Source of the DNA: Clostridia bacterium
GTDB lineage: Bacteria; Bacillota; DUOV01; Zhaonellaceae
Assembly (NCBI GenBank): GCA_012838615.1
Contig: DUOV01000173.1
Span: 1 to 46,186, forward strand
Reading direction: 5' to 3'
Length of the DNA: 46,186 nt
The notes beneath the pieces are model-generated. The model searched no databases. It worked only from the letters and a program-made list of their open reading frames with translations, and was not told the DNA's origin. A program made the translations under genes and the position numbers. Below are positions 1 through 46,186 of the stretch, piece after piece (position 1 is the first letter of the stretch; each line of letters starts with the position of its first letter).

Positions 1-658
1 AAATGGGGACAAAACATTTTTTGTTCAACCCCTTAATTATTTTTTGTAGTGCTCCTTCCTGTTCAGAAGTTAAGGTTAGTAACGGCTTCTTACCTACTAA
101 ATATTCAGGATCCTGAGCTGAAACTACTTCAACATAGCCTTTTTGGGCTAGTGCCTTAACCAGAGTAGAGGCTGACTTGAAAGACTTATTCAGACTTTTT
201 AAGGAAATAGGTGAATTTTCCGCAAGATAAAGAAACAATTCCTTTTGTTTCGGTGCTCTATGGAGTTCCCTCAGAACTTCTTCACTTACAATATCTTTAA
301 CCAACCGAACAGATTTTTCTTCCCGTGTCTGAACGTTAAAGTCTAAGCTGGGCATAATAGATTGTAAAACAACACTTAGTGGGCATACGTAATATTCGGC
401 CATCCAGCGAGCTAATTCCAACTGTTGTGGAGTAAAAAAAGGATTACCTTCTTGGATGCCTTTAATTTCTTTAATCTTTTCCAGAGCTACTTGTTCACTA
501 AAGCCTATAACCACACCTTTGATATATTTGTTTCTGAAAGGAACAATCACTCTCGTTCCTAGATTTATTTTTCCTTGCAAGTGACTGGGGATGGCATAGT
601 AAAAAGGTTTGTCCAGCTTACGATTAGTCTGTGCCACGATTACCTCAGCATATGCCAT
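1..658 (-). CDS. priA: Primosomal protein N' (PriA), N-terminal part, truncated by window edge
   Basis: Reverse-strand reading from ATG at 658 gives MAYAEVIVAQTNRKLDKPFYYAIPSHLQGKINLGTRVIVPFRNKYIKGVVIGF..., typical PriA N-terminal domain; not in the supplied ORF list because it runs off the window. Confidence 0.85.
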   Translation of the reverse strand, partial: MAYAEVIVAQTNRKLDKPFYYAIPSHLQGKINLGTRVIVPFRNKYIKGVVIGFSEQVALEKIKEIKGIQEGNPFFTPQQLELARWMAEYYVCPLSVVLQSIMPSLDFNVQTREEKSVRLVKDIVSEEVLRELHRAPKQKELFLYLAENSPISLKSLNKSFKSASTLVKALAQKGYVEVVSAQDPEYLVGKKPLLTLTSEQEGALQKIIKGLNKKCFVPI

Positions 659-722
659 AAATATCCCCTCCTGTATTAGGTAATTATATCAAATCTCCTA
701 GGCCTTTTCCATTTTCATTTTC

Positions 723-751
723 TTGACAACAAGGATGGTATTGGCTAACAT
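723..751 (+). promoter_or_regulatory. Putative sigma-A promoter of tRNA-Thr (TTGACA-N17-TAACAT)
   Basis: TTGACA 723-728 and TAACAT 746-751 with 17 nt spacer, about 20 nt upstream of the tRNA 5' end. Confidence 0.55.
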
Positions 752-772
752 AAATATGTATCTTAATAATAA

Positions 773-847
773 GCTGATGTGGCTCAGGGGTAGAGCAGCG
801 CACTCGTAATGCGCAGGCCGTGGGTTCAAATCCCACCATCAGCTCCA
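773..847 (+). tRNA. tRNA-Thr(CGT), CCA encoded
   Basis: Acceptor arms GCTGATG/CATCAGC, anticodon arm GCGCA-CTCGTAA-TGCGC, T arm GTGGGTTCAAATCCCAC, then TCCA. Confidence 0.95.
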
Positions 848-858
848 AATGCTTCAAG

Positions 859-890
859 GCTTCCGGGATTTTACCCGGAAGCTAGTATTT
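859..890 (+). terminator. Terminator-like hairpin after tRNA-Thr
   Basis: GCTTCCGGG-ATTTTA-CCCGGAAGC perfect 9 bp stem followed by a short T-rich stretch. Confidence 0.6.
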
Positions 891-1024
891 TATGAAGGTG
901 CCTAAAAGGTGCCCGTTTTTAAAAGACCGAAAATTTTGCGGTTTTTTTTGAGCAAAAAGGTATTTTGCCACTCAGGAAGAATACAACTTTTATTATAATA
1001 AAATCTATCTAGAGGAGGAAAAGA

Positions 1025-2347
1025 ATGAAAGCAACAAATATTAAGTCATTAATCGCTATAACTGTAGCAGCAATTTGTATCTGCTTATTACCTTGGCAAA
1101 TGGCCTTAGCCCAAAATGAAGAAGTCTTTGAAAGAAACGTTCCCAATATTGAAATTAGTTTGTATTCACTTCTTCCCCAAGGCTCTCTTAACCAAATTGC
1201 TCCTTTGCTTGGGGAAAAGGGCCTTAGCTTATGGGGAACGATTCCCTCTGATTATAATAATGATAAGGCTATTTTCATCCACATCATTGATGATGGAATG
1301 TGCGATGAACAAATTGAAATCATTTGGGGCAAAACAATTGATGAGCTTGATACAGAAACGGAAGAGAATCAAGTCTTCTATTCCCTTAAGAAGGTAAATC
1401 AAAATGATGCTCTTCTTATTTCCGCTATTGATTTAGATACCGTCCTTAGAGAACTGGCAACCAATCAAGAGCTAAAGGACTTACTTGAAGAACTAAAAAT
1501 GTCTCCCGTGGTTAAACCTAGTCAAAAACTTATAATTCCTAAAACTACATATAGCATTTATAGTCAGAATAAGACAGGAAACATAGAATTGATGAAACTC
1601 CTACAGGGTCGGGGGGAAAGTGTAAGCGGTAGTGTCCTGCCAGGATATAATAACGATAAAGCCATATTTTTGCATCTTGTAAATGATAATATGATAGATA
1701 CTCAATCTAAAATTATATGGGGAATCAGCGTTAAAGAGTTAGATACCAGGACTCTTAAAGAAGGAGTGATCTACGAACGAAAAATCATTAACGAAAACTG
1801 GGCTTTACTTATTTCGGCTGTAAACATGAACGAGCTTAAAAAGGCCTTATCATCAGATCTAGAACTGCAAAAGCAGATTAACTTTATCAAGAAGACAAAA
1901 AGTGTAACGCCTGCGAAAAAAATTGTGATTCCAGCTTCAGCTCCAAACCGACAAGATCCATCTGTCCCAAGTCCATCTCCTGTTAAGGATACTGTACCAA
2001 ATATTTCGATTAAAATTAATGGAGAAAATAAAGTTTTTTCTCCAGGACCTGTTATAAAAGATGGAACCACCTTAGTCCCCATGAGAAGCTTTTTTGAAGC
2101 TTTGGGCTGTGAGGTTAGTTGGAATAACTCCACACAAACCGCAACAGGAACTAGAGGCGATAAAATAGTCCAATTGACCATCGGTAAGAAGGAAGCTCTT
2201 GTTAATTCGCAAGTCCAAGTTCTTTCTGTAGAGGCTCAGCTAATTGAAGGAAGTACATATATCCCCCTTAGATTTGTGGGTGAAGCCTTAGGGGATACTG
2301 TAATTTGGGATGCAAAAACACGCTCTATTGAGATTCAACAAAACTGA
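1025..2347 (+). CDS. Secreted protein with two copies of an uncharacterised ~130 aa domain plus a C-terminal copper amine oxidase-like (stalk/Cu_amine_oxidN1) domain
   Basis: GAGGAGG RBS; Sec signal peptide MKATNIKSLIAITVAAICICLLPWQMALAQ; C-terminal GTTLVPMRSFFEALGCEVSW... and STYIPLRFVGEALGDTVIWD motifs. Confidence 0.8.
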   Translation: MKATNIKSLIAITVAAICICLLPWQMALAQNEEVFERNVPNIEISLYSLLPQGSLNQIAPLLGEKGLSLWGTIPSDYNNDKAIFIHIIDDGMCDEQIEIIWGKTIDELDTETEENQVFYSLKKVNQNDALLISAIDLDTVLRELATNQELKDLLEELKMSPVVKPSQKLIIPKTTYSIYSQNKTGNIELMKLLQGRGESVSGSVLPGYNNDKAIFLHLVNDNMIDTQSKIIWGISVKELDTRTLKEGVIYERKIINENWALLISAVNMNELKKALSSDLELQKQINFIKKTKSVTPAKKIVIPASAPNRQDPSVPSPSPVKDTVPNISIKINGENKVFSPGPVIKDGTTLVPMRSFFEALGCEVSWNNSTQTATGTRGDKIVQLTIGKKEALVNSQVQVLSVEAQLIEGSTYIPLRFVGEALGDTVIWDAKTRSIEIQQN

Positions 2348-2383
2348 TTAGGGACTACTGAAAAAACAGAAATTCCTAATTTT
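2343..2383 (+). terminator. Possible terminator of the 440 aa gene
   Basis: ATTAGG ... CCTAAT followed by T6; large loop. Confidence 0.35.
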
Positions 2384-2538
2384 TTACTTTGAATTTATGA
2401 AATTTCCAATTACGAATATCACGAATAATATGAATATCATAGATAATAAATTACCAAACATCAGCTCCAGTAATATCAATGCTTTCGGGGTTTTCTCTGA
2501 AAGCTATTTTTTATATAGATGCCTAAGAAGTGCCAGTA

Positions 2539-3450
2539 TTACCTAGTAATTATTACTTTTTGCTTTTTCCCATCCCACTCTACCTTGCAGCCTAATGATT
2601 CAGCTATAAATCTAAGTGGGACCATGGTTCTGCCATTTTGCAAAACAGGTGGTGCATCTAAAGATACTTTCTCGCCGTCTACTGTAGCCTCGTTTTTCCC
2701 TATTTGAAGTACTATCTTCATTGGGTTATCCTCCTTAATCTTCGGAATCTCGTTAGGCAAAACAAAAACTCCATACGCATTACGGTTCTGCTTGGCAAAA
2801 TCATATACTAACTCTTGTTTAGGTTTAACCCCTTGCTCCAGCAATAGTTGAACATAGCAAGCTGCCAAACCTGTAGCAAAAGGTGTTGCAAACGAGGTGC
2901 CCATTGGAGTCCACCAATTACCTTGAGAGTTTTTAATGTACGGGTTTAGTCCGAATATATCTTCACCCCTATTAGAATACGATGCAACTTTGTTTAGGTT
3001 GTGATTCCACGACCCTACCGCAAGTGCAAAATTAAACCTAGCAGGGTAATCAGGAATATCCTTTGCATTGTTTCCGGTTGCACAAAAAAGAGGATGTTCT
3101 TCTAGTTTTTCAAAATCCTTGGCTTGTAGATATATACCCCCTAATGAAATGTTAATTAGGTGTGGTTTGTTTGCATTTATCCAGTCGATGCATCTTTGTT
3201 TATCCGACCCCTGCCCTTTCCACTTCAGCATCATAATATTAGCATCGGGGGCGGTTACACGGGCAGATTTACAGACGTTCAGCCCGTGACTAACAGGCAA
3301 ATTGTGATTGTAAGGCATTATAACTTTATCCATTTCAAAGTTGTCAATTACAGCAATTGTAACGCCTTTTCCGGTATAACCACTATTGTGCCACGCTATA
3401 AGGTTGGTAATCTCTAGAACAGCTCTGTTTTTCTCAATCATATTTGTCAC
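2539..3450 (-). CDS. S8 (subtilisin-like) serine peptidase fused to a C-terminal copper amine oxidase-like domain
   Basis: Catalytic triad motifs VIDNF (D), SHGLNVC (H), GTSFATPFATG (S) and oxyanion CATGNN; C-terminus IGKNEATVDGEKVSLDAPPVLQNGRTMVPLRFIAESLGCKVEWD; no signal peptide evident. Confidence 0.85.
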   Translation of the reverse strand: MTNMIEKNRAVLEITNLIAWHNSGYTGKGVTIAVIDNFEMDKVIMPYNHNLPVSHGLNVCKSARVTAPDANIMMLKWKGQGSDKQRCIDWINANKPHLINISLGGIYLQAKDFEKLEEHPLFCATGNNAKDIPDYPARFNFALAVGSWNHNLNKVASYSNRGEDIFGLNPYIKNSQGNWWTPMGTSFATPFATGLAACYVQLLLEQGVKPKQELVYDFAKQNRNAYGVFVLPNEIPKIKEDNPMKIVLQIGKNEATVDGEKVSLDAPPVLQNGRTMVPLRFIAESLGCKVEWDGKKQKVIITR

Positions 3451-3671
3451 CCACTATATCTTATGCTAGGCATAAAAAATACGCCTATGTGGCGTTTATA
3501 CTTTACTTTTGCATTTTTGCTATTAGTAACCCCTCTTCTTCTCATCATCCATATAAACTTTTTGACCCTCAAAGATAAAAATTCTTCTTCCTTAGTTAAA
3601 TCCCTACCAACCGCTATTTCCTTCACCAATATTAAAATTCCTAAAAACTCTATAACAAAATATAAAAATTA

Positions 3672-3699
3672 TTGATTTTTTCAATAGGTGAGGTATAAT
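3672..3699 (+). promoter_or_regulatory. Putative sigma-A promoter of feoAB operon (TTGATT-N16-TATAAT)
   Basis: TTGATT 3672-3677, TATAAT 3694-3699. Confidence 0.5.
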
Positions 3700-3707
3700 A
3701 ATTTTGA

Positions 3708-3725
3708 AGTTAGGGTAGACTAACT
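3708..3725 (+). promoter_or_regulatory. Putative DtxR/IdeR-type iron-responsive operator
   Basis: AGTTAG-GGTAGA-CTAACT: perfect 6-6-6 inverted repeat just downstream of the -10 of feoAB; resembles TTAGG...CTAA iron boxes. Confidence 0.45.
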
Positions 3726-3787
3726 CCTTTGTAATTTTTTACCTTCCAACCCGTAATGACAAAACTATTTAAGGAGTTGATGGGATA

Positions 3788-4015
3788 ATGAAAATAAAGA
3801 ACAACCTATATACTGTCCCTGATAATCGTGACTATACTGTATCTAGTGTACCTGATGTAAAAATACTAAATAGCTTGGGTATTTTCCCAGGAGCGGTTGT
3901 CCGAAAGAAAAAAAAATATGGACTTGGCGGACCTGTACTAATCAACCTTGCTACTCGAGAACTTGCTCTCGGAAAAGATGTCGCAACAGCTATACTGGTG
4001 GAGGAGGCTATGTAA
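3788..4015 (+). CDS. feoA: FeoA family ferrous iron transport protein
   Basis: 75 aa, LNSLGIFPGAVVRKKKKYGLGGPVLINLATRELALGKDVATAILVE; directly upstream of feoB. Confidence 0.85.
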   Translation: MKIKNNLYTVPDNRDYTVSSVPDVKILNSLGIFPGAVVRKKKKYGLGGPVLINLATRELALGKDVATAILVEEAM

Positions 4016-4017
4016 CT

Positions 4018-5829
4018 ATGGATTGCCATACCATCACGGAAGACAGTAAGGTGCTGTCCAAAAAAAATAAAATCCTATTGATGGGTACCCCCAACGTGGG
4101 TAAGAGCGTTTTTTTCTCAGCCCTGACTAAATTAAATGTAATCAGCTCCAACTATACCGGCACCACCGTTTCTTACATGGAAGGTGCCTATAAGATAGGG
4201 GATACTGAGTATACGCTAATCGACGTACCGGGCACCTATTCTTTATCAGCCACTTCCGTTGCTGAAGAAGTAGCTGTGCGCTTCATGAACAGCAATCCTG
4301 TGGCTGTACTTTTTGTTTTAAATGCGGCTGATCTTGAGGGGAGCATTAAACTTGCCCTTGAGGTGCTTGAATATAAAATTCCTGTTGTTTTTGCCCTCAA
4401 CCTAATGGATGTATCTGAGCGAAAAGGCTTTAAAATCAATATCAAGCTGCTGGAACAGGAACTTGGTTCTTCTGTGATTCCTACTGTAGCGGTAAAAAAT
4501 CAGGGTCTGGATGAAATTACCGAAACCTTTGAGCAGTTATTAAAGACCAAGAAAAATACAAAGATTGATTTAGTTTGCTCCGGATGTTCCGGTTGTTCTG
4601 GGTGCGCCGGCTGTGGCATAGCAGGTAGTAATGGTTTAGATTATTGGGAACGTGCCCGTCAGATTGTTCGCAAAACCGTTTCCCGTACCGATGCCAAACC
4701 TAATTTTTTGGATCGTTTAGGTGACGCTTTGCTCCATCCCTGGCCCGGAATTCCTTTGGCCCTCATGATTCTCATCATTAGCTTAGGCCTAGTGGTGGGC
4801 GGTGGAAAGGCGCTTCGCTCTATTGTGCTGCTGCCTTTAGTTAATCAGGGCATCGTGCCTTTATTTGAACGGCTAATTACTCCCTTGAACCTGCACCCTA
4901 TTTTGCACAATATATTAATCGGAAACTACGGTATGTTTCGCATTAGTTTTGAATGGATTTTAGCGTTAGTTGTGCCTTATGTCATTTTGTTCCAGGTTCA
5001 ATTTGCCTTATTGGAAGATAGCGGCGTCTTACCCCGCATCGCTGTGCTCTTTGACAATCTCATGCGCAAATTAGGCGTACAGGGCGGTAGCCTAATACAT
5101 GTGTTCCTAGGTTTCGGCTGTGCCGTTCCTGCTATTATCGGAACTCGTACTGCTACCACCCAAAAAGAGCGTTTAATGGTCACTTCCATGGTATGTTTTG
5201 CTATTCCCTGCATTTCCCAGACTGGCGCCTTGATTTCTCTGCTATCTGAGTATTCCATGTGGCTGCTCTTGGCCACTACTCTGACCGGAGTTGGGGTTTT
5301 TGTAATTGTAGCCAAGATTCTCGGCAGAGTACTCAAAGGTAGTGTAGACCCTTTGATACTAGAAGTACCAAATCTTCTAATCCCTGAACCCAGAGCCTAC
5401 TTTAAAAAGCTGTGGATCAGAATCAAGCAATTTTTGGTAGAAGCTGAAGGCCCTATGCTTATTGCAGTATTTATTGCTGCCATATTGGCCGAAACAGGGG
5501 TTCTGAAAGGATTAGGTGAGCTGCTAAAACCTGTTATCTCTGGCTGGCTTGGCTTACCCGAAGGCGCAGTTATGTCGCTGATTCTAGGAATCATCCGTCG
5601 TGAAATGTCAGTAGCCCCGTTACTAGAACTTAGCTTAACTCCGCTGCAGATGTATGTCGGAGCTGTGGTTTCTTTATTGTACCTACCCTGCTTGTCGGTC
5701 TTCGGCATCATTGCCAAAGAATTTAATGCAAAAATTGCCATGGCCATCACCATTGGTACAACCACGACAGCTCTATTTGTGGGCGGAATGATGAATCACC
5801 TTGTACTGTTAGCTCAGAGAATTTTTTAG
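4018..5829 (+). CDS. feoB: Ferrous iron transporter FeoB with Cys-rich linker
   Basis: G-protein motifs GTPNVGKS, DVPGTYSL, NLMD; Gate-type membrane segments (GFGCAVPAIIGTRTATTQKERLM); CSGCSGCSGCAGCG between G domain and membrane part. Confidence 0.95.
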   Translation: MDCHTITEDSKVLSKKNKILLMGTPNVGKSVFFSALTKLNVISSNYTGTTVSYMEGAYKIGDTEYTLIDVPGTYSLSATSVAEEVAVRFMNSNPVAVLFVLNAADLEGSIKLALEVLEYKIPVVFALNLMDVSERKGFKINIKLLEQELGSSVIPTVAVKNQGLDEITETFEQLLKTKKNTKIDLVCSGCSGCSGCAGCGIAGSNGLDYWERARQIVRKTVSRTDAKPNFLDRLGDALLHPWPGIPLALMILIISLGLVVGGGKALRSIVLLPLVNQGIVPLFERLITPLNLHPILHNILIGNYGMFRISFEWILALVVPYVILFQVQFALLEDSGVLPRIAVLFDNLMRKLGVQGGSLIHVFLGFGCAVPAIIGTRTATTQKERLMVTSMVCFAIPCISQTGALISLLSEYSMWLLLATTLTGVGVFVIVAKILGRVLKGSVDPLILEVPNLLIPEPRAYFKKLWIRIKQFLVEAEGPMLIAVFIAAILAETGVLKGLGELLKPVISGWLGLPEGAVMSLILGIIRREMSVAPLLELSLTPLQMYVGAVVSLLYLPCLSVFGIIAKEFNAKIAMAITIGTTTTALFVGGMMNHLVLLAQRIF

Positions 5830-5845
5830 GAAGGATGCACGTCGA

Positions 5846-6400
5846 ATGCTTATTACATCATTGACCCAAAAAGTTGAATGGCTTGCCAACCAAAGTAGGC
5901 TATTTTATCATTGCATCGCGTTGTATTACAAAAATATCATTAAACGAGAAGTAAGGCTGGCAAATATCACACCAAATGACAACATACTCTGCATCGGCGG
6001 CGGACCTTGCCCCTATACTGCCATTATGTTGCATCAACTAACCGGCGCTAAGGTTACGGTCATTGACAATAATAAACATTGCGTTAAACAATCGGCTGAG
6101 CTTGTCAAACGATTAAACCTAGAAAATTCAATCCGCATTATTTGCGGCGAAGGTGAAACCATTGACTATGATGGATTTACCGTTATTCATCTAGCCCTTC
6201 AGATTACCCCTAAGGATAAAGTGCTTAAAAGGGTTCTTGAACGGGCAGAAGAAGGTGTAAAAATCCTTGTGCGTATGCCCAGGGAATGTAGCAACAGAAT
6301 GCATTGCAAGATGGAATCATGGTCTTCATCCTGCTACGCTCATGTTGTCCATGACTTTTTCAACAATGTGAAAAATACTGCCCTTTATATAAAGGAGTAA
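5846..6400 (+). CDS. Class I SAM-dependent methyltransferase (possibly nicotianamine synthase-like)
   Basis: NILCIGGGPCPYTAIMLHQLTGAKVTVIDNN Rossmann motif I/II; placed 16 bp after feoB. Confidence 0.65.
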   Translation: MLITSLTQKVEWLANQSRLFYHCIALYYKNIIKREVRLANITPNDNILCIGGGPCPYTAIMLHQLTGAKVTVIDNNKHCVKQSAELVKRLNLENSIRIICGEGETIDYDGFTVIHLALQITPKDKVLKRVLERAEEGVKILVRMPRECSNRMHCKMESWSSSCYAHVVHDFFNNVKNTALYIKE

Positions 6401-6407
6401 CTGTAAG

Positions 6408-7439
6408 GTGAAACCAATATTTAAAAAATTGCACCCCTTTTTGATGCCATTAATTATTATGCTGTTGATTTATACTACGCGGCAATCGAATTTTGTTGGT
6501 ACTTTAGACATTGTCCTCCATACTATGCCTTCTTCTCTTTTACTAAAGCTTATTGGATTGCAGGTGATTACCCAACTGCTGCTTAACTTTCAATGGTACA
6601 GACTGTGTAAAGTTTTTGGCTGGCCTACTTCCTTTTTTAAACTTCTGGTGGTAAATGCTTACGGCACAGTAGCAGATGCTCTAACCCCTGGTGAAAAAGT
6701 TGGAGGAGAAGTAACCCGCCTACTACAACTTAACTCTTATCTAGGTTATTCCGCCGGGGAGTCTACCATTCTTGTTGCCATACAAAAAACCTTAAGCCTA
6801 TCAGCCCTGGTGATTCTAAACCTAATGGTTGTGGTTACCATGGCTGATCATGTTCCTTTTTTGCAAGCCTGGCCAGTACGGTTGTTAATGTCATCGCTTT
6901 TAATCATCATCGGCGTATTTCTATACTTTCTTTTATTCAGAACCCACTTACTAAGCAGACGCATGGCCAGCATAAAAACATCTAGAAAATGGCTTTTGCA
7001 CTTTTTCGACTGGGTTAAAGAGTTTTCTCTTCACACCGAAAATATCCGGCAAAACCGAGGCGAACTAATCCTGCAGTTTGTCTTGTCTCTTTTGATTTGG
7101 AGCTTATTCCCTTTTAAGTTGATTCTGCTGGTAATGCCTCACACCACCTCCATCCCAGTACTGGTGCTGTTTGGAACAACTTTTATATCCTATTTTGCAG
7201 CTATGATTCCGTTGCTACCAGGAGGACTTGGCACCTTTGAGGCTACTATGAGCGGAATTCTTACAGCTTATGGCCTACTGTTAAACCAGGCTGTGGCTGT
7301 AACCATTATTTTCAGATTTATAACCTTCTGGTTTGTACTGTTACTCAGTCTCATGATTATAGGTATCTATAAAGTTTTTCTGTACAGTCAGAGGAGGTCC
7401 ATTTATGATGACCGGCAAAAAGCCCAATATAATGGCTGA
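6408..7439 (+). CDS. UPF0104/AglD-type (lysylphosphatidylglycerol synthase transmembrane-like) membrane protein
   Basis: Multi-TM; NAYGTVADALTPGEKVGGEVTRLLQL and MIPLLPGGLGTFEATMSGIL motifs typical of the family. Confidence 0.75.
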   Translation: MKPIFKKLHPFLMPLIIMLLIYTTRQSNFVGTLDIVLHTMPSSLLLKLIGLQVITQLLLNFQWYRLCKVFGWPTSFFKLLVVNAYGTVADALTPGEKVGGEVTRLLQLNSYLGYSAGESTILVAIQKTLSLSALVILNLMVVVTMADHVPFLQAWPVRLLMSSLLIIIGVFLYFLLFRTHLLSRRMASIKTSRKWLLHFFDWVKEFSLHTENIRQNRGELILQFVLSLLIWSLFPFKLILLVMPHTTSIPVLVLFGTTFISYFAAMIPLLPGGLGTFEATMSGILTAYGLLLNQAVAVTIIFRFITFWFVLLLSLMIIGIYKVFLYSQRRSIYDDRQKAQYNG

Positions 7440-8022
7440 TTTGTTTATAAAAAACATTCCAAATCTACTAACCCTACTCAATATGCTGACTGGGCTTACT
7501 GTTTTATATCTAAATGTCGGTGAAGTCAGGCAAGACTACAAGGTGTTGTCTTATACTCTTATTCTCATTGCCGTCATGTTGGATGCCGTTGACGGAATGG
7601 CAGCTAGACTTCTTGGCGCCGAATCAGAGTTTGGCAAACAATTAGATTCCTTCGCCGACCTTGTTTCTTTTGGCATAGCTCCTATTGTAGTGCTACTGGA
7701 GGTATTACCCATCCACAGCAGACCAGGTATCCTCCTCGTGCTGTTGTTTTATCCTATTGCAGGTGCTTTCCGTCTGGCCCGATATAACCTGACTGATGAT
7801 TCCAGCTATTTTACTGGCCTGCCTATTACGGCCGCAGGATTTATCCAAGCCAGTTTTGGTTTATTTATAAATAGTCGTTTTCGGTTTTTTCCTGGTTGGG
7901 CTGTAGGTCAAACTGTTCTTTTAACCGCGTTACTTTCAGCAATGATGATAGGTAATTTTAAAGTTGGTCGCATCATCTTCCATCCTATTCAAAGTAAGTC
8001 AAGTCAAAATGCCCGCCCTTAA
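7405..8022 (+). CDS. pssA: CDP-alcohol phosphatidyltransferase, likely CDP-diacylglycerol-serine O-phosphatidyltransferase
   Basis: CDP-OH-P motif DAVDGMAARLLGAESEFGKQLDSFADLVSFGIAP; 35 bp overlap with upstream gene. Confidence 0.85.
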   Translation: MMTGKKPNIMADLFIKNIPNLLTLLNMLTGLTVLYLNVGEVRQDYKVLSYTLILIAVMLDAVDGMAARLLGAESEFGKQLDSFADLVSFGIAPIVVLLEVLPIHSRPGILLVLLFYPIAGAFRLARYNLTDDSSYFTGLPITAAGFIQASFGLFINSRFRFFPGWAVGQTVLLTALLSAMMIGNFKVGRIIFHPIQSKSSQNARP

Positions 8023-8023
8023 T

Positions 8024-8059
8024 ATATATAAAGCTCTGGAAAACCAGAGCTTTATATAT
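8024..8059. terminator. Bidirectional terminator between convergent pssA and the 86 aa gene
   Basis: 16 bp perfect stem ATATATAAAGCTCTGG-AAAA-CCAGAGCTTTATATAT. Confidence 0.85.
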
Positions 8060-8312
8060 TTTCCTTGCCATACACTAATTCATAGCCTTTGGCTACTAGG
8101 TCTTGTTTCTCTTGGAAAGCTTTGAGCAAATCCTCACCTGTTTTCCCTTCAGCAATTAAATCCCTTAAAATATAATCGCAAAAACAACCTGGCTTATTCT
8201 GTAAATACTGCTCTCTAAATGATAAGTACAATTCTTCCTTTGTAAGACCTTTATCTATCAAACTTTTTAAAATACCATAGCAATCAACCCTGCACAGATT
8301 TGAGTTGTTCAT
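8052..8312 (-). CDS. Small Cys-containing hypothetical protein (86 aa)
   Basis: ORF with RBS-like GGGGGGAGGAATAT upstream and terminator overlapping its 3' end. Confidence 0.6.
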   Translation of the reverse strand: MNNSNLCRVDCYGILKSLIDKGLTKEELYLSFREQYLQNKPGCFCDYILRDLIAEGKTGEDLLKAFQEKQDLVAKGYELVYGKENI

Positions 8313-8408
8313 ATATTCCTCCCCCCTCTTTTAAGCTAGATCAGAAAAGCAGAGTTATAATTTTATTTTTGCACCAAAAGATATTCCTTACAAGCAAATA
8401 AGCAAAAA

Positions 8409-8435
8409 AAAACGCCAGGCCAAGCCTGACTGGGT
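8409..8435 (-). terminator. Probable terminator of the remA-gmk-rpoZ-coaBC-metK operon
   Basis: Minus strand CAGGC-TTG-GCCTG followed by GCG and a long T run. Confidence 0.5.
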
Positions 8436-8518
8436 AAAAATATATAGAAAGGGAGGTTCTTATATTTATTCTCTCATAACTTTACAAAAGTTAAACTAAA
8501 TAAAAAATAAAAACTACA

Positions 8519-9709
8519 TTATAAACCGGCAGATTTTCTCAAAATGTCAGCTTTATCTATACGCTCCCATGGTAAATCTAAATCAAGACGTCCAAAGTGT
8601 CCGTAAGCTGCCGTTTGCTTATAGATAGGTCTTCTTAAATTCAAACTTTGAATAATTGCTGCAGGTCTTAAATCAAAGTGCTTTTTAACAAGGGAAGTAA
8701 TTAACTCCTCATCTACTTTCCCGGTTCCAAAAGTATCAACCATAATTGATACAGGCTTGGCAACTCCTATAGCATAGGCCAGTTGAACTTCACATCGATC
8801 TGCTAAACCTGCCGCCACTATATTTTTGGCCACATAACGGGCAGCATAAGCTGCTGAACGGTCAACCTTAGTTGGATCTTTACCGGAGAAGGCACCTCCA
8901 CCGTGTCTAGCCATTCCGCCATAAGTATCGACAATAATCTTCCGGCCAGTTAAACCTGAGTCACCTTGAGGTCCGCCTACCACAAACCTTCCTGTTGGGT
9001 TAATGTAATACTTAGTGTCTTTAGTTATCAGTTCAGAAGGAATAACAGGTAAAATTACTTTTTCCAGTATATCATTATAAATAGTTTGGGAACCAATATC
9101 GGGATGGTGCTGAGTTGAAATAACTACTGTATCAACACGTACCGGTTTATCACCTTCATACTCAACTGTAACTTGAGATTTACCATCGGGGCGCAAATAG
9201 GATAAGGTGCCATCCTTGCGGACCTCAGAAAGCCTACGGGTTAATTTATGAGCTAAAGCTATTGGGAGAGGCATATACTCAGGCGTTTCATTGCTGGCAT
9301 AACCAAACATCATCCCTTGGTCTCCCGCACCGATCATAGCAATTTGATCATCGGTCATTTCACCTATTTTAGCTTCGTAAGCCTTATCAACACCCAGGGC
9401 AATATCTGGTGATTGCTCATCTATGGCAGTCAGTACTGCACAAGTATCTGCATCAAAACCATATTTAGCTCTCGTATAACCGATATCTCGAATAGTATCT
9501 CTTACAATCTTGGGGATATCCACATAGCACTTAGTTGTTATCTCTCCTGTCACTAAAACCAAACCAGTAGTTACAGCAGTTTCACAAGCAACTCTGGCAT
9601 CAGGATCTTGAGCAAAAATAGCATCCAAGATAGCGTCAGAAATCTGATCACATATTTTATCAGGATGACCTTCAGTTACAGATTCAGAAGTAAATAGTTT
9701 TTTTGTCAT
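8519..9709 (-). CDS. metK: S-adenosylmethionine synthetase
   Basis: [29 protein letters not shown]..., [28 protein letters not shown]; start chosen at 9709 rather than 9733. Confidence 0.97.
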
Positions 9710-9711
9710 TG

Positions 9712-10959
9712 TTAACTCTCCTTTACCTGACACTCAAACCTGGGTAATGCAGCAATTCTATCTAACACCAGAGTAGCAATTTCGGCTTTTGTCAGAAGGG
9801 GGAACTCCTCAACTTGTCCATTTCGGTATAGTATGCTGACAATATTGGTATCAACCTCAAACCCAGCACCTTCTTTGGAAACATCATTTGCTACAAGTAA
9901 ATCTAGATTTTTTTCTTCTAACTTCTTTTTAGCGTTCATTGCTACTTGATCTGTTTCTGCTGCAAATCCTACCAAAATTTGTTTGTCTTTTATTTTTCCT
10001 AGTTCCTTTAGTATGTCAACTGTAGGGCATAATTCTATGGTTAAATTCTGTTCACCCTTTTTTATCTTACTCTGCTCAACTGTTTTGGGCTTATAATCTG
10101 CAACAGCTGCTGCCTTGATCACAACGTCAGCATCAGGAAAAACTTTTAAAACCTCATCCCGCATTTTTTCAGTACTAAAAGCCCTAATTAGTTTAACTCC
10201 TTGGGGAGGTTCTACAGTTGTATTTCCTGCTATTAAAGTTACTTGGGCTCCTCTTTTATATGCTTCTTTCGCAATAGCAAACCCCATTTTTCCTGAGCTC
10301 CTATTTCCTATGTAACGAACCGGATCAATAGCTTCCCTGGTACCACCAGCTGTTACTATTACTCTTTTGCCCTGAAAATCTTTCTTAAGACACAACAACC
10401 TTTCAATTTCCTCTAATATTACAGGTATAGCAGGTAGTCTGCCTTTACCGACCGTGCCACAAGCGAGGAACCCTTCTTCCGGCTCAATAAAATGAAATCC
10501 TATACTCTTTAAAAACTCAATGTTTTTTTGGGTAATTGGATTTTCGTACATATTTACATTCATAGAAGGGGCCAAAAGAACTGGCGCCTTGGTGGCTAAA
10601 ATTGTAGAAGTCAGTAAATTATCAGCTATACCAGTCGCTATTTTGGCTATAGTATTAGCCGTAGCCGGTACAACTACAAATAGCTCAGCCTTTAAAGCCA
10701 AATCAATGTGAGGCACATAAATACCTTGCGACCCAGTAGGCTCGTCCACTAAAACCGGATTTTTTGCTAAGGTTTCTAAAGTAAGAGGAGTAATAAAATC
10801 AAGAGCAGCTTTAGTGAGAATAACATGGACATTAAGTCCTTTTTTCACTAAGCTGCTAACTAACTCAGCTGCTTTATAAGCGGCAATACCTCCTGTAACC
10901 CCTACTATTACAGTTTTCCCAACCACTTTGTTACTTGATTCCGAATTTAGTCGGTTCAT
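9712..10959 (-). CDS. coaBC: Bifunctional phosphopantothenoylcysteine decarboxylase/phosphopantothenate-cysteine ligase
   Basis: [51 protein letters not shown]. Confidence 0.95.
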
Positions 10960-11134
10960 AAGTTAACTTACCGGCTGCAATTTCTTTTAATGATCTGGTT
11001 ACAGGTTTTTCACCTTTCACGTTATCCGTGTCTGTTTGTCCGGTAAAGGAACGGGCTCTTTTTGCCGCTATAACAACTAAGCTATATTTACTATCAATTT
11101 GCTCTAATAACTCATCAATTGTAGGCTTATTCAC
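10931..11134 (-). CDS. rpoZ: RNA polymerase omega subunit
   Basis: 67 aa, IDELLEQIDSKYSLVVIAAKRAR; located between gmk and coaBC. Confidence 0.9.
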   Translation of the reverse strand: MNKPTIDELLEQIDSKYSLVVIAAKRARSFTGQTDTDNVKGEKPVTRSLKEIAAGKLTYEPTKFGIK

Positions 11135-11729
11135 AAAATCCCTCCATTTTCTTCCTTTGTGGTCTGCACCTTTCAGCTATAATAACAGCTTTCAGTTTTT
11201 CAATAGCATTTTCTACAGTATCATTAACAATAACGTAATCATATTCGGTCACATAACTGAGCTCTTCGCAAGCACAACTAAGCCGTTTTTTTATAGCTTC
11301 AGCCGAATCAGTTCCCCTTTTAGTTATTCTATTTTCCAGTTCTTGAATGGAAGGGGGAACTATGAAAACAAAAACACCTTTGGGGTATTGCTTCTTTATA
11401 TTCATTGCTCCTTGGATATCAATTTCCAAAATAATATCTTTTCCCTGTTTAAGATGTTCTAAAACTTGCTTTTTGGGAGTACCGTAGTAATTATCATAAA
11501 CTTTTGCCCATTCAAGTAGTTCGTTGTTTGCTATCATCCGTTCAAATGTATCTTTATCTATATAGTAGTAATTAATACCTTCTTCCTCGCCTATTCTTGG
11601 CGCCCTTGTTGTCACAGATACCGAGTATCCCAGCTCCGGCATCTCTTCACGCAACATTTTGCAAAGAGTTCCTTTCCCAGCGCCAGAAGGTCCGGACAAA
11701 ACAATAAGTAAACCTGATGTTTCCACCAT
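11127..11729 (-). CDS. gmk: Guanylate kinase
   Basis: LIVLSGPSGAGKGTLCKML, SVTTRAPRIGEEEGINYYYI. Confidence 0.96.
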   Translation of the reverse strand: MVETSGLLIVLSGPSGAGKGTLCKMLREEMPELGYSVSVTTRAPRIGEEEGINYYYIDKDTFERMIANNELLEWAKVYDNYYGTPKKQVLEHLKQGKDIILEIDIQGAMNIKKQYPKGVFVFIVPPSIQELENRITKRGTDSAEAIKKRLSCACEELSYVTEYDYVIVNDTVENAIEKLKAVIIAERCRPQRKKMEGFCE

Positions 11730-12001
11730 TATTCTACTCCCTCAACTAAATTACCATTTTCCTTAACGGATAAGCGGTGGGCAACGGTTTCAGGCTGAAC
11801 TGCTGAAAGTATTACATGATCACTATCGGTAATAATTACCGCTCTGGTACGACGTCCGTATGTAGCATCAATTAATACACCCTTATCCCTTGATTCTTGA
11901 ATAATTCGCTTAATCGGCGCTGATTCAGGACTCACAATGGCTATAATCCGATTAGCTGACACAATGTTACCAAAACCAATATTTATAAGTTTTATATCCA
12001 T
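11729..12001 (-). CDS. remA: RemA/DUF370 family extracellular matrix regulator
   Basis: [66 protein letters not shown]. Confidence 0.93.
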
Positions 12002-12023
12002 CTTATATCCCCCTTGGAGTAGA

Positions 12024-12902
12024 TTATTCTAAATTCTGTACCTGCTCGCGAATTTTTTCAATTTCACTTTTTACGATTACCACCCTCTGACTTATATCTA
12101 GATCATTAGATTTAGAACCAATTGTATTAATCTCTCTATGCATTTCTTGGACTAAAAAATCCAGTTTTCGTCCAACCGGCCCATCACCAGATAAAAAAAT
12201 TTCTAATTGATCAAGATGACTTGACATTCTAACAAGCTCTTCTGTAATGTTAGAGCGTTCGGCCATGATAGCTACTTCCATGGCGATCCTATTTTCATCA
12301 ACAGGCGGGCTGTCAAGCAATTCTTCAATTCTAGCTAGTAGCTTACTTTGATATTCCTCCACTACCAAATGAGACCTTTCCTTTATTTCTTCCATTACTT
12401 CAGAAATATAGCTCTTACGCTTTAAAAGATCAGTTGCCAGTTTCTTCCCTTCTTCTAGACGCATACTTACCATTTCTTCAACAGCTATTTTAAGAGCCTC
12501 TAAAAAAACTGGCCAAAGTTGTTCCACATCCTCTTCATGCTGCTCAATTGTAATCATCTCAGGTAACTGGGCAAGAGCCATTAACTCAATATTATACTCA
12601 ATACCTAAAAATTGTGCTAATTCCTTCAGAGATTCATAATAAGCCATAGCTAATTCTTTGTCAACCTTTAGATTTCTCTTGATTTCTCCTGTTTCCTCAA
12701 TGTTGATATAAACATCAATACGTCCCCGGGCAAATGTATTTTTAAGATAACTTTTTATTCGTTCCTCAAACATCACATAAGTACGAGGAAGTCTTACCGC
12801 CATCTCTAAATATCGGTGATTAACTGATTTGATTTCAATTGTGATGCTTTTACCCTCCCCATTTGCCTCACCGCGACCGTATCCTGTCATACTAGCTACC
12901 AT
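12024..12902 (-). CDS. YicC/YloC family endoribonuclease
   Basis: [33 protein letters not shown]; start with RBS at 12902. Confidence 0.93.
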
Positions 12903-13079
12903 ATTTTTTCCGCCTTCCTTTTTATTTTTATTCTTGGCAAAAATAAAATTTAAAACCATCAATATTGCATGATAAAAATAGACTTAAAAATAATTTACTT
13001 CTCTTTAGTATAACTAAATCCTGCTAAATTTTAAGCCAGCAGTCTTTTAGCAAATAAATTACGCTGGGCACACACAATA

Positions 13080-13121
13080 AAAAAACGGCTGCTTAGAATA
13101 AACTAAACATAGCCGTTTTTT
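13080..13121. terminator. Terminator downstream of the P-type ATPase gene
   Basis: AAAAACGGCT ... AGCCGTTTTT, 10 bp arms with 20 nt loop and flanking A/T runs. Confidence 0.7.
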
Positions 13122-13141
13122 ATAATTAAAAGTATTTAAGA

Positions 13142-15889
13142 TTAAGCTTTCACATAAATAAACTTACGAGCTATAGGCCTTAGAAGATAATAATTAATTG
13201 CTGTTAATAAAGTCCTTCCTCCGGCCACAAGTAGAACCAAAATCCAGTTATAAATATTTAGAGCTGTCGTTTTAAAAATAGGCTGTAAAGCAGGCAAGTA
13301 GATTACTGCTAATTCCATTAAAACCGAGCAACATACGGCTAACACCAAATATATATTGGAAAAAACCCCTACCTCAAAAACCGAATGCCTTTCAGACTTA
13401 CAGTCAAACACGTGAAATAATTGGGAAAAAACTAAAGTTGCAAAAGCCATGGTTCTTGCTAATACCAGATTGCCGTCACTTAAGTAAATAGCCAAAACAA
13501 AAACCAATAAAGTTCCCAGCCCAATTTGTAGTCCTCGGCTGGCAATTTTTCGCCAAAGACCTTGGGAAAAAACGCTTTCCTTTGGATGTCTGGGTTTTCT
13601 TAACATAATATCCTTGTCTGCATTATCTACACCTAAGGCCATGGCCGGCAAACCGTCTGTAACTAAGTTTACCCATAAGATTTGAATAGGAAGCAAAGGT
13701 AAAGGCAGGGCTAAAAGAGCAGCCAAAAACATTGTTAAGACCTCACCTACGTTACAAGACAGCAAATACCTGATAAACTTTCTGATATTATCATAAATAC
13801 CTCTGCCCTCTTCTACGGCCGCTACAATGGTAGCAAAATTATCATCAGCCAAAATCATGGCAGAGGCTTCCTTTGTCACGTCTGTTCCTGTCTTACCCAT
13901 AGCCACCCCAATATCAGCTTCTTTCACAGCAGGCGCATCATTTACACCGTCACCGGTCATAGCAACTATTTCTCCCTTTTCCTTTAGAGCTTTTACAATA
14001 CGCAGCTTATGGCTAGGTGACACTCTGGCATAAACTTTAATATCTTTTATGATGGCATGTAATTCATCATCACCTAGATAATCAAGTTCGGTGCCGGTAA
14101 CAACTAATCCACCTTCGTCTAACAAACCTAATTCTTTTGCTACAGCCTTGGCAGTAATTTGATGATCACCTGTAATCATAACAACCTTGATACCAGCCGC
14201 TTTACATGTTTTAATAGCTCGTATAGCCGATTGCCTTGGCGGATCGATCATGCCGGCCAAACCTAAAAAAGTCAAATTTTGTTCCAGCTTATCTTCCGCC
14301 AGATCTGTTACACCAGTTAAATTGCGGTAAGCCATACCTAAAACCCGTAGAGCTTGTTCACCCATCCTTTCATTTTGGCGAAGAATTTTATCTCTTAGCT
14401 CTTGGGTTAAGGGTACTTCTTGATTATTAATTAAAATATGGGTGCAAAGGTTTAAAACTATGTCTGGCGCGCCTTTTGTATAAAGTAGACGTTGATTATT
14501 CTCTTCCTTAAATAAAACCGACATGCGCTTCCGAACTGAATCGAAGGGAATCTCCAGTTCTCTGTTTCCCATTTTGGCCAGTTTTTCTCTCCAAATGCCA
14601 ACCTTAGCTGCCAGTACAACCAAAGCTCCCTCTGTCGGATCACCGATTATTTCCCAGTCCTGTTTTGCACCTTTCTTTTTAAACAAACTGCTGCCATTTT
14701 GTTTTTGTAAATCAGTATTAGCACAAAGGGCACAAGTTTTGGCCAATAACTCCATGGCTCTGCTGTTTTTATATTCTATCCTTCTTCCATCTAGCTGTAT
14801 ATCGCCTATTGGTTCATATCCCTCACCTGTAACAGTATAGGTATGTCCGTCACAAAAAACTTGCCGCACAGTCATTTTATTTTGAGTAAGGGTGCCTGTT
14901 TTATCGGAACAAATATATGTAGCACAACCTAATGTTTCAACAGCAGGTAACTTGCGAACAATAGCGTTTCGGCGTATCATCTTTTGTACACCTATAGCCA
15001 AAGCAACGGTCACTATGGCAGGAAGGCCTTCCGGTATCGCAGCTACAGCCAGACTAACACCAGTCAGAAACATTTGGTATATTTCTTCTCCACGCCAAAC
15101 ACCAGTTACAACAACTACTGCACAAATCAATAAACAACAGATGACCAAAATTTTCCCCAACTGTTCCAACCTTTTTTGTAATGGTGTTTGTTCTTCCTCA
15201 ACTTGTTGCATCATGCCTGCAATTTTACCCATTTCTGTGTCCATGCCTGTAGCAATAACTACGGCCTTTCCTCTGCCTCTGGTAACAGCAGTTCCCAAAA
15301 ACAGGGTATTAGTTCGATCACCTATACCTACCTCAGTAGCTGTTATAGTTTCCGAAGATTTTTTTACGGGGTGAGATTCACCGGTAAGAGTTGCTTCATC
15401 TACTTCCAGGTTAGTAGCTTCCAGTATTCTAGCATCGGCGGGTATTTTATCACCCATTTCAACTAATAAAACATCCCCTGGCACTAACTTATCGGCACTA
15501 ACAACAGTTTGTTTACCATCTCGTATGACTTTTGCTTCTGGGGAAGTCAATTTTTTGAGAGCCTCTAAAGATTTTTCAGCCCTGTACTCCTGTACAAAGC
15601 CAAGAATAGCGTTGATAATAATAATTGCCAGGATAGTCAAAGCATCTGCATATTCACCCAGCATACCGGAAATAAGGGCTGCCGCAATTAAAACCAAAAC
15701 CATAAAATCTGTAAACTGTCCTATAAACATCTTTAGGGGGGAGGATCTCTTAAATTCCTGTAACTGATTTAAGCCAAATTCCCCTAGCCGAGCTAATGCT
15801 TCCTTGGTATTTAATCCTTTATCAACATCTGTTTTTAAAATAGTTAATACTTCTGGTATACTAAATTGATACCATTTTCGTTCTTGCAT
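13142..15889 (-). CDS. Cation-translocating P-type ATPase, likely calcium-transporting (SERCA/PMCA type)
   Basis: CSDKTGTLTQNKMTV, TGESHPVKK, MTGDGVNDAPAVKEADIGVAMG, AAIPEGLPAIVTVALAIGVQKM. Confidence 0.93.
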   Translation of the reverse strand: MQERKWYQFSIPEVLTILKTDVDKGLNTKEALARLGEFGLNQLQEFKRSSPLKMFIGQFTDFMVLVLIAAALISGMLGEYADALTILAIIIINAILGFVQEYRAEKSLEALKKLTSPEAKVIRDGKQTVVSADKLVPGDVLLVEMGDKIPADARILEATNLEVDEATLTGESHPVKKSSETITATEVGIGDRTNTLFLGTAVTRGRGKAVVIATGMDTEMGKIAGMMQQVEEEQTPLQKRLEQLGKILVICCLLICAVVVVTGVWRGEEIYQMFLTGVSLAVAAIPEGLPAIVTVALAIGVQKMIRRNAIVRKLPAVETLGCATYICSDKTGTLTQNKMTVRQVFCDGHTYTVTGEGYEPIGDIQLDGRRIEYKNSRAMELLAKTCALCANTDLQKQNGSSLFKKKGAKQDWEIIGDPTEGALVVLAAKVGIWREKLAKMGNRELEIPFDSVRKRMSVLFKEENNQRLLYTKGAPDIVLNLCTHILINNQEVPLTQELRDKILRQNERMGEQALRVLGMAYRNLTGVTDLAEDKLEQNLTFLGLAGMIDPPRQSAIRAIKTCKAAGIKVVMITGDHQITAKAVAKELGLLDEGGLVVTGTELDYLGDDELHAIIKDIKVYARVSPSHKLRIVKALKEKGEIVAMTGDGVNDAPAVKEADIGVAMGKTGTDVTKEASAMILADDNFATIVAAVEEGRGIYDNIRKFIRYLLSCNVGEVLTMFLAALLALPLPLLPIQILWVNLVTDGLPAMALGVDNADKDIMLRKPRHPKESVFSQGLWRKIASRGLQIGLGTLLVFVLAIYLSDGNLVLARTMAFATLVFSQLFHVFDCKSERHSVFEVGVFSNIYLVLAVCCSVLMELAVIYLPALQPIFKTTALNIYNWILVLLVAGGRTLLTAINYYLLRPIARKFIYVKA

Positions 15890-16017
15890 GTTATCACCCC
15901 TGGAGAAAATAATTCCATTTTTACATTTATATGTAAATCCCTGATAAACATGCTATCCACATTGCAAGTCATTACAAGCTTTTATAAAATAAACTAAAAA
16001 TTAAAGAAGGGATTAAC

Positions 16018-17808
16018 ATGGCTTTCGATGGAATAGTACTGGCTGCCGTAACCAAGGAGCTTCAGGTGTTAATCGGCTGCCGGATTGAGAAAATTTATCA
16101 ACCTGAAGCAAGTTGTTTAGTACTTCATCTCCATAATCGCAATAATAAAACTAAATTATTTTTGTCTGCTCACCCAGTAAATGGTAGAGCGCATCTTTCC
16201 CAACTAATTTACGACAATCCTTTAAATCCACCTTTATTTTGTATGCTCCTGCGCAAACACTTGGAAGGCGGGAAAATCATAAGCATTAGCCAAGGGGAAA
16301 ATCTAGAGCGCTGTTTATATGTTTCCGTAGAAGTTTTTGATGAAGTAGGGGATCTTAAAATCAGGCAACTGGTCATAGAAATTATGGGGAAACACAGTAA
16401 TATCATCTTAATAGATCCTGTTTCCGGAACAATTATTGATAGCATAAAACGTGTTTCTAGTGAAGTTAGCCGCCATAGAGAAGTGCTGCCCGGACGTAAG
16501 TATCTGGCACCACCAGCTCAAAACAAACTAAAACTTATGGAATTAACGGAAGAACAGTTTAAAACTGCTTTATTTAATTTCCCGCTAAACAGCTACTTAT
16601 ACAAATCAGTGGTTAAATGCTTAGGAGGTATTAGCACATCTATAGCTAAAGGACTAGTGCTAGCTGCAGGACTCCCTCTGGAAATAGATTTGAATTCCAT
16701 AGGAGATTATGAATTTACTAAGCTATGGCAACAAATTATCTACTTGGCAGATATAATTCGTTCCGAAAATTTCGTTCCGATTGTCTATGCGGATGATAAC
16801 AAACTACTTGATTTTGCAGCCGTCCCCTTTACCCATTGTGTAACAGCTAAAGAGAACATTTTTGACTCAATGAGTCAAGCCCTAGATTACTACTATGAGA
16901 AAAAAATGGCTCAGGAAGCATTAGACAAACAAAAATATAATCTACATAAAGTTTTAAACAAAGAATTGGAACGGCTCTATAAAAAGAGGCTTATTCAAGA
17001 AAAAACAATAGCTCAGGCTAAGGATGCAGAGCCGTTGAGACTCATGGGCGAGCTTTTGACGGCTAACATATACCGCCTTAAAAAAGGCATGATAGAAGTT
17101 ACGGTGGAAAACTTTTATGACCCAACAAATGGACTAATTACCATCCCTTTGGAACGTGACCTTTCCCCTGCTCAAAACACTCAAAATTATTTCAAAAAAT
17201 ACAACAAGGCAAAAGTCAGCGCAGAAAAAGCCCATGAACAGCTACTATTGACTAATGATGAAATCAGCTATCTGGAAAGCGTCATGCAAAGTATGCTCCA
17301 AGCTGAAACTCTTGCTGAAGTTGAAGAGGTTAGCCAAGAATTAATAAAGGAAGGATATCTTACTCAGCCGGGTAAAAAGAAAGGGAGAGAAAAAAAGGAA
17401 AAGAAAGCCAAAACAAAGTATCTGAAATTTTTATCCGGGGCAGGCTTTCCTATCCTGGTCGGTAAAAACAATAGGCAAAACGACCTGCTTACACTTAAAA
17501 TAGCAAAAGACCATGATCTATGGTTTCACGTTAAAGACATTCCCGGCTCCCATGTTATCGTTCAGACTAACGGACGGGAAGTTCCGGACAGCACCTTAGA
17601 AGAAGCTGCTCTTATTGCAGCCTACTACAGCAAGGGGCAGTCCTCCAGCCAAGTTCCTGTTGACTGGACGCAAAAAAAGCATGTAAAAAAACCTAGCGGG
17701 GCCAGACCTGGCCAAGTTATTTACGAAAATTATAAGACAATCTTTATAACTCCTGATAAACAATTGGTCAATGAGTTGAAGAAAGTAAATTCTACCAAAG
17801 AAGGTTAG
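16018..17808 (+). CDS. rqcH: Rqc2/NEMF homolog RqcH (NFACT, fibronectin-binding A-like)
   Basis: MAFDGIVLAAVTKELQ... N-terminus, ISQGENLERCLYV, C-terminal DLWFHVKDIPGSHVIVQ and KKHVKKPSGARPGQVIYENYKTIFITP. Confidence 0.93.
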   Translation: MAFDGIVLAAVTKELQVLIGCRIEKIYQPEASCLVLHLHNRNNKTKLFLSAHPVNGRAHLSQLIYDNPLNPPLFCMLLRKHLEGGKIISISQGENLERCLYVSVEVFDEVGDLKIRQLVIEIMGKHSNIILIDPVSGTIIDSIKRVSSEVSRHREVLPGRKYLAPPAQNKLKLMELTEEQFKTALFNFPLNSYLYKSVVKCLGGISTSIAKGLVLAAGLPLEIDLNSIGDYEFTKLWQQIIYLADIIRSENFVPIVYADDNKLLDFAAVPFTHCVTAKENIFDSMSQALDYYYEKKMAQEALDKQKYNLHKVLNKELERLYKKRLIQEKTIAQAKDAEPLRLMGELLTANIYRLKKGMIEVTVENFYDPTNGLITIPLERDLSPAQNTQNYFKKYNKAKVSAEKAHEQLLLTNDEISYLESVMQSMLQAETLAEVEEVSQELIKEGYLTQPGKKKGREKKEKKAKTKYLKFLSGAGFPILVGKNNRQNDLLTLKIAKDHDLWFHVKDIPGSHVIVQTNGREVPDSTLEEAALIAAYYSKGQSSSQVPVDWTQKKHVKKPSGARPGQVIYENYKTIFITPDKQLVNELKKVNSTKEG

Positions 17809-17826
17809 GCAAAAAGCCTAACCTTC
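17800..17826. terminator. Bidirectional terminator between rqcH and pyrE
   Basis: GAAGGTTAGGC-AAAAA-GCCTAACCTTC perfect 11 bp stem. Confidence 0.75.
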
Positions 17827-17831
17827 GCTCT

Positions 17832-18407
17832 CTACTGTTTACGACTACCAGGTTTTACTAATGGAACACCAGTTTTGCACAGAGGACATTCCTCTGGGAG
17901 ATAAGACTCAACTTCTAAACTGAGTAAACTTTCCCTTCTTACTCCTAAGTCAACTTTACCGGCGCTACGGTCAACTAATACTGCCACACCTGCTACTCTT
18001 CCCCCCAGATTACTGACAACATCTAGAACTTCTTTAACCGATCCCCCAGTAGTCACTACATCTTCAACAACCAAAACTTTTTCATCTGGGAAGATTTCAA
18101 ATCCCCGGCGTAATTTCATAACCTTTTCTTCCCGTTCGGTAAAGATAGCTCTTACCCCTAAGTGTCGAGCCACTTCATAAGCTACAATAATTCCTCCCAT
18201 AGCAGGACCTACTACCACATCTATTTTTTCCTTGTTATATCTTTCAGCTAATTCGGCGCAAAGCTTAGCAGTATAATGGGGATATTGCAAAACCTTAGCG
18301 CATTGAATATAACGATCACTATGTCTTCCGGAGGTAAGTTTAAAGTGTCCATTTAATAAAGCCCCAGAATCAATAAACATTTTTTCAATTTCCTGTTGAG
18401 TTAACAT
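17832..18407 (-). CDS. pyrE: Orotate phosphoribosyltransferase
   Basis: [61 protein letters not shown] motif. Confidence 0.95.
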
Positions 18408-19122
18408 GACCTGCCTCCATTTCTTCAATTATTTGCTGTACGGCTGCTAAAGGATCAACTGCTGCTGTAATAGGTCGGCCAATGACAAGATAGGAAGAAC
18501 CTGCCCTAATAGCCTCCTGGGGTGTAGTTATTCTCTTTTGATCGCCTGCCTGAGAATTTAACGGTCTCACCCCTGGCGTAACGGTGAGAAAATCATTGCC
18601 ACAAGCCTGCCTGATAAGCTTGGTTTCCTGAGGTGAAGCTACAACTCCATCCAGCCCGGCCTTTTTAGTTAACTTAGCAAACCTAACAACTGATTCTTGA
18701 GGTGTCCCTAAACCTATTTGTTCCAAATCTTTTTCTCCCAAGCTAGTCAGTATTGTGACAGCGATAAGTTTCGGTTTTACCAAACCTTTAGCTAAAGCCT
18801 CCTCTTCCACCGCTTCACGAGCCTTTTCCATCATGTACAATCCGCCAGAAGCGTGTACGTTAAGCATATCAACTCCATACCCCGTTAGCACCCGACTGGC
18901 TTGAGCTACGGTGTTAGGAATATCGTGTAATTTTAGATCAACAAAAACTTTACCTCCTGCCTCTTGTATCAACTCAAAAATAGCCGGCCCCAGGCTTGTA
19001 AATAATTGTAGACCTACTTTAAACATTCCCACATAAGGTTCCAACATCTTTACCAGACGACGTACTTCATCCTTGGTATCCACATCTAAAGCCACGATCA
19101 GTCGTTCTTTCATGTTAGTCAT
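18385..19122 (-). CDS. pyrF: Orotidine-5'-phosphate decarboxylase
   Basis: [37 protein letters not shown]. Confidence 0.96.
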
Positions 19123-19131
19123 TTTCTCACC

Positions 19132-20055
19132 TCATCTCATTTTTAAAGGATTGGCCAGCCCAACTAAATGGCTAATGTCTTCGGTTTTAGTTTTCTGACA
19201 GTATTCCTCGAGACCAGCAATAACTTCCATGGTGACCCGAGGGTTTATGAAATTTCCTGTTCCAATAGCAATGGCATTGGCCCCCGCTAAAATAAATTCC
19301 AGAGCATCCTGAGCACTTACAATGCCGCCCATGCCAATGATAGGTATTTTAACAGCTTGGGCAACTTGCCAAACCATGCGTAATGCTATGGGCTTAATGG
19401 CTGGTCCGGACAATCCGCCCACAATATTTCCTAAAACCGGCTTTCTTGTTTCCACATCAATAGCCATACCCAGTAAAGTGTTGATTAAAGAGATAGCATC
19501 AGCCCCTGCCTCTTCTGCTGCTCTGGCAATTTCCTGAATATCCGTTACGTTAGGAGATAACTTGGCAATTACGGGCAAATTTGTATGGCCTTTTACAACG
19601 GATATGACTTCAGCAACCAAATCAGGATCTGTACCAAAGACCAATCCCCCTGCTTTCACATTAGGACAGGAAATATTTACCTCAAGAGCTGCCACTCCGG
19701 GAACGGATAGTTTCTGGGCTAAGACCCCATACTCTTCCGGTGTATTGCCCGAAATGTTAACTATAAATTTAGTTTGGTAAGAAGTTAATTCAGGTAAAAT
19801 ATTTTCAATAAAATAATCTACCCCTGGGTTTTGTAGGCCTATAGCATTTAGTAGTCCACTTGGGGTCTCAATCAATCTTGGCGGAGGATTTCCGGCTTTG
19901 GGTAACAAGGTTAGCCCCTTGACCACCACTCCCCCTAGACGATTTAAATCTATGAAAGGAAGATATTCCTGACCTGAACCAAAAGTACCCGAAGCCGTTA
20001 AAACTGGATTTTGTAATTTTAAACCTCCAATGTCTACTTCCATCTTAACCTTCAT
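19132..20055 (-). CDS. pyrD: Dihydroorotate dehydrogenase (NAD-type, PyrD catalytic subunit)
   Basis: [51 protein letters not shown]. Confidence 0.95.
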
Positions 20056-20833
20056 GCCAGATTACCTCCCTGCTGTTAAATACCGGTCCATCGGTACACA
20101 CTCTGGAATAAGTAGGACCTGTCAATTCTTTAGTTTGGCAGACACACCCCAGACATGCTCCAAAACCACAGGCCATATAGGCTTCCAGAGAAACCTGGCA
20201 CTCTACACCGAAACTATCTGCGATTGCTGAAACATTTTTAAGCATGGCTTCTGGTCCACAGGCATAAATAATATTATATTTTTCAGATCCTAGCTCCCGC
20301 TCTAATGGCTGGGTAACTAAGCCTTTTTCGCCTAAACTGCCATCTAAAGTAGTAACTATAACCTGGCCTAATTTTTGAAAAGCTTCCAGTCTATATACCT
20401 TTTGCACTTCATTAAAGCCAAGAATAGCAGCAAATTCCTGACCTTGTTCCTTAAGCTTCTCAGCTAAGGGCAAAAGGGGAGCTATGCCCATCCCTCCCCC
20501 AACCAGAATAGCACGACACCTTGGGGGTAGGCTAAAGCCACTACCCAAGGGACCAATTAGATCAAGATAATCATCTACTCTGACTTTAGTTAAAGATTTT
20601 GTGCCCTGTCCTTTTACCTCATATAGTAAACTAATCCTTCCGTCTACCTTATCTATCTCATGCAGGCTAAATGGTTTACGTAGTAAAGGCTGATAAGTAT
20701 CACTACACTTTACCTGGACAAACTGACCTGGCGTGGCTTGCTTAGCAATTTGAGGCGCTTTAAGTACTAGATAGTAAACTTTACTACTTAATTCTTCATG
20801 TCGAATAACTTGTCCTAAAGTTTGCAGTTTCAC
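20045..20833 (-). CDS. pyrK: Dihydroorotate dehydrogenase electron transfer subunit
   Basis: FAD/NAD-binding motifs; [2Fe-2S] motif [26 protein letters not shown]. Confidence 0.95.
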
Positions 20834-20845
20834 TAGATCACCTGC

Positions 20846-22144
20846 CTACTCAATTATCTTTCCATCTTTCATTACAATCTGACCGTTTACTATGGTATAA
20901 ATTGGCCAACCTCTCAACTTCCAGCCTTTAAAAGGTGTATTCCTGCCCAGGGAATAAAATTTTTTTGGATCTACAACTGCTTCTTTCTCAGGATCAATAA
21001 TTGTCAGATCGGCAGCTGCCCCTACGCTCAATGTGCCACCAGGGATGTTCAGGATTTTAGCAGGATTTACAGACAATTTAACAACCGCATCAGTCCAACT
21101 TAAGACACCTTTACTTATCAATTGACTGACAACTAAAGGCACAACCGTTTCAAGGCCTACCATACCATTAGGCGCATATGCATACTCCACTTCTTTTTCT
21201 TCTCGGGCATGGGGAGCATGATCAGTAGCAATAACGTCTATGGTGCCGTCTTTAAGTCCTTGCAAAACAGCTTCTTTATCTGCTTCGCTCCTTAAAGGAG
21301 GGCTGACCTTTGTTGCAGTATCATAGCCAATTACGGCTTCATCCGTTAGGGTAAAGTGGTGAGGAGTTGCTTCAGCGGTAACTGGAAGGCCACGTTTTTT
21401 TGCCTCTCGAACCATATTTACTGCTCCGACTGTACTTATATGGGCTATGTGAACCGGACTTTCTGTTAATTCAGCCAGAATTATATCCCTGGCAACCATT
21501 ACCTCTTCAGCAGCTGCCGGAATACCGCGCAGGCCTAATAATGTAGATATATACCCTTCATGCATAAAACCTTCGGCACTTAAATTTGGATCTTCACAGT
21601 GATCAATGACGGTCAAGTTAAACATTTGTGCATATTCTAAAGCCCGACGCATAATTTCGCTGTTGACTACAGGGTTTCCATCGTCAGACAAAGCTACTAC
21701 TCCTGCCTCTTTTAAATCTGCAATTTCTGCTAACTCCTCTCCCTGAGAGCCTTTGGTGATACTACCAATAGGGTAAACCTTAACTGCTCCGTCTCTGGCA
21801 GCTTGTTCAATAATAAATCTGACTACAGCTTTATTATCAGCAACAGGTCTGGTATTGGGCATACTGGCTACTGCTGTAAATCCTCCCGCTGCAGCTGCCC
21901 TTGTTCCACTATAAATTGTTTCCTTATATTCCAACCCGGGTTCCCTCAGGTGAACGTGCATATCAATCAAACCTGGAGTGATTATTTTACCTTCAGCGTT
22001 AATTACATTTACTTGGTCAGTAACAGCTATTTGATCTGCCACTTGACTGATTACCTTTCCCTCTATTAAGATATCTTTTACACCATCAATACCGTTAAGT
22101 GGGTCTATAACCCTACCGCCTTTAATTAGTTGCTTCATATACAC
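20846..22144 (-). CDS. pyrC: Dihydroorotase
   Basis: GLIDMHVHLREPGLEYKETI, DVIATDHAPHAREEK; true start may be 22138. Confidence 0.95.
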   Translation of the reverse strand: MYMKQLIKGGRVIDPLNGIDGVKDILIEGKVISQVADQIAVTDQVNVINAEGKIITPGLIDMHVHLREPGLEYKETIYSGTRAAAAGGFTAVASMPNTRPVADNKAVVRFIIEQAARDGAVKVYPIGSITKGSQGEELAEIADLKEAGVVALSDDGNPVVNSEIMRRALEYAQMFNLTVIDHCEDPNLSAEGFMHEGYISTLLGLRGIPAAAEEVMVARDIILAELTESPVHIAHISTVGAVNMVREAKKRGLPVTAEATPHHFTLTDEAVIGYDTATKVSPPLRSEADKEAVLQGLKDGTIDVIATDHAPHAREEKEVEYAYAPNGMVGLETVVPLVVSQLISKGVLSWTDAVVKLSVNPAKILNIPGGTLSVGAAADLTIIDPEKEAVVDPKKFYSLGRNTPFKGWKLRGWPIYTIVNGQIVMKDGKIIE

Positions 22145-23060
22145 CTTTACCCCCCATTAAAAGATATAGAACTGCCATCCGCACAGCCACTCCGTTAGTT
22201 ACTTGCTCATCTACTACTGATTGTTCACATTCATATACATCCGGCATGATTTCAACTCCCCTATTCATAGGTCCCGGATGCATAATCAAGGCATCAGGTT
22301 TGGCCAAAGATGCGCGTTTTTTATCGAGGCCAAAAACTTTGGCATACTCTTTCAAAGAGGGAATTAGCCCCTTCTTTTGACGTTCCCTTTGTACCCTAAG
22401 CACATTTATCACATCTACATTTTTAACTGCTTCTTCAACACTATGAAAAACCTTAACTCCCATTTGTTTTATTTCCTTAGGAATTAAAGTTGACGGTCCA
22501 ACTACGTGGACTTTTGCCCCAAATTTAGTCAGTCCCCAGATATTTGAACGGGCAACCCGACTATGCATAATATCTCCTAAAATTGCAACCGTAAGATTTC
22601 CCAAATCGCCTTTTTTCTCCCGCATAGTGAACAGATCAAGAAGTCCTTGAGTTGGATGCTCGTGCATACCATCCCCGGCATTAATAACTCTTGCTTTCAC
22701 ATTCTTAGCCAGAAGATGAGGGGCTCCTGCTGCCTGGTGCCTAATCACAATCACATTAGTACCCATTACTTCTATGGTCCGACCGGTATCTATCAAAGAT
22801 TCCCCTTTAACTACACTACTAGCAGAAACTGTAAGGCTGGAAGTATCGGCACTTAAGTATTTGCCGGCCATTTCGAAAGATGTTTTAGTTCTGGTACTCG
22901 GTTCGTAAAATAAAGTCACCATGGATTTTCCTCGTAAAGTAGGTACCTTTTTAATATCTCTTTGGATAATCTCTTTCATTGGTACAGCTGTGTCTAAAAT
23001 TAAGCTGATTTCATCGGCAGTAAGTTCTTTTAGACCTAGCAAATCCTTGCGTTGATACAT
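22122..23060 (-). CDS. pyrB: Aspartate carbamoyltransferase catalytic subunit
   Basis: MYQRKDLLGLKELTADEI start at 23060; LFYEPSTRTKTSFEMAGK, HPTQGLLDLFTM, MHPGPMNRGVEI. ORF-track extension to 23165 runs into the leader hairpins. Confidence 0.95.
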   Translation of the reverse strand: MYQRKDLLGLKELTADEISLILDTAVPMKEIIQRDIKKVPTLRGKSMVTLFYEPSTRTKTSFEMAGKYLSADTSSLTVSASSVVKGESLIDTGRTIEVMGTNVIVIRHQAAGAPHLLAKNVKARVINAGDGMHEHPTQGLLDLFTMREKKGDLGNLTVAILGDIMHSRVARSNIWGLTKFGAKVHVVGPSTLIPKEIKQMGVKVFHSVEEAVKNVDVINVLRVQRERQKKGLIPSLKEYAKVFGLDKKRASLAKPDALIMHPGPMNRGVEIMPDVYECEQSVVDEQVTNGVAVRMAVLYLLMGGKGVYEATN

Positions 23061-23208
23061 GAATTTATTCCCCCTTGAAAAGTATAACAACCGATTTTGG
23101 TAGGATATGCACGTACTTTTGTTTTCTTTAAAGAAGTGCGCATTCAGTACTGTATTCCTTGTCACTTTGCCAAAGGCAAAGTTTTATAAATTCCTAGCAC
23201 TATAAGAA

Positions 23209-23232
23209 AAAGACCTCTGTAAAGAGGTCTTT
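23209..23232 (-). terminator. Attenuation terminator between pyrR and pyrB
   Basis: Minus strand AGACCTCT-TTAC-AGAGGTCT followed by TTTTTCTT. Confidence 0.8.
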
Positions 23233-23255
23233 AGAAAAGCAAATACTTTCCAAAC

Positions 23256-23290
23256 CTCCTTACGATCTCACAGGATCAGCTTTAAAGGAG
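23256..23290 (-). promoter_or_regulatory. PyrR-binding loop (second attenuator, upstream of pyrB)
   Basis: Minus strand CTCCTTTAAAGCTGATCCTGTGAGATCGTAAGGAG: outer CTCCTT/AAGGAG, inner GATC-CTGTGA-GATC (CNGNGA signature). Confidence 0.75.
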
Positions 23291-23845
<555 letters not shown>

Positions 23846-23941
23846 TTATCCCCCCATCTCAATTAAAGTTTGAAGAAAACCACTTTAGTTTTAGTGCAGA
23901 TCCCAAAGAAAAATTATAAAAATCTTCTAAAGTATAGAAAA

Positions 23942-23963
23942 GCCTGTCCGAGAGGACAGGCTA
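23942..23963 (-). terminator. Attenuation terminator upstream of pyrR
   Basis: Minus strand AGCCTGTCC-TCTC-GGACAGGCT followed by TTTCTAT. Confidence 0.8.
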
Positions 23964-23992
23964 ATATTATGTCACTTAATTCTTCATTTTAA

Positions 23993-24023
23993 CCTTTTGG
24001 CCTCTCTGAGCCAATTTAAAGGG
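23993..24023 (-). promoter_or_regulatory. PyrR-binding loop (first attenuator, pyr operon leader)
   Basis: Minus strand CCTTTAAATTGGCTCAGAGAGGCCAAAAGG: outer CCTTT/AAAGG-type pairing, inner TTGGC...GCCAA with CAGAGAGG signature. Confidence 0.75.
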
Positions 24024-24039
24024 CATATATTTTACATGT

Positions 24040-24068
24040 AGTCTAAACGATTTTTATTATGATGTCAA
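24040..24068 (-). promoter_or_regulatory. Sigma-A promoter of the pyr operon (TTGACA-N17-TAGACT)
   Basis: Perfect -35 at 24063-24068, -10 TAGACT at 24040-24045, 17 nt spacer, immediately upstream of the leader. Confidence 0.75.
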
Positions 24069-24160
24069 TTCTTTTTTTGCCAACCTTTATTTATTTTGCT
24101 CCTAAAAAGTAGATTAGTTTATAATGTTCTGGTGAGAATTACTAATTTCAGGAGAGTAAA

Positions 24161-26053
24161 ATGTTGACAACTATTAGATTAGAAAAATCGACTAAAGTCG
24201 CCTTAACAAAAAATATTCATAATTACAAAGATACTATAACATTTGTAGTATTTATAACTATTAAGTCTCTAATGTTTAATCTAAATATGAGCGGACTTAT
24301 TTCTTTCAGTATGTTTTTTTCTTCCCTAGGTTTTGCCTTATTGCTTTCAGGTATTTGCCTAATAATGAAATCTGCTGTTAGAAAAATCATGTTATTTTGC
24401 TTCAACTTCTTAATAACCTTGGTAATGTTGAGTGATTTAATGTATTTTCGCTACTATGGTGATGTGCTTTCCATACCTGTCTTACTCCAAATCAGGCAAA
24501 CAAGTACCTTACAGGAAAGCATGCTTTCCTTATTAAATTTTTCAGATATTTTGTTTTTTGTTGATTTAGTTATATGTCTAGCTTTACATTTATTAACCGG
24601 TAAAAGTAAGCTAAAACCAATTAATTACTCAAGAACAAATTTCAAGCAAGGCTTCTACACTATACTTTTAGGAACTATAATAATTGGAAGTGGTTTTGGC
24701 CAACTTCAGGTAGAGATGGGAAAAGGGCTATTTACCAATATCCTCGATCAAACTTTTTTTGTTAATAAAATTGGTGTTCTGAACTTCCACCTTTTTGATG
24801 TATTTCGTCATGCTAAAAATCAAACCAGTCGGGGTAGCCTTTCAGGTCAAGATAAAGCTGTTTTAGAAAAGTGGTTTAGAGAAAAAGAAAATTACACACC
24901 CCAAGGAAAGTATTTCGGCATAGCAAAAAACAAAAACCTAATCGTAGTACAACTGGAAGCTTTTCAAAATTTTGTAATCGGGCAAACCATAAACGGTCAG
25001 GAAATTACACCTAATTTAAACGCTTTAATTAAAAACTCTTTATACTTTCCTAACTTTTATTATCAAACTGCCCAAGGAAACACTTCTGACGCAGAATTTT
25101 TAACTAATGTATCTTTATACCCTGTTCAAGAAGGGGCAGTCTATTTCAGATCTGCTACTAATACTTTTTATTCTTTGCCTAAAGCTCTTAAGGACAATGG
25201 TTATCAAACCCTGGCCTTTCATGCTTACAAGCCAAGTTACTGGAACCGCTCCACTATGTATCAGGCCTTAGGCTTTGATGAGTTTATCAGTCGTGACGAC
25301 TTCCAAGAAGGTGAACTAATTGGCTGGGGCTTAAGTGACCATGATTTTTTTAAGCAAACAGCACAAACCTTGAGTACAAAAAAAGAACCTTTTTATGCTT
25401 TTTTAATTACTTTATCAAGCCATTACCCTTACAATGCTTTTGCAGATGAGACTAATCTTGACGTTTCACCTTACGGGGATTCTCTGTTAGGAAATTATTT
25501 AAAAGCAGTACACTATACTGACCAGGCTATAGGTAGTTTTGTTAATGACCTAAAACAGAATGGTTTGTGGGATAAATCAGTTGTAGTTTTTTATGGTGAC
25601 CACAACGCCTTTGGTAAATCTGAAAAAGAAATGTTAACCAGTTTTTTAAATAAGCCTCAAGATGACTTAACCTGGCTCACTTTACAACAAGTCCCCTTAA
25701 TAATTCATCTTCCCCAAGATAAGCTGGCAGGAACTTATCCAAGCATAGGTGGACAGATTGATGTATATCCTACCCTAGCCAATCTTTTAGGAATAAAAGC
25801 TCAATTTGTAATGGGCCAGGATCTTTTAAACGCCATAAATACTTTTGTTATATTCAGGGATGGCTCTTTTTTAACTGCCAAAACAACTTATTTGGCTCAA
25901 ACACAACAATTTTATGATCTTACATCGAAAAAGATAGTAAAAGGTAAATTTTACGATACCTTGGTTAATAAATATCATCAAGACCTATGGATCTCAGACC
26001 AAATCCTTCACCATAATTTATTTGATAATACTGCAAAGAGGTTGGCCCATTAA
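24161..26053 (+). CDS. LTA synthase family protein (sulfatase)
   Basis: N-terminal TM helices; VVQLEAFQNFVIGQTINGQEITPNLN, TAQGNTSDAEFLTN, YGDHNAFGK. Confidence 0.88.
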   Translation: MLTTIRLEKSTKVALTKNIHNYKDTITFVVFITIKSLMFNLNMSGLISFSMFFSSLGFALLLSGICLIMKSAVRKIMLFCFNFLITLVMLSDLMYFRYYGDVLSIPVLLQIRQTSTLQESMLSLLNFSDILFFVDLVICLALHLLTGKSKLKPINYSRTNFKQGFYTILLGTIIIGSGFGQLQVEMGKGLFTNILDQTFFVNKIGVLNFHLFDVFRHAKNQTSRGSLSGQDKAVLEKWFREKENYTPQGKYFGIAKNKNLIVVQLEAFQNFVIGQTINGQEITPNLNALIKNSLYFPNFYYQTAQGNTSDAEFLTNVSLYPVQEGAVYFRSATNTFYSLPKALKDNGYQTLAFHAYKPSYWNRSTMYQALGFDEFISRDDFQEGELIGWGLSDHDFFKQTAQTLSTKKEPFYAFLITLSSHYPYNAFADETNLDVSPYGDSLLGNYLKAVHYTDQAIGSFVNDLKQNGLWDKSVVVFYGDHNAFGKSEKEMLTSFLNKPQDDLTWLTLQQVPLIIHLPQDKLAGTYPSIGGQIDVYPTLANLLGIKAQFVMGQDLLNAINTFVIFRDGSFLTAKTTYLAQTQQFYDLTSKKIVKGKFYDTLVNKYHQDLWISDQILHHNLFDNTAKRLAH

Positions 26054-26068
26054 GGCAACCTCTTCTTT
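26036..26068 (+). terminator. Terminator overlapping the stop codon of the LTA synthase-like gene
   Basis: AAGAGGTTG ... CAACCTCTT then CTTT. Confidence 0.6.
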
Positions 26069-26152
26069 ATTTACTTATTTAGTTTTATTTTCCAGAAGAA
26101 GGAAAAAAATAATGTAAGTCTAATATCTTAAGGGAGTAATTTAAAGGGTGGT

Positions 26153-27271
26153 ATGAAAAAAGTGGGTTTTTCGTTTGGTGATACAGTTTATTTAAAGCCA
26201 CAATCTAATATTTACAAGGGAACGTACTCCTGCCAAGTTTTATCCCTAAATGGAAACCTCTTAACCGTTACCTTGCCTTACGAAAAAGGAAAAGTTATTT
26301 TACTTGGGGTGGGTACTAAGGTGATGCTAAGGGCTAAAGATAACGAAGCTATAGAAGCTGAGATCGTTGACAAAAATCACGCTAAGACTTCATCCTTAGT
26401 CTTATTATTGCCAAAGGTCATATTTCCCAAAGTTAAAAGAATTGTTAGCCCAAAAGTAATCTCAATTGCTAGTGGTAAAGGGGGAACAGGAAAAACAAAT
26501 TTGTGCGTTAACTTGGCTATAGCTTTAGCCCAAAGAGGTTTGAGAGTTATTATCTTGGATGCAGATTTAGGAACCGCCAATATAGATATTCTATTAAACG
26601 TTCATACCAAATTTAATCTCCAACATCTGATAGATAACAAAAAGGATATCCTGGATATTATCGTTGAAGGGCCGGTAGGAATTAATTTTATACCTGGAGG
26701 TTCAGGAATACAAAGTCTCTCTGACTTAGACAACGCTAAATTACATCGTATTATAAATAGCCTTAAAAAATTAGATGAATTTGCAGATGTTATTCTGATT
26801 GATACGGGAGCAGGTATTTCTAAAAGTGTCATTAATTTTGTTCTGGCATCTGATGAAGTTATAGTTATTACTACACCTGAACCCCATTCCTTAGCAGATG
26901 CTTATGCTCTAATAAAAGTATTGCAACAAAAAAACCCCCATCTGAGCACCAACCTTGTCATCAACCGGGTAGAAACAAAGCAGGAAGCTGGTAAAGTCGC
27001 CCAACATATTATTTCAGTTGCCAATAGATTTTTAAAAACTAAAATAACTTATTTAGGCTATATTTTAGAAGATCAGCAAGTGAGTAAAGCCATAAAAAAA
27101 TATGTCCCGCTAATAATTTATAATCCCAACAGTAAGTCAGCCCAATGTATTAAACAACTAACTTCTAATCTACTAGGACTGGAAACTAAAAAACCGGTCA
27201 AATCGTTTTTTGACCGGTTAAAGGAAATCTTTTATTCTACAGATGTTTGCACCGGAAACCTCAGAGACTGA
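26153..27271 (+). CDS. FlhG/MinD-family P-loop ATPase with N-terminal YcgR/PilZN-like domain
   Basis: VISIASGKGGTGKTNLCVNLAIALAQRGLRVIILDADLGTANIDILL; N-terminal FGDTVYLKPQ...YSCQVLSLNGNLLTVTLPYEKGKVILLGVGTKVMLRA resembles the flagellar-brake N domain. Confidence 0.8.
   Translation: MKKVGFSFGDTVYLKPQSNIYKGTYSCQVLSLNGNLLTVTLPYEKGKVILLGVGTKVMLRAKDNEAIEAEIVDKNHAKTSSLVLLLPKVIFPKVKRIVSPKVISIASGKGGTGKTNLCVNLAIALAQRGLRVIILDADLGTANIDILLNVHTKFNLQHLIDNKKDILDIIVEGPVGINFIPGGSGIQSLSDLDNAKLHRIINSLKKLDEFADVILIDTGAGISKSVINFVLASDEVIVITTPEPHSLADAYALIKVLQQKNPHLSTNLVINRVETKQEAGKVAQHIISVANRFLKTKITYLGYILEDQQVSKAIKKYVPLIIYNPNSKSAQCIKQLTSNLLGLETKKPVKSFFDRLKEIFYSTDVCTGNLRD
27192..27219 (-). terminator. Intrinsic terminator of the ASKHA/ferredoxin gene, located inside the 3' coding end of the opposing FlhG-like gene
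   Basis: AACCGGTCAAA-TCGTTT-TTTGACCGGTT, 11 bp stem; followed on the minus strand by TTTT. Confidence 0.75.
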
Positions 27272-29031
27272 ATAAATTCGTCTTGAAATTCGGGTTTGCT
27301 GGCTAATTCAAGGTGGATAATATTTTTAGCCAATAGCTCAGCTCGTTCTTTTTCCTGATCAGATAACAACGCTTTGATAGCGCCTATCCCTGCCCCGTTG
27401 CCAATGGCCTTAATACGACTGGCAGGTATAGCAGGAAACAGTCCAATTCCTAGAACACTTTCTACCTCTACATAATTACCAAAAGCTCCTGCCAAATAAA
27501 CTTGTTTAAGATCAGTCATGTTTAATCCTACTTCACGCAAGAGCATCCTGATTCCAGTTAAAATAGCTCCTTTGGCCAATTGTAGTTCCCGAACGTCTTT
27601 TTGTTTGAGGACTATTGGCTCGCCGCTTAGGCTCTCTTCTGGAAAAGCTAAAACAAAGTCATAACTTTTTCCGTTAGATCTTAATCGCTCCATTAAGAAG
27701 GCCATATCAGATGAAAGCAAATCCGGTTCTACAATTCGGCCAGATGGATCAATAACACCATGTTTTAATAGTTGGGCAATTAAATCGATTAACCCTGAAC
27801 CACAAATACCTTTGACTTTACTGTTACCAATTACTTTAAGTTTAAAAGTGCCATTATTTATCTCAACTTTTTCAATAGCACCTTCTGCAGCTCGCATACC
27901 GTATGTTATTTGAGCTCCCTCAAAAGCTGGTCCGGCAGCAGTTGAACAGGCCACCATTTTGTGACCGGAATTTAAGACTATTTCTCCGTTAGTTCCTAAG
28001 TCTACAGCCAAGGTAGGTTCTGAAACACGTTCCAAGCCGGTTGCTAGGATGACACCTACTGTATCTGCCCCTACAAAACCAGCAATATTAGGCAAAACAT
28101 AAAGAGAGCCTTGTTTATTGATTTTAAGTCCAATCTCTTCCGGATTCACCCTGAGTTCTCGCTGCACTACAGGTACATAGGGAGCAATAGCTAATTGGGT
28201 AGGATTTAACCCTAATAGTAAATGATGCATGCAAGTATTACCGACTACAGTTGCGCAATAGATATGTTTAGTACAAACTTTCGCTTCCTTACAGAGTTTA
28301 TTAATTATCTCGTTTAAGCAAGCAACAATTTCCTCTTGTAGTTTTTCTGTATTCCCTGCCCCTTCATTAGCATAGGTAATTCTAGAAATTACATCTCCTC
28401 CGTGTTGCCGCTGAGGGTTAGTGGCAGAAACCGTAACTAAAACTTTGCCGGTTATTAAATCGCATAAAGAGCCCACCACAGTTGTTGTACCAATATCAAA
28501 TGCTATGCCAAAAAATTCATTAGTTGTATCTCCTTGCTCTATAGCAATAAGCTCTTGATCATCAAATACGACAGTAATACCCTCTTTTGATTTGGCTAGG
28601 ATCTCCATAGCCTGTTTAGTGACTGCCAAATTAACTTGTCGATCTAGCTTTAGCTCAGCTAAAATGCGTTCTACATCGCCCTTTCCATCCTCAATTGAAG
28701 CCTTTTTAACCTTAAGGAATTTTTTAGTTAAATTAAGCTCAACAGGAAAAGTATGTGTTTTTAGCAACATGGATTTCCGATCTAAAAATTTTTCTTGAAC
28801 CGGCAGGGTAACCAACAAGTCAGAATTAACAGCAGTAGTACAGCTTAGTATTTCTTTTTTACCATCCCATTCATCACTTTCAGCCCAAACTTTACATTTG
28901 CCACATCTTCCCCTGCCCCCACAAGTAGCATCGAGCATAAATCCTCCCTGTTGCAGGACATTTAATAAAATACTCCCCCCCTCACAGTAAAGGATCGTTC
29001 CCTGTGGCTCAACTTTGATCTGATGTTTCAT
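27232..29031 (-). CDS. [2Fe-2S] ferredoxin-ASKHA domain protein, RACo-like (reductive activator of corrinoid proteins; DUF4445)
   Basis: DATCGGRGRCGKCKVW...SCTTAV ferredoxin; FGIAFDIGTTTVVGSLCDL, AVDLGTNGEIVL, AGAFGNYV; start chosen at MKHQIKVEP. Confidence 0.87.
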   Translation of the reverse strand: MKHQIKVEPQGTILYCEGGSILLNVLQQGGFMLDATCGGRGRCGKCKVWAESDEWDGKKEILSCTTAVNSDLLVTLPVQEKFLDRKSMLLKTHTFPVELNLTKKFLKVKKASIEDGKGDVERILAELKLDRQVNLAVTKQAMEILAKSKEGITVVFDDQELIAIEQGDTTNEFFGIAFDIGTTTVVGSLCDLITGKVLVTVSATNPQRQHGGDVISRITYANEGAGNTEKLQEEIVACLNEIINKLCKEAKVCTKHIYCATVVGNTCMHHLLLGLNPTQLAIAPYVPVVQRELRVNPEEIGLKINKQGSLYVLPNIAGFVGADTVGVILATGLERVSEPTLAVDLGTNGEIVLNSGHKMVACSTAAGPAFEGAQITYGMRAAEGAIEKVEINNGTFKLKVIGNSKVKGICGSGLIDLIAQLLKHGVIDPSGRIVEPDLLSSDMAFLMERLRSNGKSYDFVLAFPEESLSGEPIVLKQKDVRELQLAKGAILTGIRMLLREVGLNMTDLKQVYLAGAFGNYVEVESVLGIGLFPAIPASRIKAIGNGAGIGAIKALLSDQEKERAELLAKNIIHLELASKPEFQDEFIQSLRFPVQTSVE

Positions 29032-29117
29032 AGTTTCCCATATCCCCCATGTAATTAACATTTGCCATATGATTTATCATAGCATAAATACATTGGAATA
29101 AGATAGAAAATTGACAA

Positions 29118-30002
29118 TTATTTAGATGCTGCCTCCCGTAATAACCTTTCTAGCTCATCCTTGTTAAAATTATATTTTTCTGCACAAAAATGACAAACAA
29201 GCTCAGCTTTCCCCTGTTCAGCAATCATTGCCTCCAGTTCTTCCTTGCCAAGACTTATCAAAACACTTTCCAACCGTGATTTAGAACAGGGGCAACTAAA
29301 CTCTACTGGGATTTTTTCATGAATTGTCATGGCAAAATTATTGAGAATTCTACCTAAAATTGTTTCGGGTGTTTCACCTTCTCTAATCATTTCGCTGATG
29401 GGAGGCAAATTATTAATGTTATTTTCAAGTTGAACAGCAATCTCTTCTTTAGCATTAGGTAGAAGCTGAATGATAAATCCTCCTGAAGCCAGCACCTTAT
29501 AATCAATATCAATAAGTACACCTAAAGCTACTGCCGAAGGGGTCTGCTCTGATACCTGATAATAGTATGCCAGATCCTCAGCTATCTCACCTGATACTAA
29601 AGGCACGCTACCTGTGTATGGTTCCTTTAAGCCTAGATCCTTAGTAACGTGAAGCATACCATTTTTGCCTACTGCACTACCTACATCCAGCTTGCCAGGA
29701 TACTTACTTTTAGTCTGGGTATGGGGCTCTTGGACATAGCCCCGAACTTGACCTTTAGCATTGGCACTTGCCACTACTGCTCCTAACGGGCCGTCTCCCA
29801 AGAGCCTTACAGTTACCAAATCATCTCCTTTAAGCATTGCCCCCATCATTAATGTGGCAGTTAAAACCCTACCTAAAGCAGCTGAAGCTGTAGGATAAGT
29901 TTTATGTCTTTTACAGGCCTCGTTAACTAAATTGGTAGTGGTTGCTCCAAAACCGCGTATGGAACCATTTCCGGCAGAAACTCGAATACAATAGTCTTTC
30001 AT
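29118..30002 (-). CDS. hslO: Redox-regulated chaperone Hsp33
   Basis: MKDYCIRVSAGNGSIRGFG; C-terminal CPCS...CHFC zinc motif. Confidence 0.95.
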   Translation of the reverse strand: MKDYCIRVSAGNGSIRGFGATTTNLVNEACKRHKTYPTASAALGRVLTATLMMGAMLKGDDLVTVRLLGDGPLGAVVASANAKGQVRGYVQEPHTQTKSKYPGKLDVGSAVGKNGMLHVTKDLGLKEPYTGSVPLVSGEIAEDLAYYYQVSEQTPSAVALGVLIDIDYKVLASGGFIIQLLPNAKEEIAVQLENNINNLPPISEMIREGETPETILGRILNNFAMTIHEKIPVEFSCPCSKSRLESVLISLGKEELEAMIAEQGKAELVCHFCAEKYNFNKDELERLLREAASK

Positions 30003-30084
30003 TTTTATCACTCCGTTTTATCTATTAGACAAAATTAAAATCTCACGTTAAAATAGTACTATCGTTTAGAAAAGGGAGATTGTT

Positions 30085-30438
30085 ATGAGTTTTGCACAAT
30101 TCATGGGTTTTCAAGCGCTACATTATCTGAGCTATATGTTTGCTGGATTTATGATCGGAACCGGTGAAGGAGTTTTAGCCAATCTTGCCTTTAATTTTGT
30201 AACTTTTTTCTTCCCAGCACTAGTTATTGCCCTTGTTATAAAGGAGTTGGCAAATTTTACCCTAAATGTTTTGTCAGTTAGTTTAAGTTTCAACACCATG
30301 ACTTATTTACTTGCCTACGCACTTCATATTCCTTTACCCAGTTGGAAATTGCTTGTCCTGGATTATGGATTAGTATCTTTACTAAGTATTCTGGGCCTGC
30401 TGGCTGGTAAAAGGCTTAAAAATTCTCAGCCCAAGTAG
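30085..30438 (+). CDS. Small integral membrane protein of unknown function
   Basis: 117 aa hydrophobic ORF, RBS AAAGGGAGA upstream. Confidence 0.65.
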   Translation: MSFAQFMGFQALHYLSYMFAGFMIGTGEGVLANLAFNFVTFFFPALVIALVIKELANFTLNVLSVSLSFNTMTYLLAYALHIPLPSWKLLVLDYGLVSLLSILGLLAGKRLKNSQPK

Positions 30439-31091
30439 AGTTGTTGCCAAAGCTCTGGCTTACAAATATCTTTGATAAGAACTGAGCCATAGGTAAAACG
30501 ATCTCTAAAAGGTGTATCTTCCCAATCAGCCAAGGATATTTCCGGCTCCCAAACTTCGTTAAAAAGTTTGTCCCAAGGTATATTGCTTAAACACCATTTT
30601 ACCAACTGATCTTCACCTTGATTAACTACTGTTTCCCGTAATCTTCTTGCTCTTGAACTAACAGGACAACAAATAAAAGTCTGACAAACTAAAGGACGGA
30701 AAGGGTAAATCCGGCATTTTTTAGTATCCGGATTTAGAAATACACATTTACCGTCTTCATTTCTAGCTAATGTTATATCTACTACCCTTCCCTCAGCCTG
30801 TACATAAGCATACCTTCTTATTATTTCTGCCAAAGTTTTTGTCTCTCCCTTGGGCTTTAAGCCTTGTTGAAGCATGTAAACATCTATACTGGTGAGAGGT
30901 ATTCGTTCGGAGCAACAGCCGTCACACCCCTCGCACTTATTTACCTTTTGCCTGGTACGTGTCAACTCTGCCTCTAAAATATGCTTATTTAAAGCCTCTA
31001 GGTAATCCTGGAGGCTTGCCTTTTCATCCATTATTTGCAAATCATATCCTTTTCCTTGGGGAAAAGATTTTGTAATAATTTTAACTGACAT
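30426..31091 (-). CDS. YkgJ family cysteine cluster protein
   Basis: CEGCDGCCSERIPLT, CVFLNPDTKKCRIYPFRPLVCQTFICCP. Confidence 0.85.
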   Translation of the reverse strand: MSVKIITKSFPQGKGYDLQIMDEKASLQDYLEALNKHILEAELTRTRQKVNKCEGCDGCCSERIPLTSIDVYMLQQGLKPKGETKTLAEIIRRYAYVQAEGRVVDITLARNEDGKCVFLNPDTKKCRIYPFRPLVCQTFICCPVSSRARRLRETVVNQGEDQLVKWCLSNIPWDKLFNEVWEPEISLADWEDTPFRDRFTYGSVLIKDICKPELWQQLYLG

Positions 31092-31119
31092 TTCCTCACC
31101 TCAATAGCTGCAACTGTCC

Positions 31120-32040
31120 TTATATATGTAACTCTTTCCTAAGTTTATGCAAAATCAACTGGATTGTATCGGGCAAAGGAGCATTAAACTCCATGTATTC
31201 ACCGGATCTCGGATGGTTAAAACCGAGAGTTGCAGCATGTAAAGCTTGTCCTTCTAAATTAAAGTGTGATTTAGTCGGTCCATATTTAGGATCACCTACG
31301 ACAGGGTGGCCTAAATAAGACATATGAACTCGAATCTGATGAGTCCTGCCTGTTTTTAACTGCAGTTTTAAAAAAGAATAATTGCGAAACGTTTCTATAA
31401 CCCAATACTTGGTAATCGCTTCTTTACCTGTATAGATTACAGCCATCCTTTTCCGATCTTTGGGATCTCTACCTATGGGTGCCTCGATTATACCAGCAGG
31501 TTCCTGGACCACTCCATGGACTAAAGCATAATAAATACGTTTTACCGTATGCTCTTTTAGTTGTCTGGCAAGACGACGGTGGGCAAAGTCGTTTTTGGCA
31601 GCCACCAAAATCCCTGAAGTATCCTTATCGATCCGGTGAACTATTCCAGGCCTTAAGACACCGTTAATACCTGACAAATCCTTACAATGGTGTAGTAAAG
31701 CATTTACCAACGTACCTTCATAATTTCCCGCTGCCGGATGAACAACCATCCCTTGTGGTTTATTAACAACAATTATGTCTTCATCTTCAAAGAGAATATC
31801 AAGTTTGATGGCCTGCGCTTTAACCTCTAACTGTTCAGGTTTTGGGACATTAACTTCTATCCGATCTTGTTCCCGTAACTTATAATTGCTTTTTACACCT
31901 TTGTTGTTTACAAAAACTTTTCCATCATTAATCAGGGCTTGAATACGGGATCTGGACATTTCTTTTAATTGTCCGGCTAAGTACCTGTCCAGGCGTTCCC
32001 CTACAGCTTCGCTCCCTACAACAACTTTAAACACTTCCAC
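31120..32040 (-). CDS. RluA/RluD family pseudouridine synthase
   Basis: S4 domain ERLDRYLAGQL...; VHRIDKDTSGILVAAK. Confidence 0.95.
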   Translation of the reverse strand: MEVFKVVVGSEAVGERLDRYLAGQLKEMSRSRIQALINDGKVFVNNKGVKSNYKLREQDRIEVNVPKPEQLEVKAQAIKLDILFEDEDIIVVNKPQGMVVHPAAGNYEGTLVNALLHHCKDLSGINGVLRPGIVHRIDKDTSGILVAAKNDFAHRRLARQLKEHTVKRIYYALVHGVVQEPAGIIEAPIGRDPKDRKRMAVIYTGKEAITKYWVIETFRNYSFLKLQLKTGRTHQIRVHMSYLGHPVVGDPKYGPTKSHFNLEGQALHAATLGFNHPRSGEYMEFNAPLPDTIQLILHKLRKELHI

Positions 32041-32042
32041 TA

Positions 32043-32498
32043 CTATTCACCTAATTCTTTTCCTAATTCAGGGTTGCGTAAGATTTCCCAAATCAGTAAA
32101 GACATACCGATTACGACTGCACAATCGGCAATATTAAAAACAGGCCAGATACGGAAATCAAAAAAATCTATCACATATCCTAATCTAACTCGATCTATCA
32201 GGTTTCCTAAAGCGCCACCCAAAACTAAAGACAAGGCAAACCTCACCAACTTGTATTCCGGCTTTAATTTATGATAAAAAACTATTATGAAAATTGCTGC
32301 ACCAATCCCAACCAAGATAAAAAAAGGAACACGGTTTGCTAAGATTCCAAAAGCTGCTCCTACATTTTTTACAAAGGTTAAATGAAAAATATGAGGTATA
32401 ATTGGTATAGATTGACCAACTTGCATATTTTGAGCGACAGCGTATTTAGTAATTTGATCTAACCCTAAGGTCCCAAGAACAACCAGTAACAAATGCAA
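32043..32498 (-). CDS. lspA: Lipoprotein signal peptidase II
   Basis: LDQITKYAV, VKNVGAAFGI, GGALGNLIDRVRLGYVIDFFDF, FNIADCAV. Confidence 0.96.
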   Translation of the reverse strand: MHLLLVVLGTLGLDQITKYAVAQNMQVGQSIPIIPHIFHLTFVKNVGAAFGILANRVPFFILVGIGAAIFIIVFYHKLKPEYKLVRFALSLVLGGALGNLIDRVRLGYVIDFFDFRIWPVFNIADCAVVIGMSLLIWEILRNPELGKELGE

Positions 32499-32692
32499 AA
32501 GAATTCCTCCTTAGCTTTTTAAGTCGTGCTAATTTTAACATAGAGCAGCAACCTAATCAATTCAACTCTTGGCTTTGAGCATAATTTAATTCTACTTATG
32601 AAAAAATAAAATAAGAAAGGTAAGGAATTAAAACTGTTTTGTTAAAACAAAAGATACTGCTGAGAATTTAAGAAAATCTGGAGGATATAACT

Positions 32693-33118
32693 GTGAACTA
32701 TAAAACGAAAATAATATTTGCCTTGCTAATAATTTTATTTGTAACTCTTTTTACCTCATGCGCAAATGTTCAAGTGGATTTAAGCAATCCCGAAATAGTA
32801 GTACAAAAATTCATGGAAGCTCAAGCTGTAGATAACCGTCGAGTGATCAACGCTTTGTTGACAAAGGAACTCAAAGCAAAATTTAAAGAACAAAAGCTGT
32901 TTTTATATGATCGGGAAGACATCCCAAAAGGAAGTCTACTTGATAGTGAAAGTATTCTGGCCTGGGATGAGGAGGATAAAAAAGTTTATCAAATTAATTA
33001 TTCTGTCCAATATAAATTGGATGGAGAAACTAAAAAACTTGGACTGAAAGAAGCTGTGTCTCTAACTCAAAAAGATGGCAACTGGTATATAGACGATTAT
33101 GTTCCTGAAAAAGATTAA
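32693..33118 (+). CDS. Putative lipoprotein, unknown function
   Basis: Lipobox LFTSC after hydrophobic N-terminus; RBS CTGGAGGA. Confidence 0.75.
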   Translation: MNYKTKIIFALLIILFVTLFTSCANVQVDLSNPEIVVQKFMEAQAVDNRRVINALLTKELKAKFKEQKLFLYDREDIPKGSLLDSESILAWDEEDKKVYQINYSVQYKLDGETKKLGLKEAVSLTQKDGNWYIDDYVPEKD

Positions 33119-33130
33119 AAGTCTTAAACC

Positions 33131-33176
33131 GTAAATTAGGCGTTTGTCATTTTTTGCTGACAAACGCCTAGTTTAC
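33131..33176. terminator. Bidirectional terminator between the lipoprotein gene and the TraR/DksA gene
   Basis: TAGGCGTTTGTCA-TTTTTTGC-TGACAAACGCCTA, flanked by additional GTAAA/TTTAC pairing. Confidence 0.85.
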
Positions 33177-33214
33177 TTATATAAAATTTTATTTGTTTTC
33201 AAGCTCATTACCGG

Positions 33215-33940
33215 CTAACGGCGATGCTGTTTACCTACATTTATTTTCTCGTAAGGTGTATAGTCTTCCCCTGAAAAATCTTCGTAAATAACGCCATCAT
33301 CACCGATCTCATAAGGGATAGCATCTACATCTTCTACTGACCCAATATCTTCGTCAAAATCATAGTAAATGTCTGGATATTTTTTGGCGTTTGGCACATC
33401 CGAGGGGGTATCAGAGGTGCCATAACGGGCTACACTTTGCCAAGCATCTTCACCGTCAAAACTGTTTAGATCTTCTGAGTCACCCAGTTTTTCTGCTGCT
33501 GAGTCGTGGGTTAAACCGCCAAAGGGAGGAGCTATTACATCTTCCTCCAAAGGTCTAGGATGTCTATCCCCTTTTCCTTCGAAATTCGATCTACACTCTA
33601 GGCACATTGTTGATTCTGGAACTGCCTCAAGACGCTCAGCAGGTATTTCTTTTCCACAAATATCACATTTTCCATAAGAGCCAGAGGCTATTTTAGCTAA
33701 GGCGTCTTCAATTTTCATAAGCTGGATTTCAACATTTTCTTTTAAAGCTATATCTTTTCCGCGTTCAAAAACTTCAGAACCAAGATCTGCCGGATGATTA
33801 TCATAGGAAGACAACTCACTTACACTTGCCTGGAGTTCTTCTTCTAAACCATTATCCTTCATCTGCTCAATCAATTCTTGATATTCTTTTTTCATCTCTA
33901 ATAACTTTTTCTGATAATGTTGTAATTTTTGCTTATCCAT
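33215..33940 (-). CDS. TraR/DksA C4-type zinc finger protein (YteA-like)
   Basis: CDICGKEIPAERLEAVPESTMCLEC zinc finger; N-terminal coiled coil. Confidence 0.88.
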   Translation of the reverse strand: MDKQKLQHYQKKLLEMKKEYQELIEQMKDNGLEEELQASVSELSSYDNHPADLGSEVFERGKDIALKENVEIQLMKIEDALAKIASGSYGKCDICGKEIPAERLEAVPESTMCLECRSNFEGKGDRHPRPLEEDVIAPPFGGLTHDSAAEKLGDSEDLNSFDGEDAWQSVARYGTSDTPSDVPNAKKYPDIYYDFDEDIGSVEDVDAIPYEIGDDGVIYEDFSGEDYTPYEKINVGKQHRR

Positions 33941-33951
33941 AGAGACTCCTT

Positions 33952-34257
33952 TCAGCTTTGTTCCCTGACCATGCGAATTATATCTGCAATAAAATCGCTA
34001 ATAACAGGAAGATTTAGGCGAACTAAGTGCTGTAAAAAATAAATTACCAAGGCACCGAGAAGAGTAAAACCTACTGCCATCCCGATCCCTCTGGCTGTGC
34101 CTGCTAAAAAATTTATCCAAATAAGCCTTTTAGGGTCATGGAGCATTTCTACATATTCTGCTAAATTAAGCCTTTCCATTCTGGCGATAAGTTCTTCAGT
34201 TTTACTCTGAAGTTTCAACTCTGAATGAACCGTTTTATCAGCCATTATGTTCACCAC
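33952..34257 (-). CDS. DUF5665-like membrane protein
   Basis: MERLNLAEYVEMLHDPKRLIWINFLAGTARGIGMAVGFTLLGALVIYFLQ. Confidence 0.75.
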   Translation of the reverse strand: MVNIMADKTVHSELKLQSKTEELIARMERLNLAEYVEMLHDPKRLIWINFLAGTARGIGMAVGFTLLGALVIYFLQHLVRLNLPVISDFIADIIRMVREQS

Positions 34258-34350
34258 CGTTATCTATAATTTGCCCCAAAAACCGCAAAACAATGAATTA
34301 GCCAATAAAAAAAGCGGGCGAATGTTTTGTGGAGAAGAAAAAAAGTCCTG

Positions 34351-34956
34351 CTAAAGCAGAACTTTTACTAGATCTCCGTTTTTAAGCATGGCCCCGTTTG
34401 CTTCATCCGTATCAAAATGGATTTCTTTAGCATACTTTGGGCTAACTCGCAGTAAAACATTATTAAAGACAACACTTCTGTCTCCTTCTACTTCTACCCG
34501 CACTCTTTGGCCATTCTCCACACCTAATTCTTCAGCCTCAGAAGTGTGGAGATGAATATGACGGGCAGCTACAATAACACCTTCCTGAAGGATAACTGAA
34601 CCTTTAGGTCCTACAATTGTAATACCCGGTGAACCTTCTAAATCCCCCGAATCTCTTACAGGTGGTTTAACTCCCAATTTATAAGAGTCAGTCAAGGAAA
34701 TTTCAATTTGTGTTCTTTTTCTTAAAGGCCCTAAAACTCTAACTCCCTCCATAGCACCTTTGGGCCCGACGATAATCACTTTTTCATTAGCCGCATATTC
34801 GCCAGGTTGGGTCAAATCTTTTACTTTAGTCAATTCATAACCTTTTCCAAACAGTTGCTCCAAATCTTCTTTAGTCAAATGGATATGTCGATTTGAAATT
34901 CCTACTGGAACAGTAAAAGCTTTTGGTTCACTTTGGTTTTGTTCTAATTCTGGCAT
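34351..34956 (-). CDS. pduL: Phosphate propanoyltransferase (PduL-type phosphotransacylase)
   Basis: VPVGISNRHIHLTKEDLEQLFG, VRVLGPLRKRTQIEIS, VIVAARHIHLHTSEAEELGV, VHFDTDEANA-like IHFDTDEANG. Confidence 0.93.
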   Translation of the reverse strand: MPELEQNQSEPKAFTVPVGISNRHIHLTKEDLEQLFGKGYELTKVKDLTQPGEYAANEKVIIVGPKGAMEGVRVLGPLRKRTQIEISLTDSYKLGVKPPVRDSGDLEGSPGITIVGPKGSVILQEGVIVAARHIHLHTSEAEELGVENGQRVRVEVEGDRSVVFNNVLLRVSPKYAKEIHFDTDEANGAMLKNGDLVKVLL

Positions 34957-35050
34957 TACATTCCTCTCCTTACATCAAATATCCATTATTAATAATACAT
35001 CTTTTAAAGATTCTTTGAAACCCGGACATAACAGTATACCTATCAAAAGA

Positions 35051-35105
35051 AATAATCCCTCTAGTTACAACTATTTAAGCTTAGTGTAGTCAAAGAGGGA
35101 TTATT
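35051..35105. terminator. Terminator downstream of ileS
   Basis: AATAATCCCTCT ... AGAGGGATTATT, 12 bp arms. Confidence 0.6.
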
Positions 35106-35116
35106 TTAATCGTTAC

Positions 35117-37894
35117 TTATAGCTTAGTAATCACATCCAAGCAACGAGCACAAAGAGTTGGATGCTCCTCTGATTCACCAACTGTGGTACTTACATTCCA
35201 ACATCTTTCGCATTTTTCTCCGGGAGCTATAGTAACCAGTAGTTTTAAATCGGGTACGTCAATAGCCTGTAAAGCATTTTCCGGTGCCTCGTCAAAGGAT
35301 TTAAGTTCTACAGCTGAAACAATAAATACTGTTGCCAGCTCCTGTTCAAAAGGCTTCAGAAAATCAAACAACTCTTGTTTTAAATATAGTGTTACCTTAG
35401 CATTTAGCGAATTACCAATGGTTTTTTCTTGACGGGCAATCTCCAAACCTTTAGCAACTTCTTCCCGAATATCTATCAATTTATCCCATTTGGCTTCCAA
35501 TTCTTCATTCAGGTATTTTTTATCGACACCTGGCCAATCGGTTAATTGAACGCTTTCCGGTTCGTCACCCTTTTTAGGAATATAGCGCCATATTTCTTCG
35601 CTAGTATAAGCTAAAATTGGTGTTAGCATACGAACCAAGGCATTGATGATTTCAAACATAGCCGTTTGGGCTGATCTACGACCCTGGTGATCTGGGTTAA
35701 AAGTGTAAAGGCGATCTTTAATTATATCTAGGTAGAATGCACTCATATCCACAACACAGAATTTATGGATACTATGATAAACCACGTGGAATTCGTAGTC
35801 ATCAAAGCTATCGGTAACCTTCTCAATCAATCTGTGTAGTCTCAGCAAAGCCCAACGATCAATTTCCCACATATCTTCATAAGCAACATCATCCTTGCCA
35901 GGTGTAAAATCATTTAGGTTACCTAAGATAAAACGGCAAGTATTTCTAATCTTACGATAAGATTCAGTTATCTGTTTTAAAATGCTAGGCGAAGCAGCAA
36001 TATCCTTTCTATAGTCAGCAGAAGCTACCCACAAGCGTAAAATATCTGCACCCTTTTGTTTAATAACATCTAAGGGATCAATACCATTGCCCAGGGATTT
36101 TGACATCTTTCTGCCTTTTTCATCAACTACATAACCGTGAGTCAAAACTCCTTTATAAGGAGCTTTGCCTGTTGTAGCTACTGAAGTAGAAAGAGAAGAG
36201 TTAAACCAACCCCGGTGCTGGTCACTACCTTCCAAATATAAATCTGCCGGCCAAGCTAGGTTCGGGTTATCTTGTAAAACTGCAGCATGGCTGGAGCCTG
36301 AATCAAACCACACATCCATAATATCGTTTTCTTTTGCAAAATGAGTATGACCGCATTTACATTTAAGTCCAGAGGGCACCAATTCATCTGCTTCCTTAGC
36401 GAACCAAATATTAGAACCGTGTTTACGGAAAAGGTTTTGAATATGAGTAATTGTTTCGTCAGTAATAATCGGTTCATTACATTTTGCACAGTAGAAAATA
36501 GGTATAGGTACACCCCAGGTACGCTGCCTGGAAATACACCAATCGCCCCGTTCTGCTACCATGCTATAAATTCGGTCTTTGCCCCAAGCCGGTATCCATT
36601 TTACCTGCTCTTCAATAGCTTTGAGGGCTTCTTTACGGAATCCATCAATAGATGCAAACCATTGTTCCGTTGCCCTGTAAATTACCGGGTCCTTACAACG
36701 CCAGCAATGTGGATATTGGTGCTGAATAAAGCTAAGCTTAAGCAGACAATTTTTTTCGTCAAGTAATTTAGTAACAGCTTTATTTGCCTCCTCATAGGAA
36801 AGACCCTCAAGTTGGGGAATCTCTTTAGTGAAACGTCCCTTTGCATCTAAGGGAGAAATAATAGGCAAGTTATATTTTCTTCCAATTTCATAGTCTTCTA
36901 AACCGTGACCGGGCGCAGTATGAACACAACCGGTACCTGCATCTAAGGTAACATGCTCGCCCACAATAACTAAAGAATCCCTGTCCAGAAAAGGATGACG
37001 GCAAACTACTAATTCTAAATCTGAGCCTTTAAAAGATTGTAGAATCTTGCCTTCCCCTAATTCTGCTTCTTCTAAAACACCTTTATACAATTCCTTGGCC
37101 ATGATGTACTTTTCCTGACCAACTTGTAACAGTACATATTCATACTCTGGGTGCAGAGATATTGCCACGTTGGCCGGAATAGTCCAAGGAGTTGTTGTCC
37201 AAATAATAACGTAAGTATCTTCAAGGTCAAACAAACCTTTTGCATCTTTCACCGGGAATTTAACATAAATAGAAGCCGATCTTTTATCCTGGTACTCAAC
37301 TTCTGCTTCAGCTAATGCAGTTTCACAATCTGAGCACCAGTAAACCGGTTTTAAGCCTTTGTAGATGTAGCCTTTTTTAGCCATGTCACCAAAAACGCCT
37401 ACTTGAGCCGCTTCATAATCAGGTGTTAAGGTTAAATACGGATTTTCCCAATCACCTCTAACACCTAACCTTTTAAAGGACTCTCGCTGAATACCCACAT
37501 ATTTCATGGCAAACTCAGCACAGCGGTTTCTGAAATCAACCGTATCAATTTCTTTGCGGTTAAGTTTCAAACTTTTAATAGCTCGTGTTTCAATAGGCAA
37601 ACCATGGGTGTCCCAACCTGGAACATAAGGCGCATCAAAACCATTCATAGAATGATACTTAACAATAAAGTCTTTTAAGATTTTATTCAAAGCTGTACCT
37701 AAGTGAATATCTCCGTTTGCGTAAGGAGGTCCATCGTGTAAAACAAACTTCGGTTTTCCTTGATTTTTTTCTTGTACTTTTGCATAAACATCCATATCTT
37801 CCCAAAATTTCAAGATCTCAGGTTCTCGTTCCGGTAAATTACCTCGCATGGGGAAGTCGGTTTTTGGTAAATTTAGTGTTTTATCGTATTCCAT
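35117..37894 (-). CDS. ileS: Isoleucyl-tRNA synthetase
   Basis: [37 protein letters not shown] (KMSKS), C-terminal CERCWN...CARC zinc motif. Confidence 0.98.
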
Positions 37895-38004
37895 TTTTTC
37901 ACCCCTTCACATTAGAAAAACTTAGCTTGCGCCAAGTCCTTTGGACGAAAGCGAAAGCCTAAGTTGCTATTATTTAATCAGAAAGCTTATACTTTTGATT
38001 TACT

Positions 38005-38245
38005 AAATAAAAACTCTCGCCCCTAAAGGACGAGAGTTTATTCCCGCGGTACCACCTTTATACATTTACCCCCATTAGGAATAAATGCACTTACAAACTA
38101 GTAACGGCATAGACCGAGGTATCCTACTATAGTTCAGATCCCAACTCCAGGGTGATCTTCAATTGAGCTCAGTTATCCGGCTTCCACTATCCCAGACTCG
38201 CTTCAACTTTCTGCCCAACCTACTGTCCCTTTCATAGTTTTTATA
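38005..38245 (-). ncRNA. T-box leader controlling ileS
   Basis: Minus strand GGTGGTACCGCGGG T-box sequence (38042-38056) followed by terminator AAACTCTCG...CGAGAGTTTTTATTT (38011-38039); AGGGACAGTAGG stem I start; ATC triplets available as Ile specifier. Confidence 0.93.
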
Positions 38246-38305
38246 TATTATGTTGATATCATTTTGTTAACATTATATGTTTATGTTTATATTATTCAAA
38301 GGAAA

Positions 38306-38791
38306 TTATACCACACTATCCTCAGTTGTCAAATCAGCTTCTTCTGCCCAATTATCTTTTTCCAGCAACTCAAGATGAGCTAATAAATATGATTTCAACT
38401 GGACTTTTAGACTACGAGCCTTTTCCAGGGCAACTTGGTACTCATCCTTTAAACGGGTTAACTTTTTTTCAGCTTCCGCCTGCATTTCCTGTAAACGGAG
38501 CTGGTGTTCCTTTTGCACCAATTCACATTCTTTTAGTGCGTTTTCTTTAACTTCTTCTGCAGTTTGCTGAGCAATTAATAAGGTTTTGTTTAAAGTATCT
38601 TCCAGAGTCTTATATTGCTCCAAAGCTGAGCCTAGTTTCTTATTTTCCTCTTTCAGTTCCTGGTTTTCTTTAAACATCTGTTCATAATCTCTCAAAATAC
38701 GTGACATAAAGACATTGACTTCTTCCTCACTATACCCTCTTAAAACTTTACGGAACTGTTTATTTTGTATGTCCAAAGGAGTAAGAACCAT
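38306..38791 (-). CDS. divIVA: DivIVA domain-containing protein
   Basis: MVLTPLDIQNKQFRKVLRGYSEEEVNVFMSRILRDYE, coiled coil; start chosen at 38791. Confidence 0.92.
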   Translation of the reverse strand: MVLTPLDIQNKQFRKVLRGYSEEEVNVFMSRILRDYEQMFKENQELKEENKKLGSALEQYKTLEDTLNKTLLIAQQTAEEVKENALKECELVQKEHQLRLQEMQAEAEKKLTRLKDEYQVALEKARSLKVQLKSYLLAHLELLEKDNWAEEADLTTEDSVV

Positions 38792-38880
38792 CTTGCACCT
38801 CCAAAAGGTTGTTTTTTTACCAAATTCGACGTAATTCATAAATTTTCCTCTAAGTGCAAGAAGGTAGTAAAAATTATTAC

Positions 38881-39666
38881 CTACTCCAAACGATGCAACA
38901 AAATTGCCATCCGCCCTTTCTTAGTACTGCCTAACAATTCATAAAACTTAACCCGTCCGTAGCCACGATAGGAAATCGTATCCCCAGCCTTCACTTCTTT
39001 GCTGGGATCGATTATTTCCTTCCAGTTTAATTTTACCTTACCGCCTTTGATATCTTGCACACATTGCTTTCTGGAAAGGCCAAAACCATGGCTACTTACA
39101 CTATCCAACCGTAAGGAAGCCACAGTTGTTCTTATTTCCTTGTATTTCACCTTATTGCTTAAGTCAGCAAAGTCTTCTACAAGGGTAGTATGGACACTAA
39201 TTTGTCCTACTTTAGATAAATGAGTAGAAACATAATGGGCTAATTCACTAGTCATAATACAATAGGCTGCTTGTTCTCCAACTACTATATCACCAAGCTT
39301 TGTCCTTCGAAGACCGAGTCCTAAAATAGAACCTAAAAAATCTCGATGAGTAAGAAGCTCGAAATCTTTAGTACTTTCTACTTTTACACAACCTAAATTA
39401 AAATCAGAAAAATGAGGTTGGTAATATTCCTGACATAGCAAGATCCTTTTTCTTTCAGCTTCCTGATACCCGCCAAAAAATTGAAATTTGAGATTTGAAA
39501 AACCGAGTAAAATATCTTTAGCCAAATTTAAAAGATGGGGATCAAAAAAATCAGTCACCACAATTTCATGGGTCACCAAAACTTTTTCCACCCCATCCAA
39601 AACTCTGGTCATGGCAAACCGTTCTTCAGGATCTCTTAGGTGATTTAATTTTTTAAGTTTATCCAT
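38881..39666 (-). CDS. YlmH family S4-domain RNA-binding protein
   Basis: C-terminal S4-like VQDIKGGKVKLNWKEIIDPSKEVKAGDTISYRGYGRVKF; genomic position. Confidence 0.88.
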   Translation of the reverse strand: MDKLKKLNHLRDPEERFAMTRVLDGVEKVLVTHEIVVTDFFDPHLLNLAKDILLGFSNLKFQFFGGYQEAERKRILLCQEYYQPHFSDFNLGCVKVESTKDFELLTHRDFLGSILGLGLRRTKLGDIVVGEQAAYCIMTSELAHYVSTHLSKVGQISVHTTLVEDFADLSNKVKYKEIRTTVASLRLDSVSSHGFGLSRKQCVQDIKGGKVKLNWKEIIDPSKEVKAGDTISYRGYGRVKFYELLGSTKKGRMAILLHRLE

Positions 39667-39668
39667 TT

Positions 39669-39935
39669 TTACAGTAGTCCTAAAAGTAACTTTTCAATAA
39701 GATTTAGAAGAAGTATTGCTATGATGGGAGAAAAATCAATAGGCAGCGCAGTTCGAGGCATGATCCTACGAATAGGCGCTAAAATAGGTTCTGTAATTTC
39801 GTAAACAAAACGAACTATAGGGTTACTATAATCATGAGTTATCCATGATAAAAGAACACGTGCCAAAATTAGTACATCTAATATTTCAAAGGCAACCCGA
39901 ATCACGGTAGGAAAAATATACATAGTCCACCTCAA
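39669..39935 (-). CDS. YggT family membrane protein
   Basis: LLSWITHDYSNPIVRFVYEITEPILAPIRRIMP. Confidence 0.92.
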   Translation of the reverse strand: MRWTMYIFPTVIRVAFEILDVLILARVLLSWITHDYSNPIVRFVYEITEPILAPIRRIMPRTALPIDFSPIIAILLLNLIEKLLLGLL

Positions 39936-39971
39936 CTTGTCAGTACTAAGTACCTACTGGAACACAAAGCC

Positions 39972-40409
39972 TTAATTAAGTTTTGCTTTGGACAATGCCA
40001 ACCGTTCCATGTAGCCTGTATCCAGATCTCCAGCAATATCCACATTTTGCGGAACAAATAGCATAATTGAACCGCTAACTTTCTGCATACTTCCTCCCAA
40101 AGCATAAGTTGTCCCACTTAAGAAATCAATAATGCGTCTAGCAAGGTCCTTATCTACTCCTTCTAAGTTAACGATAACCGGTCTTCTATTTTTCAAATGA
40201 TCGGCAATACCTTGTACTTGTTCAAATTTTCCAGGCTTAACAATTACCATCTTCATTGATTTTGGGGATGGTATACTTACAATATTGCTCCTTCTGACTT
40301 TGTCACTTCCCCCATTCCACGGTACTACCTCTTCCCGAGTCAAAGTTTCCTCTTCCTCTTCGAATTCAAATCCTAAAATACCTAGCATTTTATCAACAAA
40401 CTTAGCCAT
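39972..40409 (-). CDS. sepF: Cell division protein SepF
   Basis: MAKFVDKMLGILGFE; PVIVNLEGVDKDLARRIIDFLSGTTYALGGSMQKVS. Confidence 0.94.
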   Translation of the reverse strand: MAKFVDKMLGILGFEFEEEEETLTREEVVPWNGGSDKVRRSNIVSIPSPKSMKMVIVKPGKFEQVQGIADHLKNRRPVIVNLEGVDKDLARRIIDFLSGTTYALGGSMQKVSGSIMLFVPQNVDIAGDLDTGYMERLALSKAKLN

Positions 40410-40423
40410 AGTTTTCCCCCTTA

Positions 40424-41113
40424 TTATTTTCTTTGTCCAAATATACCAGTACCTACTCTAATCAGAGTTGCACCTTCTTCTACAGCCACTTCATAATCAT
40501 TAGTCATACCCATAGACAGATGCTTCATTTCTACTCCCGGTATGGCTTGCTTCGTAATTTTTTCTGCTAAATTCCTTAAATCCCTAAACACATAACGAAC
40601 TTCTTCCGCATCCTCCACAAAAGGCGCCATAGTCATCAACCCCAAAATTTTCAGGCCTTTTATCCCTACAATATCTTTAAGGAACGGAATTACTTCCTCG
40701 ACCTTCAGTCCGAATTTTGATTCTTCCTCGGCTACGTTAACTTGAACTAAGACCGGCATAACAATTCCCTGTTGTTGAGCTCTTTTGGAAATTTCTTTTA
40801 CTAAAGAAAACCTATCTAGCGAATGAATCATTTTAACTTTATCAATAATATATTTTACTTTGTTAGTTTGAAGATGTCCGATTAAATGCCAATCCACTTT
40901 TTCTTTTAGCAAAGGGTACTTTTTAGTTATTTCTTGTACCCTGTTTTCCCCAACGGCAGTAATACCTGCTGCAATGGCTTCTTCCATTTGGGGTATATCT
41001 ACTGTCTTTGTTACAGCAATAATCTGAATATCTTCCGGATTTCTTCCCACTTTCAAGGCAGCTTGAGAAACTTTGTCACGAACTATATGCAAATTTGATG
41101 CTATTGAAGCCAA
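40424..41113 (-). CDS. YggS family pyridoxal phosphate homeostasis protein
   Basis: AVTKTVDIPQMEEAIAAGITAVGENRVQEI, WHLIGHLQTNKVKY, SMGMTNDYEVAVEEGATLIRVGTGIFG. Confidence 0.95.
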   Translation of the reverse strand: MASIASNLHIVRDKVSQAALKVGRNPEDIQIIAVTKTVDIPQMEEAIAAGITAVGENRVQEITKKYPLLKEKVDWHLIGHLQTNKVKYIIDKVKMIHSLDRFSLVKEISKRAQQQGIVMPVLVQVNVAEEESKFGLKVEEVIPFLKDIVGIKGLKILGLMTMAPFVEDAEEVRYVFRDLRNLAEKITKQAIPGVEMKHLSMGMTNDYEVAVEEGATLIRVGTGIFGQRK

Positions 41114-41178
41114 CCTTCTACCTCCAATTCTTAAACATTATTTTCTACGTAAGGTTTATATTTCCTGCCATATTATAA

Positions 41179-42150
41179 CTACTTTAAATTGGGACTTTTA
41201 ATTAAAATCTCGTCTCCTGCATCTAAACCTAAAACAGCCAGATAATCATCAACTTGTCCAATTATTTCAATGGGTACGAATTGATAGCTGTTAGAGCCCA
41301 TTTTGTATACTCCTTTTACCCCTTCTTTTTTGCTTAACGCAGCTTCTGGTATAATAATTCCCTCATAACTGTCAACAATTAACTCTATCTCCACTAGACG
41401 CTCTGTTAAAAACTGCTGTGGCCAATCCCAAATTTCAGCAATAACCCTACATCCGGCAGGGATTTGAATAATTTCACCTACTTTTATACTGTATAACTTT
41501 TTTTGGTTATCCAGGCGAAACTTTAAAACCTTTCCTACTTGAGGAAGATTGTTAAAATCCTCTTGGGAAAAACTAAAGTCCAAAAGCATAGGTTTTAAAT
41601 TGTTAACGATTTTAACAAAGCCCGTACCGCTGGGAATCACTTGCTGATTAGCAACCACTTGGCTGGTGGCCGCTTTGGCCTGTTCATAGATACTTTCTGC
41701 TTTTAATTGGGTTATGGTTTCAGGCGTAAGGACATGTTCTAATCCGTCTAGCTTATAAGACACAATACCTGCCTTACGGGCATATATAGATTCATCAGGC
41801 CTTTCTTCTGTAGATGAAGAACCTTCACCTGTTATTATAGCAATTAATGCACCTTCCGGCACTCGCTCTCCTTCTGCGGCTAAAGGTTTTGGTTGTCCTG
41901 CTAAAGTACAACTGTAAACTTGCTCATTTCTTACTAAAACTGCTTCCACAAGTACAACTCTTTCCAATGTACCCTGCTCAACACAAATGGTTTTTGTCAT
42001 GGTCATAACAACTAGACCATGGACCTGCTTGAGCACAAACCATATTCCTAAAAAAGCCAAGAAAAATATAACCATGCGAAGCCCATGCCATCTATAGGTA
42101 CGGCTTTTTTTCTCTTTTTCAAGCCTAAGTCTTCGGGGTGTATACTGCAT
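41179..42150 (-). CDS. HlyD-like periplasmic adaptor domain protein
   Basis: N-terminal TM anchor, barrel-sandwich-like LAAEGERVPEGALIAIITGE; located between pgeF and yggS homologs. Confidence 0.65.
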   Translation of the reverse strand: MQYTPRRLRLEKEKKSRTYRWHGLRMVIFFLAFLGIWFVLKQVHGLVVMTMTKTICVEQGTLERVVLVEAVLVRNEQVYSCTLAGQPKPLAAEGERVPEGALIAIITGEGSSSTEERPDESIYARKAGIVSYKLDGLEHVLTPETITQLKAESIYEQAKAATSQVVANQQVIPSGTGFVKIVNNLKPMLLDFSFSQEDFNNLPQVGKVLKFRLDNQKKLYSIKVGEIIQIPAGCRVIAEIWDWPQQFLTERLVEIELIVDSYEGIIIPEAALSKKEGVKGVYKMGSNSYQFVPIEIIGQVDDYLAVLGLDAGDEILIKSPNLK

Positions 42151-42234
42151 AACTAACTCCTAGGTTTACTTTTAAGTATTCCATATTTCTCCAACTAATA
42201 CTTTTCTCCTGCCAGTAGATCCTGTTTTAACCTA

Positions 42235-43053
42235 CTACTTCAACATTATAACAGCAGCCATTCGGCCAGTCTTTCCTCCTTCTGCTCGATAAGAAAAAAA
42301 CAAATCATTTTGACACCTAGTGCAAATATTGCTCATAAAAATATTTTCATTTAAAGCACCTGCTTCCAACAAGGCAAGTTTGTTTGCTTCCTGTAAGTTT
42401 AATTTCCACTTGGAAGAAGTGGGATAGAATATCTGTTCAACTGGCCAAAAATATTCCTTGAACTTATTTATTATAAATTCATCAACCTCATAACAGCAAG
42501 ATCCTATGGACGGTCCAATACCAATTAAACACTTATCCGGGCGACTTCCAAATGCTTCTGCCATTTTCAACAAAGTCTTGGCCCCAATCTTTGCTAAAGT
42601 TCCTTTCCATCCAGCGTGAGCTAAACCTATAGCAGGGGTTTCCGGATCTAAGTAAAAAATTGGCACGCAATCTGCATAATAAGTACTGAGAGGAAGATAA
42701 GGCTGATTAGTAATCAATGCATCGGTAGCACTTAAAGCCGTAACGTAATTGGCAGCCCCTTTCCCTTTATCCTCAGCGCTAACTATGTATACAGCATCCC
42801 CATGAACCTGTTCAGCGGCCACCAGATCCTGCCAATTAATTTTTAAAGACTCACAAAATAACCGGCGGTTTTTTACAACTGACTCCTTATCATCACCTAC
42901 ATGAAGGCCCAGATTTAAACTTTGGAAGGGTGGCTGACTATACCCCCCAAGTCTGGTAGAAAAACCATGCTGGACTAAATCTGTATCATCAAACCTTGGT
43001 ATGGTCAGATATGCTGATGTTTCAGTCTCCCAGAGTCTGAAGTCGCTCTTCAT
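42235..43053 (-). CDS. pgeF: Peptidoglycan editing factor PgeF / YfiH (laccase-domain)
   Basis: QVHGDAVYIV, TYYADCVPIFYLDPETPAIGLAHAGWKGTLA, GPSIGSCCYEV. Confidence 0.94.
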   Translation of the reverse strand: MKSDFRLWETETSAYLTIPRFDDTDLVQHGFSTRLGGYSQPPFQSLNLGLHVGDDKESVVKNRRLFCESLKINWQDLVAAEQVHGDAVYIVSAEDKGKGAANYVTALSATDALITNQPYLPLSTYYADCVPIFYLDPETPAIGLAHAGWKGTLAKIGAKTLLKMAEAFGSRPDKCLIGIGPSIGSCCYEVDEFIINKFKEYFWPVEQIFYPTSSKWKLNLQEANKLALLEAGALNENIFMSNICTRCQNDLFFSYRAEGGKTGRMAAVIMLK

Positions 43054-43191
43054 TACTACACCTCACTACACCTCTTTATAGTTCATTATTATATCCTATT
43101 TTATAGCCCCGGCTCTTTTTGTTCTAGTAAAAATCTTTAGATACATTTAATATTTCCCTTTACACTATTACATGTATGCCTACAATGCAAA

Positions 43192-43222
43192 AACAGCCAC
43201 CAATTTGAAACTAGTGACTGTT
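43192..43222 (-). terminator. Terminator of nrdD-nrdG operon
   Basis: Minus strand ACAGTCAC ... GTGGCTGT followed by TTTTGC. Confidence 0.6.
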
Positions 43223-43233
43223 CTATCTAACTT

Positions 43234-43743
43234 TTATATGGCTTTTTGAATGGGCTTTCTCTGTGCAAGGGATTCCTGGACCACAATAAGGCGCTGATTT
43301 CTAGAACCCCGATAAATTAAATTTAAATCTCTTTGGTTAATCAGAAAAGGACCATCTATCAAAATATCAGTTAACTCCAGCAACCGATAAATCTCGGGCT
43401 TTTTCTCAGCTAGAGCCAGTAACTCTTCGAATAAATACCCGGTATAAACTACTAAATCCAGACCTGCCCCCTTTACCTTCTCCGCTAACTCAACCAAGGG
43501 AGCAGCTTGGAGAAAAGGTTCACCCCCGGAAAAAGTTACACCCTTAAGCAGTTTTCGTTGGCGAATCTGTTTCCACAATTCATCAACTGTTATTAGATAA
43601 CCGCCATGGGGATCATGGGTCTCAGGGTTATGACATCCTGGACACCCATGAAAACACCCCTGACAAAACACTACAAATCTAATTCCGGGACCATCTACTA
43701 TACTTTCATTTATTGTACCTGCAATACGGATTTGCAATATCAT
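43234..43743 (-). CDS. nrdG: Anaerobic ribonucleoside-triphosphate reductase activating protein (radical SAM)
   Basis: GPGIRFVVFCQGCFHGCPGCHNPETHD; GVTFSGGEPFLQ. Confidence 0.94.
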   Translation of the reverse strand: MILQIRIAGTINESIVDGPGIRFVVFCQGCFHGCPGCHNPETHDPHGGYLITVDELWKQIRQRKLLKGVTFSGGEPFLQAAPLVELAEKVKGAGLDLVVYTGYLFEELLALAEKKPEIYRLLELTDILIDGPFLINQRDLNLIYRGSRNQRLIVVQESLAQRKPIQKAI

Positions 43744-43755
43744 TCACCTGTCTCT

Positions 43756-45774
43756 TTAAATATGTACGATTCGATCTCTCAGCTCTGCCTTCTTAGCATC
43801 GTTAAAACGATCTACAGTGCTAAAATAACCTGTGATTCTTCTAATGCGCCTAATTGGGCCAGCGCCGCAGACAGGACAAGTATCCTCATTGATAACGCCC
43901 TGGTGACTACAGCTGGTACAAAAATCTATAGGATAGTTGATCCCTGCATAACCCATGTCACTGGCTTTCATATGTTTTAAAATGGTTTCTACGGCTTCTG
44001 TGTTTTTTAAAGGTGGCGACTTAAGTTCCACGTAACTAATGTGTCCACCGTTACAATACTTGTGATAAGGTCCTTCTAAGGCTATTTTGTCGTAGAGAGA
44101 AATATGAAAACCAACTGGAATATGGAAGGAATTTGTGTAATACTCTTTATCGGTCACTCCCGGTATGATTCCATATTCTTTTTGATCAATAGCAACAAAT
44201 CTTCCAGATAAGCCCTCAGCAGGAGTAGCTAATAGTGAATAATTTAGATTATATTCTTTTAAAAACTTGTCTACGTTTTCACGCATATGTTTGACAATAC
44301 TCAAGCCTAAATTTTGGGCCTCCAGACTCTCGCCATGGTGTTTACCGGTTAACGCTGTTAAACACTCAGCCAAACCAATAAAGCCGATGGATAAAGTGCC
44401 GTGCTGAATGGCAGGCTCAATTGGATCATCATCCTGTAAGTTTTCCGAACCGTAATAAATATGCTGTCCCATGAGGAAAGGCATATCCTTGACCCTAAGT
44501 CTTGCTTGAATCTGGTAACGGTGGTAGAGCTGTCTGGCAGCCAAGTCCATTACATCATCCAGCATCGTAAAAAACTCATCCAGGTCACCTTTAGCCAAAA
44601 TGCCAAGTCTAGGCAGATTTATAGTAGTAAAGGAAAGATTTCCACGCCTCTCAGTTATTTCAGGACCGCGGATATTAGACATTACCCTGGTGCGACACCC
44701 CATATAACTTACTTGATCTTTAAAAGGGCTGTTAAAGGAAGAATCCATAAAGCTGAAAGTAGGATTCATCCGGCGTCCTGCTACACGGATAGCCAGCTGG
44801 AATAAATCATAGTTCGGATCTCCGGGATTAAAGTTTACACCTTCCTTTAGCCTGAAAATTATATTGGGGAAGATTGGGTTTTCCCCTCTGCCCAAGCCTT
44901 TTTCATAAGCTAAAAGCAAATTGCGGATCACTTTTCGACCGCCTTCTGACGTATCTGTACCAATGTTTAAGCTGCTAAAAGGAACTTGAGCCCCGGCTCT
45001 GGAATGCATTGAGTTCAGATTATAAATCAAAGCTTCCATTGCCTGGTAAGTATCTTCTTCAGATGCACCTTCAACATAGGGGGCTATATCTCTATCAAAA
45101 AACGGGAAGGATTGTCCACCATGCATATCATTTTGACAGCTTTGCAAAATAATTGCTGCTAATGCTGTGGCCGAAGACGGTCTTTTAGGAGGCCGAATAT
45201 AGCCATGGCCGTTATCAAAACCGTTTCGCAACAAATCTCCTAAAGGTATTTGGACACATGTTAAAGTTTTTCCATAAAAGTCAAGGTCATGAATATGGAT
45301 ATCTCCTCTAATATGGGCCCGGGAAAATTCTTCCGGTATTAGACGGCTGAGGTAATATTTTTTACTAGCAGCGCTAGCTATCTGGAGCATCTTAGCCGAA
45401 GGGGAATTGCTGATATTTGCGTTTTCCCTGCTGGTTTCTGCCAATATTTCTTCTACGGCGTCCATCAGATCCGATTTAGCCTCCCGAATCCTGGTACGCT
45501 GATTCCGATACAAAATATAAGCTTTGGCGGTTTTAGCATGCCCAGCCTCAATCAACACTTTTTCTACCATATCTTGTACGTCTTCTACTGAAAAAAGGTC
45601 ACCATTATATTTTTTCTTCAACATTTTTAAAACTTCTAAAGTTAGTTCTACTGCCAATTCACGATCTTCACCACCCACCGCCTGGGCCGCTTTAAAAATG
45701 GCATCTGTAATTTTAGATTCTTTAAAATCAACAATTCTTCCATCGCGCTTCTTAATCTTACTAAACAAGAACAA
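43756..45774 (-). CDS. nrdD: Anaerobic ribonucleoside-triphosphate reductase
   Basis: N-terminal ATP cone; C-terminal CTSC...CPVC zinc site and RITGYFST glycyl-radical motif. Confidence 0.96.
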   Translation of the reverse strand: MFLFSKIKKRDGRIVDFKESKITDAIFKAAQAVGGEDRELAVELTLEVLKMLKKKYNGDLFSVEDVQDMVEKVLIEAGHAKTAKAYILYRNQRTRIREAKSDLMDAVEEILAETSRENANISNSPSAKMLQIASAASKKYYLSRLIPEEFSRAHIRGDIHIHDLDFYGKTLTCVQIPLGDLLRNGFDNGHGYIRPPKRPSSATALAAIILQSCQNDMHGGQSFPFFDRDIAPYVEGASEEDTYQAMEALIYNLNSMHSRAGAQVPFSSLNIGTDTSEGGRKVIRNLLLAYEKGLGRGENPIFPNIIFRLKEGVNFNPGDPNYDLFQLAIRVAGRRMNPTFSFMDSSFNSPFKDQVSYMGCRTRVMSNIRGPEITERRGNLSFTTINLPRLGILAKGDLDEFFTMLDDVMDLAARQLYHRYQIQARLRVKDMPFLMGQHIYYGSENLQDDDPIEPAIQHGTLSIGFIGLAECLTALTGKHHGESLEAQNLGLSIVKHMRENVDKFLKEYNLNYSLLATPAEGLSGRFVAIDQKEYGIIPGVTDKEYYTNSFHIPVGFHISLYDKIALEGPYHKYCNGGHISYVELKSPPLKNTEAVETILKHMKASDMGYAGINYPIDFCTSCSHQGVINEDTCPVCGAGPIRRIRRITGYFSTVDRFNDAKKAELRDRIVHI

Positions 45775-45781
45775 GGCCCCC

Positions 45782-46186
45782 TTATTTTTGGTTTTTTCTT
45801 AACAAAGCCTGCAGTTCTTCCATAAATGTATCTATATCCTTAAATTCACGGTAAACTGAGGCAAAACGCACATAAGCCACCGGATCAATTTTCCTGAGTC
45901 TTTCCATAACAAGCTCGCCAATATATTTAGTTGTAACTTCACGTTCCATGGTGTTTAGTAATTCTTTTTCAATATCTCTGACCACAGCCTCAAGCTTGTC
46001 CATAGCTATTGGTCTTTTCTCACAAGCTTTAATCATCCCGACTAAAATTTTATTAGGATTAAATACTTCTCTTTGGCCGCTCTTTTTAACAACCATCAGA
46101 GGCACTTCTTCAATCTTTTCATAAGTTGTAAAACGTTTACCGCACTCTAGACATTCCCTTCTTCTTCGGATAGAATTACTATCATC
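45782..46186 (-). CDS. nrdR: Transcriptional repressor NrdR, N-terminus truncated by window edge
   Basis: Reading past the ORF-track start to the window edge gives ...[42 protein letters not shown] (zinc ribbon and ATP cone). Confidence 0.95.

Follow-up and report, generated by a model that had tools for sequence, protein, structure and literature searches.

An S8 peptidase gene with a putative internal start ahead of its single copper amine oxidase-like repeat, and its relatives in phage lysis regions

The window, meaning the whole stretch of 46,186 nucleotides of Clostridia bacterium contig DUOV01000173.1 that was analysed, carries on its minus strand a gene that joins an S8 peptidase to a single copper amine oxidase-like (CuAO) repeat, hereafter the window gene. 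Its neighbours are chromosomal: it lies between the gene of a secreted CuAO protein (1025-2347) and feoB-like transporter genes. The features considered here are the following.

2539..3441, minus strand: S8 peptidase-CuAO repeat gene, long form of 300 aa, start ATG 3441
3447..3452, minus strand: modest Shine-Dalgarno (SD) sequence GGGTGA of the long-form ATG 3441, duplex −8.9 kcal/mol
2755..3441, minus strand: S8 catalytic domain, residues 1-229, from Pfam; the subtilisin fold matches
2719..2754, minus strand: linker, residues 230-241, holding the SD and the internal start; coil in the AlphaFold model
2730..2736, minus strand: internal SD AAGGAGG, duplex −11.1 kcal/mol
2719..2721, minus strand: internal start codon ATG (Met241), read directly
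2539..2721, minus strand: proposed short product of 60 aa, one CuAO repeat (predicted)

As for the long form, its N-terminus is without a hydrophobic signal segment, and Pfam places Peptidase_S8 at residues 63-198 (E 1.2e-12) and Cu_amine_oxidN1 at residues 239-298; the family profile and the subtilisin fold both assign the protein to S8 (AlphaFold model with pLDDT 76 and pTM 0.70), and Peptidase_S8 is its only catalytic domain, not a peptidoglycan hydrolase. The candidate triad, assigned by motif, consists of Asp33, His52 and Ser183, with Asn124 as the oxyanion residue; in an alignment of 10 relatives Ser183 and Asn124 are invariant, and His52 nearly so. In several phage S8 members the catalytic Asp of subtilisins is replaced by Glu or Gly, with His and Ser retained (alignment A4 of S8 members, columns 45-55); the window protein has Asp33 at this position. 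Regarding the C-terminal 60 aa, by themselves they match PF07833 (E 1.2e-22), above the curated cut-off, over model positions 52-108 of 108 only; they correspond to one repeat, the second of two, and not to the full 108-position two-repeat domain.

At the junction the minus strand reads ...ATT AAG GAG GAT AAC CCA ATG AAG ATA GTA...: a spacer of 8 nt (2729-2722) separates AAGGAGG (2736-2730) from ATG (2721-2719), the frame is that of the peptidase, with the stop ending at 2539, and the short product would begin with MKIVLQIG. Direct reading confirms exactly what the original prediction had described, that is, AAGGAGG, 8 nt and ATG 2721 opening an in-frame ORF of 60 aa, with the long form encoding IKEDNPMK across the same DNA; its placement of the ATG at the junction of peptidase and CuAO-like domain agrees with the Pfam limits and with the AlphaFold linker, in which Met241 lies in coil just ahead of the first strand of the C-terminal domain (242-246). 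By Pfam and AlphaFold, the predicted short product is a whole domain, and its start falls outside any domain, as in two-product endolysins.

SD strength was expressed as duplex energy against a generic anti-SD, and the background set comprised 36 hand-listed coding sequences of the window, with 10,694 internal codons and 559 in-frame ATG, GTG or TTG codons, 215 of them ATG. Among these 215 internal ATGs only ATG 2721 reaches −11.1 kcal/mol or better; one TTG of the 36-gene set also attains this value. The internal start is stronger than the peptidase's own ATG 3441 (−8.9 kcal/mol) and is the best of the 11 internal starts in the window gene (−11.1 vs −6.5 kcal/mol for the runner-up). An in-frame internal SD and start are thus found between the domains, clearly over the gene background, as in endolysins of that type. 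Taken by itself, the gene gives a non-significant result (p = 0.18), with a junction start as good in 18% of synonymous shuffles that keep the protein, because Lys-Glu-Asp codons easily spell AAGGAGGAY. The site is therefore real and rare, but not significant singly; significance comes from the relatives.

Near the window gene no phage genes were seen, and it has no holin neighbour; this copy lies outside a phage lysis module; that the window might be a prophage was rejected, as no phage genes were seen in it and one holin family is absent from the genome. The host assembly consists of 222 contigs, and two relatives were available for comparison; the gene is missing from two family members. 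The 3' end of tRNA-Thr (CATCAGCTCCA, 837-847) is repeated exactly at 2459-2469, 70 nt beyond the stop of the S8 gene, and both copies are accompanied by similar terminator-like hairpins (832-890 and 2454-2512 of the window; 59 nt, 71% identical); this repeat looks like an integration scar, the insert of which would be the secreted CuAO gene at 1025-2347.

Close relatives were found neither in the bacterium's own family and class (3 genomes), nor when genome and viral contigs were scanned with patterns made from the single sequence, nor in phage records at 1e-5. The phylum sample yielded three relatives, all with the S8 plus CuAO layout, and L023 was added by a search of the order containing the genome of L019. 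A CuAO-repeat scan of viral contigs returned 80 loci, where one or two C-terminal CuAO repeats follow a domain of the S8, papain-like C1, trypsin-like or VanY/M15 type, and a scan with the S8 alignment added more S8 proteins, with one SLH domain or a different module at the C-terminus; the family is under-collected, as the scans depend on conserved motifs. A phage lysis module surrounds L017, L018, L019 and L145: in L017 and L018 a holin gene precedes the S8-CuAO gene and one for an M23 endopeptidase comes after it, and L019, an S8-amidase-CuAO fusion, is followed by BhlA and holin_LLH. In a Tepidibacter phage-plasmid, an S8-SLH gene is flanked by tail genes and by XhlA, a holin and M15. In the peptidase part, the S8-CuAO relatives are about 23-36% identical to the window protein, and by such sequence comparison the window gene groups with phage lysis-region proteases, though it is sited among chromosomal genes.

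Some loci were set aside: MT837317, MT839366 and the Priestia S8 matches are large, mostly secreted-type subtilases of different layout; L043, considered as a free CuAO ORF, is a two-repeat protein of 124 aa among pilin-like genes and not a split partner; and L121, considered as a split S8/CuAO pair, is one ORF if TGA is read as Trp. This last S8-CuAO phage gene (L121:2953-3891) has three TGA codons, one of them the W of the conserved WI-I/S-G motif, and its phage or host likely uses recoded TGA, because the gene is open only with TGA as Trp. One in-frame TGA also interrupts the S8-CuAO gene of the prophage-like locus L018 (L018:1249-2241). A second protease class carries, by sequence, the same CuAO binding module, namely the papain-like phage proteins of L036, L040, L056, L057, L062 and L094, in which Peptidase_C1 is followed by one or two C-terminal CuAO repeats.

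The internal SD is conserved in distant relatives. The junction reads GTGAGGATGAGAGT-ATG in L017, GGAGGTGA-5-GTG in L019, AAGGAGGT-10-ATG in L023, AAGGATGTGATAAT-GTG in L039, GGAGGT-7-ATG in L041 and GGGGTGAGAGC-GTG in the trypsin-like L035; among the genes with SLH or other modules it reads GGAGG-7-ATG in L114, GAGGAGGT-10-ATG in L117, GGAGG-11-ATG in L126, GAGGAGG-8-ATG in L131 and AAGGAG-9-ATG in L112. In L034 and L037 an ATG is present with a weak SD, in L116 an ATG stands without SD, and the junctions of L018, L121 and L145 have no usable start. The position equivalent to Met241 holds ATG or GTG in 7 of 11 S8 plus single-CuAO genes, and where it encodes Val the codon is always GTG; the linkers have little else in common. 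With the exceptions of L018, L116, L121 and L145, the start position is therefore conserved among relatives, as it is in endolysins of the two-product type. At L104-L111, where a VanY/M15 endopeptidase is joined to one half of a CuAO domain, the junction reads AAGGAGG-8-TTG in most copies, and GGAGG-5-TTG in two in which Lys-Glu is changed.

Two readings had been offered for this arrangement. A recent fusion of two adjacent genes is not supported, because distant phage and prophage proteins, with peptidase parts only about 23-36% identical, have the same fusion; on this comparison the S8-CuAO fusion is old, and a search for homologs with the S8 and CuAO parts as separate neighbouring ORFs found none. 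The other reading, one gene from which the fusion and a free accessory domain are both made, has good comparative support in the SD and start kept in distant relatives; loss of the internal SD among homologs, which the original prediction had named as a refuting outcome, is not what the comparison showed. Membership in a protease family of phage lysis regions, and the occurrence of the signal with SLH modules and at the S8/amidase boundary, go beyond the original prediction.

The tests across the family treat genes as independent, and their P values are indicative, because deeper kinship remains after removal of near copies (L033, L038 and L132 were left out as close copies; L034 was left out of the final counts and kept in the shuffle); moreover, the first junctions had already been seen when the limits of the junction window and the cut-off of −10 were chosen, so that significance is somewhat inflated. 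So read, the internal start with the best SD is a junction start in 8 of 10 S8 plus single-CuAO genes (P 8e-6, with 1.6 expected), and the same is true of 4 of 7 genes with S8 and another terminal module (P 0.002, with 0.76 expected). Of the 35 starts at the junction, 13 are strong (−10 or better), compared with 7 of the 230 elsewhere (P = 1.7e-8). The junction starts of L032 and L037, the best of which fall within the S8 terminal motif, were not counted as real; of the two, only L032 had strong starts, and the conservative count, which removes L032 and sets its sites against the idea, gives P 1.1e-6. Combined synonymous shuffles give p = 1e-4 for S8 plus CuAO and 0.025 for S8 plus another module, several relatives being, like the window gene, non-significant singly; no excess occurs in S8 proteins with tandem CuAO (0.29) or in other enzymes, papain-type included (0.19). 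Four of the seven strong starts outside the junction belong to L048, L112 and L116, where they sit at the boundary between S8 and amidase. In these three fusions that boundary holds the strongest internal start (GTG in L048, ATG in L112, GTG in L116); therefore, catalytic modules may also be produced separately.

Strong starts also differ with the number of repeats: a strong junction start is present in 9 of 18 single-repeat genes vs 0 of 7 tandem-CuAO genes (P 0.024, or 0.04 conservatively). The cellular CuAO domains compared here are tandem, and in the AlphaFold model of the neighbouring protein (1025-2347) both repeats are packed as one confident unit (pTM 0.83), similar to a portion of the copper amine oxidase of E. 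coli. SLH units, for their part, function in threes. The endolysin LysBT1, with one SLH, trimerises through that domain (PMC12285257), and for two-product endolysins stoichiometries of 1:3, 2:2 or 1:5 have been reported (PMC9430671).

Three other accounts of the junction were weighed. Charged linkers of Lys, Glu and Asp could give an SD-like sequence by chance, with a nearby Met completing the picture; the shuffle of the window gene and the singly non-significant relatives fit this account, but the combined shuffles do not, no excess is seen in the papain-type or the tandem genes, whose modules are similar, and the start codon keeps one fixed position at which Val is always GTG, all of which makes chance composition improbable. 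A somewhat better, still unlikely, alternative is that the module formerly had a gene of its own, located downstream, and that the linker of the fused gene still contains the SD and ATG of that gene, which no longer matter. The predicted products do start as genes do (MKIVLQIG), neighbouring lysis enzymes occur both separate and fused (M23 is separate at L017 and L018 and fused in L131), and starts are found at S8/amidase junctions too; against it, a neutral relic should decay, whereas the signal is kept across peptidases of such low identity and linkers otherwise different, it is absent with tandem CuAO, and an unfused S8/CuAO pair was not found.

The remaining account accepts the dual start and places it in an ancestral phage, the gene being now stranded or domesticated, so that the host uses the long form alone or neither product. 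We hold this to be possible, if on the doubtful side: the chromosomal setting with no phage genes nearby, the two family members without the gene, the tRNA-Thr repeat 70 nt beyond its stop and the missing holin family all point this way, but the ORF, the triad motifs, the internal SD and its ATG have all stayed intact, unlike what decay would leave.

From the sequence comparisons, we consider it probable that the internal start of the window gene is used, and that this is a two-product gene which works like the two-polypeptide endolysins, with a protease in place of their enzyme; "works like" is preferred to "is" because Peptidase_S8 is its only catalytic domain. The comparisons show the signals in the sequence and how far they are conserved, the limits of the domains and the lysis-region setting of relatives; that initiation happens at the junction, that the modules assemble, what is cut and what role the gene has in the host we infer. 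The protein would be a protease of the lysis-region type, made of an S8 catalytic domain and one small surface-binding module, the single CuAO-like repeat; the first start would give the whole protein of 300 aa, and the internal SD and ATG the free module of 60 aa. By analogy, and as the simplest mechanism, free modules might then assemble with the full-length protein, a step that we put at somewhat less than even odds: they would pair with its own module, so that one catalytic domain would be carried by at least two binding modules, and the extra ones would compensate for an anchor of only one CuAO repeat where a tandem pair is usual (or of one SLH unit where three are). The substrate of the protease would be a protein layer or some other protein of the envelope; the choice of a protein layer, for example the S-layer, is a guess that draws on the class of enzyme and on the relatives with SLH.

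In its broadest and most tentative form, which we think possible and would not call likely, the proposal is that phages of Bacillota and relatives encode lysis-region subtilisin-like proteases in which any of the modules, whether S8, amidase or a CuAO or SLH repeat, can have a start of its own, giving nested polypeptides; free one-repeat binding subunits would complete a multi-repeat surface anchor on the protease, which at lysis would open a protein layer (e.g., the S-layer), and the same anchor could be reached either by internal initiation or by tandem duplication. If true, the single-gene two-product design is not limited to endolysins that cut peptidoglycan and represents a general phage route to multivalent surface-binding lytic enzymes, proteases included; the start would be needed with a one-repeat anchor and dispensable with a tandem one, and binding of the free repeat to the full-length protein would be expected. 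CuAO-like repeats would then count among phage surface-binding domains, and protein layers among the targets of lysis.

In-frame two-product genes have been proven by experiment in endolysins (PMC9430671; PMC4777826; PMC7098653), and the architecture is predicted in about half of the endolysins from Gram-positive phages (PMC9430671). Like CTP1L, CD27L, CS74L, Lys170, LysIME-EF1 and LysP7951, the window gene is one gene with an in-frame internal SD and start between catalytic and binding domains, its predicted short product is the binding domain, and its relatives lie in phage lysis regions; unlike them, it has an S8 peptidase in place of a peptidoglycan hydrolase and a CuAO repeat (SLH in relatives) as its module, this copy is outside a prophage, and its two products are predicted from sequence. 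The S8-SLH relatives resemble the prophage endolysin LysBT1 (PMC12285257) in having a single C-terminal SLH unit as binding domain; LysBT1, however, has an amidase, and the terms "internal" and "start codon" are absent from that paper. The phage "protease" PHROG 3677 and the BFVD phage S8 proteins (ctWiL39 peptidase, ct0Wl9 SLH protein) share the S8 domain (E 2.2e-20), the fold and the phage origin, with no function or dual start described for them in the sources consulted. Cellular secreted tandem-CuAO proteins, such as that at 1025-2347 of the window, have the same repeat fold, but they carry two repeats, and no such junction SD and start is present in the G000 examples.

In a paper library with few subscription papers, no paper brings "copper amine oxidase" and "endolysin" together, and, within the same scope, the titles and abstracts searched included none on S8 peptidases of lysis cassettes. 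Two things appear to be new with respect to these systems: that internal starts go with single-repeat anchors, and that the two-product design extends to subtilisin-like proteases of lysis regions, to modules of the CuAO and SLH kinds and to the boundary between S8 and amidase.
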